A DNA stretch of 64,000 nt, from assembly GCA_003605055.1 (NCBI GenBank), contig QZKP01000032.1:62001-126000 (forward strand), given 5' to 3'. Positions 1-64,000 of the stretch are shown in pieces. Origin of the DNA: Desulfarculus sp. (GTDB lineage Bacteria; Desulfobacterota; Desulfarculia; Desulfarculales; Desulfarculaceae). The notes beneath the pieces are model-generated. The model searched no databases. It was not told the origin of the DNA and worked only from the letters and a program-made list of their open reading frames with translations. Numbering within the stretch: position 1 is the first letter of the stretch; the number at the start of each line of letters is the position of its first letter. The position numbers and the translations under genes are program-made.

Positions 1-71
1 TAGGTGAATAAGGACCACAGCCCGCCGCGGTCCCAGAGCAGGCGGGCCAGGGCAGGGGAGGGGGGCACGGC

Positions 72-332
72 TAGCCCGGATATTTTATGAGGGTTGGGTG
101 GCATTAAACACTGAACCAATATTCATGGGGCCGTTATGAAAAAGGCGCCGACATTACCAGGGTACGGTTTGTACCCGCTTCCGGCACAGCCAGCCGCCGG
201 CAGACAAGGCGTCTGGCGAGCGAGCGCCGCAGGTGTAGCCAAAGCTACATCGAGGCGCGAGTGAAGCCGGCAACGTAGCATGCCGGTGGCTGGCGAAGCC
301 GGAAGCCCAACCCTCATGAAATATCCGGGCTA
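72..332. mobile_element. MITE-like non-autonomous element with terminal inverted repeats
   Basis: The two ends (about 72-97 and 307-332) are inverted copies of a 26-base sequence beginning TAGCCCGGATATTT with one mismatch. A TA dinucleotide flanks each end, as expected for a target duplication of the IS630/Tc1-mariner type. The interior of about 210 bases is GC-rich with short palindromic stretches such as GTAGCCAAAGCTAC. It carries only a spurious 64-codon frame and no transposase, so the element would need to be moved in trans. Its right end coincides with the stop codon of tldD. Family assignment is inferred from the TA flanks and repeats. The first 70 bases of the window, to its left, show no recognisable gene. 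Confidence 0.7.
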
Positions 333-1715
333 ACCCTGGTGCAGGCCGCCCACCACCAGGCGGGGGATGCGCAGGGTGGGCTGGGCGTCGGCGATGGGCG
401 CGCCCTGGCCCTCCTTGCCGCAGGTGCCCAGGCCCCAGCCCAGGTCGCTGCCCACCCGGTCTATGTCCTTGAGCACCTGGGGGCCGTTGCCGGTCAGGGT
501 GGCGCCGCGCACCGGCGGGCCCACCTTGCCGTCGCGGATTAGGTAGCCCTCGCTGACCTCGAAGACAAAGTCGCCATTGATGGTGTTCACTTGGCCGCCG
601 CCCATCTTTTTGACCAACAGGCCCTGGGGCGTGGAGCGGATGATGGACTCAGGGTCGTCCGTTCCCGGCGCGATGAGGGTGTTGGTCATGCGCGGCACGG
701 GGCGGTGGCGGTAGCTTTCCCGGCGGCCGTTGCCCGTGGGCTGGGCCTCCAGCTTCCAACCCGAGAGCCGGTCGTGCAGATAGCCCTTGAGCATCCCGGC
801 TTCGATGACCACGTTCTTGCGGCAGGGAGTACCTTCGTCGTCAAAGCCCCCGGAGCCCCGGCGGCCGGGGATGGCGCCGTCGTCAATCACCGTGACCAGG
901 GGCGAAGCCACCGTCTGGCCCACCTGGCCTGCGTACACGCTCATCTTCTCGAAGACCAGGTCGCCCTCCAGGCCGTGGCCCACGGCCTCGTGGATCATGG
1001 TCCCGCCGGCCTCGGCGTGCAGCACCACGGGCATGGCCCCGCCCGGGGCCGGGTCGGCCTCCAGCATCAACAGGGCCCGGCGGGCCGCCTGGCGGGCGAT
1101 CTGGGCCGGGTCCTGCTCCTCCAGCACCTCCAGCCCGGCCAGGCCGCCGGCGCTCTCATAGCCGGTCTGCACCAGGCCCTGGTCCTCGGCCACGCAGTGC
1201 ACGGCCAGGAGCACCTGGGTGCGCTCCTCGGCCGCCTCCTGGCCCAGGGAATTGATGATGCGCACCTGCTGGCTGCGGTCCAGGTACATGACCCGCACCT
1301 GGCGGATGCGCGGGTCCAGGGCCCGAGCCGCGGCCTCGGCCGCGCGCACCAACTCCACCTTGCGCCCGGTGGCCGCGTCCCGGGGGGGCTTTTGCACCCG
1401 GGGCAACAGGCCCGGCGTCTGGGCCTGGGGCCGGGCGGGCGCCACCGCCGCGCCGCCAGCCAGCAGGGCCAGGTTGCGGGCCAGGGGCAGCAGGCCAACC
1501 TCATCCACCTGGTTGCCGTAGGCATAGGCGGTCTTGAGGTCAAAGATCAGGCGCAGCCCAGCCCCCTGGTCCACCCCGCCGATGACCTTTTCGATCTTGT
1601 GGTCGTCCATGACCAGCATCAGGGCGCTGGAGCGCTCCAGGAACAGCTCGGACATCTGGCCGCCGCGGGCCAGGGCCGCCTCCAGGACGGGCAGAGGGTT
1701 CAGCTCAAGAGTCAT
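330..1715 (-). CDS. tldD: TldD/PmbA-family metalloprotease (TldD-like)
   Basis: This 461-residue cytosolic protein belongs to the TldD/PmbA family, whose TldD-TldE heterodimer is a zinc protease processing small peptides (microcin B17, PQQ-type precursors, antitoxins). The zinc-binding HEAVGH motif is at residues 242-247, followed by the conserved GHGLEGD and Gly-rich segments. The C-terminal half carries typical TldD sequence (SGGFDDEGTPC, MTNTLIAPG). The length fits the family. Only one subunit is present here, so its TldE/PmbA partner must be elsewhere or absent. The start is an ATG with AGGA upstream. The TAG stop lies inside the terminal repeat of the adjacent MITE-like element, which leaves the C-terminus intact. 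Confidence 0.9.
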   Translation of the reverse strand: MTLELNPLPVLEAALARGGQMSELFLERSSALMLVMDDHKIEKVIGGVDQGAGLRLIFDLKTAYAYGNQVDEVGLLPLARNLALLAGGAAVAPARPQAQTPGLLPRVQKPPRDAATGRKVELVRAAEAAARALDPRIRQVRVMYLDRSQQVRIINSLGQEAAEERTQVLLAVHCVAEDQGLVQTGYESAGGLAGLEVLEEQDPAQIARQAARRALLMLEADPAPGGAMPVVLHAEAGGTMIHEAVGHGLEGDLVFEKMSVYAGQVGQTVASPLVTVIDDGAIPGRRGSGGFDDEGTPCRKNVVIEAGMLKGYLHDRLSGWKLEAQPTGNGRRESYRHRPVPRMTNTLIAPGTDDPESIIRSTPQGLLVKKMGGGQVNTINGDFVFEVSEGYLIRDGKVGPPVRGATLTGNGPQVLKDIDRVGSDLGWGLGTCGKEGQGAPIADAQPTLRIPRLVVGGLHQG

Positions 1716-1829
1716 GGTTGGCTATCCTGCTAATATAGCAATATAAAATTAACAATACCGTTCCCTGGCATCTTAGCACAACCCCTGGCCCCGGGCAACG
1801 CGCCCGGGCAAGGAAAACCTTTTTACGCA

Positions 1830-1858
1830 TTGACAATTTGCTCCTCGGACCGTATTAT
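1830..1858 (+). promoter_or_regulatory. Sigma-70-type promoter of the rhodanese gene
   Basis: A perfect TTGACA at 1830-1835 is separated by 17 bases from TATTAT at 1853-1858. The expected transcription start near 1865 lies 30 bases upstream of the chosen ATG at 1895. It also lies downstream of an alternative in-frame ATG at 1838, which argues against that earlier start. Confidence 0.7.
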
Positions 1859-1894
1859 CAGCCCGCAAAGGGCCATGCGCCCGGGAAAAGAGAT

Positions 1895-2530
1895 ATGTTG
1901 CGTAGATTATTGGTTTTTATCTTCGCCGGCTTCCTGTTGCTGCCTTGCCTGACAGGTGCGGCGGAAAAGCCGGTCCAGGTTCAGACCATCAGCGTTCTGG
2001 AGGCGGCCCAGATCCTGGCCGCGGAGCCCAAATCCGCCTTCCTGGTGGACGTGCGCACCCGCCTGGAGTACGCCCTGCTGGGCCACCCGCCCAAGGCCTA
2101 CAACATCCCCTGGCGCTTTGCCACCATGGATTTTCAGGTGCAGGGCGGGCGCTATGACGGCGGCAAGGCCCCCTTCACCGGCTACCAGCTCAGCGCCAAG
2201 CCCAACCCCAACTTCGTGGGCGTGGCCAAGTCCCTGTTCAAGATCGAGGACAAGCTGCTGATCCTCTCCACCGACGGCGTCCTGGGCGCCGAAGCAGCCG
2301 AAACCCTGTTTCAGGCCGGCTTCAAGCAGGTGTTCAATCTCCAACACGGCTTCTTGGGACAGAGGCTCAACTCGGACAAGCAGCATGAGTTGGCCGAGAA
2401 GTTCTCGCCCTTTTTCGGCACCCGGGGCCGAGTCAACGGTTGGGTGTACTGGGGTCTGGCCGTGACCTACACCATTGACCCCCGCTACGTGTACCCGCCT
2501 GATCTCAAACGCATGCAGGACATGAAATAA
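1895..2530 (+). CDS. Secreted rhodanese-like domain protein
   Basis: A 211-residue protein with a clear N-terminal signal peptide (MLRRLLVFIFAGFLLLPCL, then cleavage near GAAEKP) followed by a rhodanese-like fold. The domain begins with the Asp-Val-Arg-Thr stretch (LVDVRTRLEY) typical of CDC25/rhodanese domains. At the usual active-site loop the sequence reads ILSTDGVLGAEA instead of a Cys-containing loop, so the sulfurtransferase Cys appears to be missing and a binding or structural role is more likely than catalysis. The start at 1895 was chosen because the promoter lies at 1830-1858 and the signal peptide begins here. The gene is monocistronic by position. The periplasmic function is unknown. 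Confidence 0.75.
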   Translation: MLRRLLVFIFAGFLLLPCLTGAAEKPVQVQTISVLEAAQILAAEPKSAFLVDVRTRLEYALLGHPPKAYNIPWRFATMDFQVQGGRYDGGKAPFTGYQLSAKPNPNFVGVAKSLFKIEDKLLILSTDGVLGAEAAETLFQAGFKQVFNLQHGFLGQRLNSDKQHELAEKFSPFFGTRGRVNGWVYWGLAVTYTIDPRYVYPPDLKRMQDMK

Positions 2531-2723
2531 CCGGCAGCCTCAGACAGGCCGACGCTTGGTTGGGCGCCCGCAGGGCGCCCTTGGTGTTGGGCAGCGATGG
2601 GCCGGCCCAAGCGCTGAGACGAGCCTCCTATAAATTTTGGTGCCTAGTTATTGCTTGAATAATGTCTAGATAGGCTGATTTCTTAGTGTAAATTATTAGG
2701 CAATTTTCAATCTCGCAGCTTGC
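2531..2723. other. Intergenic region with GC hairpin and AT-rich segment
   Basis: Between the convergent rhodanese and hflX genes there is a GGGCGCCC palindrome repeated at 2562-2569 and 2573-2580. It could form a hairpin but has no U-tract. From about 2625 on, the DNA becomes strikingly AT-rich compared with the genome, with an imperfect inverted repeat (TGCCTAGTTATT at 2641-2652 and AATTATTAGGCA at 2691-2702). No gene is visible. Confidence 0.4.
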
Positions 2724-4385
2724 CTAGCCAACCGCCCTGCCAGAGGTCAAGGTCCTGGGCTGGCCAAAGGCCATTTCCTCGATGCGGGCCAGTAGGGCCG
2801 GCAGGGTGCTGGGGTCCCGGGCGCTGATGGCCACCCCCTGGTAGCGGTTGCGCAGGGTCTCCAGGGCCGCGGCCGGCGCGATGTCGGCCTTGTTGAGCAC
2901 CAGCAGCCGGGGGGCCCGGCTAAGGTCCAGCTCGTCCAGGATATGATTCACCGCCGCGATCAGCTCCTCGGCCCGGGGGTTGGCCGCGTCGGCCACGTGC
3001 AAGAGCAGGTTGGCCTGGGCCAGTTCCTCCAAGGTGGCGGCAAAGGCCCGCAGCAGCTCCGGCGGCAGGTCCTCGATGAACCCCACCGTGTCGGTTATGA
3101 TCACCTCCCGCTCGCGGGGAAAGCGCAGCCGTCGGGTGGTGGGGTCCAGGGTGGCGAAGAGGCGGTCCTCGGCCGGCACCTGGCTGTGGGTCAGGGTGTT
3201 GAGCAGGGTGGACTTGCCGGCATTGGTGTAGCCCACGATGGACAGCACGGGCAGGCCGCCCCGGCCCCGGGCCTGGCGGCGTTGCTGGCGCTGCTGGGCC
3301 AGGCGGGCCAGGTCCTGCTCCAAGCGGCCCAGCCGCTGGCGGACTCGGCGGCGGTCAATCTCCAGCTTGGTCTCGCCCGGGCCCCGGCCGCCGATGCCGC
3401 CGGTGAGCCGGCTCAGGCCGTCGTCGCGGCTGGCCAGGCGGGGCATCAGGTAGCGGAGCTGGGCCATCTCCACCTGCAGCTTGCCCTCGGCGGTGGCCGC
3501 CCGCTGGGCGAAGATGTCCAGGATGAGTTGGGTGCGGTCCATGAACTTCAACTCGCGGCTGGTGGCCGCGGCCAGGGAGCGGGCCTGGCTGGGCGTCAGG
3601 TCCTGGTCCAGCAGCAGCAAATCTGCGCCCGCGCGCAGGGCCTGCACCAGCACCTGTTGCAGCTTGCCCGGCCCGATCAGGGTGCGCGGGTCGGGCCGCA
3701 ACCGGCGCTGGATCACCCGCCCCACCACGCTCAGCCCGGCCGAGCGGGCCAGTTCGGCCAGCTCCTCCAGGCGCGTGGCGGCCTCGGCCCGCGGCCGGTC
3801 GCCCACGCTGACCAGCAGGGCCGCGCCCTGGGACGCAACCGCCCGCGCCGGCGCCAGGCGGGCCAGCTCCTCCTCCAGGGAGCGCACCAGGCGGCTGAGG
3901 TCCTCAGGCGCCTGCCCGGCCCGGAAGGGCTCCAGCAGACGGTGGTCCTGGCCCTCCCGGGGCTGGGGCAGGAGGTGGGCTAGGTGGATCAGGCCGGCTT
4001 CGCCCTGCTCGTCCACCTCCAGCACGGCCACCAGGTCCCAGCGCTTGAGGCCCAGCTCGCTCAGGTCCGGCGGCCCCAGGCCGCCGGCGCCCAGGTGGGT
4101 GCGCAGCAGGAAGTGGCCGGCCAGGCGGGTGCGGCCCCGGCGCAGGCGGCTGGGGTCCATTGCGGGCAGGCGCTCGGGCAAGCCCACCACCACCTGCTCC
4201 ACCTCCCCCTTGCGGCTGACCACCAGCCCGATCTGCCGGCCCAACTCGGCCGAGAGCCGGGCCAGGTCCCGGGCCTGCTCGGGCAGGAGCAAATCGGCCG
4301 GGGGCAGCCGGCGGCGGTAGAGGTTGTGCAGGCGCTTGATCTGCTGGGGCTTGAGGCCCTGGGTGCGTCCCAGGAGCTTGGGCAA
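2724..4385 (-). CDS. hflX: GTPase HflX
   Basis: A 553-residue ribosome-associated GTPase of the HflX family, which splits stalled or hibernating 70S ribosomes. The G1 P-loop is GYTNAGKST, G3 is DTVGFI and G4 is NKAD. The GTP-binding domain is preceded by the HflX glycine-rich domain (GGIGGRGPGETKLE) and the N-terminal HflX domain. The protein is longer than the E. coli enzyme because of about 150 extra N-terminal residues (a second subdomain starting LHNLYRRRLPPADLL), an architecture I recall from other members of this lineage. It lies 7 bases downstream of dnaB on the same strand and is probably the last gene of the rpsF-rpsR-rplI-dnaB run. Confidence 0.93.
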   Translation of the reverse strand: MPKLLGRTQGLKPQQIKRLHNLYRRRLPPADLLLPEQARDLARLSAELGRQIGLVVSRKGEVEQVVVGLPERLPAMDPSRLRRGRTRLAGHFLLRTHLGAGGLGPPDLSELGLKRWDLVAVLEVDEQGEAGLIHLAHLLPQPREGQDHRLLEPFRAGQAPEDLSRLVRSLEEELARLAPARAVASQGAALLVSVGDRPRAEAATRLEELAELARSAGLSVVGRVIQRRLRPDPRTLIGPGKLQQVLVQALRAGADLLLLDQDLTPSQARSLAAATSRELKFMDRTQLILDIFAQRAATAEGKLQVEMAQLRYLMPRLASRDDGLSRLTGGIGGRGPGETKLEIDRRRVRQRLGRLEQDLARLAQQRQQRRQARGRGGLPVLSIVGYTNAGKSTLLNTLTHSQVPAEDRLFATLDPTTRRLRFPREREVIITDTVGFIEDLPPELLRAFAATLEELAQANLLLHVADAANPRAEELIAAVNHILDELDLSRAPRLLVLNKADIAPAAALETLRNRYQGVAISARDPSTLPALLARIEEMAFGQPRTLTSGRAVG

Positions 4386-4392
4386 GGCTTGG

Positions 4393-5772
4393 CTACTCCC
4401 CGGGCTCGTAGAAATCCGAGGCCATCTCCTCGAAGCTGGTCAGGTCGTCCACAAAGGACAGGCGCACGGTGCCGGTGGGGCCGTTGCGCTGCTTGCCGAT
4501 GATGATCTCGGCCACGTTGTCGTCGGGCTCCTCGGGGTCGTCGCGCTTCTTGTAGACCTTCTTGCGGTAGATGAAGGCGATTACGTCCGCGTCCTGCTCG
4601 ATGGCCCCTGATTCGCGCAGGTCGCTGAGCATGGGGCGCTTATCCCCGCCCGGGCGCTCCTCCACCTTGCGGTTGAGCTGGCTCAGGGCCACCACCGGCA
4701 GGTTCAGCTCCTTGGCCAGGGCCTTCAGGGAGCGCGAGATGTTGGATATCTCCTGCTCGCGGTTGTCCGCGCCGCCGCGGCCGCGCATGAGCTGCAGGTA
4801 GTCCACCAGAATCAGGCCCAGGCCGAACTCCAGCTTCAGGCGGCGGGCCTTGGAGCGCAGGTCCAGCACGGAAAGGGCCGGAGTGTCGTCGATGTAGACC
4901 GGCGCGCCGTGCAGGCGCTCGGCGGCCTGGGTCAGGGCCGGGAAGTCGTGGGCGTGGCTCAAGAAGCCGCTGCGGATCTTGGAGCCGGAGACGCGGGCCT
5001 CGGCCGAGAGCAGGCGTAGGCCCAACTGCTCCTTGCTCATCTCCAGGCTGAAGATGCCCACCGTGACCCCGGCCGTCAGGGCGGCGTTGGTGGCGATGTT
5101 CAGGGCAAAGGCGGTCTTGCCCATGGAGGGGCGGCCGGCCACGATGATGAGGTCGCCGGGCTGCAGGCCGGTGGTGAGCTGGTCCAGCTTCTTGAAGCCG
5201 GTGGGCACCCCGGCCACCTGGCCCTTGTTCTTGAAACGGGTCTCGATGACCTTCAGGGCGGAGGTGACCACCTCGCTCAGGGGGCTCAACTGCTGGTTCA
5301 GGCGCTCCTGGGTGGCGGCGAAGATGGCCCGCTCGGCGCCCTCCAGGGCGATATCCGGGTCGGCCTGATGGGAGTGGGCCTCCTCGATGGCCTGGTGAGC
5401 GGCGGCCACGAAGTTGCGCAGCAGGGCCTTGTCCTTGACCAGGGAAGCGTAGTGATCCACGTGGGCCGGGCCCAGCAGGATGTCGGCCAGCTCGGCCAGG
5501 TAGGCGGCGGCGCCCACTGCCTCCAACTGTCCCTCGTCGGACAGGCGCGAGGTGACGGTGATCTCGTCCACCGGCTGGTCCTTTTCGTAAAGGGCCAGCA
5601 TGGCCGCGAATATTTTGGCGTGGCGGCGGTCGTAGAAATCAGCGGGCTTGAGTGAGGCGGCGACGCCGGCCAGGACGTCGGCGCCGTGCACCAGCACGCC
5701 CCCCAGCACGCCGCGCTCGGCGGCGATGTCCTGGGGGGGCACGCGGTTGCTGCGCAGGCCTGTTTCGGCCAC
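4393..5772 (-). CDS. dnaB: Replicative DNA helicase DnaB
   Basis: A 459-residue hexameric helicase of the replication fork. The N-terminal domain (PPQDIAAERGVLGGVL) mediates hexamer and primase contacts. The RecA-like C-terminal ATPase has Walker A GRPSMGKTAF, the LVDYLQLM Walker B region, and the ESGAIEQDADVI motif. Length and motif order are standard and no intein is present. It lies 3 bases downstream of rplI and immediately upstream of hflX. The rplI-dnaB adjacency is a very common bacterial arrangement. Confidence 0.96.
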   Translation of the reverse strand: MAETGLRSNRVPPQDIAAERGVLGGVLVHGADVLAGVAASLKPADFYDRRHAKIFAAMLALYEKDQPVDEITVTSRLSDEGQLEAVGAAAYLAELADILLGPAHVDHYASLVKDKALLRNFVAAAHQAIEEAHSHQADPDIALEGAERAIFAATQERLNQQLSPLSEVVTSALKVIETRFKNKGQVAGVPTGFKKLDQLTTGLQPGDLIIVAGRPSMGKTAFALNIATNAALTAGVTVGIFSLEMSKEQLGLRLLSAEARVSGSKIRSGFLSHAHDFPALTQAAERLHGAPVYIDDTPALSVLDLRSKARRLKLEFGLGLILVDYLQLMRGRGGADNREQEISNISRSLKALAKELNLPVVALSQLNRKVEERPGGDKRPMLSDLRESGAIEQDADVIAFIYRKKVYKKRDDPEEPDDNVAEIIIGKQRNGPTGTVRLSFVDDLTSFEEMASDFYEPGE

Positions 5773-5775
5773 GCT

Positions 5776-6333
5776 CTACTCCTTGGGTTCTTCCTCCGCG
5801 GCGGCCTGGGGCTGGTCCGCCGCCTGGGCCGTCTCGGCCTCTTGCCCGGCCGCGGCTGGCTCAGGCCCGGCCGCGGGAGCCTCGGGCTGGGCCTCGGGCA
5901 ACACCTCCAATTTTATATCAACCACCACCTGGGGGTGCAGCTTAACCTTGAGAGTATACTCGCCCAATTGTTTGATGGGTGATTCCTGGATAATGCGGCG
6001 GCGGTCAATGTCAAACCCCTGCTCGGCCAGGGCCGCGGCCACCTGCATGTTGGTCACCGAGCCGTAGAGCCTGCCGCCCTCGCCGGCGCGGGCGGTGACC
6101 GCCACCTTGACCCCGGCCAGTTTGCCGGCCTCGCCCCGGACCTTTTCGGCCTCGCGGGCCTGGGCCGCGGCGATGCGCTTCTTATCCGACTCCACGCTCT
6201 TGATGTTCTTGTAGGTGGCTTCCAGGGCCAGGCCCTGGGGGATGAGGTAGTTGCGGCCGTAGCCGGTTTTCACCTTCACCACATCGCCGGGGTCGCCCAG
6301 ACCCAACACCTCGTTGGTGAGGATCACCTTCAT
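5776..6333 (-). CDS. rplI: 50S ribosomal protein L9
   Basis: Ribosomal protein L9 begins MKVILTNEVLGLGDPGDVV, with the typical N-terminal rRNA-binding domain (GYGRNYLIPQGLA), a long connecting helix and a C-terminal domain. At 185 residues it exceeds the usual length of about 150. The extra part is an Ala/Glu/Gln/Pro-rich tail after residue 150 that looks disordered. It is followed 3 bases later by dnaB and preceded by the DUF2232 membrane protein in the classical rpsF-rpsR-(membrane protein)-rplI cluster. Confidence 0.96.
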   Translation of the reverse strand: MKVILTNEVLGLGDPGDVVKVKTGYGRNYLIPQGLALEATYKNIKSVESDKKRIAAAQAREAEKVRGEAGKLAGVKVAVTARAGEGGRLYGSVTNMQVAAALAEQGFDIDRRRIIQESPIKQLGEYTLKVKLHPQVVVDIKLEVLPEAQPEAPAAGPEPAAAGQEAETAQAADQPQAAAEEEPKE

Positions 6334-6349
6334 GATATATTCCTCCGCC

Positions 6350-7318
6350 TCAGGCGGCCGGCTCCTGTCCCTGCCGCCTTAGATTGAACCATATGTCAAA
6401 CAACCCGGCCGCGGCTATGATCACGGCCAGGAAGAATTCCATAACCACCAGCACGTATATGGACACCCTGAGCAGGGCGGGGGCGTTTTTTTTCTTGAGC
6501 CAATAGGCCAACACGGCCATGCCTTGGAAAAAATACACCGTGCCCAGCGCCAGCACCAAGTTGGCCCCCGCCCAGAACAGCCAGCCCTGGGCGAACACCA
6601 TCACCGCGCCCGCGGCGATCAAGACCCACACCAGCCTCTCCGGCGCCCGGAACTGGGTCAGGTCCCCGCCGGCCGGCTGGGGCCGGGCCCGCCGGCCCAG
6701 GCGGCGCACCAGCAGCAGGTTGACCCAGGCCACCAGCAACGAGGCCGTGGCCAGGATGCCCGGAGCCAGGCGCAGCACCAGGCGTCCAATCTGCTCCAGG
6801 GTCTGGCGGAGTTGGTTCATAGCCGCCTCGTCCAGACCCGTGCCGCGGTACATCTGCAGCACCACCGTGAGCTCGTTCTGCCACTGATCCTGCCAGAGCT
6901 GCCAGGGCCCCCGGCCTAGGACCAGGGAGCCGATGAGCAGCAGGATAAACACCGCCAGCATGCCTGCCCCGGCCGCACCGGCCACAGCCCAGTCCTCGCG
7001 CAGGCCCCGGCACAATGCCTCGCCCAGCACCAGGGACAGGGCGAAGAAGTACACCAGGTAGTAGCTGCCGGCCAGGGGCTGGGCCACCTGCATGAGCAGG
7101 AAGGTGGCCCCCGCGGCCAGCAGCAGGGCCAAGCGCCCGGCCCGGGCCCCCCGCAAAGAGTAGGCCAGCACCAGGGGCAGGGGCGCGAACAGGGTTAACA
7201 GCGGCCCCGCCAGGGGAATGCCCCAGGGTGCGGCCAGCAGCGCCAGCGCTCCTCCGGCCGCCAGGGCCGGGGCCAGCCCGCCGCCCAGGACCCGGCGGCT
7301 CGTGGGCGCCGCGCTCAC
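6350..7318 (-). CDS. DUF2232 (YybS-like) integral membrane protein
   Basis: A 322-residue polytopic membrane protein with about eight hydrophobic segments. It lies between rpsR and rplI, which is the characteristic position of the DUF2232/YybS family. The family has no established biochemical role. Segment order and the late aromatic stretch (VYFFQGMAVLAYWLKKK) fit it. The start is a GTG just 8 bases after the rpsR stop, so the gene is translationally linked to the ribosomal operon. No catalytic motif is visible. Confidence 0.75.
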   Translation of the reverse strand: MSAAPTSRRVLGGGLAPALAAGGALALLAAPWGIPLAGPLLTLFAPLPLVLAYSLRGARAGRLALLLAAGATFLLMQVAQPLAGSYYLVYFFALSLVLGEALCRGLREDWAVAGAAGAGMLAVFILLLIGSLVLGRGPWQLWQDQWQNELTVVLQMYRGTGLDEAAMNQLRQTLEQIGRLVLRLAPGILATASLLVAWVNLLLVRRLGRRARPQPAGGDLTQFRAPERLVWVLIAAGAVMVFAQGWLFWAGANLVLALGTVYFFQGMAVLAYWLKKKNAPALLRVSIYVLVVMEFFLAVIIAAAGLFDIWFNLRRQGQEPAA

Positions 7319-7326
7319 GGCCGAGG

Positions 7327-7566
7327 TTAACTACCCGTGGCCGCAAAGGGCAGCAGGGCGATGTGCCGGGCCCTCTTGATGGCCAGGGTCAGCTCCCGCT
7401 GGTGCTTGGCGCAGCAGCCGCTGATGCGGCGCGGGATAATCTTTCCCCGCTCGGTGGTGAAATAGCGCAGGGTGCGCGGGTCCTTGTAGTCGATAACCAA
7501 GGTGGAATCGGCACAGAAGCGGCATACTTTGCGGCGGCCGAATCTCCTTCTCTTGAGCGTAATCAT
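7327..7566 (-). CDS. rpsR: 30S ribosomal protein S18 (zinc-type)
   Basis: A 79-residue S18 with the conserved core ([23 protein letters not shown]). It has four cysteines (CRFC near the N-terminus and GCCAKH further on), which marks the zinc-binding 'C+' form of S18. It is located 9 bases downstream of rpsF. S18 dimerises with S6 on the small-subunit platform, and the pair often autoregulates the operon through a leader RNA. Confidence 0.96.
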
Positions 7567-7575
7567 GCCGTCCTC

Positions 7576-8052
7576 CTAATCCCGGTCCCTTTCCGGGGCC
7601 TCGTCGTCGTCCTCTGCCTCTTCCTCCGCGTCTTCGTCATCCAGACCGCGGCCCAGCCCGACGTCTTCCTCGGACTCCTGCGCGCTCTGCTGAGCGGCCT
7701 GGGCCCGGGCGGCGGCCTTGGCTTCGGCCTCGGCCTTGGCCTGCTTCATGACCTCCAGGTCGAAGCTGTCGCCGATCTTCACCGTGATAAAACGCATGAT
7801 CTGCTCGTCGATCTTGAAGTTGCGCTCCATCTCGGCCACGGCCGGGGCTTCGGCGCCGTACTCGAAGAGCACATAGTAGCCCTTGCTCTGCTTCTTGACC
7901 GCGTAGGCCAGCCGGCGGCGGCCCCAGTGGTCCTGCCTCACCATGAAGGCGCCGCCGGCCTCCAGGATGCCGCTGAACTTTTCGACGACCGCCGCGGTCT
8001 CTTCGTCGCCCAGCTCGGGGTGGATGATAAAGATGGTCTCATAGTGTCGCAT
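7576..8052 (-). CDS. rpsF: 30S ribosomal protein S6
   Basis: The protein starts MRHYETIFIIHPEL and has the complete S6 ferredoxin-like fold through about residue 95 (GYYVLFEYGAEAPAVAEMERNFKIDE). A long Ala-rich and then highly acidic tail follows to residue 158, with a run of Glu/Asp at the end. E. coli S6 also ends in a Glu tail, added by RimK. A strong ribosome site (AAAAGGAGGCCTT) precedes the ATG. It is the first gene of the rpsF-rpsR-DUF2232-rplI-dnaB-hflX run. Confidence 0.95.
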   Translation of the reverse strand: MRHYETIFIIHPELGDEETAAVVEKFSGILEAGGAFMVRQDHWGRRRLAYAVKKQSKGYYVLFEYGAEAPAVAEMERNFKIDEQIMRFITVKIGDSFDLEVMKQAKAEAEAKAAARAQAAQQSAQESEEDVGLGRGLDDEDAEEEAEDDDEAPERDRD

Positions 8053-8076
8053 AAGGCCTCCTTTTGGTCTGACGTC

Positions 8077-8155
8077 CCCGGCTGCGGCCTTCAGCCGCCG
8101 GAGAAAGGAGTAGATTGGAAGCTATTTGGTTACCACCCGCCCCCTTGCTTGTCAA
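8077..8155 (-). promoter_or_regulatory. Putative rpsF promoter and leader hairpin
   Basis: On the minus strand TTGACA (8150-8155) is followed after 17 bases by TAACCA (8127-8132), a weak -10. The leader up to the rpsF ATG contains a hairpin built on CCGGC/GCCGG arms (about 8077-8102) with an unpaired GCA on the 3' side. Its position suits an S6:S18 autoregulatory leader. I could not match it to the known consensus with certainty, so this is tentative. Confidence 0.4.
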
Positions 8156-8570
8156 GCTCCCGGGCCGCGGGATTTTTTGTCTCTGCTCCGGCCCGGGCGG
8201 CCAGGCCGGCCAGCAGGCGGCGGTCCGTGGGGCACAGGGGCAGAGTCAAGGCCTGTTCCAGGCTGAGCCAGCGCAGTTCGCGGTGCTCCCGGGGCTGGGG
8301 CCGGCCCTGGCCCAGGGCGCAGGCGAAGGCGTGCAGCCGCAAGGGCCGGCCGTCGGGGGTCAGGCCCTCGGCCGCGCCAAGGCCGCGGGTGACGCGCACC
8401 CGCACGCCCAGCTCCTCGGCGATCTCCCGCTCCAGGCAGGCGGCCAGCTCCTCGCCGGGCTCGGCCTTGCCGCCGGGCAGCTCCCACAGGCCGCTGTCGG
8501 CCCGCTGGGCCAGGAGGATGCGGCCCCGGCGCTGTATCAGGGCGCAGGTCACCTCCAGGGGCGGGCTCAC
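8130..8570 (-). CDS. NUDIX hydrolase (MutT-like)
   Basis: A 146-residue NUDIX hydrolase with a complete NUDIX box starting GGKAEPGEE and continuing REIAEELGV. The N-terminus (TCALIQRRGRILLAQR) closely resembles MutT/8-oxo-dGTP diphosphatase proteins, so removal of oxidised nucleotides is the likely role, but substrate cannot be fixed from sequence. The GTG start overlaps the stop of the upstream TPR gene (GTGA), implying coupled translation. Confidence 0.85.
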   Translation of the reverse strand: MSPPLEVTCALIQRRGRILLAQRADSGLWELPGGKAEPGEELAACLEREIAEELGVRVRVTRGLGAAEGLTPDGRPLRLHAFACALGQGRPQPREHRELRWLSLEQALTLPLCPTDRRLLAGLAARAGAETKNPAARELDKQGGGW

Positions 8571-10408
8571 GGCTTAGACTTGCTTTTGTCCGGCGCCGGC
8601 GGCGGGGCAGGGATCTGCTGCTCTTGGCGCAGCAACTGGGTGCGCAGGGTCAGGTAGCGCTCCTCGGCTCCGGGGAAATTGGGGTTCTGGTCCAGAATCT
8701 TGGCGTAGAGCTTCAGGGCCTCGGCCGGCCGGTCCTCGGCCTCCAGCAGCCCGGCTAGCTGGGAGAGCACCTGCAGGTTCTGGGGCTTGACCTGGGCCGC
8801 GCCGGCGAGGGCCTTGATGGCCGCGGCCCGGTCCTCGGCCTGCAGGGCCAGGGCGGCGCGCATCTGGTAGGGACGCACCTGCTTGGGCTTTTGGGCCAGC
8901 ACCAGATCCAACAGGGCCGCGGCGTCCTGGGGCCGCTCCTGGGACAGGGCCCCGTAGACCAGCTCCACCAGCTTTTGGTCGTTGGGGCGGGCGGTCAGCA
9001 TCTTCTTGGCCAGGGCCAGAACCTGCGGCCAGCGCTTGAGGCGCACCAGCGTCCGGAAGAGCATCTGTTGGGTTTCTTGGTCCTTGGGCCGGGCCTGGGC
9101 GGCGTTTTGCAGGTGGCGCAGGCTCTCGGCGTATTGGCCCTCCTCGAACAGCAGCACGCCCAGGTTGTAGTTCAGGTCCGGGTCGTCGGGTTGCAACGCA
9201 CTCAGGCGGCGGTAGGCGCTGGCCAGGGCCTTGCGGTCCCCCAGCTCGGTGTAGAGCGTGGCCAGACCCAGCAGATGGGCCGGCTCCTTGGATTGCAGGG
9301 CCGCGGCCTTCTCCAGCTCCGCGGCGGCGCGGCGCTTGTCGCCCGCGGCCAGGAAGCCGCTGGACAGCTCCAGGTGCAGGCGCAGGTCGCCCGGCGCGGC
9401 CTGGGCCGCCTGGGTCAGGGCCTGCAATGCGCCCGGGCGGTCCCCGGCCTGGGTGCGGGCCTGGGCCAGCTCCCGCCACAGCTTGGCCTCCCGGGGGGCC
9501 AGGGCCACGGCCTGCTCCAGGGAGTGCAGGGCCGCCTGGGCCTGGCCGGCCTTTTGCTGGGCCTGGGCCAGGCGCAGCAGCACCCGGGCCCGGTCCGGGC
9601 CGGTGCTCAAGTCGCTGAGCTTGGCCAGCACCGCGGCCGTCTCCTCCCAGCGCTGGTCCTTCTCGTAGAGCTTGGCCAGGCGTTCCAGCAGGGTCGCGTC
9701 CTGAGGGTGCAGCGCGGCCAACTGGCTTAGGGCCGCGGCGGCCTTCTGGCTCTGGCCCAGGCGCTCGTAAAGCCCGGCCAGGCGCGTCAGCCAGCGGGGG
9801 TCGGTCTTGTTGGCCGCCTGCTGCTCCAGCAGGCCGGCTGCCTCATCGTAGCGCCGGGCCTCCACCAAGAGGTCCACCAGGCGCTCCACCAGCAGGCGGT
9901 CGTCCGGGGTCAGCTCCAGGGCCTTCTTGGTGTAGGCGGTCTTTTCATCCAGACCCTGGGCTTCGCGGGCCAGACGCAGCCAGTCAATGGGCAGCAGGCG
10001 CACCAGCAGGTGCACGCTGCCCACCACCTGGCCGGCCTTGAGCACCTCCAGCTCCAACTGATCGGTGTTGTAAACGTGGCGGCCCAGCAGCTCGGTCAGG
10101 GTGTGGTACTGGTTCAGGTCCGCCTGGGGCAGGCTCTTGAGACGAAAGCCCAGGCCCAGGTCCAGCCAAGAGCTGGTCTTGGCCTCCAGGACCTTGAAGG
10201 GGGCGTCCGGGTGCAAAGTGGCCACCCCGCCGGCCCGCACCCGCAGGGGCCGGCCGCCCACGGACAGCTCCACCCAGAGCAGCTCTTGGCCGCCGGACTG
10301 CGAGGCCGCCTTGGCCGGAGCCTCGGCGGGCTGCTGGGCCCTGGCCGGTCCGGCCAGGCCAACGGCCAGGGTCAGGCAGAGCAGCAATAATGCTATCCGC
10401 GACGGCAT
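8567..10408 (-). CDS. Secreted tetratricopeptide-repeat protein
   Basis: A 613-residue protein with an N-terminal signal peptide (MPSRIALLLLCLTLAVGLAG, cleavage near ARA). A beta-rich segment of about 110 residues (ELSVGGRPLRVRAGG) is followed from about residue 170 by roughly a dozen TPR units (for example RWLTRLAGLYERLGQSQKAAAALSQL). The C-terminus is Pro/Lys-rich. Such proteins act as periplasmic or envelope scaffolds. No enzymatic domain is seen. It is translationally coupled to the NUDIX gene. Confidence 0.75.
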   Translation of the reverse strand: MPSRIALLLLCLTLAVGLAGPARAQQPAEAPAKAASQSGGQELLWVELSVGGRPLRVRAGGVATLHPDAPFKVLEAKTSSWLDLGLGFRLKSLPQADLNQYHTLTELLGRHVYNTDQLELEVLKAGQVVGSVHLLVRLLPIDWLRLAREAQGLDEKTAYTKKALELTPDDRLLVERLVDLLVEARRYDEAAGLLEQQAANKTDPRWLTRLAGLYERLGQSQKAAAALSQLAALHPQDATLLERLAKLYEKDQRWEETAAVLAKLSDLSTGPDRARVLLRLAQAQQKAGQAQAALHSLEQAVALAPREAKLWRELAQARTQAGDRPGALQALTQAAQAAPGDLRLHLELSSGFLAAGDKRRAAAELEKAAALQSKEPAHLLGLATLYTELGDRKALASAYRRLSALQPDDPDLNYNLGVLLFEEGQYAESLRHLQNAAQARPKDQETQQMLFRTLVRLKRWPQVLALAKKMLTARPNDQKLVELVYGALSQERPQDAAALLDLVLAQKPKQVRPYQMRAALALQAEDRAAAIKALAGAAQVKPQNLQVLSQLAGLLEAEDRPAEALKLYAKILDQNPNFPGAEERYLTLRTQLLRQEQQIPAPPPAPDKSKSKP

Positions 10409-10518
10409 AGGAGAGCTAACGAGTCTTTCCTCTTGACGAAATTGTGTATTAAAACTTTACAAGAGCAGCCAGGGGAAGTCAAAACCATCTGGGCCGTTGT
10501 CGGCGCTGGCCCTGGCGT

Positions 10519-11799
10519 CTAAGCCAGCACCCGGCCGCGCAGCACCGGACCCTTGCCAATATCCTGAAGGCCCTCTATCTCCACGAGGGCCCGCTCCCCC
10601 GGCGGCAGTGGCCCATCCAGGGCCACCAGGCAGTAGTTGCCGCTGCGGCCCAGGCCCGAGCGCTCCACCACCACCTCCAGCACCCGCCCCAACTGCTCCT
10701 GCAGGAAGGCGCGGCGCTTGGCCTGGCCCAGCTCCCGCAGCCGGGCCGCGCGCTGCTTGGCCACCCGCGCCGGTGGCCGGTTGGGCATGGCGGCGGCCCT
10801 GGTGCCAGGCCGGGGGGAATAGGGGAAGACGTGCAGATAGCTCAGGGGCAGGGACTGGATCAGCTCATAGGTGTCGGCAAAGGCGGCCGCGTCCTCGCCG
10901 GGCAGTCCCGCCAGCACGTCCGCCCCCAGGCACAGGCCGGGAAGGGCCTGGTGCGCGGCCCGCACCCGGGCGGCGTAGTCCGCCGGGCCATAGGGCCGGC
11001 CCATGGCCTTTAGCACCCGCTCGCTGCCCGACTGCAAGGGCAGGTGGAAGTGTCGGCAGAGACGGGGCTCAATTGCGGCCAGGGCGATGATCTGGTCCGT
11101 GAGCTCCTGGCACTCCAGGGAGGACAGGCGCAGGCGGGGGTCGGGGTGGGCGGCCAACAGGGCCCGCAGCAGGTGCGTGAGATAAGCCGGCGGATCCAGG
11201 TCCTGGCCCCAGCGGCCCAGGTGGATGCCGGTGAGCACCACCTCGGGCGCTCCGGTCTGGCCCAGCTCCTGCCAGGCCGCCACGGCCTGATCCAGGGGCA
11301 GGCTGCGCGAGCGGCCGCGGGCCAGGGGCACGATGCAGTAGGCGCAGGAGGCGTTGCAGCCGTCCTGCACCTTCAACAGGGCGCGGCTGCGCCGGCCGCC
11401 GGCCTGCCACTGGCCCGGCAGGAGCGCGCCCGCGTCCGGGGCCGGCGGAGCGGGCTCCACGGGCAGGGCGCCTGCTTCCAGCAGCTCGGCCAGGCGGGGG
11501 AGAAGGGCCCGGCCCAGGACGGCCTGGCCCTGGCCCACGTAGGCCCGGGGCTCGGCCTGCAGGTCGCAGCCGGTGACCACCACCTGGGCCCCAGGATGCT
11601 CCCGGGCCAGGCGGCGGGCCATCTGGCGGGATTGGCGGGCGGCCGGGCCGGTGACCGCGCAGGTCAGCAGCACGGCCAGGTCCGCGGCCTGGCCGGCGGC
11701 GGCCGGTTGCCAGCCCCGGGCCGCAAGGTCGGCGGCCAGGGAAGCGGCCTCGGCCTGGTTCACCTTGCAGCCCAGGGAGGTGACCACAAAGCGTTTCAC
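10519..11799 (-). CDS. mtaB: tRNA t6A37 methylthiotransferase MtaB-like (radical SAM)
   Basis: A 426-residue methylthiotransferase of the MiaB/MtaB/RimO family. The N-terminal UPF0004 domain has its three cluster cysteines (SLGCKVNQAE, LLTCAVTG, VVTGCDLQ). The radical SAM motif is CNASCAYC (CX3CX2C) and a TRAM-like domain closes the C-terminus. The 'GCKVNQAE' signature and length favour MtaB, which converts t6A37 to ms2t6A in tRNAs reading ANN codons, over MiaB or RimO. It lies 21 bases downstream of the aminotransferase on the same strand, so it may share the aromatic-responsive leader upstream of that gene. Confidence 0.87.
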   Translation of the reverse strand: MKRFVVTSLGCKVNQAEAASLAADLAARGWQPAAAGQAADLAVLLTCAVTGPAARQSRQMARRLAREHPGAQVVVTGCDLQAEPRAYVGQGQAVLGRALLPRLAELLEAGALPVEPAPPAPDAGALLPGQWQAGGRRSRALLKVQDGCNASCAYCIVPLARGRSRSLPLDQAVAAWQELGQTGAPEVVLTGIHLGRWGQDLDPPAYLTHLLRALLAAHPDPRLRLSSLECQELTDQIIALAAIEPRLCRHFHLPLQSGSERVLKAMGRPYGPADYAARVRAAHQALPGLCLGADVLAGLPGEDAAAFADTYELIQSLPLSYLHVFPYSPRPGTRAAAMPNRPPARVAKQRAARLRELGQAKRRAFLQEQLGRVLEVVVERSGLGRSGNYCLVALDGPLPPGERALVEIEGLQDIGKGPVLRGRVLA

Positions 11800-11820
11800 C
11801 GGGCCGGCCGCTCCCCGCGC

Positions 11821-12999
11821 CTAGAAGCGCTGGCGGGCCTTCTGGAAGGCCTGGGCCGAGCGCAGGATGGTGTCTTCGTCGGTGCAGTAGGCGATGCGGA
11901 AGTAGCCCGGGCCCATGAAGCCCGAGCCGGGCACCACCAGCAGGTTGTCCTGCAGGGCCGCCTTGCAGAAGGCCACGTCGTCGGCGATGGGGCTCTTGGG
12001 GAAGATGTAGAAGGCCCCTCCCGGCCGGGTGTACTCGAAGCCGGCCTGGTCCAGCACCTGCATGATCAGCTCGCGCTTGCGGGCGTACTGGGCCACGTCG
12101 GCGGTGTCCTCCAAGAGCTCGGCCACGGCCAGTTGCATGATGCCCGGCGCGTTGACAAAGCCCAGGATGCGGTTGGCCAGGGTCATGCCGCCCAGCAGAA
12201 CCTGCTTGTCGGCGATCTTGGGGTGCACGGCTGCGTAGCCGATGCGCTGGCCGGGCAGGGACAGATTCTTGGAGAAGGAGGTCACCACGATGCTGTGCTC
12301 ATAGGCCGCGAAGATGGAGGGCACCGTCAGCCCGTCGTAGACGATCTGGCGGTAGGGCTCGTCGCTGATCAGGTAGATGGCCTTGCCCAGCTTCCGGCTC
12401 TTCTCCCTGAGCATGGCCGCCAGGGCGTCCACGGAGGCCTGGGAGTACACCGCGCCGGTGGGGTTGTTGGGGTTGTTGATCAGGACCGCGCAGGTCTTGG
12501 GGCCGATGGCCGCGGCCACGGCCTCCACATCCAGGTCGAAGTCTTCCTTGGTGGCGGCGCGGGTCACCTTGCCGCCGTGGTTGTCCAGGTAGAAGTCGTA
12601 CTCCACGAAATAGGGCTTGGGCACCACCACCTCGGCCCCCGGGTCCACGATGGCCTTGAGGGCTATGTTCAGGGCCCCGGCCGCGCCCACGGTCATGATG
12701 ATCTCATTTTCCGTGAAGGCCGGGCCGTGCTCCTTGCTCAGATAGGCGGCCACCTTGGCCCGCACCGGCGGATAGCCGGCGTTGGGCATGTAGGCGTGGC
12801 GGCCCGGGGTGCGGTCCGCGGCCAGCCGGCCCAGCACCTCGTAGAAGCGCGCGGGCGGCTCCAGGTTGGGGTTGCCCAGGGAAAAGTCGAAGACGTTTTG
12901 GGCCCCCTTGGCGGCCTTGAGCTTGGCCCCTTCCTCGAACATGGCCCGAATCCAGCTTGAGCGCTCGATGAACTCGGTGATCTTTTGGGCAACCGGCAT
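11821..12999 (-). CDS. Class I/II PLP aminotransferase, predicted Tyr/Phe biosynthetic
   Basis: A 392-residue fold-type I aminotransferase. Visible motifs are the NPNNPTG loop, the YLISDEPYR segment and the PLP Schiff-base lysine in SFSKNLSLPGQRIG. Sequence alone only supports 'aspartate/aromatic-type aminotransferase'. The ATG at 12999 was chosen because GGGAGG lies just upstream; an in-frame TTG 18 bases earlier is less likely. The leader upstream (promoter, peptide with three Tyr codons then Phe, and a terminator 31 bases before the ATG) looks like a Tyr/Phe attenuator. From that I infer the enzyme transaminates prephenate or aryl-pyruvates in aromatic amino-acid synthesis. mtaB follows. 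Confidence 0.88.
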   Translation of the reverse strand: MPVAQKITEFIERSSWIRAMFEEGAKLKAAKGAQNVFDFSLGNPNLEPPARFYEVLGRLAADRTPGRHAYMPNAGYPPVRAKVAAYLSKEHGPAFTENEIIMTVGAAGALNIALKAIVDPGAEVVVPKPYFVEYDFYLDNHGGKVTRAATKEDFDLDVEAVAAAIGPKTCAVLINNPNNPTGAVYSQASVDALAAMLREKSRKLGKAIYLISDEPYRQIVYDGLTVPSIFAAYEHSIVVTSFSKNLSLPGQRIGYAAVHPKIADKQVLLGGMTLANRILGFVNAPGIMQLAVAELLEDTADVAQYARKRELIMQVLDQAGFEYTRPGGAFYIFPKSPIADDVAFCKAALQDNLLVVPGSGFMGPGYFRIAYCTDEDTILRSAQAFQKARQRF

Positions 13000-13024
13000 G
13001 GGAATCCTCCCGGGCAAAGAAACT

Positions 13025-13055
13025 AAAAAAGCCGCGGACTTTTTTCGTCCGCGGC
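13025..13055 (-). terminator. Intrinsic terminator acting as attenuator
   Basis: On the minus strand GCCGCGGAC and GTCCGCGGC form a perfect 9-bp stem (13031-13055), followed by six T residues. It sits between the leader peptide and the aminotransferase ATG. Its 5' arm can pair instead, over nine bases, with CGTCCGCGG inside the leader-peptide reading frame (about 13090-13099), giving mutually exclusive antiterminator and terminator structures. It could also end transcripts arriving from the upstream 13242-13532 gene. Confidence 0.85.
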
Positions 13056-13079
13056 GGGAGTGGCTGTTGCTGCCTGGGG

Positions 13080-13148
13080 CTAGGTGGCCTCCGCGGACGA
13101 GCGGTCCCGGAAATAATAATAGGCGCTAAATCCTCTGGTCAGAGGCAT
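13080..13148 (-). CDS. Attenuator leader peptide, 22 residues, Tyr-Tyr-Tyr-Phe
   Basis: A 22-codon reading frame begins ATG at 13148 (MPLTRGFSAYYYF...) and ends TAG at 13080-13082, with GGGAG about 11 bases before the ATG. It contains three consecutive TAT (Tyr) codons at 13113-13121, then TTC (Phe), and an earlier TTT (Phe). TAT looks rare in this GC-rich genome, so the run is noteworthy. The antiterminator arm starts 14 bases after the last TAT. A ribosome stalled there would leave the arm free, and one reaching the stop codon would cover it. This is the geometry of known trp/phe/his attenuators. The function is inferred and has not been tested. Confidence 0.8.
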   Translation of the reverse strand: MPLTRGFSAYYYFRDRSSAEAT

Positions 13149-13174
13149 GTCCCTGGGCTCCCGAATTTCGCGCT

Positions 13175-13203
13175 ACGTTACCATCGCCCTGGTTGGCGGT
13201 CAA
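13175..13203 (-). promoter_or_regulatory. Promoter of the attenuated aminotransferase transcript
   Basis: On the minus strand TTGACC (13198-13203) is separated by exactly 17 bases from TAACGT (13175-13180). The expected start, near 13168, is about 20 bases before the leader-peptide ATG, which gives a compact leader as in classical attenuators. The -10 match is weak. Confidence 0.5.
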
Positions 13204-13241
13204 GCCCGCGAAATCTGGACCGCCCCGAGCCGGCCTCGTGC

Positions 13242-13532
13242 CTACTCGTGCATGATGGCCGGGCCCATCTCCTTGAAGGAGAAGTTGTAGAACACGTTGT
13301 GCCCGTTGTAGTCCAAGACCCGCAGGTCATCTTCCTGCTTGACGTCATTGACGATGGAGTCGTACTGGCCGCCGTATTTTTTCCGGACCAGCTCCAGGCT
13401 GAGCTCATAGGCAATGAATTTCATGATGCCCTTGCGCGCCAGCTTCTCTATGAACTTGGGTTCATTGAAGGAGCTGTAACTGGTCAGGACCAGAATAGGC
13501 CCGGTTCCAGTGAAGATAATTCCCGCTTTCAT
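13242..13532 (-). CDS. Small conserved cytosolic protein of unknown function
   Basis: A 96-residue protein beginning MKAGIIFTGTGPILVLTSY, with GAGGAGGT upstream of the ATG deciding the start; a longer in-frame upstream start is rejected. It has no signal peptide or membrane segment. The sequence (FIEKLARKGIMKFIAYELSL) looks like a compact alpha/beta domain. I have the impression of similar short proteins in other sulfate reducers but cannot name a family. It is separated by about 90 bases from the secreted 13624 gene and by the aromatic leader from the aminotransferase. Confidence 0.65.
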   Translation of the reverse strand: MKAGIIFTGTGPILVLTSYSSFNEPKFIEKLARKGIMKFIAYELSLELVRKKYGGQYDSIVNDVKQEDDLRVLDYNGHNVFYNFSFKEMGPAIMHE

Positions 13533-13623
13533 CAGGCACCTCCTCGGGCGAGCAGCGAACCCGCTTGCTGACACCTCTTATATCTAAATCATGGTATAGA
13601 CGCGGGCAAGCTGTCAACGCGGC

Positions 13624-14229
13624 CTAGCGCGCCAACTGGCTGATCTTGTCCAGGTCCATCAGCTCGGCGAACTGGCGCACGGCCTGCTCGGCCTCGGGCA
13701 CCCGGCGGGCGCTGACCTTGACCAGCACCTTGTTGTTCACCAATGTTTGCAGCTCGGCTCCCTGGGCGCCCTCCTGCTTGAGGAAGGCCTTGTGGCCCTT
13801 GAGGCGCAGCAGCTTGTTCTGGCCGCCGCCCTGGGCGAACATGGGGTTGCCCAGCAGCATGGCCAGGGACTGTATCAGGGGCGAGTCGGTGACGATCTCG
13901 ATCTGCACCCGGCCGCCCTTGTTGTTCTGGTAGGTGCGCGAGGCTGAGATGCCGCCTCCCATGAACCCTCCGCCCAGGGACTTGCCCTGGCCCTTGTCCG
14001 CCTGCCAGCCGGAGGGCGCCGCGGGCAGCAAGGTGGCCAGGGCCTCGGCCTTTTTCTGCTTGAGCTGGGCCACGGCGAACTCCAGCTCGCCTAGGGCCTG
14101 ACTGATCTTGCCCTGCTGATAGAGCTTGAGCCCCTGCCCAATCTGGTCGCTTATCTCGTCGGCCGCGGCGGTGAGCGCCAGGCCCAAACTCAACGTCAGG
14201 GCGGCGAAGAGGCAGAACGGTCTTTTCAT
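13624..14229 (-). CDS. Secreted protein of unknown function, paralogue of the next gene
   Basis: A 201-residue exported protein with a signal peptide (MKRPFCLFAALTLSLGLALT, cleavage near AAA). It is followed by a helical segment (LKLYQQGKISQALGELEFAV) and a beta-rich C-terminal half with the stretch GAELQTLVNNKVLVKVSA. The ATG at 14229 is preceded by AGGAG; the upstream in-frame ATGs are not supported. Its C-terminal half closely resembles the adjacent 14344-15003 product, so the two are likely an old tandem duplication. No enzyme motif is visible. The role is unknown, presumably periplasmic. Confidence 0.7.
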   Translation of the reverse strand: MKRPFCLFAALTLSLGLALTAAADEISDQIGQGLKLYQQGKISQALGELEFAVAQLKQKKAEALATLLPAAPSGWQADKGQGKSLGGGFMGGGISASRTYQNNKGGRVQIEIVTDSPLIQSLAMLLGNPMFAQGGGQNKLLRLKGHKAFLKQEGAQGAELQTLVNNKVLVKVSARRVPEAEQAVRQFAELMDLDKISQLAR

Positions 14230-14343
14230 GTGCATCTCCTGGTTACAACCCACGCATGCGGACACCGCGCAATTGTTTTTCTAAAGTATGGTCGGCCTGC
14301 GCAAGGGGTGTCAAGAAAAGGCGGGGCCGCACTCCGGACAATT

Positions 14344-15003
14344 CTACGGCCGGCGGGCGGCCTGGCGGAGCAGGCCCAGGTTCACGGCGTCGGCGAACTC
14401 GCGCACCACTGCCTCGGGGTATTGGACCTGATCGGCGCGCACCTTCAAGACCACCTTGTTGCCCACCAGGGCCTGCAGCTCCGCCTCGGAGCCGCCTTTC
14501 TGAGCCAGGAGGGCCTTGTAGCCCTTCCAGGTGATGAGCTTGTCCCCGCCGCCGGCGCCGGCTTGGTTCAGCCGCTGGGTCAGGGACTTGATGGACAGGG
14601 TGTCTATCAACGCCTCGACCTGCACCCGGCCGCCGTCCAGGCTCACGTAGTGCCGCGCGGCGCTGGGGCCGTCCGCCAGGCTGCCGAGGGTGGGCTCGGG
14701 CGCCTGTTGGCTGGTGTCCGCGCGCCAGCCCCAGGGGGGCCGGGGCAGGGCCTCCTCCAGGGACTTGGCCGTTTCCTTTTGTTTGTCCTGGACCTGCCTG
14801 GCCTGGGCCCGCTTGAGCACGCGCAGCAGTTGTTGGATGGAGGGGTGGTCGTCGGTGTAGGAAACCCGCAGCTTTTCCAGGCGGCTCTTGATGCTCTCGA
14901 TGTCGTCAACGTCGTCATAGGCGCCGGCTGCGCCGGCCACGGCCGCCAGGGCCAGCACCAGAGCCAAAACCAGGGCCGGGATTGCGAGCAACGCCTTTTT
15001 CAT
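14344..15003 (-). CDS. Secreted protein of unknown function, paralogue of the previous gene
   Basis: A 219-residue exported protein (MKKALLAIPALVLALVLALA signal). A charged helical region (KSRLEKLRVSYTDDHPSI) resembles a short repeat. It is followed by the same C-terminal module as the 13624 gene: W-K-G-Y-K-A-L-L, then S-E-A-E-L-Q-A-L-V-G-N-K-V. Shared residues also include RVQVE and the SL/Q pattern in the middle. An AGGAGG lies only one base before the ATG, so an upstream GTG (about 15054) remains possible. The function is unknown. Confidence 0.65.
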   Translation of the reverse strand: MKKALLAIPALVLALVLALAAVAGAAGAYDDVDDIESIKSRLEKLRVSYTDDHPSIQQLLRVLKRAQARQVQDKQKETAKSLEEALPRPPWGWRADTSQQAPEPTLGSLADGPSAARHYVSLDGGRVQVEALIDTLSIKSLTQRLNQAGAGGGDKLITWKGYKALLAQKGGSEAELQALVGNKVVLKVRADQVQYPEAVVREFADAVNLGLLRQAARRP

Positions 15004-15172
15004 GCCTCCTGCCCCCGCCCTGGGCGGCCCGCAGGCGGCCCCAGACGTTAACACCTTTTAGTTGCTGAAAATTATAGGTGGCGCGCCGGATATAGTCAAC
15101 GCCGGCCAAAGACGACCGGCCGCCAATGGTGCTACAATGCACGCGCTAAAGAACCTGGGAGCCAGCCGCGGA

Positions 15173-15910
15173 ATGAGCGAGGCGGAAAAAACACAGCCCC
15201 GGGGGATACCCCGCCAGGCCCTGTTGCAGGCCCTGTACGAGGCCCACGCCGGGCTGGCCGCCCAGCGCCGGACGGCCTGCGAGCCGGGCTGCAGCGCCTG
15301 CTGCACGGATCGAGCGGCCCTCACCGGTCTGGAGGCGGGCCTGCTGGCTCAGGGGCTGCGCAGCGGCGGCCGGGAAGGTCTGCTGCGCCTAGCTGCGGGG
15401 AAGGGGCAGCCGTCCGCGGCCCAGCCGGCCTACACCTTCAACCAGTTGGCCCGGCTGTGCCTGGAGCAGCGGGAGCCACCGGCGGAGCCGACCGCGCCCC
15501 TGGCCCAGGGAGCCTGCCCTTTGCTGCAGGGCGGCCTGTGCGCGGCCTACCAGGTGCGGCCCTTTGCCTGCCGGGCCATGGCCTCCCAGCGGCCCTGCGG
15601 GCCCGGCGGCGCGGCCGAGGCCCAGGACTGGTGGGTCACCTTGGACACGGCCTTTTTTCAGCTCATCGAACACCTGGACGCGGGCGGCGTGTATGGCTGG
15701 CTGCCCGCGGCGCTGGCCTGGACCCAGGGCGGGCCGGACCAGGGCCTGCTCACCTGCCAACTCCTGCCCGGCCTGCCCGCGCCGGCCGAGCACCAGACGC
15801 TACTGCGCAGCGCCCTGGGACCGGTCCTTGCTCGGCCCGTACAAGGCCGGCCCCTGGGGCAGTGGCTGGACCTGATCCGGCAGGGGTGGCAGGGGCCCTC
15901 TGTTAGGTAA
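15173..15910 (+). CDS. YkgJ-type cysteine-cluster protein
   Basis: A 245-residue cytosolic protein of the YkgJ/'zinc- or iron-chelating' family. Cysteines occur as CEPGCSACC (residues near 36-44 of the chosen frame) and later CPLLQGGLCAAYQVRPFACR, the pattern that defines the family and probably binds a metal or Fe-S cluster. The biochemical role of the family is not established. The ATG at 15173 has GGGAG about 10 bases upstream; two earlier in-frame ATGs (15137, 15062) lack this. It is divergent from the secreted-protein pair. Confidence 0.75.
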   Translation: MSEAEKTQPRGIPRQALLQALYEAHAGLAAQRRTACEPGCSACCTDRAALTGLEAGLLAQGLRSGGREGLLRLAAGKGQPSAAQPAYTFNQLARLCLEQREPPAEPTAPLAQGACPLLQGGLCAAYQVRPFACRAMASQRPCGPGGAAEAQDWWVTLDTAFFQLIEHLDAGGVYGWLPAALAWTQGGPDQGLLTCQLLPGLPAPAEHQTLLRSALGPVLARPVQGRPLGQWLDLIRQGWQGPSVR

Positions 15911-15992
15911 AAATGCCCAAAGCCTGCAAAAATACTGAACATTACAGGGATGATCCCTTTACGGGCCGCGGCCAGCGTGCTAGTATTAATTT

Positions 15993-16487
15993 ATGGAAGC
16001 CCTGAGCAACTCGGATATGCAAGAAGAGGGGCGGGTGGTACAGACCCTGGGCGGCCTGGCCCAGGTGGAGACCATCCAGCAGGAGGCCTGCAAGTCCTGC
16101 GGGGCCCGCGGGGCCTGCCACACCCTGGGCGGGGACAAAAAGCGCATTATCTCGGCCCTGAACCAGGCCCAGGCTCAGCCCGGGGACCGGGTTTTGCTCT
16201 CCATGCCTCGCAAAGGGGTTTTAGGCGCCAGCTTTTTGGTATATATGCTGCCAGTAATAGCCCTGTTGGCCGGCGCGGCCCTGGGCAAGCGCCTGGGCCC
16301 AGCCTGGGGCTGGGAAGGTCAGACCGGGGCGGTGGTGCTGGGGCTGGTCAGCCTGCTGGTAGTGTGGTTCGTCCTGCGCAGGATCTCTGCGCGCCTGGCC
16401 AGGCGCCGGGAGTTGACCGTAAAGGTAGTCCGCATTTTGGAAAAGGGAGTAGGGGATGCTGTGGAACCAGATACTTCTTGCCTATGA
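15993..16487 (+). CDS. SoxR-reducing system protein RseC family membrane protein
   Basis: A 164-residue protein with the RseC/MucC pattern: an N-terminal cytosolic domain with clustered cysteines (ACKSCGARGAC), then two transmembrane helices (LVYMLPVIALLAGAALG and AVVLGLVSLLVVWFV), and a short basic tail. RseC proteins associate with Rnf/Rsx-type electron transfer to reduce SoxR or modulate sigma-E. An rnf operon lies a few kilobases to the right, which makes an Rnf link plausible but is inference only. The 3' end overlaps the USP gene by 32 bases, so they are co-transcribed. Confidence 0.8.
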   Translation: MEALSNSDMQEEGRVVQTLGGLAQVETIQQEACKSCGARGACHTLGGDKKRIISALNQAQAQPGDRVLLSMPRKGVLGASFLVYMLPVIALLAGAALGKRLGPAWGWEGQTGAVVLGLVSLLVVWFVLRRISARLARRRELTVKVVRILEKGVGDAVEPDTSCL

Positions 16488-16923
16488 CAACTCGCAGCAG
16501 GCGCTCAAGGCGGTGGAGTACGTGGGCCAGATGTTCAACCGGGTGGACAACGTCAAGGTGACCTTGTTCTCGGTGTATGAGAAGGTCCCCGGGCCTGACA
16601 TGGAGGACACTCATTTCACCAGCCAGGTGCGCACGCGCATTTCGGTCCTGGAGCGGGAGAAGGAAAAGGGCCGCGCCAACATGGAGGAGGCCAAGAAGCA
16701 CCTGATCCGCATGGGCTTCCGCGAGGATCAGATTACGCTCAAATACATCGAGAAGAAAAAGAGCGTGGCCAAGGAGATCATCGACGAGGTGCACGCCGGC
16801 GGCTATGGCACCGTAATCCTGGGCCGCCGGGGCATGAGCAACCTCTCGGGCATGCTCTTTGGCTCGGTGTCCAGCGGGGTGGTGGGTAATCTCACCGGTG
16901 CCACCATCTGCATCGTGGAATAG
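16456..16923 (+). CDS. Universal stress protein (UspA family)
   Basis: A 155-residue single-domain UspA-type protein. The nucleotide-binding signature G-x2-G-x9-G-S is present as GRRGMSNLSG followed by FGSVSSGVV, so ATP binding is expected. The start (ATG at 16456) lies inside the 3' end of the RseC-like gene, overlapping by 32 bases. A strong terminator follows 26 bases after the stop, closing this two-gene unit. Confidence 0.88.
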   Translation: MLWNQILLAYDNSQQALKAVEYVGQMFNRVDNVKVTLFSVYEKVPGPDMEDTHFTSQVRTRISVLEREKEKGRANMEEAKKHLIRMGFREDQITLKYIEKKKSVAKEIIDEVHAGGYGTVILGRRGMSNLSGMLFGSVSSGVVGNLTGATICIVE

Positions 16924-16949
16924 CCGCCGCCGCAAATGAAAATAATTAG

Positions 16950-16985
16950 GCCCCGGGCGCAGGCTGGCGTCCGGGGCTTTTTTTG
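16950..16985 (+). terminator. Rho-independent terminator
   Basis: GCCCCGG and CCGGGGC form the stem around a short GC-rich loop, followed by seven T residues. It closes the rseC-like/USP unit. Confidence 0.85.
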
Positions 16986-16995
16986 CGTAATCAGG

Positions 16996-17520
16996 TTAGG
17001 TCGCGGTCAACACTTCCAGCTTCTCGGGCCCCTTCTGGATCAACTCCAGGGCCTTGAGCAGGGTTGCGCGGGGTTGGTTGAGGTGCAGGGCCTCGGGAAG
17101 GCTGCGCAGCAGGCTTAGGTTGCCCAGCACCGCCGCGCGGAAGTCCGGCCAACCGCCCTCAGGCGCGTTGTAGCGCAAAAAGGCCTTGGAAGAATCCACC
17201 ACCACCGAGCCCGCCTTTAGGTTGGCGTAGTAGCCCAAGTGAAAGGCTGCATCCCGCCACTCGCCGCCGGCCGCGGGCGCCAACTCGTACTCATCCTCTT
17301 CCGTAGGCAGCAAGATCAACTGCACCGCCCCAAGTATGGCGTTGGCCACCTTTATTACCACCTTGCGGTACGTCTCGATGTCCGGGTTAAGACCCTCTTT
17401 TTGGACCTCGCCCCGGGTGGGCAGCTCCAGCAGCTCCAAGATGTCCTTGAGGCTCAGACGCCCCTTTTTATCTCTCTCGGCGAAGGCCTTCCTCCCTTCT
17501 TTTTGTTCTAAGATAAGCAC
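16996..17520 (-). CDS. Hypothetical protein
   Basis: A protein of about 174 residues if it begins at the GTG at 17520; an in-frame TTG at 17598 would make it 200. The core is well formed and hydrophilic, with an N-terminal basic helical region (FAERDKKGRLSLKDILELLEL) and an acidic middle (PTEEDEYELAP). I do not recognise a family. The gene runs head-on toward the USP terminator. Its 5' end faces, and in the long version overlaps, the broken gene at 17558-18043. The start is uncertain because no good ribosome site is seen. Confidence 0.55.
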   Translation of the reverse strand: MLILEQKEGRKAFAERDKKGRLSLKDILELLELPTRGEVQKEGLNPDIETYRKVVIKVANAILGAVQLILLPTEEDEYELAPAAGGEWRDAAFHLGYYANLKAGSVVVDSSKAFLRYNAPEGGWPDFRAAVLGNLSLLRSLPEALHLNQPRATLLKALELIQKGPEKLEVLTAT

Positions 17521-17557
17521 CCTCAGGCAACAGGGCAAAGGCCTGGCGCGGCCGGGG

Positions 17558-18043
17558 CTGCCTGCGTTCCGGAAGCGTGTTACATTTGTCTTAATCAATA
17601 GTCTTAGCCTGCTGATAATAGCCCTGGCCGCGGCCGCATCGGCTCCAGCAGTGCTTCCGGGCCAGGTGGATGGCAGCTACTTGGGCTGGGTCCAACTCCA
17701 GCAGGAAGGCAAGGCCGGGCCCGGCGACAAGGTGGGCTTTAAGATCGACCTGCAGCAAGAGGGGCAGCACTTCAAGGGCATGATCACCGTGGGCGACCGC
17801 CTGGATGACCAGATCGTCTTCCAGATCAATCGGGGCCAGGTGCAGGGCTCCTATCTCTGGCTGGAGGCCGACGAGCTGTTCTGGCGCCTGAAGCTGACCG
17901 GGGAGCTGCAAGGCAGACGGATCAGGGGGTAGGCGCTGTTCGTCAACCAGGACCTCGCTCGCAAGCTCTTGGGCGCCCGGCGGGAGGACAATGACTTCAC
18001 GCCCATGCAAATGAAGGGGCCTTTTAAGGTGAGGCGGCGCTGA
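17558..18043 (+). pseudogene. Exported-protein gene interrupted by an in-frame TAG
   Basis: The frame encodes a signal-peptide-like stretch (FVLINSLSLLIIALAAAASA) and a beta-rich domain (GSYLGWVQLQQEGKAG, QLQG-type repeats). It stops at TAG (17930-17932), yet continues in the same frame for 36 further sensible codons (ALFVNQDLARKLLG ... GPFKVRRR) to TGA at 18041. A single C-to-T change of CAG would explain the amber. No ATG, GTG or TTG lies close upstream of the signal peptide; the given start is only the nearest CTG. Both defects suggest decay, though amber readthrough or a sequencing error is possible. The family is unrecognised. Confidence 0.6.
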
Positions 18044-18073
18044 GGCCGCCCGCCTGATGCCATACAAGTAAAA

Positions 18074-18099
18074 GGCCCGGCGGCATCCGCCGCCGGGCC
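18074..18099. terminator. Bidirectional hairpin terminator
   Basis: GGCCCGGCGGC and GCCGCCGGGCC form a perfect 11-bp stem with an ATCC loop. On the minus strand it is followed by TTTTAC and so serves the apbE end. On the plus strand TTGTCT follows, after the interrupted gene. Confidence 0.75.
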
Positions 18100-18122
18100 T
18101 TGTCTATCTGGCGTGGCGCTGG

Positions 18123-19133
18123 CTAGCTGACGAAGCCTGGCGTCTGGTAGCGCTGGCCGAAGCGGGTGAAGATGAGCCCCTCCAGGCCGGGGTTCTGGCT
18201 CAGGAAGGCCTGGGCCTGGCTGGGCTCCATTACAAAGCAGGCCGTGGACAGGGCGTCGGCCAGGGCGGCCGTGGCGGCGCGCACGCTCACGCTGGTGTCC
18301 GGCTGGGGCGAGAGGCCCGTGGCCGGGTTGACGATGTGGTGGTACAGGCGCTCGCGGTCGTAATAGACCTCGTAGTTGCCGCTGGTGGCCACCGCGCCGC
18401 GGATCAGCCGGATGGTCAGCTTGGGCTGCGTGGGCCGCTCCGGGTCGGAGATGGCCACATTCCAGGGCCGGCCGCCGCGGTCGCCCAGCACGCCTATATC
18501 CCCGCCCGCATTGATCAGCACGTGGCCCGCGCCGCGCTCCCGCGCCGCCCGCAGGCCTTGGTCCACGATAAAGCCCTTGGCCACGCCGTCCAGGGTAAGC
18601 CCGGCGCCTTCCTTGGTGAGGGACAGGGAGCGGCCGTCATAGGCCACGCCGCCCAGGGCCTCCAGGGCCCGGTTCAGCTCGGCCTTGGCCGGCGGCTGCC
18701 GGCGGGCGGCGAAACTGGTGCGCACTGCGTCCACGATGGGGGCCACGCTGGGGTCAAAGGCGCCGCCCGTGGCGGCCTGCACCCGCTGGCTCAGGGCCAT
18801 AACCCGCTTGAGGGCCGGCGGCAGGTCGGCCAGGCGGCCGTGGCGGTTGAGCACCGCCACCGCGCCGCTGGCCGCGTGGCGGTCAAACAAGGGGGCCAGG
18901 CCCTGCATGCGCCCGAAGGCCGCCTCCAGGGCCTCCTGGGCCCGGGTCGGCGAGGCGTCCAGCACCGTGACCGCGACCAGGGTGCCCATGAGCATGCGGG
19001 TCTCCTGGGCGGCCTTCAGGTTGCGGCTCAGGTTGGCCAGGCCCAGGGCCGGGGAGACCAGGGGCAGGGCCGCGGCCGCCCCGGCGCAGCCGGCTAGTTT
19101 CAAGAAACGGCGGCGGTTAATTGGCTGAGGCAT
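18123..19133 (-). CDS. apbE: FAD:protein FMN transferase ApbE (Tat-exported)
   Basis: A 336-residue ApbE-family flavin transferase, which covalently links FMN to Thr of exported subunits such as RnfG and RnfD. The N-terminus MPQPINRRRFLKLAG is a twin-arginine signal, so the enzyme acts in the periplasm. Family motifs include DGVAKGFIVDQ, LINAGGDIGVLG and the HHIVNPATG metal-site region. The ATG at 19133 has GGGAGG eight bases upstream and is preferred over the ATG six bases earlier. It is the last gene of rnfCDGEAB-apbE, 19 bases after the RnfB fusion. Its substrate here is RnfG; RnfD appears to lack the acceptor Thr. Confidence 0.93.
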   Translation of the reverse strand: MPQPINRRRFLKLAGCAGAAAALPLVSPALGLANLSRNLKAAQETRMLMGTLVAVTVLDASPTRAQEALEAAFGRMQGLAPLFDRHAASGAVAVLNRHGRLADLPPALKRVMALSQRVQAATGGAFDPSVAPIVDAVRTSFAARRQPPAKAELNRALEALGGVAYDGRSLSLTKEGAGLTLDGVAKGFIVDQGLRAARERGAGHVLINAGGDIGVLGDRGGRPWNVAISDPERPTQPKLTIRLIRGAVATSGNYEVYYDRERLYHHIVNPATGLSPQPDTSVSVRAATAALADALSTACFVMEPSQAQAFLSQNPGLEGLIFTRFGQRYQTPGFVS

Positions 19134-19152
19134 GATCATATCCTCCCGCTGC

Positions 19153-21228
19153 CTAGGCCTTGCCGGTCATGCCGGTGTGGCGGTAGCAGTACAGGCCGCA
19201 TTGCAGACAGCGCTGGGTTTCGGCCCTGGCCATCTCCTCGGTGAGCCCCAACTCCACCTCGTTGAAGTTCAGGGCCCGCTGGGCCACGGACAGCTCGGGC
19301 ATCTTGACCCGCTCCCCGACCGGCACGGCCTCGGGGATGTCCTTTATCTGGGGCAGCTCCTTGACGCTGTGCACCCAGTCGCCGGGCGCGGCGAATTCCT
19401 CGCCGCTGAGGAAGTGGTGTATGGAGCGGGCGGCCCGGCGGCCGGCGCCGATGGCCTCCACCGCGGTGGCCGCGCCGGTGACCGTGTCGCCGCCGGCAAA
19501 GACGCCGGGGATGTTGGTGGAGCCGGCGTCAATCTCCGCGGCGATGGTGTCCCACTTGGTCAGCTTCAGCTCCTGGCCGGCCGCGCCGGCCTCCAGGCAG
19601 GACAGGTCCGGGTACTGGCCGATGGCCGCGATGACGTTGTCCACCGGGATGATGGTCTCCGAGCCCTCCACCGGCACTGGCCGGCGGCGGCCCGAGGCGT
19701 CGGGCTCGCCAAGCTCCATCTTGATGTACTCCAGGCCGGTGAGCTTGCCGTTTTCGCCGATAAGCCGCGTGGGCGCGGCCAGGAATTGGAACTTGATGCC
19801 CTCGTGTTCGGCCTCGATCACCTCGATGTCGTTGGCCGGCATCTCCGCCCGGGAGCGGCGATAGAGCAGGGTGACCTCCTTGGCCCCCAGGCGCCAGCAG
19901 GTGCGGGCGCAGTCCATGGCCGTGTTGCCGCCGCCGATGATCACCACCCGCTCGCCCACCGGGGTCTCCTTGAGGTTGCCCCGGTCTATGAGCATGTTGG
20001 TGCCGGGGAGCACGCCTTGCAGGTCCTCGCCCTCCACCCGCATGTCGCGGCTGTTCCAGCAGCCCACGCCCATGAAGATGGCTTCGAAGCCCTCCTTGCG
20101 CAGGCTCTCCAGGGTGAAGTCGCGGCCCATGACCATGTTGGTCTTGGCCTCGCAGCCCAGGTCCAGGATGCCCTGGATCTCCCAGTCCAGGGTCTTCTTG
20201 GGCAGGCGGTACTCGGGGATGCCGTAGCGCAGCATGCCGCCCAATTTGGGCTGGGCCTCGAACACCGTGGGGGAGTAGCCCAGGCGGGCCAGGTAGTAGG
20301 CGCAGGTCAGGCCGGAGGGCCCGCCGCCCACGATGGCCACCTTGCGCCCGTTCTTGGGCAGGCAGAAGGGCTGGATGCGCTGGCCCGAGTGCATCTCGTA
20401 GTCCGCGGCGAAGCGCTTGAGGTGGTTGATGTTCACCGGCTCGGCAATGAGGCCGCGGCGGCACTGGGACTCGCAGGGGTGGGGGCAGACCCGGCCGCAG
20501 ACCAGGGGGAAGGGGTTGTGCTCCTTGATGATGGTGACCGCCTCCGCGTAACGCCCCTCGCCGATGGCCTTTATGTAGCTGGGGATGTCTATCTGGGCCG
20601 GGCAGGTGGCCTGGCAGGGGGCCAGACAGTTGTATTTGGCGTTGAAGCCCAGGATGCGGCGGGTGACCGAGGTCAGGTGGATGATGTTCTTGGGGCAGAT
20701 GCGCACGCAGTTGCCGCAGCCGGTGCACAGTAGGGGGTCCACCTTGGGCAGGTGGTCCGGGCCGATCTGGATGGCCCCGAAGGGGCAGACCTTCACGCAG
20801 GAGCCCAGGCCCAGGCAGCCGATCTCGCAGACCTTGGGGCCGCCGGCCAAGAGCACCGCCGCCCGGCAGTCACGGACGCCGTCGTATTGGTACTTGAGCT
20901 GGGCGGTGTCGGTTCCGTAGGAGCAGTCCACCTGGCTAAGGTCCGGTTCGCGGTAGGTGGCCTCCACGCCCATCACCGCGGCCACCGCCACGTGAATCTC
21001 CGCGCCGCCGCCCACGCAGATGTTAGCCGGGGCCTTGCCGCTGGCGATGGCCAAGGCCGCCGAGGCGCAGCCCGCGTAGCCGCAGCCGCCGCAGTTGGCG
21101 CCGGGCAGGGCCTCCTCCACCGCCGCCACCAAGGGGTCCACCTCCACCGCGAAGGCCTTGGCCGCCAGGCCCAGACCCAGGGCCGAGGCCAGCCCCAACC
21201 CGCCTATGGCCAGTGTCTCGAAGAGCAT
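19153..21228 (-). CDS. rnfB: RnfB fused to a GltD/NfnB-like FAD-NAD(P) oxidoreductase
   Basis: A 691-residue fusion, where RnfB alone is usually 190-330. Residues 1-25 form the membrane anchor, followed by the RnfB cluster domain (ANCGGCGYAGC) and a two-cluster ferredoxin domain (SCVKVCP, CTGCGNCVRICP). From about residue 205 the sequence is that of the small subunit of glutamate synthase or NfnB: an Fe-S segment (CLAPCQATCPAQIDIP ... CGRVCPHPCESQC), the FAD motif AIVGGGPSGL, the NAD(P) motif VIIGGGNTAMD, and VFAGGDTVTGA. The join is continuous with no stop. This would bring a second NAD(P)H-handling flavin site directly to the Rnf ferredoxin entry. Confidence 0.92.
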   Translation of the reverse strand: MLFETLAIGGLGLASALGLGLAAKAFAVEVDPLVAAVEEALPGANCGGCGYAGCASAALAIASGKAPANICVGGGAEIHVAVAAVMGVEATYREPDLSQVDCSYGTDTAQLKYQYDGVRDCRAAVLLAGGPKVCEIGCLGLGSCVKVCPFGAIQIGPDHLPKVDPLLCTGCGNCVRICPKNIIHLTSVTRRILGFNAKYNCLAPCQATCPAQIDIPSYIKAIGEGRYAEAVTIIKEHNPFPLVCGRVCPHPCESQCRRGLIAEPVNINHLKRFAADYEMHSGQRIQPFCLPKNGRKVAIVGGGPSGLTCAYYLARLGYSPTVFEAQPKLGGMLRYGIPEYRLPKKTLDWEIQGILDLGCEAKTNMVMGRDFTLESLRKEGFEAIFMGVGCWNSRDMRVEGEDLQGVLPGTNMLIDRGNLKETPVGERVVIIGGGNTAMDCARTCWRLGAKEVTLLYRRSRAEMPANDIEVIEAEHEGIKFQFLAAPTRLIGENGKLTGLEYIKMELGEPDASGRRRPVPVEGSETIIPVDNVIAAIGQYPDLSCLEAGAAGQELKLTKWDTIAAEIDAGSTNIPGVFAGGDTVTGAATAVEAIGAGRRAARSIHHFLSGEEFAAPGDWVHSVKELPQIKDIPEAVPVGERVKMPELSVAQRALNFNEVELGLTEEMARAETQRCLQCGLYCYRHTGMTGKA

Positions 21229-21270
21229 TTGCGTATATCTCCGCTGCGGGGCCCGAAGGCCCGTTATTTC

Positions 21271-21858
21271 CTAGTGCCCCACCAACCCGGCGAAGCCGCT
21301 GAAGGCCAGGGCCATGAATCCGGCGGTGACCAGGCCGATGGCCGTGCCCTGGAACACCTTGGGTATGCGGGCCATGGCGAAGCGCTCCCGGATGCCCGCG
21401 AACAGGATCAGGGCCAGGCTGTAGCCCACCGCCGAGGAGAAGGAGAACAGCAGGGTGTCGAAGAAGTCGTACTCGGCCTGGATGTTGATGATGGCCACGC
21501 CCAGCACCGCGCAGTTGGTGGTGATCAGGGGCAGGAAGATGCCCAGGGCCCGGTACAGGGCCGGCAGGCTCTTGGCCATCACGATCTCCACCAGCTGCAC
21601 CAGGGCCGCGATCACCAGGATGAAGGCGATGGTCTGCAGGTACTCGATGTCCAGGGGCACCAGGATGTAGTACTGCACCAGCCAGGTGATCATGCCGGCC
21701 ATGGTCAAGACGAAGATGACGGCCATGGACATGCCGGTGGCGGTGTCCATGCGCCGGCTGACGCCCAGGAAGGGGCAGTTGCCCAGGAACTTGGCCAACA
21801 GAATGTTGTTGACCAGGATGGCCCCGATGATGAAGAGCATGTAGTCGCCGAAGCTCAT
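21271..21858 (-). CDS. rnfA: Rnf electron transport complex subunit RnfA
   Basis: A 195-residue integral membrane protein with six predicted helices. Motifs typical of RnfA/NqrE include NNILLAKFLGNCPFLGVS, whose Cys contributes to the membrane-embedded Fe-S centre, and the second-half Cys in ITTNCAVLGVAI. RnfA and RnfE are inverted-topology partners that carry electrons across the membrane. The ATG overlaps the rnfE stop by 4 bases, so they are coupled. Confidence 0.96.
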   Translation of the reverse strand: MSFGDYMLFIIGAILVNNILLAKFLGNCPFLGVSRRMDTATGMSMAVIFVLTMAGMITWLVQYYILVPLDIEYLQTIAFILVIAALVQLVEIVMAKSLPALYRALGIFLPLITTNCAVLGVAIINIQAEYDFFDTLLFSFSSAVGYSLALILFAGIRERFAMARIPKVFQGTAIGLVTAGFMALAFSGFAGLVGH

Positions 21859-22472
21859 GACACAGCCCTCCTCTTACGCTCTTCCAGCTTGAGGCTGATG
21901 AAGTTGATCAGGGCCAGCATCACCCCCAGGGCCACGAAGGCGCCGGGCGCCCGCACCATGAAGGTGAAGGGCTCAAATCCGCTCCAGAACACCTTCAGGC
22001 CCCAGAGGGTGCCGCTGCCCAGTATCTCGCGGAAGGCGCCCAACACCGTCAGGCTGATGGTATAGCCTATGCCCACGCCCAGGCCGTCGGCGATGGACTC
22101 CAGGGGGCCCCGCTTGCCGGCGAAGGCCTCGGCCCGGCCCAGGATGATGCAGTTGACCACGATCAGGGGGATGAAGATGCCCAGGGCCCGGTACAGGGGG
22201 AAGGTGTAGGCCTGCATCATGAGCTCTACGATGACCACGAAGCTGGCGATGATCACGATGTAGGCCGCGATGCGCACGTTGCTGGGGATGAACTTCCTGA
22301 GCAGCGAGACCAGCAGGTTGGAGAAGACCAGCACGAAGGTGGTGGCCATGCCCATGCCCATGCCGTTCTCGGCCGAGGTGGTCACCGCCAGGGTGGGGCA
22401 GAGCCCCAGCACCAGCCGGAAGGGGGGGACGATTTCCCAAAGGCCCTTGGTGAATTCTTTTTGCAGTGACAT
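21855..22472 (-). CDS. rnfE: Rnf electron transport complex subunit RnfE
   Basis: A 205-residue six-helix membrane subunit homologous to NqrD. It has the two conserved Cys regions (LVLGLCPTLAVTTSAENG and IVVNCIILGRAEAFA) and the usual N-terminal cytosolic segment (LQKEFTKGLWEIVPPFR). It lies between rnfG and rnfA, in the conserved rnfCDGEAB order, with 13 bases to rnfG and a 4-base overlap with rnfA. Confidence 0.96.
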   Translation of the reverse strand: MSLQKEFTKGLWEIVPPFRLVLGLCPTLAVTTSAENGMGMGMATTFVLVFSNLLVSLLRKFIPSNVRIAAYIVIIASFVVIVELMMQAYTFPLYRALGIFIPLIVVNCIILGRAEAFAGKRGPLESIADGLGVGIGYTISLTVLGAFREILGSGTLWGLKVFWSGFEPFTFMVRAPGAFVALGVMLALINFISLKLEERKRRAVS

Positions 22473-22485
22473 GCTCGCGCCTACC

Positions 22486-23061
22486 TTACTGCAGCATCTT
22501 GTCGCGGTACTTGTCGAAGAGGCTCCGGGCGTTGTTCACCGCGGCCACCACGCCCTTGGTGGACATGGTGGCACCGGACAGGGCGCTGATGTCGCCCACG
22601 GCCAATTGTTTGTCCGTGGGCTTGCCCTTGAAGGCGCCGGTGAACTTGGGCTCCACGATGCGGGCGCCCAGGCCGGGGGTCTCGGTGTGGCTGACGATGG
22701 AGATGCCGGTCAACTTCTTCTGAGCCGGGTCCAGGCCCACCATCACCCCGATGTCGCCGTGATAGCCGGCCCCGGAGGCCTCAAAGGCCACGGCAAAGGT
22801 CTTGCCGCCCTTCTTGGCCGGGAACACGATCAGGTTCATCGGCTTGCCCTTTTTGTCCTTGCCCACCGGGATCACCAGGCGGTCCTTGATGGGGTCGTTC
22901 TGGTAGCCGGCCAGCACCGCCTTGACCGCCGGCTCCTTGACGAACTTCAGCCGGCTGTAGTCGATGGGCGCCTTGGTGAAGCCGCGCACCAGGGCCAGGG
23001 AGAAGCCGCTGGCCGCGCAGATGACAGTGAGCACCAAAACCATACGGATGATCTCACGCAC
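22486..23061 (-). CDS. rnfG: Rnf complex FMN-binding subunit RnfG
   Basis: A 191-residue subunit with one N-terminal transmembrane helix and a periplasmic FMN domain. The flavinylation motif is intact: D157 followed by SGATMST, with Thr165 as the expected FMN acceptor. The TETPGLGAR segment is also typical of RnfG/NqrC. ApbE at the end of the operon would attach the FMN. It overlaps rnfD by 8 bases. Confidence 0.95.
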   Translation of the reverse strand: MREIIRMVLVLTVICAASGFSLALVRGFTKAPIDYSRLKFVKEPAVKAVLAGYQNDPIKDRLVIPVGKDKKGKPMNLIVFPAKKGGKTFAVAFEASGAGYHGDIGVMVGLDPAQKKLTGISIVSHTETPGLGARIVEPKFTGAFKGKPTDKQLAVGDISALSGATMSTKGVVAAVNNARSLFDKYRDKMLQ

Positions 23062-24061
23062 CGGTCACCACCTTTCCCAGCACCCGGGGCCGGATGCGGT
23101 CCAGCAGCGGGGTGGCCAGGTTCATCAGCAGCACGCCGTAAAAGGCCCCGTCCACCCAACTGCCCCAGGTGCGCACGATGATGGTCATGATGCCCACCCC
23201 CAGGCCGAACAGGAAGGTGCCCCAGGGAGTGACCGGGCTGGTGACCGGCTCCGGGGCCAGGAAGAAGGCGGCGATCATCAGGCCGCCGGTGGCCAGGTGG
23301 AACCAGATCACGTCCAAGCGGGCGGCCAGACCTTCCAGTCCCAACTCGCCGATGCGGGGGTCGGTGTAGGAGGCCAACAGGGCCATACCTGCCGCGCCCA
23401 GCAGCGCGCCCAGGGGTATCTGCCAGGGGATCAGGCGCCGGATGATCAGGTAAAGGCCGCCGGCCATCAGGGCCACGGAGCTGCCCGCGCCCACCGCGGC
23501 CGGCACCACCCCCAGCCAGAGGTTCTTCATCTCATAGACCCCGGACAGGGTGGAAATATCGGACTTAAGCTGCATCAGGGGGATTTGGGCCTGGGTCCAA
23601 TCGCCGGCGGTGCCCAGGGCCAGGGGCTCCAGGAAGCGGTTCATGCCCGCGGGCCAGGACAGGGCCATGGCCGCCCAGGCCACTAGCACCGGGTTGAGGG
23701 GATAGGAGCCCAGGCCGCCGAAGAGCAGCTTGCCCAGGACCACGGCCAGGGCCCCGCCCAGCAGGCACAGCCACCAGGGTGCTCCCGGGGCCAGGATCAG
23801 GCCCATCAGGAAGCCGATGAGGGCGGTGTGCAGGTCCTCCGGGTGGGCCGGCTTCTTGGTCAGGTAACTCACCAGGTAGTCGGAGCCCAGGGCCCCGGCC
23901 ACGGCCAGCACCACAGTGCTCAGGGCCGGGAAACCGAAGTAATACAGGCCCACCAAGAAGGCCGGGGTCAGGGCCAGCATGATCTCCAGGTGCATAGAGC
24001 GCAAGGTGATGCGGCCCAACAGGTGGGGGGAGGTGGAAACGACCAGCAGGTTCTCGTTCAT
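23054..24061 (-). CDS. rnfD: Rnf complex membrane subunit RnfD, lacking the FMN-acceptor Thr
   Basis: A 335-residue, roughly ten-helix membrane subunit homologous to NqrB (STSPHLLGRITLRSMHLEIM, ALIGFLMGLILAPGAPWW). In characterised RnfD the FMN is ester-linked to a Thr in D-x4-[SA]-[GA]-T-P-L. Here the aligned stretch reads D154-W-T-Q-A-Q-I160-P-L, with Ile at the acceptor position while Pro-Leu and the following Leu-Lys are kept. The subunit therefore seems unable to carry the covalent FMN. Other family features and length are normal. It overlaps rnfC by 4 bases. Confidence 0.93.
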   Translation of the reverse strand: MNENLLVVSTSPHLLGRITLRSMHLEIMLALTPAFLVGLYYFGFPALSTVVLAVAGALGSDYLVSYLTKKPAHPEDLHTALIGFLMGLILAPGAPWWLCLLGGALAVVLGKLLFGGLGSYPLNPVLVAWAAMALSWPAGMNRFLEPLALGTAGDWTQAQIPLMQLKSDISTLSGVYEMKNLWLGVVPAAVGAGSSVALMAGGLYLIIRRLIPWQIPLGALLGAAGMALLASYTDPRIGELGLEGLAARLDVIWFHLATGGLMIAAFFLAPEPVTSPVTPWGTFLFGLGVGIMTIIVRTWGSWVDGAFYGVLLMNLATPLLDRIRPRVLGKVVTGA

Positions 24062-25422
24062 GACTCCATCCTCCGGGCCAGCACCTCAGATTTGCCGTGG
24101 CGCAGATAATGGACCATGGGCCGGCGGGACGGGCAGACGTAGGCGCAGCAGCCGCACTCGATGCAAGAGAGCAGGTCTTTTTCGGCCGCGGCCTCGAAGT
24201 GCTGAAACTCGCAGAGCTTGCCCAGATCCGAGGGCACCAGGTTCACCGGGCAGACGCTCACGCAGCGTCCGCAGTGGATGCAGGGCTGGTCCGTGAAGTG
24301 CTGCACGCTGGCCGGGGCCTGCACGAACACGCCCTCAGTCTCGCGGGTCACGGGCGCGTGGGGGTCGTACTGGGCCAGGCCCATCATGGGTCCGCCCACG
24401 ATGATCTTGCCCGCCTTGCTGGGCCCGCCGGCCGCCTGCAGCACCTGCCCGATGGGCGTGCCCAGGCGCACCCGGAAGGTCTGCGGCTTGTTCACCTGGC
24501 CGGAAACGCTGAACAGGCGCTCCAGCACCGGCCGGCCACTGGCCAGGACCTGCCCCACATCCAAGGCCGTAATCAGGGGCTCCACCACCACGCCCACATC
24601 CCGGGGCTCGCCATAGGGGGAGGGCACTTCGCGGCCGGTGAGGCGCAGGACCAGCAGATTGTCCAGGGTGTAGGGATAGTGGGTCTGGCTGACCGCCACC
24701 GCCTCCCACTGGTTGGCCCGGGCCAGGGCCAACAGGCCGCTGCTGTCCGCGCCGGCCGGCAGGGCCAGGATAACCCGCCGCGCTCCGCTGATCCGGGCCA
24801 GGGCGGCCACGCCCATCTCCAGTTGCATTCCAGCCAGGCTCAGGCAGGCCAGGTTGGGGCTCACCGGCGGGTCGTTGTCCACGGCCTTGATGATTAGGGT
24901 GTCCAGGGGGCGCATGACCGGGATGCCGGTCATGTACAGATAGGACTGGGGGGCCATGGGCGGGCTGAGTTCCACGTGCAGGGGCCGGCCCTGCACCGCG
25001 GCCCGCACCAGCCCCGACTCGCGCAGCCGCTTGAGCAGGCGGGAGGGCCTAGTCTGGGTCACGGCGGCGGCGCTGTTGAACGGCGCCTCCAACTCCGCCA
25101 GTTCAGCGGCCCAGGCGTCGGCACCGTCGCTGGCTATCACCACCGTGGGCACCAACTGACCAGCCGGGTCCGAGACCTGCTTGATGGCCTCCACTTTGCC
25201 GCTGACCGTGGCGTGCACCGTGGCGGACTCGAATTCCTCGGAGGCACCCACCACCTGGCCCATCTTAACGGCCTGGCCCGGCTCCACCCGCGGCTCGGCC
25301 ACCGCGCCCCGGTGCTGGCGCAGGGGCAAGAAGACCTTCTCAGGGGCGGGCATTTCCACCGGAGGGGCCGCCATGGGCGGGCGGGGCAGACGTATGCCTT
25401 TAAACCAGCTTGAGAATTTCAT
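24058..25422 (-). CDS. rnfC: Rnf electron transport complex subunit RnfC
   Basis: A 454-residue peripheral subunit linking NADH/ferredoxin to the membrane part. It contains the N-terminal barrel-sandwich (PRVEPGQAVKMGQVVGASEEF), a Rossmann-like SLBB/NADH-FMN region, and a C-terminal two-cluster ferredoxin domain (CIHCGRCVSVCPVN and CIECGCCAYVCPSRRPMV). The ATG at 25422 with GGAG upstream was chosen; the longer frame continues into leader DNA. It is the first gene of the operon. Some 200 bases of leader with a terminator-like hairpin precede it. Confidence 0.94.
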   Translation of the reverse strand: MKFSSWFKGIRLPRPPMAAPPVEMPAPEKVFLPLRQHRGAVAEPRVEPGQAVKMGQVVGASEEFESATVHATVSGKVEAIKQVSDPAGQLVPTVVIASDGADAWAAELAELEAPFNSAAAVTQTRPSRLLKRLRESGLVRAAVQGRPLHVELSPPMAPQSYLYMTGIPVMRPLDTLIIKAVDNDPPVSPNLACLSLAGMQLEMGVAALARISGARRVILALPAGADSSGLLALARANQWEAVAVSQTHYPYTLDNLLVLRLTGREVPSPYGEPRDVGVVVEPLITALDVGQVLASGRPVLERLFSVSGQVNKPQTFRVRLGTPIGQVLQAAGGPSKAGKIIVGGPMMGLAQYDPHAPVTRETEGVFVQAPASVQHFTDQPCIHCGRCVSVCPVNLVPSDLGKLCEFQHFEAAAEKDLLSCIECGCCAYVCPSRRPMVHYLRHGKSEVLARRMES

Positions 25423-25582
25423 GCAGTTGCGCTCCAGTTTGCTGACGTGGTGCTTGCCTGCGCAGCGAGGGACCGGCTTGATAGCGTGTGAAGAATTCCA
25501 CAAAACGCGCACAAAAAAGAGCCGGCGCCCCGGGTGCTGTCACCAGGTCCGGCCAGCGTCCATATGGAATAAGTATAATCAT
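25400..25582 (-). CDS. Possible 60-codon upstream ORF in the rnf leader
   Basis: An ATG at 25582 with AGGAA nine bases upstream opens a 60-codon frame (MIILIPYGRWPDLV...) that reads through the leader hairpin at 25521-25553. It ends at 25400, 23 bases inside rnfC in a different frame. The ribosome site is good but the peptide has no recognisable features and is rich in GC-driven residues toward its end. It may be a regulatory uORF whose translation influences terminator folding, or a chance frame. It is listed because of its placement. Confidence 0.3.
   Translation of the reverse strand: MIILIPYGRWPDLVTAPGAPALFCARFVEFFTRYQAGPSLRRQAPRQQTGAQLHEILKLV
25512..25553 (-). terminator. Terminator-like hairpin within the rnf leader
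   Basis: On the minus strand GCCGG and CCGGC pair at the base of a 33-base hairpin whose upper part pairs CCTGGTG with CACCCGG (one mismatch). It is followed directly by TCTTTTTTG. It lies between the proposed rnf promoter (25632-25660) and the rnfC ATG, so it may attenuate the operon. Alternatively it terminates transcripts from the upstream histidine kinase gene, with the true rnf promoter lying further downstream. Confidence 0.6.
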
Positions 25583-25631
25583 TTTAAAAAGTTCCTCGCG
25601 AGGCCCGATCTGCGGCGGCCTCGGAGGATGA

Positions 25632-25660
25632 ATATTAATCCCTGCTGAATAGTGTGTCAA
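25632..25660 (-). promoter_or_regulatory. Sigma-70-type promoter of the rnf operon
   Basis: On the minus strand a perfect TTGACA (25655-25660) stands 17 bases from TAATAT (25632-25637), a near-consensus -10. It lies just after the stop of the kinase gene and drives toward rnfC, giving a leader of about 200 bases. Confidence 0.7.
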
Positions 25661-25682
25661 CCTTCGCTGGCCTGCTCCCTGC

Positions 25683-26780
25683 TCAGCGCGGCAGGACGAC
25701 GGTGAAAGTCGCTCCCTGTCCTGGCGCGGAGTTGACGATTATATCGCCACCGTGGGCCCGGATCACTCGGCGGGCTATGGACAGACCCAGGCCGCTGCCC
25801 GGCTTGGATTTTATCTCTCGGCTCTTGGAGCGATAAAATTCGTTAAAAATGTAGGCCTGCTCCTTTTCCGGGATGCCGGGGCCCTGGTCGCCGATGGCGA
25901 TCTCCACCTGGTGCTCCAGTATGCGGCCTTTGATGAGCACGCGGCCGCGGGGCTGGTTATATTTCACGGCGTTGCTGGCCAAGTTGTACAGGGCCTCGCG
26001 CAGGCTCTCCAGGTCCACCTCCAGGACGCAGTCCTCGGAGGGCGCCTGCACCTCCAGGCCTTGGCCGGCCAGGCGGGCCTCGTCCTCCACCCGGCGCACC
26101 AGGTCCTTGATGATCTGGCTGAAGGGCGCGTCGATCTTGCGCTCGTCAATGCCCTCCTCGTCCAGGCGGCTCATGGCCAGCCAGGCGTTGATGCTCTGAA
26201 TAAGAAGGTCCAGGCGGGTCACAGCCCTGACAATGAAATCCTGGTACGCCGGCGGCAGGGGGCCGCGGGCCTGGCTGACCGGCACCTCCAACAACTGGCG
26301 CACTGCGGCCAGGGGGGAGCACATCTGGTGGGAGACCAGGGTCATGAAGTTGGCTTCCATGCGCGCCTTTTCCTCGCGCAGGGCCTTGGTCTCCAGGATC
26401 AGGCGCCGACGCTCCAGGCCCCGCTCCACCGCCAGCCTCAGCTCGTCGGGCGGGAAGGGCTTGGAGATGAAGTCATAGGCGCCCTGTTTCATGGCCTCCA
26501 CCGCCCGGCGCAGGGTGGCGTGGCCGGTGACCATGATCAGGATGACGTCCGGGTGGGAGAGAGAGACCCGCTCCAGGACCTGGAGGCCGTTCAGGCCGGG
26601 CATCTGCAAATCCACAAGGACCAGGTCCGGCGGGTCCTGTTGCATGAGCTCCAGGCCGGCCTGGCCGCTGGAGGCCAGACTGACCCTATGGCCCCAGCGC
26701 GAAAGCAGCACCTGGGCCGACTCCCGGGCGATCTCATCGTCGTCAATGCACAGAATGTGCGCCTGGGGCCCTGGGGCCAT
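25683..26780 (-). CDS. Receiver-histidine kinase hybrid
   Basis: A 365-residue soluble two-component protein. The N-terminal receiver domain has acidic CIDDDE, phospho-acceptor Asp57 (LVLVDLQMPG) and Lys107 (FISKPF). A short coiled linker leads to a HisKA domain with His151 in LVSHQMCSPL, which replaces the usual SHELRTPL. The HATPase has N, G1 and G2 boxes (NLASNAVKYN, GDQGPGIP, GSGLGLSI). There is no transmembrane or sensor domain, so its signal enters via the receiver, likely from another kinase. It is 12 bases downstream of a stand-alone response regulator and upstream of the rnf promoter. Confidence 0.9.
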   Translation of the reverse strand: MAPGPQAHILCIDDDEIARESAQVLLSRWGHRVSLASSGQAGLELMQQDPPDLVLVDLQMPGLNGLQVLERVSLSHPDVILIMVTGHATLRRAVEAMKQGAYDFISKPFPPDELRLAVERGLERRRLILETKALREEKARMEANFMTLVSHQMCSPLAAVRQLLEVPVSQARGPLPPAYQDFIVRAVTRLDLLIQSINAWLAMSRLDEEGIDERKIDAPFSQIIKDLVRRVEDEARLAGQGLEVQAPSEDCVLEVDLESLREALYNLASNAVKYNQPRGRVLIKGRILEHQVEIAIGDQGPGIPEKEQAYIFNEFYRSKSREIKSKPGSGLGLSIARRVIRAHGGDIIVNSAPGQGATFTVVLPR

Positions 26781-26792
26781 GGGAAGCTGCCC

Positions 26793-27185
26793 TTACCCTG
26801 CCAGTAGTTTGTTGATTTTCCCCAGCAGCTCTTGGGAAGAAAAAGGCTTGTCCAGGTATTCGTCGCCCTTGGCGATGCGGGCCTCGGCCGGAATGTTGAA
26901 GCGTTCGCCGGTGATCTGCTTGACCGCTGAGCACATCAAAACCGGGATGTCGCGAAAGTCCATGTACTCCGGCGTGGCTCTCAGGGTGGTTATCACCGAG
27001 AAGCCCTCGTAAATGGAGTCCATCATGATGTCCAAGATGATCAGGTCCGGGTCCTGGGCCTTGACCATTTCCAGACCCAGCTTGCCGTCCGAGGCGCTGA
27101 ACACGGTGTGGCCAGCCGCCTCCAGGATGGCGCTGGTGGCTGCCCGGAAGTCGTCGTCGTCGTCGATGATCAGAATTTTTGCCAT
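26793..27185 (-). CDS. Single-domain response regulator
   Basis: A 130-residue receiver-only protein (MAKILIIDDDDDFRAATSAI). It has phospho-acceptor Asp52 (LIILDIMMDS), a Ser in the switch position (VLMCSAVK) and the signalling Lys in YLDKPFSS. There is no output domain. A 6-7 residue extension follows the Asp (SIYEGFSVI), a variant I recall from sulfate-reducer receivers. It is co-transcribed with the receiver-kinase gene 12 bases downstream, suggesting a small phosphorelay. Confidence 0.9.
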   Translation of the reverse strand: MAKILIIDDDDDFRAATSAILEAAGHTVFSASDGKLGLEMVKAQDPDLIILDIMMDSIYEGFSVITTLRATPEYMDFRDIPVLMCSAVKQITGERFNIPAEARIAKGDEYLDKPFSSQELLGKINKLLAG

Positions 27186-27502
27186 GCTCTCTACCTGCGA
27201 CGTGAGGGGAAGGGGTCTAAAATCGCTAGAACCTTAAACCAGGGACCAGCTAAAGTCAATGAAAAGGCTTCGGTATTTTGTTAAGCTGGCGCCCGGTCCG
27301 CGGCGGCCCGGGCTCTTTTATTCTTGACAGGCGCGGGCGTGGGCGTCTACATTCACAATAGTTATTTTATAGCTAACATGTAACTACCAAGGCGCCGGGC
27401 TGCCAGGGGCTGGCGGCCGCGGCGGGTCAGCCCAACGGACCGGGGCCCCAGGCCCTCGCGGTAGCTATAAACAAACCCACAACCTGGCCGGAGAAAGCAA
27501 TT
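27186..27502 (+). promoter_or_regulatory. Divergent intergenic region with iorA promoter
   Basis: This 317-base gap separates the response regulator from iorA. On the plus strand TTGACA (27324-27329) is followed after 18 bases by TACATT (27348-27353), a plausible promoter with about 140 bases of leader to iorA. An AT-rich stretch follows. No hairpin with a U-tract or small ORF was seen. Confidence 0.5.
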
Positions 27503-29401
27503 ATGGACGTGCTCCTGTCCCCTTCAGGAGGCAAGCAGCACCTGCTGCTGGGCAATGAGGCCATAGTGCGCGGCGCTCTGGAGGCGGGCGTGGCCTTTGC
27601 CACCTGCTATCCCGGGACCCCGTCCTCGGAAATCCCCGATACCTTGTACCGCCTGCGCAAATCCCACCCCGACAAGGTGAAGTACTACTTTGAGTACTCC
27701 ACCAACGAGAAGGTGGCCTTGGAGTGCGCGGCCGGCGCGGCCGCGGCCGGGCTCAAGACCCTGTGCACCATGAAACATGTGGGCCTGAACGTGGCCGCCG
27801 ACCCCCTGATGACCCTGGCCTACGTGGGCACCAACGCGGGCATGGTCATCTTGAGCGCCGACGACCCCTCCTTGTTTTCCAGCCAGAACGAGCAGGACAA
27901 CCGCTACTACGCCCGCCAGAGCGGCCTGCCCATGCTGGAGCCGGCAGGCCCGGCCCAGGCCAAGGAGATGATCAAGTACGGTTTTGACATCTCCGAGCAG
28001 CTAAAGACGCCGGTGCTCCTGCGCACCACCACCCGTGTCAACCACGCCCGCGAGGCGGTGCCCTTTGCCAAGCTGGCCCCGGTCAAGACCAAGGCCAAGT
28101 TCAGCAAGGCCCCCATGCAGTACGTCACCGTGCCCGCGGTGAGCCGCAACCTGCACCTGCGCCTGTTGCGCATCCAGAACCAGCTCCGGGGGATCAGCGA
28201 ACAGAGCCCCTTCAACACCATCAGCGGCCGGGGCTCCTGGGGCGTGGTCACCAGCGGGGTGAGCGCCAACTACGTGCAGGACGCCGTGGCCGACCTGGGG
28301 GCCAAGGGCAAGATCAAGGTGCTGACCCTGGGCATGAGCTGGCCTTTGCCCGAGAAGAAGATCGCCCGCTTCCTGAAGAGCGTGAAAAAAGTCCTGGTGG
28401 TTGAGGAGCTGGAGCCCATCCTGGAGGAGGCGCTCAGGGCCATCGCGCAGGAGAACGGCATCAAGGTGCCCATCGTGGGCAAGCTGAAGGGCCAGGTGCC
28501 GGCCAAGTCCGTGGACCTGGAGCCGCCGGTCTTTTTCAGCAGGGCCTTTGAGTACACCCCCCGCCTGGTGCGCCAGGCCATGGCCGATTGCTTCGGCCTC
28601 AAGGCCGCGGCCAAGCCCGAGCTGAGTCTCGCGGACATGCCGGCCCCGCCCGGGCGGCCGCCCAACCTCTGCGCCGGCTGTCCGCACCGGGCCACCTACT
28701 ACGCGGTCAAGCAGCTCCTGGGCGACGAGGCCATCTACCCCTCGGACATCGGCTGCTACACCCTGGGCCTCTTGCCGCCCATCAAGGCCGCGGACTATCT
28801 GATCTGCATGGGCAGCTCGGTGAGCAGCGCCGGCGGCTTCTCCCGGGCCACGGACCAGAAGGTGGTCAGCTTCATCGGCGACAGCACCTTCTTCCACAGC
28901 GGCATCACCGGCCTGGTCAACGCGGTGCACAACAACCACAACTTCACCCTGGTGATCCTGGACAACGGCACCACGGCCATGACCGGCCACCAGCCCCACC
29001 CAGGGGTGAACACTCAGGCCATCGGCGACAGCACCACCCACATCCCCCTGGAGCCCCTGATCCGGGGCCTGGGCGTGCAGCACGTGACCACCATCAAGCC
29101 CCTCAAGGTGCGCTCTTCCATGAAGGCCATCGAGGAGGCGGTGGCCTACAAGGGCGTGTCCGTGGTCATTAGCCAGGAGCTCTGCCCCCTGTTCGCCCGC
29201 CGGGTGGCGCCGCGCACGCGCAAGCCCTTCCAGGTCGTTGAGGCCAAGTGCAAGCGTCACATGGACTGCATCAACAAGGTGGCCTGCCCGGCCATGTATG
29301 TGGAGAGCGGCCAGGCCAAGATCAACGCCCAGCAGTGCATCGGCTGCGCGCTCTGCGCCCAAATCTGCCCCGAGAACGCCATTCTGCCGGTCAGGGACTA
29401 G
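27503..29401 (+). CDS. iorA: Indolepyruvate:ferredoxin oxidoreductase alpha subunit
   Basis: A 632-residue subunit that oxidatively decarboxylates aryl-pyruvates (from Trp, Phe, Tyr transamination) to aryl-acetyl-CoA and reduces ferredoxin. The N-terminal pyrimidine-binding region (NEAIVRGALEAGVAFATCYPGTPSSEI) is followed by the TPP-binding core (GDSTFFHSGITGLVNAVHN ... DNGTTAMTGHQPHPG). A C-terminal ferredoxin-like domain has cysteine runs (CKRHMDC, CPAM, CIGCALCAQICPENAI). It forms a two-gene operon with iorB, 9 bases on. It fits the nearby ferredoxin-using Rnf and the acyl-CoA ligase. Confidence 0.95.
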   Translation: MDVLLSPSGGKQHLLLGNEAIVRGALEAGVAFATCYPGTPSSEIPDTLYRLRKSHPDKVKYYFEYSTNEKVALECAAGAAAAGLKTLCTMKHVGLNVAADPLMTLAYVGTNAGMVILSADDPSLFSSQNEQDNRYYARQSGLPMLEPAGPAQAKEMIKYGFDISEQLKTPVLLRTTTRVNHAREAVPFAKLAPVKTKAKFSKAPMQYVTVPAVSRNLHLRLLRIQNQLRGISEQSPFNTISGRGSWGVVTSGVSANYVQDAVADLGAKGKIKVLTLGMSWPLPEKKIARFLKSVKKVLVVEELEPILEEALRAIAQENGIKVPIVGKLKGQVPAKSVDLEPPVFFSRAFEYTPRLVRQAMADCFGLKAAAKPELSLADMPAPPGRPPNLCAGCPHRATYYAVKQLLGDEAIYPSDIGCYTLGLLPPIKAADYLICMGSSVSSAGGFSRATDQKVVSFIGDSTFFHSGITGLVNAVHNNHNFTLVILDNGTTAMTGHQPHPGVNTQAIGDSTTHIPLEPLIRGLGVQHVTTIKPLKVRSSMKAIEEAVAYKGVSVVISQELCPLFARRVAPRTRKPFQVVEAKCKRHMDCINKVACPAMYVESGQAKINAQQCIGCALCAQICPENAILPVRD

Positions 29402-29410
29402 GGAGGTATC

Positions 29411-29998
29411 ATGAGCACCCAACGCATAGTCTTCGTGGGCGTGGGCGGCCAGGGCAATCTGCTGGCCAGCAACCTGCTGGGCCAGGCGGCCCTGGAGGCC
29501 GGCCGGCACGTGGTGGTCAGCGAGATACACGGCATGGCCCAGCGCGGCGGCGTGGTGGAATCGGCGGTGCTCCTAGGCGAGGCCACCAGCCCCATCGTCT
29601 CCAACGGCGAGGCCGACGTGCTGGTGGCCTTTGAGCCGGTGGAGGCCCTGCGCCTGCTGCCCAAGGCCAACAAGGACACCCTGGTGATAACCAACACCCG
29701 GCCCCTGCCGCCGTTCACCGTGGCCATCGGCATGGCGCCGTATCCGGAGCCGGAAAAATCGGTGGCCTATCTCCAGAAAAAGCTCAAGAAGGTGGTGGCC
29801 TTTGACGGCCAGGATCTGGCAGAGAAGGCCCTGAACCCGCTGAGCCTGAACATGGTCATGCTGGGCGCCCTGTTCGCCTCCGCCAAGCTGCCCATCCCGG
29901 TCAAGACCATGAAAAAAGTGATACGCAGCCAGACCAAGAAGCGCTTCGTGGAGAGCAACCTCAAGGCCTTTGACCTGGGCTTTCAGGCCGCCGCCTAG
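29411..29998 (+). CDS. iorB: Indolepyruvate:ferredoxin oxidoreductase beta subunit
   Basis: A 195-residue gamma-domain subunit (IVFVGVGGQGNLLASNLLGQAAL, then the EIHGMAQRGGVVESAVLLG stretch) that completes the IorAB enzyme. It starts 9 bases after iorA with GGGAGG ahead of its ATG. A strong terminator follows 20 bases beyond the stop. Length is typical. Confidence 0.95.
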   Translation: MSTQRIVFVGVGGQGNLLASNLLGQAALEAGRHVVVSEIHGMAQRGGVVESAVLLGEATSPIVSNGEADVLVAFEPVEALRLLPKANKDTLVITNTRPLPPFTVAIGMAPYPEPEKSVAYLQKKLKKVVAFDGQDLAEKALNPLSLNMVMLGALFASAKLPIPVKTMKKVIRSQTKKRFVESNLKAFDLGFQAAA

Positions 29999-30018
29999 CC
30001 AGCCACACAAGCGCCAAA

Positions 30019-30046
30019 AGGAGCCCCGCGCGGGGCTCCTTTTTTA
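30019..30046 (+). terminator. Rho-independent terminator of iorAB
   Basis: AGGAGCCCCGC and GCGGGGCTCCT form a perfect 11-bp palindromic stem followed by six T residues and ATT. Confidence 0.85.
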
Positions 30047-30062
30047 TTCCCTGGCCGCGCCC

Positions 30063-30106
30063 AAAAAAAGAAGAGAGTCCCCGTCTCCTGCCTGGAGCGG
30101 GGGCTC
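30063..30106 (-). terminator. Rho-independent terminator of the RRM gene
   Basis: On the minus strand a 9-bp stem (GAGCCCCCG with CGGGGACTC, including one G-T pair) encloses a further CTCC/GGAG stem. It is followed by a run of seven T residues (A at 30063-30069 on the plus strand). It faces the iorAB terminator, so this is a convergent boundary. Confidence 0.75.
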
Positions 30107-30150
30107 CCTTTAAAGGCGATAAATTTCAGCGCCGCGGGGACGCCGGCTTA

Positions 30151-30420
30151 CTACCAGCGCTTGGGCGGGCGGGCCTCGCGGGGGCGGGCCTCGTTGACCT
30201 TCAGTGCCCGGCCGTCAAGCTCCTGGCCGTTCATGGCCTGGATGGCCGCCTCGGCCCCGTCGCCCTCCATCTCCACGAAACCGAAACCGCGCGGTCTGCC
30301 GGTATCCCGGTCGGTGATGATCTTGGCCGAGAGTACGGTGCCGTACTCTTCGAATGCGCTGCGCAAGCCCTCTTCGGTGGTGTTGAACGCCAGGTTGCCT
30401 ACGTAAATGTTCTTTCCCAT
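30151..30420 (-). CDS. RNA-recognition-motif (RRM) protein
   Basis: An 89-residue single-RRM RNA-binding protein. RNP2 is IYVGNL near residue 5 and RNP1 is RGFGFVEM near residue 45. A short basic, Arg/Pro-rich tail follows. Small glycine-poor RRM proteins of this type occur in many bacteria and are often cold-induced, which fits the long leader here of about 150 bases, but cold control is an inference. The gene stands alone, flanked by its own promoter and terminator. Confidence 0.9.
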   Translation of the reverse strand: MGKNIYVGNLAFNTTEEGLRSAFEEYGTVLSAKIITDRDTGRPRGFGFVEMEGDGAEAAIQAMNGQELDGRALKVNEARPREARPPKRW

Positions 30421-30573
30421 CTCTTTCAGACTCCTTCAATGGAAAATGCGCCGCCACCCAGCCTGGGGATCGGCGGAAGAGAGCCAATAAGCCTAACTTG
30501 TCCTCGGAAATGCGTACGCCATGCGATAGCACGTCTACCGGAAGGTTTGGGTTAATCGGCTAGTTTCAAAATT

Positions 30574-30601
30574 AGGATAAACTTTTTTGCCGTTTTGTCA
30601 A
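30574..30601 (-). promoter_or_regulatory. Putative promoter of the RRM gene
   Basis: On the minus strand TTGACA (30596-30601) is followed after 16 bases by TATCCT (30574-30579). It implies a 5' leader of about 150 bases before the RRM ATG at 30420. Leaders of this length are seen in cold-shock genes. Confidence 0.5.
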
Positions 30602-30879
30602 TCAAATTATCCAGTTAATTTTTCCCAGCAAGATGCTGTGCAAAGGAGCGGGAAAGGCGGATCAAGACCAAAGAGGTTAGAAAAAAAGTGGTTGCGGGGA
30701 CGAGGGGCCGGCTTGGTAGTTGAAAGCCACGGCAGAGTTTCTTGTGCGTTTGGCCAGCTATCTTCCTTGTCGCGTTGACAGGGATTCGCCGGCCCGGCCT
30801 GAGATTGGCCTCTCCTTTTCGTTTCTGGGTTTTCTATTGCTTCCCCGGTTACGGAAAGAGCTAACTTGGCAATTATGGT
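30602..30879. other. Intergenic DNA with no gene recognised
   Basis: Between the RRM promoter and the 3' end of kdsC there is about 280 bases of locally less GC-rich DNA with a 63-codon frame of no distinctive content. No tRNA, small-RNA signature or terminator with a U-tract was found. Confidence 0.4.
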
Positions 30880-31407
30880 CTAAAAATACCGCGCCGTGAC
30901 CTCGTCCCATTTGCCCGAGCTTTTGAGCAAAAACTCGCAGGCCTCGCGCACCGCGCCCTGGCCGCCGGGCCGCGAGGCGATCCAGTGGGCCGCCTGCTTG
31001 ACCGGGTCCCAGGCGTCGGCCGGGGCCATGGCCAGGCCGCAGGCCCGCATGGGCGGCAGGTCAATGAGGTCGTCGCCCATGTAGGCCACTTCCTCGGGCT
31101 GCAATTTTAGCTGGGCCATGATCTTCTCCAGCACCGGCAGCTTGACCTTGGCGTCCTCGATGAGGGCCGTGATGCCCAGTTCCTGGGCCCGGGCGCGGTT
31201 GGCCGCGGACTTGCGGCCCGAAAGCAGCACTATGGCGTAGCCGGCCCGCTGCAAGAGCTTCAGGCCGTGTCCGTCCTTGATATCGAAGAACTTGATCTCG
31301 CGGCCGCTGTCGTCGTAGACCACCCGGCCGTCGGTGAGCACGCCGTCTATGTCCAGCACCAGCAACTTGACGCGGGCCGCCTTCTGGCGGGGGGAGAATT
31401 CGTTCAT
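30880..31407 (-). CDS. kdsC: KDO 8-phosphate phosphatase KdsC
   Basis: A 175-residue HAD-superfamily phosphatase (C0 type, tetrameric) that releases KDO from KDO-8-phosphate for lipopolysaccharide. Motifs are LDIDGVLTDG (nucleophile Asp), LLSGRKS, and the later GDDLIDLPPM. The protein has no cap domain, as expected for KdsC. It lies 5 bases downstream of kdsA, in the pyrG-kdsA-kdsC cluster. Confidence 0.93.
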   Translation of the reverse strand: MNEFSPRQKAARVKLLVLDIDGVLTDGRVVYDDSGREIKFFDIKDGHGLKLLQRAGYAIVLLSGRKSAANRARAQELGITALIEDAKVKLPVLEKIMAQLKLQPEEVAYMGDDLIDLPPMRACGLAMAPADAWDPVKQAAHWIASRPGGQGAVREACEFLLKSSGKWDEVTARYF

Positions 31408-31412
31408 GTCCG

Positions 31413-32249
31413 CTAAGCGCTCCTGACCAGGGCGTGAATGTCTTTGAGTTGTTTAAGCAGGCCGGCTGCTTGGTCCAGGGGCAGGGTGTTGGGCCCGTCG
31501 CACAGGGCCCGGTCCGGGTCCGGGTGTACCTCCAGGAAAACAGCGTCGGCGCCGGCGGCCACCGCGGCCCGGGCCAGGGCCGGGGCGAAGCGCCGCTCGC
31601 CGCCGCTGGCCGCGCCCAGCCCGCCGGGGAGCTGCACGCTGTGGGTGGCGTCGAAGACCACCGGCACGCCAAAGCCCTGCATCACGCCTATGGAGCGCAT
31701 GTCCACCACCAGGTTGTTGTACCCGAAGGTGCTGCCCCGCTCGGTGAGCCACACGGCCTGGTTGCCGGTGGAGCGTATCTTGTCCAGGATGGGGCCTATG
31801 TCGTGCGGGGCCATGAACTGGCCTTTTTTCACGTTGACGGGCCTGCCGGTGCGACCGGCGGCCACCAGCAGGTCGGTCTGGCGGCAGAGGAAGGCCGGTA
31901 TCTGCAGCACGTCCAGCACCTGGGCCGCGGTCGCGGCCTGCTCCGGGTGGTGGATGTCAGAAATCACCGGCAGGCCGCTGGCGGCCTTGACCCGGGCCAG
32001 CACCTCCAGGCCGGGCTCCAGGCCCGGGCCCCGGAAGCTCTGCACGCTGGTGCGGTTGGCCTTGTCGTAGCTGGCCTTGAAAATGAGGGGCAGCTCCAGC
32101 TCCGCGGAGATGGCTGCCAGGCGCTCGGCTATGGCCAGGGTCAGCTCCGGCGTCTCGATGACGCAGGGGCCGCAGATGGCGAAGAAGCGCTCCCGGCCGA
32201 AGGGACGGCCGCCCAGGGTGACGCTGGGCACGGGTTCATGCATGCTCAA
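31413..32249 (-). CDS. kdsA: KDO 8-phosphate synthase KdsA (metal-dependent type)
   Basis: A 278-residue TIM-barrel enzyme condensing PEP with arabinose-5-phosphate to KDO-8-phosphate. The motif [10 protein letters not shown] places Cys where E. coli has Asn (AGMNVLE), which marks the metal-dependent class. Other motifs are [15 protein letters not shown] and FDATHSVQ. The ATG overlaps the pyrG stop by 4 bases. Translational coupling with pyrG is sensible, because CMP-KDO formation consumes CTP. Downstream lipid-export genes (kdsD, lptCA) often found here are not present. Confidence 0.94.
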
Positions 32250-33886
32250 GCCTGCTTGGAGTTCTTATAGCGCAGCGCGGCCCGGATGAACTCCCTAAAC
32301 AGGGGGTGGGGGTCCATGGGGCGCGACTTGAACTCGGGGTGGAACTGGCAGCCCAGGAACCAGGGGTGCCCCCGCAGCTCCACGATCTCGGCCAACTGGC
32401 CGTCGGGGCTGGTGCCGCTGACCACCAGGCCCTCGTCGGCCAGGGCCTGCTTGTACTCGTTGTTGAACTCGTAGCGGTGGCGGTGCCGCTCGCTGATCTC
32501 TTCGGTCTTATAGGCCTTGTGGGCCAAGGTGCCCTCGATTAGCTTGCAGGGATAGGCGCCCAGGCGCATGGTGCCTCCCTTGTCGGTCAGCTCGTCCCGG
32601 CGCTCTATGCGCTGGGTGCGGAAGTCGAACCACTCGCGCATCAAGTATATCACCGGGTAGGGCGAGTTGGGGTCGATCTCCGAGGAATGGGCCTCGGGCC
32701 AGCCCAGCACGTTGCGGGCGAACTCGATCACGGCCATGTGCAGGCCGAAGCAGATGCCGAAGTAGGGTATCTGCTGCTCGCGGGCCAGGCGCACGGCCTT
32801 GATCTTGCCCTCCACCCCGCGGGAGCCGAATCCGCCGGGCACCAGGATGCCGTCCACCGGGCCGATGATGCCCGCGTCCTGGCGCTCCACCTCCTCGCTG
32901 TCCACGAACTTGATGTTGACCTTGGTGGTGTTGGCCACCCCGCCGTGGCTCAGGGCCTCGTTGAGGCTCTTGTAGGACTCGCGCAGGTCCACGTACTTGC
33001 CCACCATGGCGATGGTCACCTCGTGGGCCGGGTTCTTGATCTTGTAGACCAGGTCTTCCCAGTCGGTGAGCTGGGGGGCCCGGGTCCAGATGTTGAGCTT
33101 GCGGCATATCTGCTCGTCCAGGCCCTGTTCGTGGAACTTCAGCGGCACCTCGTAGATGCTCTCCACGTCCACGGCGGTGATGACCGCCTCGGGCTCCACG
33201 TTGCAGAACAGGGCGATCTTTTCCTTCAGGTGGCGGTCCAGGGGCCGCTCGGTGCGGCAGAGCAGGATGTCAGGCTGAATGCCCACCCGCCTGAGCTCGG
33301 ACACCGAGTGCTGGGTGGGCTTGGTCTTCAACTCGCCGGCGCTCTTGATGTAAGGCACCAGAGTCAGATGGATGTACAGGCAGTTTTCCTTGCCCACGTC
33401 GTTGCGGAACTGGCGGATGGCCTCCAGAAAGGGCAGGCTCTCGATGTCGCCCACCGTGCCGCCGATCTCCACTATGGCCAGGTCCGAGCCGTTGACCACG
33501 CTCTGGATGACCCGCTTTATTTCGTCGGTCACGTGCGGGATGATCTGCACGGTGCCGCCCAGGTAGTCGCCCCGGCGCTCCTTGCTGATCACGCTGAAGT
33601 AGATGGAGCCGGTGGTGTGGTTGCACTTCTTGGATATTTTGGCGTGGGTGAAGCGTTCGTAGTGCCCCATGTCCAGGTCGGTTTCGGCCCCATCGTCGGT
33701 GACGTAGACCTCGCCGTGCTGGAAGGGGTTCATGGTGCCGGGGTCCACGTTGACGTAGGGGTCCAGCTTTTGCAGGATCACGGTCAGCCCCCGGGCCTCC
33801 AACAGGGCCCCGATGGAGGCCGAGGCCAGTCCCTTGCCCAGGGAGGAGAGAACGCCGCCGGTGGTAAATATGAATTTGGGGGTCAT
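32246..33886 (-). CDS. pyrG: CTP synthase
   Basis: A 546-residue CTP synthase converting UTP to CTP with glutamine. The synthetase half has [13 protein letters not shown] and the Mg/ATP motifs. The GATase half has nucleophile Cys in [16 protein letters not shown] and a later His-Glu pair ([11 protein letters not shown]). The residue two after the Leu in the nucleophile loop is His where Gln is commonplace, a small variation. The ATG has AGGAG upstream. It is first of the pyrG-kdsA-kdsC unit. Confidence 0.95.
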
Positions 33887-33974
33887 TCCCTAGCTCCTGT
33901 GCCCTGCTAGGAGGCCGGTTCTGGTGCACCCAGCAACATGGTTTTGTTTTGGACCAACACCCTCCGATGCATAT

Positions 33975-34004
33975 AACTTACAGAGTTTGCGGGCCTATTG
34001 TCAA
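33975..34004 (-). promoter_or_regulatory. Putative pyrG-kdsA-kdsC promoter
   Basis: On the minus strand TTGACA (33999-34004) stands 18 bases from TAAGTT (33975-33980), giving a leader of about 85 bases to the pyrG ATG. The rest of the divergent gap to 34217 is AT-rich around 34020-34060 and carries no other feature I can name. Confidence 0.5.
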
Positions 34005-34217
34005 GTTGAGGAAAGCCTCAGGACGTGATGTTTTTTATTATTACTAAAATTAGTGCACTGAGTCCTTCGGCTATGGCCGGGAAGGGAGTTCCGCAATAAA
34101 CATGACCGATGGGTCAGATTAAATTTTTTCCCCGCCGCGGCTGCAAATTTGTTAAATCATAAATAAAGAGGTTCGTTTCCGATATCTTATGGTTGGTTCT
34201 GATCAGGAGTCGTGGCC

Positions 34218-34817
34218 GTGAGAGTAAGTAACCGCATGAGCCCCCAGCCCTGGACCATCGGACCCCGGGCCACAGTGCAGGAGGCCCTGGGCCTGATGCA
34301 GCAGCACGGGGTGCGCCATCTGCCGGTTCTGGAGCAGGGCCGCCTGGTGGGGTTGGTTACGGACATTGACCTGCGCACCGCCTACTTCCCTTCCTTGCTG
34401 GAGGACCTGACCGTGGCCGACGTGATGAAGCCCGACCCTCTGACCATCCAGGGTCAGGAGTCGGTGTATCAGGCGGCCCGGATCATCCACCAGCACCGCC
34501 TCACCGGCCTGCCGGTTATGGAGGGCGAGAAGCTGGTGGGCATGATCACCCTGGCCGACATACTCAAGGTGTTCGTGGCTTTGTTGGGCCTGCTGGAAGA
34601 CAGCAGCCGCCTGGACGTGGTCCTGCGCCCCGGCCCCGGCTCCCTGGAGGAGGTCTACGGCATCATCCGCAAGCAGGGCGGCGAGGTGGTAAGCGTGGCC
34701 CAGCTTTCCCAGGACCTGCCGCGCAGGGTCTACACCTTCCGCCTCAAGAAAATAGACCTGGAACCCATCGTAGCCGCCCTGGAGGCGGCTGGTCACGGCA
34801 CCCTGGATCTGGCGTGA
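34218..34817 (+). CDS. Tandem CBS-domain protein (AcuB-like) with ACT-like C-terminus
   Basis: A 199-residue cytosolic protein with two CBS domains. The first spans about 5-57 (MSPQPWTIGPRATVQEALGL ... HLPVLEQGRLVGLVTDIDL) and the second about 74-126 (MKPDPLTIQGQESVYQA ... GLPVMEGEKLVGMIT). The remaining 70 residues (VVLRPGPGSLEEVYGIIRK) have the pattern of an ACT-like ligand domain, as in AcuB proteins. It probably senses adenine nucleotides. The GTG at 34218 was chosen because AGGAG lies 8 bases ahead. The stop overlaps the larE GTG. Confidence 0.85.
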   Translation: MRVSNRMSPQPWTIGPRATVQEALGLMQQHGVRHLPVLEQGRLVGLVTDIDLRTAYFPSLLEDLTVADVMKPDPLTIQGQESVYQAARIIHQHRLTGLPVMEGEKLVGMITLADILKVFVALLGLLEDSSRLDVVLRPGPGSLEEVYGIIRKQGGEVVSVAQLSQDLPRRVYTFRLKKIDLEPIVAALEAAGHGTLDLA

Positions 34818-35665
34818 AGTACCTGGAGCAAAACCCCTCGCTTCCCGATTCCTTGGCCCGGCGCTGGCAGGCCCTGCTGCAGGACCTGGCCTCCCTGGGC
34901 TCGCTGATGGTGGCCTTCTCCGGCGGAGTGGACTCCAGCCTGCTCTTGGCGGCGGCGCGGAGGGCCCTGGGCGATAGAGTGCAGGCCGCTCTGTGCCTGG
35001 GGCCCCTGACCCCGCCCTGGGAAGTGCAGCGGGCCCGGGAGCTGGCCCGGGACCTGGGGGTGGTGCTGCACGAGCTGGACGCCTGCGAGCTGGACGACCA
35101 GGACATAGTGCGCAATGACTCGGAGCGCTGCTACTACTGCAAGCGGCTGCGCCTGGGCAAGCTCACGGAGTTCACCCGCGAGTTGGGCCTGGCCACGGTG
35201 GCCGACGGCGGCCAGATTGACGACGCCGACGACTTCCGGCCCGGCCACCGGGCGGTCAAGGAGCACGGGGTGATCAGCCCCCTGGCCAAGGCCGACCTGG
35301 GCAAGGAGGATGTGCGTGTCATCAGCCGGGCCCTGGGCCTGCCCACGGCCGAGCTGCCGCCCGCAGCCTGCTTTGCCTCGCGGGTGCCCTGGGGCACGGC
35401 CCTGAGCCCGGAGAACCTCGACCGCGTGGGCCGGGCCGAGGCCGCCCTGCGCGAGATCCTGGGCGGGCAGTTCCGGGTGCGCGACCACCACCCCCTGGCC
35501 CGGCTGGAGCTGCCGCCCGGGGAGTTCGGGCGAGCCTTGGCCGAGCCCCTGCGCTCGCGCCTGGTGCAGGCGGTCAAGGACGCGGGCTACGAGTACGTGG
35601 TGCTGGACCTGGAAGGATACCGGGCCGGGGGCGGGCAGAAGGTGCCGGAGGAAAAAACGGCCTGA
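34814..35665 (+). CDS. larE: LarE-type ATP-dependent sulfur transferase
   Basis: A 283-residue LarE-family protein, which adenylates and then thiolates the pyridinium dicarboxylate precursor of the nickel-pincer (NPN) cofactor of lactate racemase. The PP-loop is FSGGVDSS. Cysteines occur at 106 and 109 (RCYYCK) and 186 (AACFASR). Cys186 matches the sacrificial sulfur donor of Lactobacillus LarE, and the added CxxC pair matches the three-Cys enzymes reported to hold an Fe-S cluster. No larA, larB or larC is adjacent; the partner is a CBS protein sharing a GTGA overlap. Confidence 0.88.
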   Translation: MKYLEQNPSLPDSLARRWQALLQDLASLGSLMVAFSGGVDSSLLLAAARRALGDRVQAALCLGPLTPPWEVQRARELARDLGVVLHELDACELDDQDIVRNDSERCYYCKRLRLGKLTEFTRELGLATVADGGQIDDADDFRPGHRAVKEHGVISPLAKADLGKEDVRVISRALGLPTAELPPAACFASRVPWGTALSPENLDRVGRAEAALREILGGQFRVRDHHPLARLELPPGEFGRALAEPLRSRLVQAVKDAGYEYVVLDLEGYRAGGGQKVPEEKTA

Positions 35666-35721
35666 CGGACCTAGCAGAGCCAGCCTATACGCCGCCCACC
35701 TGGATGCGCCCAGGGGCGGCG

Positions 35722-35886
35722 CTAGCTTTTCTTGGCGGTGATGGCCGTGAAGCCGCTGATCTGCTGCCGCACCTTCTTGCTCTTGCACTTGGGGCAGGCC
35801 GGCTTTTTGCGGCCGTGCTCGCTGATGCTCATGCTCAGGCTGAACTTCTTGCGGCACTCCTGACATTGATACTCGTAGATCGGCAT
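35722..35886 (-). CDS. FmdB-type zinc ribbon protein, 54 residues
   Basis: A 54-residue protein starting MPIYEYQCQECRKKFSLSMS, with a second pair in ACPKCKSK, so four Cys form a zinc ribbon of the FmdB/'regulatory protein' family. The beginning Met-Pro-[IL]-Tyr-Glu-Tyr is the family hallmark. The C-terminal TAITAKKS is basic. Function in the family is uncertain (early proposals were regulation of formamidase). It sits between larE and glgA, on the opposite strand to larE. A second FmdB protein occurs at 42136. Confidence 0.85.
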   Translation of the reverse strand: MPIYEYQCQECRKKFSLSMSISEHGRKKPACPKCKSKKVRQQISGFTAITAKKS

Positions 35887-35966
35887 GGCCTCATCTCTCC
35901 ATGCATGTGGCGCCTACTTCCACTATTGCCAAAAAGGCCCCTGCCTGGCAAGCCCCCCGCCGGGGC

Positions 35967-37451
35967 TCAGGCCCGCTTGCGGGTTTTCAACCGGCGGTAG
36001 AGCGCGGCATAGGCCCGGGCGCTGACCCCCCAGGAGAAGTCCTGGGCCATGGCGTTGGCCATCAACCGGCGCCACTGCCGGGGCTGGGCCCAGACCCCCA
36101 GGGCCTGCTCCAGGGCGGCCAGCAGGGGCACCACGGCATAGGGCGCGAAGACAAAGCCCGTGCCTTGGCCGCTGGCCGGGTCAAAGGGCGTGACCGTGTC
36201 CTTGAGCCCGCCGGTGGCATGCACCAGGGGCGCGGCGCCGTAGCGCATGGCGTACATCTGATTCAGGCCGCAGGGCTCAAAGGAGCTGGGCATGAGCATG
36301 ATGTCGCAGCCGCCCTGCATGAGGTGGGCCAGGGGCTCGCTGTAAGTGAGCTTCAGGCCCACCCGGCCGGGGTGGCCGCGGGCCAGGTCCATCAGGGCCT
36401 GCTCGGACCAAGGCGCGCCAGTGCCCAGCACCAGCAGGCGCAGGCCGCGGGCCAGCATGGCCGGGGCCGCCATCAGGATAAGACTCAGGCCCTTCTGCTC
36501 GGTGAGCCGGCCCACGAAGCCCAGGATGGGCGTGTCCTCTGGGGCCGGCGGCAGTTCGAAGGCCTCCAGCAGCCCCTGGCGGCAGAGGGTCCTGCCCGAC
36601 AGGTCGGCCGCCGAGTAGGTCGCCGGCAGATGCGGATCGTTCTCCGGAGACCACACCGCGTAGTCCGCGCCGTTGAGGATGCCGTACAGGTCCTTCTCGC
36701 GCGTCCGCAACACCCCGTCCAGACCCATGCCGCCGGCCGGGGTCTGTATCTCCTGGGCGTAACTGGGGCTCACGGTGCTGAGGGCGTCGGCGCTGACCAG
36801 GCCGGCCTTCAGGAAAGATACGTCGCCCCACAGTTCGGCGCCGGCCATGGTGTCCAATGAGGCCGGCAGGCCGGTGACCCGGAACAGGTCCCGCCGGAAG
36901 CGGCCCTGAAAGGCCAGGTTGTGGATGGTGAGCAGGGAGGCGGCGTCTTGCAGGGGGCCCAGATCAAAGGGACGGGTGGCCATATAAGCGGGCAGCAGGG
37001 CGGTCTGCCAGTCGTGCACGTGCACCACGTCCACGGGCTGGCCCAGGGCCCGGGCCAGCTCCACCGCGCCCCGGCAGAGAAAGGTGAATCGCAGGGCGTT
37101 GTCCGGGTAGTCGCCTTGAGACCCGCCGTAGAGCGCGGCCCGGCCGAACATGTCCTCGTTGGCCAGCAGGTACAGCGGGCAGCCGTCCAGGTCTCCCCGC
37201 CACACCCGGCTGGCGATTCTCCAGCCGGCCAGGGGCACGGAAAGGCCCAGGCTGGTGGGCCGCAGGCCATGGGCCTGGCGGTCCACGGAACGGTACAAGG
37301 GCATTACCGCAGTCACCTTCAGCCCTAGTCCGGCCAGGGCCGGCGGCAGGCTGCCGCAGACCTGGCCCAGGCCGCCGGTCTGGGCCAGGGGGGAGACCTC
37401 GGAGGAGACCAGGAATATGTTCAACGGCGTATCTACCTGGGTATCCTGCAC
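35967..37451 (-). CDS. glgA: Glycogen synthase GlgA (GT5)
   Basis: A 494-residue GT5 glycogen synthase transferring glucose from ADP-glucose (or UDP-glucose) to alpha-1,4-glucan. The N-terminal sugar-nucleotide loop reads PLAQTGGLGQV; the usual Lys of K-[TV]-G-G-L is Gln24. C-terminal features are intact: FVGRLTEQKGLSL, SSFEPCGLNQMYAMRYG (E-x7-E-type acceptor site) and HATGGLKDTV. The GTG at 37451 has GGAG six bases upstream. A TTGACA box stands at 37477-37482 on this strand without a clear -10. No other glycogen gene is next to it. Confidence 0.9.
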   Translation of the reverse strand: MQDTQVDTPLNIFLVSSEVSPLAQTGGLGQVCGSLPPALAGLGLKVTAVMPLYRSVDRQAHGLRPTSLGLSVPLAGWRIASRVWRGDLDGCPLYLLANEDMFGRAALYGGSQGDYPDNALRFTFLCRGAVELARALGQPVDVVHVHDWQTALLPAYMATRPFDLGPLQDAASLLTIHNLAFQGRFRRDLFRVTGLPASLDTMAGAELWGDVSFLKAGLVSADALSTVSPSYAQEIQTPAGGMGLDGVLRTREKDLYGILNGADYAVWSPENDPHLPATYSAADLSGRTLCRQGLLEAFELPPAPEDTPILGFVGRLTEQKGLSLILMAAPAMLARGLRLLVLGTGAPWSEQALMDLARGHPGRVGLKLTYSEPLAHLMQGGCDIMLMPSSFEPCGLNQMYAMRYGAAPLVHATGGLKDTVTPFDPASGQGTGFVFAPYAVVPLLAALEQALGVWAQPRQWRRLMANAMAQDFSWGVSARAYAALYRRLKTRKRA

Positions 37452-37610
37452 AATTGACTCCGCACCAAGCCGTGATTGTCAAGTATAGGCCCTAGCCCAG
37501 GCGGGCTCAATGCCGGGACGGGTAAAAAAAAATTGCAACCGGGCCGCAATGGGGCATAAAATTTAGAAACAAGGTCCGCCTTTAGCAAAACTCTGGGGGA
37601 GGGGTGTGCT

Positions 37611-38006
37611 ATGAGGTTGTGGCCTTGGAAAAACGAACGGCGATATTTCAAACGGCTGGACACCGATCTGCCAGCCGTTTTTTGCGTGTATGACGCTGGC
37701 CAGCACCGGCTCACCCCGCCGCAGGAGGCCCGCGTGATCAACCTGACCCACGAAGGCTGTTGTCTCACCCTGAATCACCTTTATCTGGAGGGCTTCCACC
37801 TGGCCCGCTGCCTGGAGGAGCCCGCCACCTATCCCTTGGAGCTGACCATGCGCCCCCCGGACAGCGGGGTGTGGCGGGTCCAGGCCAACGTGCGCTGGAT
37901 AAACCGGGATCTTTCCCTGCCCGGCGGTGAGTTTCACGTGGGGTTGGCCTTCCCGCCGGGCAAGCAATTGAGCCGCGGTTGGCGCCGCCTGGTGGCGGTC
38001 AAGTGA
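37611..38006 (+). CDS. PilZ-domain-like protein
   Basis: A 131-residue protein resembling a stand-alone PilZ domain. It has the N-terminal basic motif (RRYFKRLD for RxxxR) and NLTHEGCCL where [DN]-x-[ST]-x-x-G is expected. A final beta segment (WRVQANVRWINRD ... FHVGLAF) is also typical. PilZ proteins bind cyclic di-GMP and signal motility or surface functions. The binding motif is only partially conserved, so ligand binding is uncertain. The gene stands alone, divergent from glgA, with a weak promoter (TTGCAA ... CATAAA) at about 37534-37561. Confidence 0.7.
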   Translation: MRLWPWKNERRYFKRLDTDLPAVFCVYDAGQHRLTPPQEARVINLTHEGCCLTLNHLYLEGFHLARCLEEPATYPLELTMRPPDSGVWRVQANVRWINRDLSLPGGEFHVGLAFPPGKQLSRGWRRLVAVK

Positions 38007-38038
38007 CCCTGGCCCAGCGCAGGGCCCAGCGCTAAAGC

Positions 38039-38785
38039 TCAATCCTCTCCGTCTAATTCTCCCAGGCCCCGGTCCCGGGAGCCCCGCACCGCCTGTACCA
38101 GAGGCAGGTCCGCCAGCCGCGGCGGCAGGTTCGCCAGGCCGGCGCGAGGCCGCAGCGGCTGCTCGACGCTCAAGGTCTCCTGGGGAGTGACGATCAGGTC
38201 GGCTCCCAGGTCCCAGGCCTGGGCCGGCAGCTTTGCCAGCACCTGCTCCGGCGCGGCCAGCACCGCCAGCGGGGTGTCCTCTTGCACCGCCCCCAGTTCC
38301 TGGAGCAGGGCGTAGGTCACGTCCAACAGCCCGCGGCCGTCGCCCAGGGTGCGGCCCTGTTGGTCCACGGCCAGCACTGCCCCCACCAGCAGGTCCACCC
38401 GGCCTAAACGGGCCCGGGGGAAGCGCAGCGGCCGGCCGGCCGGCAGCAAAGACCCGCCGCGCAGCAGGCGGCTGCGCTGGGCCACGGGCGTCTGCTCGGC
38501 CAGGAGGCGCACCAGCCCCTGCTTGAGGCCGGGGGTGGCCGCGATGAGCGTCTTGTGATCGGCCAGGGCGTTGATCCGCGCCTGCAACAGGACCGGATCG
38601 GACATCACCAGGATCACCTGAGCCCTGCGCCAGGCCGGCAGGCGGCGCAGGCGCTCGGCCGCCTTGCCCGCCCCCGGGAACAGGGGAGGGCGGCCGGGCG
38701 CGCCGGACTGGGCCCAAAGCTGGGCCCAGCGGCGGGCCAACTCCTGACGCTGGCCCTCTTTCTCTGGCGCTGCTTCGCCGGGCAC
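38039..38785 (-). CDS. 5-formyltetrahydrofolate cyclo-ligase family (MTHFSD-like) protein
   Basis: A 248-residue protein whose middle and C-terminal parts match the family of 5-formyl-THF cyclo-ligase relatives resembling vertebrate MTHFSD. Key stretches are FPGAGKAAERLRRLPAW, LLVGAVLAVDQQGRTLGDG, GLLDVTYALLQELG, and DLGADLIVTPQETL. The catalytic-type GRGxGYYD loop is replaced by GDGRGLLDVTYA, so catalysis is doubtful. The GTG start (38785) lies 5 bases after the stop of the large gene upstream, so the pair is probably co-expressed. A longer open frame through that gene in another phase is an artefact. Confidence 0.75.
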   Translation of the reverse strand: MPGEAAPEKEGQRQELARRWAQLWAQSGAPGRPPLFPGAGKAAERLRRLPAWRRAQVILVMSDPVLLQARINALADHKTLIAATPGLKQGLVRLLAEQTPVAQRSRLLRGGSLLPAGRPLRFPRARLGRVDLLVGAVLAVDQQGRTLGDGRGLLDVTYALLQELGAVQEDTPLAVLAAPEQVLAKLPAQAWDLGADLIVTPQETLSVEQPLRPRAGLANLPPRLADLPLVQAVRGSRDRGLGELDGED

Positions 38786-38790
38786 CGGGC

Positions 38791-41421
38791 TCAGCGCTCC
38801 AGCAGCTTGCCCTGGGAGCGGGCCGCGGGCAGGGCCTGCTGGAACTGCTCCTGGGGACTGGCCTGAGCCGCGGCGGCCTTGAGCAACTCCGCCTCCCGGG
38901 GCGGCAGGCCCTGGGCGGCTTTGAGCAGCTCGGTGCTGCTGGGGCGCGGGTTCTTGAACAGCACCAGGCGTCCGTCGTCCAGAGGAGCGGCCAGCCGCCA
39001 GGAGGTGAGCTGGGCCCGGGGGCCGGACTGGGCCTGCAGGTCGAACACCAGCCGGTGGCGGTAGTAGCGGGCCTGGGTGCCGCTGCCGCTTACCGCGATG
39101 CCCTGGGCCACCCGGCCGCCCTCGCTGAGCTGGTAGCGGCCGAAGAAGTGGGGCCCCTCCAGGTTGGCGTAGTACCAGAACATGTGCAGTTCCTGGCCCC
39201 GGCGCTCCAGGAAGAAGCGGCCCCAGCCCTCGCCCCGCCAGGAGCCGCCCCAGGTGTAGAGCACCGGCCGGGCCAGGGCCGGCTCCTGGGCCGGGAGCAC
39301 ATAGCCCACGGTATGGGGTTGCACGTAGCCGTCGCGGCCGGCCGCCTCCAGTTGATCCTGGCGGCTGGTGTAGAGCGTGTCCGGTCGGGAGCCTCCGCGC
39401 AGGGGTTCGGGGAAGTCGGCCTTGAGGCCCCACAGAGGCGCGGCCCCGGCCTGGGCCTGGGGCTTCACGTAGCCCATCAGGCCCAGGGCCCGGCAGCCCG
39501 GGGGCACGTTGGCGTCGGTCTGCAGGATGGTGTAGCCGCGGTTGTGCAGGAAGCCCCACAGGGCCTTGAGACCCGGCTGTTCCTGGGTCCACAGGCGGGC
39601 CACCGGCCCCTGGTGGATGAAGCCTTGGGCCTCCCAGGCCCGCTGGGCGGCCGCGTCGGCGGCGTAGGCGTGCAGCAGCCGGCCGGGATGCCACAGCCGC
39701 ACCAGGGTATGCGTGGCCGGCCGCTGGCTCTGGGCGGTCTGCTGCAGGGCCGGCTGGGCTTCGCCCGGGGACAGGGTCAGCTGGGGCGGCTCGGGCGCGT
39801 TGGGGTCCGGCGCCACGGCCCAGAGCTGCACCCCCTGCACCTGGCCGGCGAAGCTGCGGTTGGGCCAGCGGCTGCCGCCGATCAAATAGGGCGCGGCCGA
39901 GCCGGTCCAGCCCTGGGGCAGGGGCGCGCTGGCCACCTCCTGGCCGTCCAGGTTGAGCCGGGCCTGGCCGCCGGCGTCATAGAACAGCCAGGCGCGGTGC
40001 TGCTCCTGAGGGCGCACCGGCGTCTCCGAGCGCAGGAGCACCTGCCCCTGCGTGGTGTCTATGCGTGCGCCCAAGCGGCCCTGAGGGTCCAGGAACAGCT
40101 CCAGGGCCCGGCCGTAGCCCCCGCGGGAGAACAAGGCCTGCTCCCGGGGCGGGCCCTGGGGCTGCCAGGTGAACACCACCCGCACCGCGCCCGAGCGGGT
40201 GTCGGGCACGCCGGGCCGGCCGGGGACCACCTGGGGCCAGCCGCCCTGGGCCTGGGCCGCGGCGGCCTGTTGCAGGTCCACGCGCTGCAACAGGTAGGTT
40301 TCAGGCTGTTGCTGCTGGGGGCGCGGCCGGCCCTGGGGCCACCACAGGGCGGTCACCTGCATGCGCTCCGGGCCCAACAGCTTGAAGCTCAGCACCGCCT
40401 GGTTGCCGCAGCACTGGCCGGGTTGGTCCTGGGCCGTGCCTTCCAGGGTATCCGAGCCGGCGGGCAGGGCCCGGCCCCGGGCCAGGTAGCGGGGCTGGGC
40501 CAGGGAGCCGCCATAGGCCGTGAAGGAGAAGCCGGCCTCGGAGCCGCTTATCTTGAAGAAGTCGCCGCCGGTGCGGGTGTCCACCCACACCCCGCTGAGC
40601 CGGCCGCCGTCGTCCAACTGCGGCCCGGGCGGGTTGGCCGGCAGGGCGGCGCGCACCAGCATCATCTGCCCCTGGCCCAGGGTGGAGCGGAAGGGCCCCA
40701 CCAGGGCCAGGCCGCCCGACTCCTCGCGCAACTGGGCGTCCAGGGCGAAGTTGGCCGCCGGGTCCGCGTACTCCAGGCGGGCCCCGCTGGCCTGGGGGGT
40801 GAGGGCCGCGTGGCCGGGATGGCCCTGCCAGAGGCCCTGCAGGCCGTCGCCCAGGGGCTTGAACTCCATCAGGCCCTCGCTGAGATCCGCCGGCGCGCCC
40901 TGGGGCAAGAGATCCGTGTACCAGTAGGCCAGGCGCCAGACCCCGGCCAGGCGCTGGGCGGGCTGCACCACCGGCAGGCCGGCTACCCGCCGGAAGACCT
41001 GATTGGGGTCCACCGGCCAAGCCGCCTGCTCCAGGCTGGGGGCGAAGCGCAGGAAGCGGAAGGCCTCGGCGTCCACCACCTCCAGCTCTTGGCGGCCGCG
41101 GCCCGGACAGCAGGAGCCGGGCAGGGACTGCCAGGCGCCGGTCAGGCGCCGGCCCCGCTGCCCGGGCACCAGGCGGCTGAGATAGGCGAAGCCGCCGGCC
41201 GGCGGCGTGGTGCCATCCCCCTGCCAGAAGCGCATCAAAAGGGAGCCGTCGTTTTGCAGGCTGATCAGGGCCGTGGCCGTGGCGGGCACGGGCTGGTAAA
41301 TGCCCGGCAGCAGCGGCGTTCTGTCCTGGGGCCAGGCTGCGGAGACCGCCAGGAGCAGGGCCAGCAAGGCCGTAATCAAGATGCAAAGGCAAGGGCCGAG
41401 GCGGGGCTTAGAGGAGCGCAT
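38791..41421 (-). CDS. Large exported protein with LamG-like and DUF5648-like domains
   Basis: An 876-residue protein with a signal peptide (LCILITALLALLLAVSAAW). The first 420 residues are beta-rich with repeats of a 'LxGxWxx...' type. A concanavalin A-like (LamG) domain follows at about 420-545 (LFSRGGYGRALELFLDP ... YLIGGSRWPNRSFAGQV). A DUF5648-like block at about 595-715 (HTLVRLWHPGRLLHAYA, GFIHQGPVARLW) precedes a last beta region. Such modules suggest a surface or periplasmic glycan/ligand-binding protein. No catalytic residues can be named. It is an operon partner of the folate cyclo-ligase-like gene. Confidence 0.65.
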   Translation of the reverse strand: MRSSKPRLGPCLCILITALLALLLAVSAAWPQDRTPLLPGIYQPVPATATALISLQNDGSLLMRFWQGDGTTPPAGGFAYLSRLVPGQRGRRLTGAWQSLPGSCCPGRGRQELEVVDAEAFRFLRFAPSLEQAAWPVDPNQVFRRVAGLPVVQPAQRLAGVWRLAYWYTDLLPQGAPADLSEGLMEFKPLGDGLQGLWQGHPGHAALTPQASGARLEYADPAANFALDAQLREESGGLALVGPFRSTLGQGQMMLVRAALPANPPGPQLDDGGRLSGVWVDTRTGGDFFKISGSEAGFSFTAYGGSLAQPRYLARGRALPAGSDTLEGTAQDQPGQCCGNQAVLSFKLLGPERMQVTALWWPQGRPRPQQQQPETYLLQRVDLQQAAAAQAQGGWPQVVPGRPGVPDTRSGAVRVVFTWQPQGPPREQALFSRGGYGRALELFLDPQGRLGARIDTTQGQVLLRSETPVRPQEQHRAWLFYDAGGQARLNLDGQEVASAPLPQGWTGSAAPYLIGGSRWPNRSFAGQVQGVQLWAVAPDPNAPEPPQLTLSPGEAQPALQQTAQSQRPATHTLVRLWHPGRLLHAYAADAAAQRAWEAQGFIHQGPVARLWTQEQPGLKALWGFLHNRGYTILQTDANVPPGCRALGLMGYVKPQAQAGAAPLWGLKADFPEPLRGGSRPDTLYTSRQDQLEAAGRDGYVQPHTVGYVLPAQEPALARPVLYTWGGSWRGEGWGRFFLERRGQELHMFWYYANLEGPHFFGRYQLSEGGRVAQGIAVSGSGTQARYYRHRLVFDLQAQSGPRAQLTSWRLAAPLDDGRLVLFKNPRPSSTELLKAAQGLPPREAELLKAAAAQASPQEQFQQALPAARSQGKLLER

Positions 41422-41580
41422 GGCAAATCCATCGTCTTCTCAGAGGGTTAATTGCACACATTTTGGCCGCTGCAACCCCGCTTGTCAATGCCGCCCGCGC
41501 AGGGGGCAAAGTGCCAGAAAAGGGTTGCCAGGCGCGAGGCGGGTGATTATATTCCGCTCTAAGGTCAAAAGGGGCGGTGT

Positions 41581-42117
41581 ATGCAGGCTTACCGCGGGCT
41601 TGACCACAATGAATTGGCGCTGTTCAGCCAGGCCTTGGAAATGGCCGAGGACCGGGTGAATGATCATTTTCACCTGTCCAGCGGCTTTTGGCGGCAGCAC
41701 CCCTTTGAGGTGCGCACCCTGGCCGAGCTGACGCCGGCCGAGGTGAGCAGCGAGGCCCTGGCCCAGGTGCTGCGCCTGCGCCAGCCCCAGGACGAACGCC
41801 GCCTGCGGGCGCGGGACTTCTTCCGCATCTGCTTCCAGGACCACAACTTCCTGGAGCTGATCCAGCGGGAGGACGCGCGGCAGCGGTTCATTCCCCTAAT
41901 GACCTACGTGTTGGTGCACGAGCTGGTGCACGTGGTGCGCTTTTACAAGTTCATGCAGTTGTTCGATGCCGACGACCGGCAGCGCTCGCTGGAAGAGGGC
42001 AGGGTGCACGAGATCAGCGCCAACATGCTGCGCAAGGTACGCCTGCCCCATTTGGGGTGGGTCCTGGACTGCTACCAGAAATACACGGCGGCCCACAGTG
42101 CCGAAAGATACTGCTGA
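41581..42117 (+). CDS. Conserved protein with HExxH motif
   Basis: A 178-residue cytosolic protein. Residues 113-117 read HELVH, followed 27 residues later by His143-Glu144 (RVHEIS), which is compatible with a gluzincin-type zinc site, although the length is small for a peptidase. The region around it (VLVHELVHVVRFYKFMQLFD) is helical. I recall similar small HExxH proteins in sulfate reducers as unannotated, but cannot name a family. The FmdB-type zinc-ribbon gene begins 18 bases after it. Confidence 0.7.
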   Translation: MQAYRGLDHNELALFSQALEMAEDRVNDHFHLSSGFWRQHPFEVRTLAELTPAEVSSEALAQVLRLRQPQDERRLRARDFFRICFQDHNFLELIQREDARQRFIPLMTYVLVHELVHVVRFYKFMQLFDADDRQRSLEEGRVHEISANMLRKVRLPHLGWVLDCYQKYTAAHSAERYC

Positions 42118-42135
42118 GCGTTTGGAGGGTAGGCG

Positions 42136-42432
42136 ATGCCGTTGTACGAGTATGAGTGCAAGAAATGCCACGAGGTCACCGAGGCGCTGCAGAAGTTCAG
42201 CGAAGCGCCGCTCAAGAAATGCCCGCGCTGCGGCGGCAAGGTTAGCAAGATCATGAGCCGCAACGCCTTCCACCTCAGGGGCCAGGGCTGGTACGTGACC
42301 GACTACAAGGGCAAGAACTCCTCTACCGCGGCCAGCGCCAGCGCCAGCGAAAGCGGCGGCGGCGAGGCCAAGGCGGACAAGCCCGAGAAGAAAAAAGAAA
42401 CCAAGAAGCCCAAGGCCGGCGCGGCGGAGTAG
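42136..42432 (+). CDS. FmdB-type zinc ribbon protein with charged tail
   Basis: A 98-residue protein beginning MPLYEYECKKCHEVTE with the second Cys pair in CPRCGGKV, a zinc ribbon of the FmdB family. After residue 55 it becomes a Ser/Ala then Lys/Glu-rich tail (DKPEKKKETKKPK). It is co-linear with and 18 bases downstream of the HExxH gene, and ends at a strong terminator, so the two form a unit. Confidence 0.88.
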   Translation: MPLYEYECKKCHEVTEALQKFSEAPLKKCPRCGGKVSKIMSRNAFHLRGQGWYVTDYKGKNSSTAASASASESGGGEAKADKPEKKKETKKPKAGAAE

Positions 42433-42459
42433 CCTGCGCGCCAGCATTTGTCCGCCCCA

Positions 42460-42485
42460 GGGGCGCCCTAGCGGGCGCCCCTTTT
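42460..42485 (+). terminator. Rho-independent terminator
   Basis: GGGGCGCCC, a TAGC loop and GGGCGCCCC form a 9-bp stem followed by TTTTA. It terminates the HExxH-fmdB unit. Confidence 0.85.
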
Positions 42486-42571
42486 ATATTGGGCCCGCCT
42501 TGACAGCCCTGGGGGTGGCTGTCAACCTTGACTTCGTGTTGGCCGCCTGCCCCCTGCCCCAGGGAGGCCCC

Positions 42572-43297
42572 ATGGACCTAACCCCCGACCAGATGGCCGC
42601 CCAGCGCCTGGCCCAGGCGCAGCGCATCGCCGTGCTCACCGGCGCCGGCGTATCCGCCGAGTCCGGGGTGCCCACCTTCCGGGGGCCGGGCGGCCTGTGG
42701 GAGAGCCACCGGCCCGAGGACCTGGCCACGCCCCAGGCCTTCAGCCGCGACCCGGCCCTGGTCTGGCGCTGGTACAACTGGCGGCGGGGCCTGATGGCCA
42801 AATGCGAGCCCAACCCGGCCCACCACGCCCTGGCGGCCCTGGAGCGCCGCACGCCCCAGTTCACGCTCCTCACCCAGAACATAGACGGCTTGCACCGACG
42901 CGCCGGCAGCCAGGCCCCCCTGGAGATGCACGGCAATATTTGGTGGGTGCGCTGCATGGACTGCGGCGCCCGCTACGAGGAGCGGGAACTGGAGCTGCCC
43001 GCGCCGCCCACCTGCCGGGAGTGCGGCGGCCTGCTGCGGCCGCACGTGGTTTGGTTCGGCGAGTCCCTGGACCCGCGCATCCTGGGCGCTGCCTGGCGGG
43101 CGGCGGCCCGGTGCGAGGTGATGCTGGTGGTGGGCACCAGCGCGGTGGTGCAGCCGGCCGCGGGCCTGGCCTCGGTGGCCCGGCAGGCCGGGGCCTTTGT
43201 CATCGAGGTGAACCTGGAGCAGACGCCCAACAGCGCGGAGGTGCACGTCTCCCTGTTGGGCAAGGCCGGCGAAATACTGCCCGAGCTGGTGGGCTGA
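42572..43297 (+). CDS. cobB: NAD-dependent protein deacylase (sirtuin)
   Basis: A 241-residue sirtuin. The NAD-binding motif is LTGAGVSAESGVPTFRG, the TQNIDGLH loop is present, and the catalytic His is in EMHGNIW. The zinc site has CMDCGARY and CRECGG. The residues after the FRG segment and the short N-terminus fit class III CobB/SIRT5 types, so desuccinylase activity is possible. The ATG at 42572 has GGGAGG upstream; a longer in-frame start at 42500 would overlap the terminator region and is rejected. Confidence 0.92.
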   Translation: MDLTPDQMAAQRLAQAQRIAVLTGAGVSAESGVPTFRGPGGLWESHRPEDLATPQAFSRDPALVWRWYNWRRGLMAKCEPNPAHHALAALERRTPQFTLLTQNIDGLHRRAGSQAPLEMHGNIWWVRCMDCGARYEERELELPAPPTCRECGGLLRPHVVWFGESLDPRILGAAWRAAARCEVMLVVGTSAVVQPAAGLASVARQAGAFVIEVNLEQTPNSAEVHVSLLGKAGEILPELVG

Positions 43298-43300
43298 GCC

Positions 43301-44107
43301 TTGCGATCCGTGCCCATCATCACCCTGACCAGCGACTTCGGGTCCGGGGTGTTCGTGGGCCTGCTGAAGGGCGTGATCCTGGGCATCTGCCCCGAGGCCC
43401 GGCTGGTGGACCTGGCGCATGACCTCTTGCCCCAGGATGTGCGCGGCGGGGCGTTGGCGCTGGAGCAGGCCATCGGCGTGTTCCCGTCCGGCGCGGTGCA
43501 CCTGGCCGTGGTGGACCCGGGCGTGGGCACTGAGCGGCGAGCCATGGCCCTGGCCGCGGCGGGCATGCTCTGGGTGGGGCCGGACAACGGCCTGTTCACC
43601 GCCGCCCTCCTGGCCGACCCCCAGGCCCGCGCCTATCGCATCACTGACCAGTCCCTCATGCGCCAACCAGTCTCCGCCACCTTTCACGGCCGCGACGTGT
43701 TCGCGGCGGCGGCCGCGCACCTGGCCCAAGGCCGGGCCGTAGAGAGCCTGGGCCCGCGTATTTACGATCCGGTGCGCCTGGACTGGCCCCAGCCGCGGCA
43801 GGAGGGCGGGGCGCTCCTGGGCCAGGTGCTCACCAGCGACCGCTTCGGCAATTTGATGACCAACCTGCCCCGGGCGCGGGTGGAGGCCTTACTGGCCGGC
43901 CGGCCGGCCCGCATCCGCTGCCAGAGACTGGAGATCAAGGGCCTCGGCGCGGCCTACGGCCAGGCCGAGGCGGGCCAGCCCGTGGCCGTGTTCAACAGCC
44001 TGGACCGCCTGGAGCTGGCCCTGAACCAAGGCGACCTGCGCGCGCATTTAGGGCTGGAGCGGGGCGGGGTTTTCGGCCTGGCCGTGCGGGTGGAGGCGGA
44101 CGAATAA
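43301..44107 (+). CDS. SAM hydrolase (DUF62 / SAM hydroxide adenosyltransferase) family
   Basis: A 268-residue protein of the DUF62 family, related to fluorinase and chlorinase, whose bacterial members hydrolyse S-adenosylmethionine to adenosine and methionine. Key segments are ITLTSDFGSGVFVG near the start (active Asp), VDPGVGT, and FHGRDVFAAAAAHLA; the C-terminal beta domain follows. The start is uncertain between TTG 43301 and GTG 43310. It lies 3 bases after cobB, probably in one transcript. Confidence 0.85.
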   Translation: MRSVPIITLTSDFGSGVFVGLLKGVILGICPEARLVDLAHDLLPQDVRGGALALEQAIGVFPSGAVHLAVVDPGVGTERRAMALAAAGMLWVGPDNGLFTAALLADPQARAYRITDQSLMRQPVSATFHGRDVFAAAAAHLAQGRAVESLGPRIYDPVRLDWPQPRQEGGALLGQVLTSDRFGNLMTNLPRARVEALLAGRPARIRCQRLEIKGLGAAYGQAEAGQPVAVFNSLDRLELALNQGDLRAHLGLERGGVFGLAVRVEADE

Positions 44108-44120
44108 GGACCGCCTTTCA

Positions 44121-44149
44121 TTGACACCCCCGCACCCCCGTCCTATACT
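44121..44149 (+). promoter_or_regulatory. Near-consensus promoter giving a predicted leaderless mRNA
   Basis: TTGACA (44121-44126) is separated by exactly 17 bases from TATACT (44144-44149). The ATG of the following gene begins at 44156, only 7 bases after the -10, which is where transcription normally starts. The mRNA would therefore start at or within a base of the ATG. Confidence 0.7.
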
Positions 44150-44155
44150 CACGCC

Positions 44156-44386
44156 ATGCTGAAGACCCAAGACCTGCAGCAGTTCAAGCACCTCCTGGAG
44201 TCCGGCGCCTGGGCCGACGCCTTTGCCAACGCCGGCGAGGAGCTGCGCCTGGAGATGATCGAGAAGGTGGAGTTGCTCCTGGAGGCGGCCGACCTGGCCG
44301 ACCGGGTGGTGGGCGAGGTGCTGTTCAGCAAGGACGGCATGGCCCCGCCCGCCCCGGCCGCGGCCTCCAGCCTGGAGAGAGACTGA
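44156..44386 (+). CDS. Small hypothetical protein, leaderless candidate
   Basis: A 76-residue acidic, helix-rich protein (FKHLLESGAWADAFANAGEE, EMIEKVELLLEAADLADRVV) with a Pro/Ala-rich tail. No signal peptide or family is recognised. It is read from a transcript that seems to start at its ATG, with no ribosome-binding site. The next gene follows after a 2-base gap (44389), so the two form an operon, and the downstream gene encodes a DUF2939-like exported protein. Confidence 0.6.
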   Translation: MLKTQDLQQFKHLLESGAWADAFANAGEELRLEMIEKVELLLEAADLADRVVGEVLFSKDGMAPPAPAAASSLERD

Positions 44387-44388
44387 GC

Positions 44389-44973
44389 ATGCGCCGGGCC
44401 TGGCCCTGGATACTCTTGGTGATGCTGGCAGGTGCGGCCTTCTGGGGCACGCATTATATCCTGGACGGGCCCCGCTGGGCCCTGTACCAGATCGGCCGGG
44501 CCATCAACAACCACGACCCCCGCCTGTTTCTGTCCTACGTGGACGTGGACAGCATCGTCCTGAACCAGAAAGACATTATCGTGGAGATGGTGGTTCCCAG
44601 GGAGCGCAACGACGACAACACCCGCAAGATGGTCCAGGGCCTGGTGGGCGCCTTCATGGGCCCGCTGACCGACCAGCTCAAGGTGCGCATCATCAAGGCC
44701 GTCGAGGACCCGGAGCGCCAGGACCTGCCCAGCTCCCTCACCCTGGCCGTGGCTGCCAGCGTGGCAGTCAACGGCGAATACGCCCTGGTGGTGCTGGTGG
44801 ACCCGGAGAAGAAGCGGCGGCTGCGTATGGGCATGCGCCGCACGGACGGCCAGTGGCGGGTGGTGGATTTAAACTCGCAAGACCTCAAGCGCCTGGCCGA
44901 GGAATATCTGCAGCAGAGGTTCGGCCAGGAGAAGCCCGCCGCCCCGCCGCAAACTGCCAATCCTCCTCGTTAA
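44389..44973 (+). CDS. DUF2939-like membrane-anchored protein
   Basis: A 194-residue protein with an N-terminal hydrophobic anchor (PWILLVMLAGAAFWGTHY). This is followed by the pattern of the DUF2939 family: Tyr-x2-Gly-Arg-Ala-Ile and VDVDSIVLNQKDI, a helical middle, and a C-terminal beta region (MRRTDGQWRVVDLNSQDLK). The family is uncharacterised. It is second gene of the leaderless unit. Confidence 0.7.
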   Translation: MRRAWPWILLVMLAGAAFWGTHYILDGPRWALYQIGRAINNHDPRLFLSYVDVDSIVLNQKDIIVEMVVPRERNDDNTRKMVQGLVGAFMGPLTDQLKVRIIKAVEDPERQDLPSSLTLAVAASVAVNGEYALVVLVDPEKKRRLRMGMRRTDGQWRVVDLNSQDLKRLAEEYLQQRFGQEKPAAPPQTANPPR

Positions 44974-45023
44974 AAACAGCAGGCGGCTTTCCCCTCGGCA
45001 TTCGCTGGAAAAGGTCGGTTCAT

Positions 45024-45644
45024 ATGCAGGCCGGAGCAAAATTGGCGAATATTGTATTGGCTGTCGTCATGCTGCTGCTGCCAAGCCTGTGCCTTGCCGG
45101 CGAAGAACTAGAGGGATACAAACTCTGGCAGGAGCGCATATCGGAGTTGAAAGTAAAGTACGGCGATGATTTAAAATGCAACAATTGCATATATGTCTTA
45201 TTGAGATATAGGCCCTATCCAGAGGGAGGACCCTCCTGGAGAATTCGAGACGCCTCCACCAGCGCGCGGCTGAAGGGCCATAACAATTACGTGAGATTTT
45301 TTGATAAGCGCCTGGAGGAAAGGTGCCCAGAGTACATGGTGCCCCGGTGCACCAACAACGAACGGGGATTCTTTGTGCGGGGGAGAGATTTCCTGGAAAA
45401 GTATCTCCCTAAAGACAGCGTTAAAGGGGCTCTCCCGGCACAGGCCATAACCGTATTAAACAGAATTGCCAAGAGCTGCGGCCGCTATGGCTGCGACAAC
45501 CAGGTTATTTTCATGCTCTGGCCGGACATTGGCGTAGTAAGCCTGCGGGAGCCCAGGAGCGCCAGCGATCCTTCCCTTTGCATCAACTATTATTTTCTGA
45601 TTCCCTTGCCCACGGCGGCCAAGCTGCGCGGCCAATTGCGCTGA
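45024..45644 (+). CDS. Low-GC exported protein of unknown function
   Basis: A 206-residue protein with a signal peptide (VVMLLLPSLCLAGEE). The mature part has four regularly placed Cys (KCNNCIYV, RCPEY, RCTNNE and a later CGRYGC), suggesting disulfides. No family is recognised. Codon use is visibly AT-richer than its neighbours, especially in codons 30-110, so it may be acquired. The ATG at 45024 begins the signal peptide; an upstream in-frame start at 44853 overlaps the DUF2939-like gene and is rejected. Confidence 0.65.
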   Translation: MQAGAKLANIVLAVVMLLLPSLCLAGEELEGYKLWQERISELKVKYGDDLKCNNCIYVLLRYRPYPEGGPSWRIRDASTSARLKGHNNYVRFFDKRLEERCPEYMVPRCTNNERGFFVRGRDFLEKYLPKDSVKGALPAQAITVLNRIAKSCGRYGCDNQVIFMLWPDIGVVSLREPRSASDPSLCINYYFLIPLPTAAKLRGQLR

Positions 45645-45726
45645 GCCTTGCCAACGCCAACGGGCGGCGATAAACCCCGCCCTTACATCAAGATCAAATC
45701 GCCCCGCCTTTATTTTCCGCGTGCGA

Positions 45727-46623
45727 CTACAGCGCCCGCAGCCACTCCGGCTTGAGCCCCACCTTGCCGCCCAGGGCCTGGTCAATGAGCGCCAGCGCCG
45801 CCTCCCGGTCCCGGGGCAGGCTGGCCTTGATGGGCAGGTAGTTGGAGGCATGGTTGGAGTAGAACAGCCCGCCCTTGAGGTCCGTGTGCGCGATCATCTC
45901 CCTTAGCTCGCCCAGCATGCCCCGCGCGTCGGGCAACTGGAACTCGCCGCGCTCGTAGGCCTCGCACAGGGGCGTGCCCGGAATCAGCATCAGGGTCAGG
46001 GCGCCTACGTAGTCCGGGCCCATGGCCGTGAGCAGCTCGCCCGTGGCCCGGGCATGCTCCAGGCTCAGGGCCGTGCCGCCCACGCCCAGCAGCACCGTGA
46101 CGCTGAGTTTGATGCCCGCGGCCGTGACCCGCCGGCCCTGGGCGATGAGCTTCTCCGGCGTGGCGCCCTTATGGATGTCCTTGAGCACTTGGGGGTGGCC
46201 GCTCTCCACGCCGTAGTAGAGGATGCCCAGGCCCAGCTCCTTGAGCCGCCGCAGGTCCTGGTCGCTTTTAAGGGCGATGCTCTTGGAGTTGGCGTAGGCC
46301 CCCACCCGGATCACCCAGGGCAGCTTCTCCTTGATCTGGCCCAGGAGCCACTCCCAGCGCTTCATGGGCATTATCAGGGCGTCGCCGTCCATGACGAACA
46401 CCCGCCGCTGCCGGCGGCAGTAGCGCGCGGCAAAGGCCAGATCCTGCTCCAGGATGGCCTGGTCCTTGATGGCGAAGCGCTTGTCGGTGTAGGTGCCGCA
46501 GAAGGCGCACTTGTTGTGCGAGCAGCCCAGGGTGGCCTGGATAAGGATGGAGTCGGCCTCGCTGGGCGGCCGGATGCAGTGGCCCACGTAGTGAAAGCCC
46601 TGGGGTTCGCTGGCGCAATCCAT
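45727..46623 (-). CDS. Radical SAM protein with CX4CX2C cluster motif
   Basis: A 298-residue radical SAM enzyme. The cluster motif is GCSHNKCAFC, that is CX4CX2C rather than the usual CX3CX2C, a feature of a distinct group with the following TYTDKRF signature. GVESGHPQVL (SAM contacts) and a TIM-barrel pattern follow. No auxiliary cluster or B12 domain is seen. The substrate is unknown. The ATG at 46623 is right for this domain; a longer frame to 47055 is an overlap artefact. A CGGC-domain gene lies about 110 bases upstream on the same strand. Confidence 0.82.
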   Translation of the reverse strand: MDCASEPQGFHYVGHCIRPPSEADSILIQATLGCSHNKCAFCGTYTDKRFAIKDQAILEQDLAFAARYCRRQRRVFVMDGDALIMPMKRWEWLLGQIKEKLPWVIRVGAYANSKSIALKSDQDLRRLKELGLGILYYGVESGHPQVLKDIHKGATPEKLIAQGRRVTAAGIKLSVTVLLGVGGTALSLEHARATGELLTAMGPDYVGALTLMLIPGTPLCEAYERGEFQLPDARGMLGELREMIAHTDLKGGLFYSNHASNYLPIKASLPRDREAALALIDQALGGKVGLKPEWLRAL

Positions 46624-46733
46624 GCGTGTCTCCGAGGTGTACGGTCCGCCTTTATATATAGGACGCAGGCGGCTGGCGTGCAAGCCAAGGCCCTCCCCGG
46701 AGCAAGAGGAGGGCCCGCGGGGAGGGCGCGTGG

Positions 46734-47078
46734 CTAGTGGTAATCGTGGGTGCCCAGGATCACCGGCAGGCCGGTCTTGGCCGTGATGATCTCGGCCATC
46801 TCCAGGGGCGTGCTGTGGGGGCAGCCGGGCTTGGCGTTGGCCAGGCAGGAGCTCAGGTACACGGCGTCGGGTTTGACCTCCGAGAGCTTGACGGCCATGC
46901 CCAGGTTGGGCGCGGTGTTGCGGCCTGGGCAGTGGCAGGTGTGGAAGGCCACCACCTTGACCGGCTCCTCGAACTTGCCCTGGCCCAGGGCGGCGGCCTT
47001 GAGGCAGCGCCACTCGCCCGGGCAGCCGTAGCCGGTGTCCATATAGGCGCCGCATCCCACGATGGCAACGTTCTTCAT
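46734..47078 (-). CDS. CGGC domain protein
   Basis: A 114-residue small metal-binding protein of the CGGC type (VAIVGCGAYMDTGYGCPGEW, then FHTCHCPGRN and SSCLANAKPGCPH). It has several Cys/His clusters and probably binds iron or zinc. The family is known in anaerobes but has no assigned reaction. The ATG is preceded by AGGAGG, which fixes the start (an upstream in-frame start is rejected). It is about 110 bases upstream of the radical SAM gene and could supply or guard its metal cluster, which is inference only. Confidence 0.8.
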   Translation of the reverse strand: MKNVAIVGCGAYMDTGYGCPGEWRCLKAAALGQGKFEEPVKVVAFHTCHCPGRNTAPNLGMAVKLSEVKPDAVYLSSCLANAKPGCPHSTPLEMAEIITAKTGLPVILGTHDYH

Positions 47079-47260
47079 GATATCCTCCTGAAAAGCAAAA
47101 CAGATCAAAAGGCTAGGCAAAAACCTATATTTTGCAGGGACTAAATAGCACCGCCTGGGAACCGGGTCAAGCTTCCTGGCCTTGCCTCGGGCGGCCGAGG
47201 GTGCAAAGATATATAAAGCCGCTGCCGACCCACTTCTGCTCCCGCTGGAGGGCCAAGCCC

Positions 47261-48115
47261 ATGCGCCCCGTTTTTTGCTTCATCGATGACGCGGATTTTG
47301 AGCTGGACACCTTCCGCGAGAACGCGGCCGAGGCCTTCCAGGGCGTGGAATTCGTGTACGCCCGGGACTTTGCGGACGCCCAGCGCAAGCTGGAGGGCCG
47401 GCGCTGCCTGTGCTTTCTGTTGGACATCTACGGCGCCGCCCCAGGCAGCGAGCCCGGCGAACTGCCCCAGGCCGAAGACCTGGCCCCGGCCCTAGGCCAG
47501 GGCTTTGCGGTAGAGGAGCTGTATCAGGATTTGCCCGGGGAGGGGAGCGCCCGGGACAACCAGTTCCTGCGGAGGCTCTACGCCCGGGTGCAGGCCGCGC
47601 AGAAGGCTTTTACGCGGGCGGCAATTGGGCTGGGGCAGGGCCCGTCCTTTGGCCTGGAGTCCCTGGCCCGGGTGCGGGAGCACCATCCCTGGGCCGCGAC
47701 CCTGGGCTATTCGCGCAAGGCCCTGTATGGTGACGCCGCGGCCATGTGCGCGGCCGGGGCCGAGGGCGTGCTGCAAAAGCCCCAGGGCGCCGACGATGAG
47801 GCCATTGCCCAGGCCACCCGCCGGGCCGCCCCCGGCCTGGCCCGGAGCGCCTTTGCCGCGGTGAACCGCCGTCTGGCCTGCCTGGCCGGGGCCCTGGGCC
47901 TGCGCCTGTGCCGGGAGGGGGTGAGCCTCAACCTGGCCGAGGTCCTGGGCGAGGCCCTGGCCCTGTTGGGAGGCGATGGGGCCGGGCCGCCGACTGCCAG
48001 CCGGGATGAGGTCTTGGATAAATTCCGCGTCCTGCGCCTGAAGGAGATGGAACTGGCCGAGGCGGACCTGGGCCTGATCCTGGCGGTGTGGGACTGGCTG
48101 GGACGGGAAACCTAA
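47261..48115 (+). CDS. Divergent receiver-like protein with internal insertion
   Basis: A 284-residue protein with receiver features: acidic FIDDADFE at 7-14, candidate phospho-acceptor Asp55 (FLLDIYG) and candidate Lys173 (VLQKPQG) after a Gly-Ala-Glu-Gly. Between Asp55 and the second half lies an insertion of about 65 residues (60-128), and a further helical extension follows 180. The 'switch' Thr/Ser is near ATLGYSRK. It resembles a response regulator with a split receiver, but no output domain is recognised. The ATG at 47261 has GGAGGG upstream. It stands alone, before hrcA. Confidence 0.6.
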   Translation: MRPVFCFIDDADFELDTFRENAAEAFQGVEFVYARDFADAQRKLEGRRCLCFLLDIYGAAPGSEPGELPQAEDLAPALGQGFAVEELYQDLPGEGSARDNQFLRRLYARVQAAQKAFTRAAIGLGQGPSFGLESLARVREHHPWAATLGYSRKALYGDAAAMCAAGAEGVLQKPQGADDEAIAQATRRAAPGLARSAFAAVNRRLACLAGALGLRLCREGVSLNLAEVLGEALALLGGDGAGPPTASRDEVLDKFRVLRLKEMELAEADLGLILAVWDWLGRET

Positions 48116-48134
48116 AGGGTCTTCGGTGGTTCGC

Positions 48135-48163
48135 TTGACATCCCCCGGGTGGGTTGTTAGATT
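48135..48163 (+). promoter_or_regulatory. Sigma-70-type promoter of hrcA
   Basis: TTGACA (48135-48140) is separated by 17 bases from TAGATT (48158-48163). It precedes hrcA by about 40 bases. No CIRCE inverted repeat (GCACTC-N9-GAGTGC) is visible next to it. Confidence 0.6.
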
Positions 48164-48200
48164 TTTTAAGTTCCTCCCTCCTGATACTGCAGAGGGATAA

Positions 48201-49250
48201 GTGCCTGTGCCCGAAGAACTTTCCCAGCGCGCCAAGTTGATTCTGGCCTCTGTGGTGGCCCAGTACATCACCACCGCGGAGCCCGTGGGCTCGCGCACCA
48301 TCTCCAAGCAGGAAAACATAGACGTGTCCCCGGCCACCATCCGCAACGTGATGCTGGACCTGGAGGAGATGGGTTATCTCGCCCAACCGCACGCCTCGGC
48401 CGGGCGGGTGCCCACCACCGACGGCCTGCGTTTCTACGTGGACTCCATCCTGGAGCTGGGGGAGCTGGACGAACAGGCCCAGGAGATCATCCGCGAGCAG
48501 TTGCAGGACAAGCCCCTGCACGATCTTTCGGAGATATTCAAGAACACCGGCCGGGCCCTGAGCAGCATAAGCCGCCAGGCCGCCCTGGTGACCGCTCCCA
48601 GCCCGGAGCAAGAGGTGTTCCGGCACATGGAGTTCATCCTGCTGGCCCAGGGCTTGATCCTGGTGGTGCTGGTGGCCCGTTCCGGCAGCGTGCAGAACCG
48701 GGTGATCCAGGCCGAGGAGGACCTGACCCAAGAGGACCTGGACAAGTACTCCCGCTATCTCAACCGGCTTCTGGCCGACCTGACCCTGAGCCAGGTCAAG
48801 CGCAAGGTGGCCCGAGAGATGGCCCAGGAAAAGAACCGCTTCGACAAGGTCCTCTCCCGGGCGCTCAGCCTGGGCCAGAAGGCCATGGAGACCCGGCTGG
48901 AGGGGGACCTGTACATCGAGGGCCAGACCAACCTCATGGCCCAGCCGGAGTTCCGGGACGTGGCCCGCCTGCGGGGCATATTCCAGGCCTTTGAAGAGAA
49001 GTCCACCCTGCTGAGGCTGCTGGACAAGGCTATGACCGCCGGGGGGGTGCGGCTGTTCATCGGCTCGGAGAGCGAGCTGGCCGAGTTGGAGGGCCTAAGC
49101 GTGGTCACCTCGGTTTATGGCAAGGGGAACCAGTCCATGGGCGCGCTGGGCGTCATCGGCCCCACCCGCATGGACTACGCCAAGGTGATACCCGTGGTGG
49201 ACTTCACCGCCCGCCTGGTCAGCCGCATCCTAAACGAGAGGGCGAAATAA
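48201..49250 (+). CDS. hrcA: Heat-inducible transcription repressor HrcA
   Basis: A 349-residue HrcA repressor, which holds CIRCE-controlled chaperone genes off until GroEL is overloaded. The N-terminal winged-helix domain (ILASVVAQYITTAEPVGSRTI, PATIRNVMLDLEEMGYL) is followed by the GAF-like dimerisation region (DVARLRGIFQAFEEKSTLL). The start is GTG (48201), with GAGGG ahead. grpE follows after about 80 bases. No CIRCE is visible upstream, so self-control is not supported here. Confidence 0.95.
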   Translation: MPVPEELSQRAKLILASVVAQYITTAEPVGSRTISKQENIDVSPATIRNVMLDLEEMGYLAQPHASAGRVPTTDGLRFYVDSILELGELDEQAQEIIREQLQDKPLHDLSEIFKNTGRALSSISRQAALVTAPSPEQEVFRHMEFILLAQGLILVVLVARSGSVQNRVIQAEEDLTQEDLDKYSRYLNRLLADLTLSQVKRKVAREMAQEKNRFDKVLSRALSLGQKAMETRLEGDLYIEGQTNLMAQPEFRDVARLRGIFQAFEEKSTLLRLLDKAMTAGGVRLFIGSESELAELEGLSVVTSVYGKGNQSMGALGVIGPTRMDYAKVIPVVDFTARLVSRILNERAK

Positions 49251-49280
49251 AACACGGGCCGCCGCGGCCCGCCCGGAGAG

Positions 49281-49318
49281 GACCTTCGCATCCGGAAAGG
49301 ACCTTCGCATCCGGAAAG
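49281..49318 (+). repeat. Tandem 19-bp repeat upstream of grpE
   Basis: Two adjacent copies of GACCTTCGCATCCGGAAAG occur at 49281-49299 and 49300-49318. They lie in the short gap between hrcA and grpE and duplicate a purine-rich AAAGGA sequence, which may also be the grpE ribosome site. Confidence 0.85.
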
Positions 49319-49331
49319 GACTTGTTTAACA

Positions 49332-49871
49332 ATGATCAAGCATCCCCATCCGCAGCCCGACACCCACGAACAGCCTCCAGCAGAGCCTCCCGCGGCCGAG
49401 CAGACCCCGCCGCCGGCCAGCGCGGAGCAGTTGGCCTCCGAGTTGGCCGAGCTCAAGGACCGCGTCCTGCGCCAAGCCGCCGAGCTGGAGAACTTCAAGA
49501 AGCGCTCGGAGCGGGAAAAGGCCGATTTCCTGCGGCGGGCCAACAAGGGGCTGGTCAAGGACCTTTTGCCGGTGCTGGACAACCTGGAGCGGGCCTTGGC
49601 CCACGCCAAGGAGAGCGCGGATCTGGCCTCCCTGCTGGAGGGCATGGAGTTGGTGCACGGCGAGCTGCTCAAGACTCTGGGGCGCCATGGTCTGGAGCCG
49701 GTGGAGGCCCTGGGGCAGCCCTTTGACCCGGAGCTGCACGAGGCCATGATGCAGGAGGATAATCCGGAGCTGGACGAAAACACGGTGGTGGGCGAGATGC
49801 AAAAAGGTTATCGCTTCCAAGACCGCCTGCTGCGACCGGCGATGGTGGTGGTGAGCAAGAAGCCTTCCTAG
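49332..49871 (+). CDS. grpE: Nucleotide exchange factor GrpE
   Basis: A 179-residue GrpE, the co-chaperone that releases ADP from DnaK. It has a Pro/Gln-rich disordered start, then the long dimeric helix (ENFKKRSEREKADFLRRANK) and the beta-domain (HEAMMQEDNPELDENTVV). Length is standard. The usual next gene dnaK is absent here; an LpoA/substrate-binding type lipoprotein gene follows. The ATG is 13 bases after the tandem repeat. Confidence 0.95.
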   Translation: MIKHPHPQPDTHEQPPAEPPAAEQTPPPASAEQLASELAELKDRVLRQAAELENFKKRSEREKADFLRRANKGLVKDLLPVLDNLERALAHAKESADLASLLEGMELVHGELLKTLGRHGLEPVEALGQPFDPELHEAMMQEDNPELDENTVVGEMQKGYRFQDRLLRPAMVVVSKKPS

Positions 49872-49911
49872 CCGTCCGCGGCTGGAGGGGCTGCTCAGTC
49901 AGGAGGTCGTC

Positions 49912-52020
49912 TTGAATCTGGCATCCAACAAAGCCCTCTGGCGGCTGCTGTGGGCCGCGGCGCTGCTGCTGGCCCTGGCCCTGGCCGGCGGGGCCTGCGC
50001 CCCCGCGCCGGTCTCCCCGCCCGCCCCGGGCGAGATGGACCGCGCCGTCCAGACCAGGCTGCGGGCGGAGATCGAGCAGCTTATCAGCGTGGGTCAGGAA
50101 CGCCTGGCCCGCAACCGCTTCCTGCTGGCCAAGGACGCCTTCCAGGCCGCCCTGCTCAAGGGCCCCCAGCCCGAGCAGGAGAGCCGCGTCCGCCTGGGTC
50201 TGGCCAGGGCCCTGGCCGGGGCCGGCCTGCGCGACCAGGCGGTGGAGGCGCTGCGCCAGATGCCGCCGGCCGGGGGGATGCCCGAGACCCTGGTGCAGGC
50301 CGGGCTGCTGCGCGCGGAGTTGGAGCACAAGCTGGAGCGCAACGCCCAGGCGGAGTCGTTCCTCAAGTCCTTTCTGGCCCGGCCGCCGCGGCCCCTAACC
50401 AACCCCGAGCGCACCCAGGCCCTCAAGACTTTGCTGGCCAGCCAGGTCCGGATGGCTAAGTGGGGACAGGCCACGGAGACGGTGCTGGAGATCATCGCCG
50501 TGGAGGGCCAGGTCACGCCCAACCTGGAACTTCAATTGGGTCAGGTGGCCTCCCGGGCCTCAGTGCGGGAGCTGGAGCAGCTCCTGGGCCGGCCGCGGCC
50601 GCCGGCGGTCAATGCGGCCCTGCTGTTGTCCCTGGCCCGGGCCCAGATGCGCGACGGCCGCCTGGACGAGGCGGCGGCCACCCTGAGCCAGGTCCAGGGC
50701 ATCCCGGTGGGGCCCGGGCTTGAATACCAGATCAAGGCCCTGGGCCAGGAGCTCAATCAGGCCCGCCTGGTCAACCCCAGCGTGGTGGGCGTGATCCTGC
50801 CCCTGTCCGGCGACTACGCGGCCTACGGCCGCCAGGTGCTGGCCGCGGTGGAGCTGGGCTTGGGCCTGTTCAGCATTGGCCTGGGTCCCAACCCCACCCT
50901 GTACATCGAGGACAGCAAGAGCCAGCCCGCCGAGGCCGCCGCCGCGGTGAGCCGCCTGGTGGACGAGCGCAAGGCCATGGCCATCATCGGGCCCATGGGC
51001 GCGGCCACCTCCCTGGCCGCCGCTCGCCAGGCCCAGGCCAAGGAGGCGCCCTTGATCACCTTGAGCCAGGTGGAGGGCATCACCAAGGCCGGCTCCTACG
51101 TGTTCCAGAACTCCCTGACCCCGGATCAGCAGATACGGGCCCTGCTGCAGGAGACCGTGAACCTGCGGGGCAAAAAGCGCCTGGCGGTCATCGCGCCGGA
51201 CAACGCCTACGGCAAGGGCTTCACCCAGCTTTTCCTGCGCCTGGCCCCCCAATACGGCGCTCAGGTGGTGCTGGTGGAGACCTACGCGTTGCAGACCAAG
51301 GACTTCGCCCCCCTGGTCAAGAAGATCGCCGGCCTGCCGTTCAAGAGCTTCCGCCCCGGCGCCCCGGACGCTCCCAAGCCCAATTACAGCTTCCAGGCCC
51401 TGTTCATGCCCGACGGGCCGGAGCGGGCGGCCATGCTTCTGCCCCAGCTCTACTTTTTTGACCTGGGGCAGGTGCCGGTGATGGGCACCAGCCTTTGGTT
51501 CAGCCCCGAGCTGCTGCGTCAGGCCAGCCGCTTCATGGGCAACGTGGTCGTCCCGGTGTCCTTCAACCCCGCCTCGCCCCAGCCCGAGGTGCGCGCCTTC
51601 GTGCGGGACTACCAGGCGGCCATGGGGCGCACTCCCGGCCTGCTGGAGGCCCAGGCCTACGACGCGGCCTTGGTGCTGCGCAGCCTGCTGGCGGTGAGCC
51701 AGCCGCCCCGCACCCGCCAGGCCATGCGCCAGGCCCTTTCGGCGGTGCAGGGTCTGCCCGGGGTCTGCGGCCCCATTCGCATGGACCCCGAGCGGCACCT
51801 GACCCAGGGACTGAACGTCTTCACGGTGGGCAAGAACGGCCGCTTCCGGCCGGTGCAGGAGGCGGACCGGCGGGAGCCGGCAATGCCCCCGCCCACTGCC
51901 GAGGGCACGCTGCAGCCCCCGGCCCAGACCCAGCCCCAGGCCTTCCCCGAGCAGCGCGGGCCGTACACGCCCTCGGGAACGGCGTACCCGCGGGAGTCCG
52001 GGGCGCCCCGGTCGCAATAG
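49912..52020 (+). CDS. LpoA-like / leucine-binding-type periplasmic lipoprotein
   Basis: A 702-residue exported protein. It has an N-terminal signal with a lipobox-like LAGGAC, then TPR-like helical repeats to about 280. A type I periplasmic-binding fold (Peripla_BP_6) spans about 285-645: VGVILPLSGDYAAYGRQVL, VIAPDNAYGKGFTQLFLRLA, VMGTSLWFSPELLR. The last 60 residues are Pro/Gln-rich. This TPR plus binding-fold layout resembles LpoA, the outer-membrane activator of PBP1a. A TTG start with AGGAGG ahead is likely. No PBP or transporter gene is adjacent. Confidence 0.75.
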   Translation: MNLASNKALWRLLWAAALLLALALAGGACAPAPVSPPAPGEMDRAVQTRLRAEIEQLISVGQERLARNRFLLAKDAFQAALLKGPQPEQESRVRLGLARALAGAGLRDQAVEALRQMPPAGGMPETLVQAGLLRAELEHKLERNAQAESFLKSFLARPPRPLTNPERTQALKTLLASQVRMAKWGQATETVLEIIAVEGQVTPNLELQLGQVASRASVRELEQLLGRPRPPAVNAALLLSLARAQMRDGRLDEAAATLSQVQGIPVGPGLEYQIKALGQELNQARLVNPSVVGVILPLSGDYAAYGRQVLAAVELGLGLFSIGLGPNPTLYIEDSKSQPAEAAAAVSRLVDERKAMAIIGPMGAATSLAAARQAQAKEAPLITLSQVEGITKAGSYVFQNSLTPDQQIRALLQETVNLRGKKRLAVIAPDNAYGKGFTQLFLRLAPQYGAQVVLVETYALQTKDFAPLVKKIAGLPFKSFRPGAPDAPKPNYSFQALFMPDGPERAAMLLPQLYFFDLGQVPVMGTSLWFSPELLRQASRFMGNVVVPVSFNPASPQPEVRAFVRDYQAAMGRTPGLLEAQAYDAALVLRSLLAVSQPPRTRQAMRQALSAVQGLPGVCGPIRMDPERHLTQGLNVFTVGKNGRFRPVQEADRREPAMPPPTAEGTLQPPAQTQPQAFPEQRGPYTPSGTAYPRESGAPRSQ

Positions 52021-52026
52021 GCCGCC

Positions 52027-52728
52027 TCAGGGTTTGAGCAGGGGGTCGGCCGCGCCGGCCTCGGCAAAGCCTTTGGCCCGCAGCAGGCAGGAGTCGCAGG
52101 CCCCGCAGGGCCCGCCGTCCGGGGTCGGGTCGTAGCAGGAGTGGGTCAGGCCGTAGTCCAGGCCCAGGCTTAGGCCGGTCTGGATGATCTGGGCCTTGGA
52201 CATGCGGATCAGGGGCGCGTGCACCCGCAGGCGGCGGCCCTGCTGGGTGCCCATCTTGGTGGCCAGGGCGGCTAGGTTCTCAAAGGCCATGATGAACTCC
52301 GGACGGCAGTCCGGGTAGCCCGAGTAGTCCAGGGCGTTAACCCCGATAAAGATATGCTCCGCGGACAAAGTCTCGGCCCAGGCCAGGGCCAGGGACAAAA
52401 ACACCGTGTTGCGCGCCGGCACGTAGGTCACGGGCACGCCCTGGGCCATCTGGGCCGCGTCCCGGCCCTTGGGCACCGCTATGTCCGCGGTGAGCGCCGA
52501 GCCGCCCACCGCGGCCAGGTCCACGGACAGCTCCAGGTGCTGCTTGACGCCCAAAGCCCGGGCCACCCGCCGGGCGGCGGCCAACTCGGCCTGATGGCGC
52601 TGGCCGTAGCGCACGGTCAGGGCGTAGCACTCGTAGCCCTGGTCCTGGGCCAGGGCCAGGCAGGTGCTGGAGTCCAGCCCGCCGGACAGGAGCACCACGG
52701 CAACGGGTTTAGGTTGGGGTTCAGGCAC
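52027..52728 (-). CDS. queC: 7-cyano-7-deazaguanine synthase QueC
   Basis: A 233-residue PP-loop ATPase ([16 protein letters not shown]) that converts 7-carboxy-7-deazaguanine to preQ0 in queuosine synthesis. The C-terminal zinc Cys set is present ([21 protein letters not shown]). No other que gene is near. The ATG sits after a weak ribosome site. It faces the 49912 gene from the opposite strand with 6 bases between stops. Confidence 0.95.
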
Positions 52729-52796
52729 GGCGGCTCCTTGCAGATGGCGGCTTCAGTATAGACCGGCCGTGCCTGGCCTCCAAGCCCCGCCCCGGC

Positions 52797-53261
52797 CTAG
52801 GAGCCCTGTTTGATACGATAAGGATTGATGGTCATCACCGGCGCGGGCGACATCTGCACGATGCGCTGGGCCACGCTGCCGAAGATGATCTTGTCCAGGC
52901 CCTTGCGGCCGTGGGTGCCCATCACCACCAGGGAGATGCCGTGCTGCCTGATGTAGCCCAGTATCTCGTCCGAGGGGTCGCCGCGCAGTTGCATGGTGGT
53001 CACCTTGCTCAGGCCGCTGAAGTGTTTCTGGGCGAAATCCTCCAGTTGGGCCCGGGCGCCGGCCAGCACCCCGCTGCGGATGCGCTCCAGCTCCTCGCGG
53101 CTCATGTCAATGCCCGAGGTGCTGGCCAGAGGCTCGCGCATCACGTTGACCACGTGCAGCTCCGCGCCGAAACGCTCGGCCACCACGCGCACGTAGTCCA
53201 CCAGCAGGGGGGAGGTCTCGGACAGGTCTATGGGAAAGAGTATCTTCTTGAACTCCAACAT
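52797..53261 (-). CDS. Universal stress protein (UspA family)
   Basis: A 154-residue single-domain Usp. The ATP-binding signature G-x2-G-x9-G-S is complete (MGTHGRKGLDKIIFGSVAQRI). It begins MLEFKKILFPIDLSE with GGAG upstream. Present alone, it is a second Usp beside that at 16456. Confidence 0.88.
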   Translation of the reverse strand: MLEFKKILFPIDLSETSPLLVDYVRVVAERFGAELHVVNVMREPLASTSGIDMSREELERIRSGVLAGARAQLEDFAQKHFSGLSKVTTMQLRGDPSDEILGYIRQHGISLVVMGTHGRKGLDKIIFGSVAQRIVQMSPAPVMTINPYRIKQGS

Positions 53262-53390
53262 GGCCGACTCCTTTAGTTAGGGCGACTTGCGCGTTTCCGT
53301 CGGGGCCGGATGACACGGCCGCCTGCGCGGACCTTTGATCAGGCGAGAGCTTCTAATTAAATTCTGGCACAGGCGGGTGGGGGCAGGCAT

Positions 53391-53416
53391 AAAAAAAGCC
53401 CGGGCGGACGCCCGGG
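53391..53416 (-). terminator. Rho-independent terminator of the mrp-nfu unit
   Basis: On the minus strand CCCGGGC and GCCCGGG enclose a GTCC loop, followed by seven T residues. It ends the mrp-nfu transcript. Confidence 0.8.
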
Positions 53417-53445
53417 TCTTTTGCGCGGTAAATCGGGCCGGGGCC

Positions 53446-53682
53446 CTACATCAAGGCCTCCACCCGGGTTACCTGGGGCAGCTTCTCCTTGAGGGTCTTC
53501 TCGATCACCTCCTTGAGCGTGGCCGAGGCCGCGGCGCAGCCCGAGCAGGCCCCCACCAGGCGCACCAGCACCACGCCCTGGTCGTTCACCCCCAACAGCT
53601 CCACATTCCCTCCGTGTTGGCGCAAGGGGCCGCGGGCCTCTTCCAGGGCCCGCTCCACCGCCTCACGGCTTAAAGCAGCCAT
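53446..53682 (-). CDS. NifU C-terminal-like scaffold protein
   Basis: A 78-residue Nfu-type domain carrying the Fe-S scaffold motif GACSGCAAAS (CxxC), preceded by VLVRLV and followed by LKEVIEKTLKEK. Such free Nfu domains carry or transfer Fe-S clusters. The ATG overlaps the stop of the mrp gene (ATGA), so the two are coupled and probably work together in cluster delivery. Confidence 0.92.
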   Translation of the reverse strand: MAALSREAVERALEEARGPLRQHGGNVELLGVNDQGVVLVRLVGACSGCAAASATLKEVIEKTLKEKLPQVTRVEALM

Positions 53683-54749
53683 CAGTGCACCTCCGCGCGA
53701 GCGCCCTGCTGCAGGCTGGCCAGCACCTGGCGGGCCAGGTCCAGGTATGGTTTAGCCTGCTCCGGGGCTGCCTCCACCGCTGGCCGGCCTTCGTCGGCCA
53801 GCCGCCGCACCACCGGGTCCAGGGGAATCTCGCCCAGGTAGGGCACGCCCAGCCTGGCGCACAGCGGCTCCACCGAGCCGTGGCCGAAGATTTCGTGCCG
53901 ACTGCCGCAGTCCGGGCAGGCGAAGTAGCTCATGTTCTCCACGATGCCCAGCACCGGCGCGCCCACGCTCTTGAACATGTCCACGCCTTTGACCGCGTCC
54001 AGCAGGGCCACGTCCTGGGGCGTGGTCACCACCACCGCGCCGCTGATGGGCACCTCCTGGGCCATGGTGATCTGCACGTCGCCGGTGCCGGGCGGCAGGT
54101 CCAGCACCAGCACGTCCAACGGCGCCCAGGCCACCTCGTGCAAGAGCTGGCGCACCGCCTTCATCACCAGAGGGCCTCGCCAAATCAGGGCCTGGCCGCT
54201 CTTGATCAAGAAGCCCACGGACATCACCTTAAGGCCGTGAGCTTCCACCGGCGCTATCTTGTCGCCGGCCGCTCCGGGCCTGGCCTGGCTGGCCCCCAGC
54301 ATCAGGGGGATGGAGGGGCCGTACAGGTCCAGGTCCAGGATGCCCACGGACAGGCCCAGGGCCTTGAGCCCCACGGCCAGGTTCACGGCCAGGGTGGACT
54401 TGCCCACTCCGCCCTTGCCCGAGGCCACCGGCACCACCCACTTGACGCCGGGGATGGGCTGGGGTCCTCGCCGCTCCTTGGCGGGCGCCGGCTGGGGCAG
54501 GTGCAGCTCCACCTCGGCCACGCCGGTGGCCTTGCGCACCGCGGCCGAGATGTCTTTTTCCAACTGCTCGCGCACCTGGGGAGGGGCGGCCACCGGCCGC
54601 AGCTTCACCACCGCCTTGTTGCCCGCCAGCTTGGCCTCGGTGACCAGTTCCATGGCCATGATGTTTAGATCAAAGCCCGGGTAGCGCACGGTCTTCAGCG
54701 GCGCTTCCAATTCCTGGTCTATGGAAAATTCATCGTCCTTGTGGCTCAT
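53682..54749 (-). CDS. mrp: Mrp/NBP35 Fe-S cluster carrier ATPase (ApbC-like)
   Basis: A 355-residue Mrp/ApbC ATPase that loads Fe-S clusters onto target proteins. The deviant Walker A is ASGKGGVGKST, the switch region is DLPPGTGD, and the CPDC motif (YFACPDCGSRHEIFG) binds the bridging cluster. The first 90 residues form a beta-alpha domain of the DUF59 type, though the usual PxxG-type motif is weak. Translation is coupled to the Nfu gene. The ATG lacks a strong ribosome site. Confidence 0.92.
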   Translation of the reverse strand: MSHKDDEFSIDQELEAPLKTVRYPGFDLNIMAMELVTEAKLAGNKAVVKLRPVAAPPQVREQLEKDISAAVRKATGVAEVELHLPQPAPAKERRGPQPIPGVKWVVPVASGKGGVGKSTLAVNLAVGLKALGLSVGILDLDLYGPSIPLMLGASQARPGAAGDKIAPVEAHGLKVMSVGFLIKSGQALIWRGPLVMKAVRQLLHEVAWAPLDVLVLDLPPGTGDVQITMAQEVPISGAVVVTTPQDVALLDAVKGVDMFKSVGAPVLGIVENMSYFACPDCGSRHEIFGHGSVEPLCARLGVPYLGEIPLDPVVRRLADEGRPAVEAAPEQAKPYLDLARQVLASLQQGARAEVH

Positions 54750-54828
54750 GACGGCTCCGGGTGGGGCGATAGAAAATCACTCTGGCCAAAAAAGATACCA
54801 GGCAATCCGCCGCCTGGCGAGAAGGCCC

Positions 54829-55821
54829 TCAGGCCAACACCTCCACGAAGGCCTCCAGGCGCAGCCGGGTGCGGCCATCCACCGGTCCCACCCGGTCGCC
54901 TTCCAGGGTGAGCATGGGCAAGTCCAGCTCTTTGCGCAGGATCAGGTCCTGCATCTGCCGCCAACAGAAGCTCTGGGTGTAGTGCAGCAGGCCCTGCAGG
55001 GCCCGGCGTTCAATCTGGGCCTGAACGTCGGCCAGGCGGCCGAACACGTCATAGGGGTAGGTGTAGCGGGCATACTGGCCGGCCAGGTCCAGGGCCGGCT
55101 CCGGCGGCAGCATGGCGAACTGGCGGGGCACCTCGTTGAACACCACCTCCGCGCCCATCTCGGCCAAGGCCTGGTGCAGGCCGCTGATGATGGGCGGCAC
55201 GCCCAACAGCCCCAGGCGCACCCGGGGCCTGGCCGCCGGGCGCCCCTGAGCCCGGACCAAGAACTGCTGCAACCGGGTATGGAAGGCGACCGGGTCGCCC
55301 TCGAAATCGCTGGCGCCGACCAGCCAGAGGTGGTTCTCCCAGCCGCTCACCCGTCCCTCGCGCCAGGTCAGCTCGTCCAGGCGCTCCAGGTCCTGGCGCA
55401 GGGGCAGGAGCTCGCGCTGCACCTGCTGGGCCCGGTCCAGGTCCGCGCCCAGGGCCGCGGCCAGGCGGGCCATCTGCTCGCAGAGGTCGGCCAGGTTGCG
55501 GCCGTGCGGAAAATCAAAGGGGATGACCCGGCGGCCGGCGCGGGATAGCAGTTCCATCAAGGCGTGGGTGTTGGAGCAGTCGCCCCGGGTGACGCCCACG
55601 ACGGCGGTCACCTCGGGGTGGGCCAGGCACCAGGCGTAGATGCCCTTGATCCAGGCGCAGAGGGTGGGGGGCAGGCCCAGGTCCTCGGCTCGCTGCACCA
55701 GGCCGGCCGGGTCCGAGTCGTTGATGAAACGGTTGTTCAGGTCCACCGGGGTCCAGCCGCCAGCCAGGACGATCTCCACCGGGATGGTGGAGGTGAGGCC
55801 CAGCGGACGGCCAGCGGACAC
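54829..55821 (-). CDS. 2-hydroxyacyl-CoA dehydratase (HgdB-type) family protein
   Basis: A 330-residue HgdB/BzdO-type protein. Cys at 55 and 82 (GDCSNTHALME) and near 286 (QSFCWRQM) fit the 4Fe-4S ligands. The family radically dehydrates 2-hydroxyacyl-CoA or reduces benzoyl-CoA, with an ATP-driven activator. Only one such subunit and no activator (HgdC-type ASKHA) is present here, so the activity is unclear. It begins with a GTG 10 bases after the stop of the acyl-CoA ligase gene, so they are probably co-expressed. Confidence 0.75.
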   Translation of the reverse strand: MSAGRPLGLTSTIPVEIVLAGGWTPVDLNNRFINDSDPAGLVQRAEDLGLPPTLCAWIKGIYAWCLAHPEVTAVVGVTRGDCSNTHALMELLSRAGRRVIPFDFPHGRNLADLCEQMARLAAALGADLDRAQQVQRELLPLRQDLERLDELTWREGRVSGWENHLWLVGASDFEGDPVAFHTRLQQFLVRAQGRPAARPRVRLGLLGVPPIISGLHQALAEMGAEVVFNEVPRQFAMLPPEPALDLAGQYARYTYPYDVFGRLADVQAQIERRALQGLLHYTQSFCWRQMQDLILRKELDLPMLTLEGDRVGPVDGRTRLRLEAFVEVLA

Positions 55822-55831
55822 GGCCGGCCCT

Positions 55832-57910
55832 CTAGTGCCCCGGCGAGAAGGCGCCGGGGGCCACGCGCACCCGGGCGTCCACGGCCATCACGCCGCCCGG
55901 TCCGGCCAGCAGGGGGTTAATGTCCAGTTCAACGATGCCCGGCAGGCGCTGGACCAACAGGCTCACGCGCATGATGGCCTCCAGCAGCGCCGGCCGCTTG
56001 GCCGCTGGACGGCCCCGAAAGCCCTTGAGCAGGGCCGCGCCCCTGAGCTCATCCAGCATCTGGCCGGCCTCGCGGTCATCCACCGGCGCCAGGCGCAGGC
56101 TCACGTCCCTGAGCGCCTCGGCGGCCACGCCGCCCAGGCCGAACAGCAGCAGCGGCCCGAAGGCCGGGTCCTGCTTGGCGCCCAGGATCACCTCCTGCCC
56201 CCCGCCTATCTGGCTCATGACCACCACCCGCCGGGCGCCCAGCTCGCGGAACATCCTCTGGGCCGCGGCCTCCACGGCCTTTGGATCGGCCAGGTCCAGA
56301 ACCACGCCGCCGGCCTCGGTCTTGTGCAGCAGTTCGCCGCCGCCCACGGCCTTGAGCACCACCGGCCAGCCCATGGTGGCCGCGGCGCGGGCCGCCTCGG
56401 CCGGGTCCAGGGCCGCGGCAAAGGCGGCCACCGGCAGGCCCGCGGCCAGCAGAAGGTGCAGGGCCTCGGGCAGCTCCAGCCAGCCCTCTTGATCGTGGGC
56501 GGCCAGGATGCGGCGGCAGCGCTCCAGGTCCATCTCCCCGCCGCAGGAGGGGGGCTGGGGCTTGGGTACGCTGCCGGCCCACTGAGCCAGGGAGATGGCC
56601 ATGATGGCCTGGTCAGCGAAAGGGAAGATGGGCAGGTCCGTAAGCTGGCTGGCCTTCAGGGCCTCCTCGGGCTCCACCAGCAGACACAGCCCCACCGGTT
56701 TGTTGGATTCACGGCACATCTGGCCCACCTTGACCAACAGCTTGCGCGAGGGCTCGGCCTCGGGTCCGCGGTAGCCGTGCACCATAACCACCGCGTCCAC
56801 TTTTTCCAGGGCCAGGGCGCCGCGCAGAATCTCCACGTACAGCTCCATGTGGAACAGGTCGCCCAGGTCCAGGGGGTTCTGCAGCTTGATAACCGAGGCC
56901 CGAGTGGCCTCCTGGATGGGGGCGATGTACTCCGGCGGCGGCTGGGGCAGCTTCAGGCCCCAGCGAAAGGCCGCGTCGGCGGCGGTGACCGCGTGGCCGC
57001 CGGAGCGGGATATGATCATCAGCCGCCGGCCCTTGGCCTTGGGCAGGCTGAGGCCCTTGAGTATCTGGAAGGCGTCGAAGACGGTCCTGGCCCGGATGGC
57101 CCCGGCCTGCTTGAGGGCTGCGTCCACCACCGCATCGTCATTGGCCAGGGCCGAGGTGTGGCTGCTGGCGATATTGTGGGTCAGCTCGCCGATGTTGGAC
57201 TTGTGCACCACCACCGGCTTGTCCGTGGAGCGGATCAGGTCGTACATGGCCCGCCCCTGAACCACCGACTCCAGGTACATCATGATAAAGCGGGTCTGGG
57301 GGTCCTCGATGAGATAGGACAGCAGGTCCGCCTCGTTCACGTCCAGCTTGTTGCCCACGCTGATGAACTTGGCCAGCCCCACCTTGCTCTCCGCCGCCCC
57401 GGCCACGTAGGTGAGGCCGATGCCGCCGCTCTGGCTGATGATGGACAGGCCGCCGGCCGGTATGGCCCGGTTCAGGAGGGGGAAACCCACCGATACGCCC
57501 GAGTCGGTGCTGATCACGCCGATACAGTTGGGGCCGATCATGCGCAGGCCGTATTTTTTCACCGCCGCGGCCAACTCGCGCTCCAGCTCCGCGCCCTGGG
57601 CGCCCAGCTCGGAGAAGCCGCCGGTCTCCACGATCACCCGCCTAATGCCCTTGGCCCCGCACTGGTCCACCAGGCCGGGCACCGTGGCCGCCGGGGTCAG
57701 GACCACGGCCAGTTCGGGCACCAGCGGCAGATCGGCCACGCTGGGGTGTATGGGCCGGCCGTGAAACTCCCCGCCCCGGGGCGAGACCAGATAGATGTCG
57801 CCCTTGTAGCCGGAGAACTCCAGGTTGGACAGGATGTTGCGGCCGATATTGCCCGGCCGGGGGGAGATGCCCAAGATGGCGATGGATTCAGGGTAGAAGA
57901 ACTGCTTCAT
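55832..57910 (-). CDS. ADP-forming acyl-CoA synthetase
   Basis: A 692-residue one-chain ADP-forming acyl-CoA ligase. The N-terminal CoA-binding domain ([20 protein letters not shown]) and Succ_CoA ligase-like domains contain the phospho-His motif ([13 protein letters not shown]). The C-terminal ATP-grasp half ([20 protein letters not shown]) completes it. It makes ATP from acyl-CoA or activates acids, a good partner for the iorAB arylacetyl-CoA product. The ATG at 57910 begins the CoA-binding domain; the upstream frame is rejected. The promoter is at 58013-58040. Confidence 0.92.
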
Positions 57911-58012
57911 GCCGACCTCGTCATGGTTCCCGATGGAATCGTGCGTGCGGTGCCGCGACCGCTCCTGGGACGCGTGCAGCCGCGGACCAGCCCGGCCCGC
58001 AGCCGTGCCCCA

Positions 58013-58040
58013 ATTAAACACCAGCCGCGGGGGGTGTCAA
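58013..58040 (-). promoter_or_regulatory. Promoter of the acyl-CoA ligase operon
   Basis: On the minus strand TTGACA (58035-58040) stands 16 bases from TTTAAT (58013-58018). Leader length to the ATG is about 100 bases. Confidence 0.6.
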
Positions 58041-58158
58041 CCTGAATGGTGATTCATTGTTCAGGGCGGGGCTGCGCCGGCTGAATCACAACCGCGCCTC
58101 GCAAGCAGGAAGTATATTAGGAGTTCAGCACACCGGATGCTTGCGGGGGCGGGGACGA

Positions 58159-58917
58159 TCAGGACAGGGTTTTTATGGCCAGACTCAGGCTGGGCAGGTC
58201 GTGGCCCGTGATCTCTTGCCAGAAGGCGGCCAGGAAGGCCAGGGCCTCGGGCAAAAGGGCCGGGGCCAGGCGCAGCCGGGCCAGGGAGCCCGGCTCCAGG
58301 GCCAGGGCGGCGGCCAGGGACTTGATCAGCCCCGGCAACACGGGCCGGGCGCCCTGGGCCTCGGGGCAGGCCGGGCAGGCCAGGCCGCCGGCCAGGCTCA
58401 GGCGCGGCTCTTCTATCTCCGCGGCCGGCCGGCCGCAGGCCAGGCAGGCCTCCAGGTTCAGGCCATAGCCCAAGAGCTTCAGCAGCCGGACCAGAAAAAT
58501 CACCAGGGCCGAGGCCATTTCCGCGGCCTCCTTGGCGCGCTGCATCCGCCCCAGGGTAATGAGGGCCAGCTCCAGGGCGCCGGGCTGAGGGTCCTGGGGC
58601 GCGGTGGCCCGCAGCAGTAGCTCCAGCACCGGCCCGGCGGCCAGCAGGCGGCGAAAGTCCTGGCGCAGGCCCAGGTGCGGCTCCAGCACCGCGGCCGTCT
58701 CCAGGCGCCACAGGTCTCCGGACTTGCTGGGGGCCAGGCTCATTTGCAGCAGGTGCCCGGCCAGGAGCACTCCGAAGAAGCGCTGCTTGCTGCGCTTGCC
58801 GCCCTTGGCCAGGGCCGTGAGGCGGCCCACCTCCTTGCTGAACAGGTCCACCAGCAGGTCGCTCTCGCCCAGGGGGCGCAGGCGCAGGACCAGGCCGCTG
58901 GCCGGGCGGGGCAGCAC
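58159..58917 (-). CDS. recO: DNA repair protein RecO
   Basis: A 252-residue RecO, which loads RecA with RecR onto SSB-coated DNA. The OB-fold is N-terminal (GLVLRLRPLGESDLLVDLFSKEVGRLTALAKGG, broken in this display), and the zinc Cys set is CLACGRPA and CPACPEA. It begins GTG (58917), right after the stop of the alpha/beta hydrolase gene (TAA-GC-GTG). The longer frame covering that gene is an artefact. Confidence 0.9.
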   Translation of the reverse strand: MLPRPASGLVLRLRPLGESDLLVDLFSKEVGRLTALAKGGKRSKQRFFGVLLAGHLLQMSLAPSKSGDLWRLETAAVLEPHLGLRQDFRRLLAAGPVLELLLRATAPQDPQPGALELALITLGRMQRAKEAAEMASALVIFLVRLLKLLGYGLNLEACLACGRPAAEIEEPRLSLAGGLACPACPEAQGARPVLPGLIKSLAAALALEPGSLARLRLAPALLPEALAFLAAFWQEITGHDLPSLSLAIKTLS

Positions 58918-58919
58918 GC

Positions 58920-59780
58920 TTATTCCCCGGCCAGGAATTGATCCACCAGGCGGGAGAGGCGGTAGGGCATGGTGTAAACCGGCAGATGGCCGCAGGGCAG
59001 GCGCAGGTGTTGCGAGCCCGGGGGCAGGCGCCGGGCCAGGCGGGCCAGGTCGCGCCCGGGGATCACCCGGTCGCGGGCCCCCTCGATCAGCAGCAGCGGG
59101 GAGTGCAGCCGGCCCATGAGCGGCCACAGGGGGTTGGCCAGGTGCTCCTGGGCCGCGCGTATGAAGGAGCGCTCCAGGCGGGCGCGTTCGCCGGTGGCCC
59201 ATTGGGAGCGCAGGCGGCGGGTGAGCTCCCGCCGGCTGTGGTGGCTGGGGTCGCCGTAGCACCACCACACGCCTATGTTCACCATCCAGGGAAGGAAGCC
59301 ACGCAGCCGGTCCTGGCGGTTGGTGAACAGCCCCATAAGCCAGCGATGCCGCAGGCTGGATCCCTGGTGGCCGCCGGCCGCGCAGACCCCCACCAGGCGC
59401 GCCACCAACTCCGGCTGGCCCAGGGCCAGGGTGATCACCGCCTGGCCGCCCAGGCAGTGTCCCAGCCAGTGGGCGCGCTTAAGCCCCAGCTCCGCGGCCA
59501 TGGCCGCCAGCTCCACGGCGAAAAAGGCCGGGCCGTAGGGCAGATCCGGCTTGTCCGAGCGTCCGAAGCCGGGCAGGTCCGGCAGAAACAGGGTGTAGCG
59601 CGGGGCCAGGTACTGGGCCAGCACAAAGAAGTCCTGGCAACTGCCGCCCAGGCCGTGCACCATGACCAGGGGAGGGCCCTGGCCCCCGGCCACCAGGTGC
59701 AGCCAACCCCAGGGCCGGTGCAGGCGGTAACGCCGCATCTCCGGAGGCAGGGGGATCTCCAAGGGTCGGCTGGGCGGCAA
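58920..59780 (-). CDS. Alpha/beta hydrolase with Cys nucleophile
   Basis: A 286-residue alpha/beta-hydrolase. The oxyanion-hole loop is MVHGLGGSCQD and the nucleophile elbow reads GHCLGG, so Cys109 replaces the usual Ser. The acid Asp is probably in EGARDRVIPG and the His in CGHLPVYTMP. Cys nucleophiles are rare outside dienelactone-hydrolase relatives. A TTG start (59780) with AAGGA at good spacing is used; an ATG at 59738 is possible. Co-directional with recO, next to rpoH on the other strand. Confidence 0.85.
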   Translation of the reverse strand: MPPSRPLEIPLPPEMRRYRLHRPWGWLHLVAGGQGPPLVMVHGLGGSCQDFFVLAQYLAPRYTLFLPDLPGFGRSDKPDLPYGPAFFAVELAAMAAELGLKRAHWLGHCLGGQAVITLALGQPELVARLVGVCAAGGHQGSSLRHRWLMGLFTNRQDRLRGFLPWMVNIGVWWCYGDPSHHSRRELTRRLRSQWATGERARLERSFIRAAQEHLANPLWPLMGRLHSPLLLIEGARDRVIPGRDLARLARRLPPGSQHLRLPCGHLPVYTMPYRLSRLVDQFLAGE

Positions 59781-59931
59781 GGAAATATCCTTTTTGGTTG
59801 CCGCCGCTTAAGGCGGCTAGTATCTTCTAGGCAACCGGGCTTTATGCCTTTTTGCCCGGTGCCTGGTAATATTAACGCAAACCCTCCGCGCTGGCAGGCG
59901 GTTTTTCCACGCTCCATCCCGGCAGGTATGC

Positions 59932-61029
59932 ATGAGTCCCGGCCCAGCAAAAAAAAAGGCCTCCGGCAAGGCCCAGGCCAAGGGCCGCTCCAGCGCCAAG
60001 GCCCCCCGCCGGGTCAAGCCGCCCGCCAAGACCAAAGCCCGGTCCAAGGCCAAGGCCCCGGAGACTTCCGAAGTGCTGGAGCCCGAGGTGCTGGGGCCGG
60101 AGGAGCGGGACATCTTGGACGCGGCCGGCGAACCGGCCCTGTTCAGCGGCCAACACCCGCCCGCGCCCAGCAACCCCCTGCAACGCTATCTCTGGGAGGC
60201 CCGACGCTACCCCCTGCTAACCCGCGAGCAGGAGCAGGAGCTGACCCGGCGCTACTATGAGCACGGCGACCGCGACGCCGCGGCCAAGCTGGTCACCAGC
60301 AATCTGCGCCTGGTGGTCAAGATAGCCATGGACCACCAGCGCTACTGGATGCGCAACCTGCTGGACCTTATCCAGGAGGGCAACATAGGCCTGCTGCAGG
60401 CGGTGCAGAAGTTCGACCCCTTCCGGGGCATCAAGTTCTCCTACTACGCCTCCTTTTGGATCAAGGCCTACATCCTCAAGTTCGTCATGGACAACTGGCG
60501 CCTGGTGCGCCTGGGCACCACCCAGGCTCAGCGCAAGCTCTTCTATAACCTGCGGCGGGAACAGGAGAAGCTGCGGGCACAGGGCATAAGCCCCGGCCCC
60601 AAGCTCTTGAGCACCCGCCTGGGGGTGCCCGAGCAGGACGTAATCGACATGTCCCAGCGCCTGGACTCCTGGGAGCTGAGCCTGGACGCTCCGGTGCGCG
60701 ACGAGTCAGAAGAATCGCACCAGAACTTCCTGCCCGACGAAACCCCCGCGGTGGACGAGACCCTGGCCGACGACGAGCTTCGCCAGCTCTTTCACCAGCA
60801 ACTGATGGCCGTGCGCGAGACCCTGGACGAGAAAGAGCGTGATATCCTGGACCGGAGGCTGCTGGCCGACAATCCCATGACTCTCAGCGAGCTGGGCGAG
60901 GAGCACGGGGTGAGCCGGGAGCGGGTGCGCCAGATCCAGGCGCGCCTGATGGACAAGATACGGGACTATCTGCGGGAGAAGATTCCGGACTTTGACGAGC
61001 AATTCGCCGACCTGGCCGAAGGCGACTAG
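59932..61029 (+). CDS. rpoH: RNA polymerase sigma factor RpoH with Lys-rich N-terminal extension
   Basis: A 365-residue sigma-32 type factor for heat-shock promoters. The region 2 core ([21 protein letters not shown], broken here) and the RpoH box ([10 protein letters not shown]) identify RpoH. The C-terminal helix-turn-helix ([18 protein letters not shown]) is complete. The first 70-80 residues are unusual: Lys/Ala/Pro-rich ([19 protein letters not shown]), then acidic, not part of typical sigma-32. The ATG with AGGT ahead sits at 59932. Both rpoH and hrcA-grpE are in the window. Confidence 0.9.
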
Positions 61030-61062
61030 GACAGCGGGCCGGGCGGCGCCGATGGCAATGGC

Positions 61063-62799
61063 ATGATCAGCATAATCAACACAGACCAAGCCAGGCGCGT
61101 CCTGGGCAGGCTGGGGCTCCTGGCGGCCCTGGCCCTGCTGGCCGCCTGCGCCACCCCCGCTCCCGGGCCCCGCCCGCCCGCGCCGCCGACGGCCAAGGCG
61201 TCCCGCGACGCCCTGCAGCTGTTCGCCCTGGCCCGCTTCCGGGCGCAGGCCGGCGACGTGGAGGCGGCCCAAAAATACCTGCGCCAGGCCCAGGCCGTGG
61301 ACCCCAGCAGCGGCTATCTGCACCTGGAGATGGCCCGCCTTTTGGTGCGCCTGGATCACATACCCCAGGCCCTGCCCGAGGCCCAGCGGGCCGCTGAGCT
61401 GAGCCCCAAGCTGGTGGACGCCTGGGTGCTCTTGGGCGGCATTTACTCCAGCCGCAAGGAGATATCCCGCGCCATCGCCGCTTACGAAAAGGCGGTGGCC
61501 CTCAACCCCGAGCAGCAGGAGGCCCTGCTGTTTCTGGGCACTCTTTACCTGGAGGACCGCCGCTACCGGGAAGCGGTCGCGGTGCTGGTCAAGCTGGTGG
61601 AGCAGCAGCCGGACCTGGTGCCGGCCCGCTACTATCTGGGCAAGGCCTACGTCAACCTCAAGCGTTACGCGGCTGCCGAGAAGCAGTTCCAGGAGTTGCT
61701 GAAGAACTCGCCGCACTTTCAGGCGGCCCAGTTTGAATTGGCCAAGCTCTACGAGCTGCAGCGCCACCCGGCCCGGGCCGAGGCCATGTACCTGCAGATA
61801 ATCCGGAGCAACCCCGAGTCCACCCAGGCCCATGAGCGCCTGGGGCGGCTCTATCTGCGCACCGGACGCTACCAGGAAGCCCTGAACCAGTTCGCCATCC
61901 TCAAGGGCCTGAGCCAGAACGACCTGGAGGTGCGCATCAAGATCGGGCTGGTCTTCCTGCAGCAGAAACGCTACGAGCAGGCGGCCGAGGAGTTCCGGGC
62001 CGTGTTGGCGCAGGACCCCAAGAAGCACCGCGCCCGCTACTACCTGGGCCTGTCCCTACAGGAGATGGACAAACTGCCCGAGGCCTTGGAGGTGCTCTCG
62101 GGGGTGCCGCCGGAGTCGGAGCTGTTCGTGGAGGCCCGCCTGCAACAGGCCGAGGTGCTCCTGGGCCTGAACCGCCGCCAACAGGCGCGGGAGCTGCTTC
62201 TGGAGGCGGTTAAGCTCTATCCCCGGGAGGCGGACCTCTACATAGCCCTGGCCGCCTTGGAGGACGCGCAAAAGAGCCTGGACCAGGCCCAGGAGTATTT
62301 GCAAAAGGCCTTGAAGCTGGAGCCGGGCAACGCCGAGGCCCATTTCCGGCTGGGGGCAATCTTGGACCGGCAGGGCCGGCGGCCCCAGGCCCTGGTGGAG
62401 ATGAAAAAGGCCATTCGGCTGGACAACCGCCACGCCCGGGCCCTGAACTATCTAGGCTACACCCTGGCCGAGGAAGGGCGGGATCTGGACGCCGCCGAGA
62501 GCTACATCCGCCGGGCCCTGGCCGTGGAGCCCCAGGCGGGGTTCATTCTGGACAGCCTGGGCTGGGTGTATTTTCAGCGGGGGGATTACCAGCAGGCCTA
62601 CAACTACATCTCCCGGGCCGCGGCCGGCGGCGAAAACGATCCGGTGGTGCACGAGCATCTGGGCGACGCAGCCATGAAGCTGGGCCGCTATCAGGAGGCG
62701 GTGAAGGCCTACCAGGAGGCCCTGCGGCGCAAGCACAGCAAGCCCGAGGTCATAAAGCGCAAGCTGCAACAGGCCCTCGAGCACCTGGAGGGCCGGTGA
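61063..62799 (+). CDS. TPR lipoprotein
   Basis: A 578-residue protein with a lipoprotein signal (GLLAALALLAAC lipobox). It is followed by about 15 TPR units (for example AWVLLGGIYSSRKEISRAIA and YYLGKAYVNLKRYAAAEKQF). It likely scaffolds outer-membrane assembly or biogenesis, as seen for other bacterial TPR lipoproteins, though no partner is named by sequence. It follows rpoH by 33 bases and its end nearly abuts the next lipoprotein gene. Confidence 0.85.
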   Translation: MISIINTDQARRVLGRLGLLAALALLAACATPAPGPRPPAPPTAKASRDALQLFALARFRAQAGDVEAAQKYLRQAQAVDPSSGYLHLEMARLLVRLDHIPQALPEAQRAAELSPKLVDAWVLLGGIYSSRKEISRAIAAYEKAVALNPEQQEALLFLGTLYLEDRRYREAVAVLVKLVEQQPDLVPARYYLGKAYVNLKRYAAAEKQFQELLKNSPHFQAAQFELAKLYELQRHPARAEAMYLQIIRSNPESTQAHERLGRLYLRTGRYQEALNQFAILKGLSQNDLEVRIKIGLVFLQQKRYEQAAEEFRAVLAQDPKKHRARYYLGLSLQEMDKLPEALEVLSGVPPESELFVEARLQQAEVLLGLNRRQQARELLLEAVKLYPREADLYIALAALEDAQKSLDQAQEYLQKALKLEPGNAEAHFRLGAILDRQGRRPQALVEMKKAIRLDNRHARALNYLGYTLAEEGRDLDAAESYIRRALAVEPQAGFILDSLGWVYFQRGDYQQAYNYISRAAAGGENDPVVHEHLGDAAMKLGRYQEAVKAYQEALRRKHSKPEVIKRKLQQALEHLEGR

Positions 62800-62803
62800 T
62801 AAA

Positions 62804-63613
62804 TTGGCCGCCGCCCGACTCCGCCGTCATGTAGAGGCCATGCTGATGGCGCTGGTCCTGTCCGCGACCCTGGCTTCGTGCGTGCGCCTGCCCGGGGGAC
62901 CGGCGGTGGGCGTGTTGCCCGGGGCCAGGGCGGTGGAGGCCCGGCTGCAGGCCCGCCGCCTGGCGGTGACCAGCTTCGTGATGAGCGGCGCCCTGGACCT
63001 GACCGCCCCCCAAGGAGAGCTGCACGGCGACCATCTGATCTTGGGGGCCTCTCCGGACCGCCTGCGGGCCGAGGTGGTGGGTCCCTTTGGCCAGCCCCTG
63101 CTGCGCGTGGTCACGGACGGCATCCACCTCACCGTGCTGGCATTCCGCGAAAATCGCGCCTATCAGGGCCCGGCCAGCCGGGCCAACCTGGCCCGCTTCC
63201 TGGGCCTGGCCTTGTCTCCGGCCGAGGTGTACGCAGTGCTGGCCGGCGGCCCGCCCCTGTTGCCCGCGGACGCCAAGGCCGAGGTCTTCCCCGCCACCCT
63301 GGACAGCCAGGCCCTTTTGCGGCTGCTGGATTCCAGCGGCCGGGTGGCCCAACAGGTGGTCTTCAACCGTAGCGACTTCGCCGTGCAGCGGGCCTGGCTG
63401 CAGGAGGGGCAGGGTCGCTGGGGTCTGGAGCTGGATTACGGCCGCATGCTGCCGGCCCTGGGCAGCCGCTATCCTCGCTACGTGAAGGTCAACGATCAGG
63501 AGGGCCGCCTGCTGGTGCTGGATAACCAGGAGCTTAAGCTCAACTCCCGCCTGGACCCGGCCCTGTTTCAGGGCGAGGTGCCCCGGGGCATGGAGGTGGT
63601 AAGGCTGCCGTGA
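62804..63613 (+). CDS. DUF4292-like lipoprotein
   Basis: A 269-residue protein with a lipobox (ATLASC), followed by a LolB/DUF4292-like beta-barrel half-fold (LTAPQGELHGDHLILGASPD, broken; GPFGQPLLRVVTDG). Such proteins transport or bind lipids in outer-membrane biogenesis. The TTG start (62804) is close to the stop of the TPR gene; an ATG at 62840 is an alternative. The stop overlaps the Mut7-C gene start by 4 bases. Confidence 0.75.
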   Translation: MAAARLRRHVEAMLMALVLSATLASCVRLPGGPAVGVLPGARAVEARLQARRLAVTSFVMSGALDLTAPQGELHGDHLILGASPDRLRAEVVGPFGQPLLRVVTDGIHLTVLAFRENRAYQGPASRANLARFLGLALSPAEVYAVLAGGPPLLPADAKAEVFPATLDSQALLRLLDSSGRVAQQVVFNRSDFAVQRAWLQEGQGRWGLELDYGRMLPALGSRYPRYVKVNDQEGRLLVLDNQELKLNSRLDPALFQGEVPRGMEVVRLP

Positions 63614-64000
63614 GGCGTCTGTTGTGCGAGCGTATGCTGGGCCGGCTGGCCCGCTGGCTGCGCCTGCTGGGCTACGACGCCCCCCTATTGCCCGAGCCGC
63701 CCCGGACCATCGCCGAGGACGAGGTGCTGCTCACCCGCCGCCTTCGCCTGCAAGGCCGTCCGCGGGTGGTGTTCATCGCCCGCGACCACCTGGAAGACCA
63801 GCTTCGCCAGGTGGTGTCCGAGCTTGGCCTGGCGCCAGACCCTAAGCTTTTCTTCAGCCGTTGTCTGGACTGCAACCTGCCCGTGGAGCCCATAGACCGG
63901 GCCCAGGCCGCGGGTCTGGCGCCGGACTACGTCTTGGACACGGCCCAGTCCTTCAATCGCTGCCCGGGCTGCGGCCGGATATTCTGGCCGGGCAGCCACG
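63610..64000 (+). CDS. Mut7-C RNase domain protein, truncated by the window end
   Basis: The frame opens GTG at 63610, overlapping the TGA of the preceding lipoprotein gene, and stays open to the window end (130 codons). It reads MRRLLCERMLGRLARWLRLL, then the PIN-like Mut7-C acidic/Thr region (EDEVLLTRRLRL, VVFIARDHLEDQL). A Cys set (SRCLDCNLPVEP and CPGCGRIFWPGSH) is the zinc ribbon that ends Mut7-C proteins. It is probably an RNase. The 3' end is not seen. It belongs to the lipoprotein operon. Confidence 0.85.
   Translation, partial: MRRLLCERMLGRLARWLRLLGYDAPLLPEPPRTIAEDEVLLTRRLRLQGRPRVVFIARDHLEDQLRQVVSELGLAPDPKLFFSRCLDCNLPVEPIDRAQAAGLAPDYVLDTAQSFNRCPGCGRIFWPGSH

Follow-up and report, generated by a model that had tools for sequence, protein, structure and literature searches.

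Gene organization of the locus

The window analysed here is a 64,000-nucleotide stretch of DNA from Desulfarculus sp. (contig QZKP01000032.1, positions 62,001 to 126,000). Its minus strand encodes, at positions 12999-11821, a pyridoxal-phosphate aminotransferase for which we propose an aromatic substrate. A first-pass annotation, made from the DNA letters, had described a generic aminotransferase; the protein is now identified as a member of NCBIfam NF005305 (PRK06836), scoring 557.7 bits against a cut-off of 376. A gene for an MtaB-like tRNA methylthiotransferase (11799-10519, minus strand; best match TIGR01579, 334.0 bits, under the cut-off of 357.05) follows 21 bases downstream. No terminator-like site was found in the gap between the two genes, and mtaB is the next gene at 15/17 orthologous loci of the family Desulfarculaceae, L017 and L019 reaching the contig end at that point. 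Because of the short spacing, the terminator-free gap and the retained gene order, mtaB probably shares the control of the aminotransferase gene and is probably co-transcribed with it.

Just upstream on the same strand (13535-13242) lies a gene for a 97-aa protein without a Pfam or NCBIfam match. It occupies this position at 15/17 loci of the family, and no match to it was found at L011 and L024. Two further minus-strand genes (14265-13624 and 15054-14344) encode proteins without a Pfam match, and have TTGACA-type promoter-like sites upstream (14314 and 15099).

Components of the leader region

The region between the 97-aa gene and the aminotransferase gene (13203-13025, minus strand) contains the parts of a transcription attenuator. 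The promoter given in the first-pass annotation is present, with TTGACC at 13203-13198, a 17-base spacer, and TAACGT at 13180-13175. The latter is preceded by TG, resembling an extended -10 element. This assignment comes from reading the sequence; a strict promoter scan of the window made no call at the site. GGGAG (13162-13158) probably serves the leader ORF as its ribosome-binding site, and a purine-rich stretch stands 5′ of the start codon in most relatives. The ORF, MPLTRGFSAYYYFRDRSSAEAT, has 22 codons, running from ATG at 13148 to a TAG ending at 13080, and has counterparts at 15/17 orthologous loci of the family. Within it, the conserved element GATTTA (13132-13127), recognized by sequence comparison, stands shortly before the control codons TAT TAT TAT TTC (Tyr Tyr Tyr Phe, 13121-13110). 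Both the leader ORF and the codon run proposed in the first-pass annotation were found.

The ORF also includes arm 2, the putative antiterminator strand CGTCCGCGG (13099-13091). The first-pass annotation had correctly recognized two mutually exclusive hairpins, and had placed this arm at 13090-13099, one base too long. Eight bases separate arm 2 from the stop codon, within the distance of about 8-10 bases previously suggested. An intrinsic terminator sits between the leader ORF and the structural gene, and its coordinates bear out the perfect 9-bp stem and six T residues described before: GCCGCGGAC (13055-13047) and GTCCGCGGC (13039-13031) enclose the loop GAAAAAA. Its 3′ strand, arm 4, makes up the segment 13039-13025 together with the T6 tail (13030-13025). 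Arm 3, the 5′ arm of the terminator (GCCGCGGACG, 13055-13046), can pair with either arm 2 or arm 4. Since arm 2 is complementary to arm 3 and has GTCCGCGG in common with arm 4, it is a rival of arm 4 for pairing with arm 3. GGGAGG (13011-13006) is the likely ribosome-binding site of the aminotransferase gene.

The site was compared with chance using a purpose-written scanner, which requires a terminator preceded by an arm able to pair with it and, ahead of that arm, a short ORF in which Tyr, Phe or Trp fills at least 3 of 5 codons. The scanner passed 1 of the 29 terminator-like sites in the window, the 13203-13025 leader, and across 200 dinucleotide-shuffled windows it passed a single site; it was devised with the site already in view, and the relatives provide the independent test. 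It is insensitive in its strict form, reporting 6 of the 15 aminotransferase leaders among L001-L023 (L001, L009, L010, L011, L013 and L014). The duplex that arm 2 of the window leader forms with arm 3 has a predicted energy of -21.9 kcal/mol, which was matched by 0/1000 shuffles of the leader segment.

Conservation of the leader in Desulfarculaceae

The window belongs to genome G000, whose nearest named relatives are five MAGs (80-83% protein identity), three of them named Desulfarculaceae. Desulfocarbo indianensis (73%) and Dethiosulfatarculus sandiegensis (64%) are more distant; both carry the leader. Our family sample consisted of 20 genomes including G000. A full-length ortholog with ≥60% identity was found in 17 of these; the three others are 71, 71 and 54% complete. 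The 5′ flank of the gene was examined for all 17 orthologs, and a leader consisting of an RF-x-x-Tyr-run peptide, arm 2 and a terminator is present in 15 of them. At L022 (genome G009) the promoter and a hairpin with its T residues are kept and the leader ORF is absent, while nothing resembling the leader lies upstream of the ortholog at L024 (G012). In G020, a genome of the same order, no leader was found in the 500 bases 5′ of the gene. The terminator-like hairpin of L022 stands directly after the promoter, and G009 still has an aromatic frame, YYFSYFYFT, before aroF (L201).

The comparison with related genomes that had been proposed as a check came out in favour of the first-pass reading: relatives retain both the Tyr run and the pairing potential of the arms, with compensating changes. 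The leader peptides of relatives include MHREFRFIRYYYYPGNGFAEAC, METRRFNGYYYFPDPGSAEAA, MRWMAQRFSYYYWLSRHRCVRRA, MISSNGRFSRYYFYYQRRCVRWP and MGARRFTSYYYWYLPQGSARTP. Their Tyr-rich runs take forms such as YYYF, YYYY, YYYW, YYFYY and YYYWY, and leaders of genus g7 have the shorter runs FYY, FHYY, FLYY and YY. The T run is poor at L018 and L019. In all, the 15 whole leader ORFs contain 47 Tyr and 28 Phe codons. TAT accounts for 40/47 of the Tyr codons in leaders versus 59/242 in the aminotransferase genes of 14 relatives, and TTT for 20/28 of the Phe codons versus 61/280, although the relatedness of the leaders means that their codons cannot be counted as independent observations.

At the 16 loci cut for alignment (that of the window and L022 included, L024 not), TTGACC lies 5′ of the gene in 16/16, followed by an invariant TGnTA at the -10 position, and GATTT[AT] precedes the Tyr codons in 15/15 leaders (A in 14); both strings were used to cut the leaders, which in part guarantees that the aligned segments contain them, and on reading the 5′ flanks they are correctly placed at each locus. 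The slightly longer element CGATTTA (in the window GGATTTA, 13133-13127, minus strand, read as GGA TTT A) is conserved at the base level in all 15 leaders, also in those that encode a different amino acid there. CGA is a rare Arg codon, contributing 7/255 Arg codons in the relatives' genes, though it is part of CGATTTA. The element recurs in some Trp and Opp leaders. The leader cassettes may share a common descent, which would be the simple reading.

Covariation of the alternative helices

In the eight leaders of the genus, 97.2% of cells in the antiterminator helix are paired, compared with 31.9-47.2% when the strands are slid by 1-3 columns. Two pairs of this helix changed on both sides, and its covariation score was reached by 0/500 shuffles; its count of pair types is not unusual, being reached by 247/500. 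The terminator helix of the same leaders is 95.0% paired, with a covariation score reached by 8/500 shuffles and an unremarkable number of pairs changed on both sides (reached by 79/500). Over all 15 leaders the terminator is 90.7% paired, four pairs changed on both sides, and the score was reached by 0/500 shuffles. The shuffles ignore relatedness, so these covariation figures are not probabilities. In L011 and L013, GTCCGCGG is replaced by GTTCGCGG in both arm 2 and arm 4, and arm 3 carries the matching substitution; in L009 the same replacement affects arm 4 alone, as a G-U pair. Conservation of the antiterminator is weaker in other genera than among the eight leaders of the genus: the helix of arms 2 and 3 is often bulged there, and in 5 of the 15 leaders (L015, L017, L020, L021 and L023) its folding was matched by >5% of shuffles.

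A model built from the eight genus leaders only (R3) was then run on 42 loci, not all of them distinct places, of which seven have a leader of another genus and 35 do not. It matched 5/7 of the other-genus leaders at the right place with E values from 1.7e-7 to 0.0021. The remaining two, L018 and L019, were matched at the right place with chance-level E values (0.44 and 0.66), and L017 gave an additional opposite-strand match (E 0.76). The single match among the 35 loci without the leader, at L030 (E 0.054), proved on reading to be an IWYFYV leader before a chorismate mutase gene, which precedes the aminotransferase gene.

These data bear on whether the hairpin is simply the terminator of the 97-aa gene, with the leader ORF arising by chance. 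The 97-aa gene has the same orientation and its end is at 13242, and terminator-like sites are common, with 29 in the window. Against this, a conserved promoter stands between the 97-aa gene and the leader, the leader peptide recurs at 15/17 loci, arm 2 covaries with arm 3, and the shuffled windows yielded just the one site. We rejected this explanation on the strength of the promoter, the arm covariation and the shuffled-window scan, and regard it as extremely improbable. A T-box or another Rfam family was likewise rejected: an Rfam search of the window gave no match at gathering score, and the T-box model (RF00230) had no match in 20/20 family genomes.

Geometry and proposed mechanism

The last Tyr codon begins 11-22 nt 5′ of arm 2 in the 15 leaders. 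The stop codon begins 3-8 nt 3′ of arm 2 in 13 of them, and 5 nt 5′ of it in L018 and L019. We calculated how a ribosome footprint at different positions would mask the pairing. With the footprint at the stop codon, pairing between arms 2 and 3 fell to zero in 15/15 leaders. When it was placed on the first or the last Tyr codon, whichever gave more pairing, 8.8-10.0 pairs formed before arm 4 exists in 8/8 congeners. The best values in other genera were 9.1 (L018), 8.7 (L019), 5.9 (L021), 4.3 (L017) and 3.8 (L016), and the model fits poorly in L023 (1.1 pairs) and L020 (0.7 pairs). The terminator of L023 also scores poorly, with 1.5 pairs when the ribosome is at the stop codon. In the genus, both the spacing and the masking calculation are consistent with a ribosome that covers arm 2 at the stop codon and frees it at the control codons.

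Without a ribosome, arms 2 and 3 pair in the model in the window leader (8.6 pairs) and in several others, so an untranslated leader would be expected to read through. When the full-length RNA was folded with the first Tyr codon covered by the footprint, the terminator was preferred in 14/15 leaders (the exception being L023), which implies that the switch must be kinetic. The minimum free energy structure of the window leader has a hairpin taking in part of arm 2. A covarying hairpin with the Tyr codons in its loop was considered and is not claimed: it can be drawn in 14/15 leaders, and the advantage of native over swapped flanks reached no more than p 0.047. In this respect the leader may differ from the trp, phe and his attenuators, as a separate 1:2 pause hairpin is without strong support here.

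Of the features that mark a ribosome-mediated attenuator, a leader ORF with a codon run, an intrinsic terminator and an arm 2 that excludes it are found at the locus. We consider it very likely that 13203-13025 controls transcription by ribosome-mediated attenuation in the manner of trp, phe and his, with mainly Tyr control codons, acting on a likely Tyr/Phe aminotransferase gene. RNA polymerase would start at TTGACC/TAACGT, and a ribosome would begin translating the 22-codon leader. With enough charged Tyr-tRNA it would reach the stop codon and cover arm 2, leaving arm 3 to pair with arm 4, and transcription would stop at the U run. When charged Tyr-tRNA is short, and probably also charged Phe-tRNA, the ribosome would wait on the TAT codons with arm 2 free. 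Arm 2 would then pair with arm 3 while arm 4 has yet to be transcribed, permitting read-through into the aminotransferase gene and probably mtaB. The parts, their conservation, covariation and spacing are read from sequence; termination and its relief by uncharged tRNA are what we infer.

Comparison with known attenuators

The leader peptide of enteric pheL is rich in Phe codons, and the gene it controls encodes chorismate mutase-prephenate dehydratase. The intrinsic terminator and the probable aromatic pathway gene downstream are features the present leader has in common with pheL/pheA and trp. The pheL/pheA family is marked by a Phe-dominated leader before pheA, whereas here a run of mainly Tyr codons stands before an aminotransferase gene, in a Desulfarculaceae host. 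The first-pass annotation had likened the locus to the enteric pheA and trp leaders; the layout agrees, while the resemblance to pheL is looser because the control codons are chiefly Tyr. A Tyr-run leader is unusual among attenuators, and we know of none among the classic enteric ones. T-box leaders of the Tyr type sense tRNA charging through a choice between terminator and antiterminator, and do so without a leader peptide. The window leader would likewise read charging by an antitermination choice, its leader peptide setting it apart. The main survey of proteobacterial attenuators is reportedly that of Vitreschak et al. from 2004.

Charging-dependent masking and read-through are established for trp and his, as set out in PMC1183508. 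The layout corresponds to regions I-IV as given there. The cognate codon run, the stop codon placed for masking and the exclusive hairpins are also features of pheL/pheA and trp/his. The nearest relative that we found in print is uORFC-13-1, a motif upstream of aroF in Acholeplasma (PMC8632094). There, too, a short ORF containing an aromatic codon is followed by a terminator and then by a gene of the aromatic pathway; the motif differs in phylum, in gene, and in having at least one Phe codon rather than a Tyr run (PMC8632094). PMC8632094 also describes uORFC-8-2, upstream of cysS in Rhodobacterales, for which ribosome-mediated attenuation was proposed. It resembles the window leader in its tandem codons of one amino acid within a conserved uORF, and differs in that these are Cys codons and the gene encodes a tRNA synthetase (PMC8632094).

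Open-access literature searches over titles and abstract starts gave, among the matches listed, no Tyr-codon attenuator and no Desulfarculaceae leaders, which is weak evidence; a text search on prephenate aminotransferase gave no match. The main text of the Naville and Gautheret survey (PMC2965389) does not mention tyrosine, aminotransferase or Desulfo, the text of a delta-proteobacterial reconstruction (PMC545781) does not use 'leader peptide', and that of a leader-gene paper (PMC4833913) contains neither tyrosine nor Desulfo. The mechanism is thus of a known kind, and the Tyr type on an aminotransferase gene, along with the wider suite of leaders described below, looks new.

Aromatic leaders before other genes

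A second model (R1), built from the 15 aminotransferase leaders, was searched in the family genomes and in 63 genomes of the class. Within the family it found weaker places beyond its own leaders, many of which read as further attenuators; others (L177, L181 and L185-L188) look like chance. In G000 itself, a leader with the run YFYFSFYYF, also passed by the strict scanner, precedes aroF-pheA-tyrA. The strict scanner passed Trp leaders before trpD in G004, G007 and G011. In G001, G003 and G006 it passed Trp leaders that precede a gene for a TrpB-like protein; a further leader of the latter type was seen by eye in G002. A YYYYY leader stands before another DAHP synthase gene in G005 (strict scanner), and the leader of its counterpart in G007 has a mixed aromatic run (by eye). 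Two tandem Trp leaders, each with a terminator-like hairpin, were seen by eye before trpD in the window's genome (G000:C1:37302-37538, L169, minus strand) and at L182, where the strict scanner passes the first leader only.

The family has 24 pheA loci, 19 of which include aroF. A frame with at least six Tyr/Phe in nine residues occurs within 420 bases before aroF in 19/19, by a search without background control that required neither start codon nor terminator; by the strict scanner, 10 of the 19 have a full attenuator. At L194 a full attenuator lies directly before pheA (strict scanner). TrpR, like the T-box, had no match in 20/20 family genomes. A TyrR-like helix-turn-helix protein (TIGR04381) scored above cut-off in 7/20, G000 not among them, so we do not claim that TyrR-type control is absent.

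These leaders also bear on what the Tyr run senses. Nascent-peptide arrest by free Tyr or another ligand, in the manner of TnaC, instead of sensing through tRNA charging, could account for the R-F-x-x-Tyr spacing and the CGATTTA bases, which are kept beyond the needs of codon sensing. We consider it improbable, as the Tyr run varies (YYY, YYYY, YYFYY, FHYY, FLYY) along with its flanking residues, and the codons of related leaders follow the gene, with Trp before trpD and Phe/Tyr before aroF-pheA. The reading of Tyr-tRNA charging by the ribosome is preferred.

Leaders in three genomes of genus g7 with the peptides RFSYYFSW, RFSYYFSG and RFSFFFSG (L171, L172 and L173; strict scanner) precede a gene for a metallo-beta-lactamase-fold protein, and at L171 an Opp/Dpp-type permease gene is also downstream. 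This arrangement suggests control of a peptide transporter by aromatic limitation.

Outside the family, R1 found four places in the 63 class genomes (L189-L192), each with a Phe/Tyr leader by eye. The gene is cut by the contig end at L189, a DAHP synthase gene is downstream at L190, and at L192, where the leader also passed the scanner, the DAHP synthase is of the aroFGH type. The fourth, L191 (G031:C40:8485-8613), has the leader MLTSWRMRIYYFMYYFFGTEVCPGV before genes for ADTH synthase and DHQ synthase II (3-dehydroquinate synthase II), and would thus put bacterial genes for the archaeal-type entry to the shikimate pathway under a predicted aromatic attenuator.

Likely substrate of the aminotransferase

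We examined 27 loci of class relatives outside the family (L025-L037 and L118-L131), six of them with <1.1 kb of upstream sequence. In 5/27, all belonging to genus g11, pheA or its chorismate mutase part lies directly upstream on the same strand, preceded by aroF in three of the five. It was not seen next to the aminotransferase gene in the other 22/27, including the sixth g11 genome (L125).

A relaxed scan for a short aromatic ORF before a terminator in 80 named loci gave 29 ORFs, and one on the opposite strand. Seven are Desulfarculaceae leaders and three are false, L041, L044 and L045 being the tail of the 97-aa gene; the scan missed L043, which carries the leader. The remaining 19 come from loci that we call Syntrophorhabdus-type (L072, L074, L080-L086, L089, L094, L100-L103, L105, L109, L111 and L117), a label under which 6/19 are so named, 2/19 are named Syntrophobacterales and the rest are named less exactly. 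These leaders start 1.34-1.39 kb upstream of the matched aminotransferase gene and have Phe/Tyr runs like FFYFYYF. A second aminotransferase, 43-48% identical to that of the window, is encoded between leader and match in 19/19; that of L082, the only one scored, reached 515 bits for NF005305. L087 and L090 also have tandem aminotransferase genes, their upstream sequence being missing.

The first-pass annotation had predicted a role of the enzyme in aromatic amino-acid synthesis, and the pheA adjacency in g11, the aromatic leaders on paralogs and the leader before aroF-pheA support it. Together, the aromatic suite, the paired aminotransferases of the Syntrophorhabdus-type loci and the g11 gene order indicate that the enzyme most likely makes Tyr/Phe, catalyzing the last transamination, with 4-hydroxyphenylpyruvate/phenylpyruvate, or prephenate, as the predicted substrate. 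The attenuator could instead be real and the aminotransferase not aromatic biosynthetic, Tyr charging signalling another role, such as that of a broad aspartate-type enzyme or one of aromatic degradation. NF005305 gives no substrate name, and the nearest solved chain, 3ele, is named just 'Amino Transferase'. G000 also has other aminotransferases that could make Tyr/Phe, among them two hisC above cut-off and an enzyme that is closest to the aspartate aminotransferases but scores under their cut-offs, and pheA adjoins the gene in only the five g11 loci. On the other side stand the aroF-pheA-aminotransferase order in g11 and the aromatic leaders on the same enzyme family in a second lineage. For degradation, induction by Tyr would be expected from established attenuation logic, and not by its lack. 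We judge a role outside aromatic biosynthesis unlikely, and keep to a Tyr/Phe biosynthetic aminotransferase.

More broadly, we lean towards the view that a group of former deltaproteobacteria, comprising Desulfarculaceae, certain further families of that class and the Syntrophorhabdus-type bacteria, run their aromatic genes by leader-peptide attenuators, TrpR and T-boxes playing no part in Desulfarculaceae. The codons would be matched to the branch: Phe/Tyr for aroF-pheA-tyrA, Tyr for the second DAHP synthase and the aminotransferase, and Trp, in some cases in tandem, for trpD and the trpB-like gene. If so, aromatic leaders would mark the PRK06836 enzymes of those groups as aromatic aminotransferases, giving a likely substrate for a family annotated merely as 'pyridoxal phosphate-dependent', and leader codons would offer a readable key to the effector and to amino-acid regulation in hard-to-grow anaerobes.

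Most of the Syntrophorhabdus-type leader peptides have an LHPG-like tail, and in six of them the antiterminator arm chosen by the scanner is located there.
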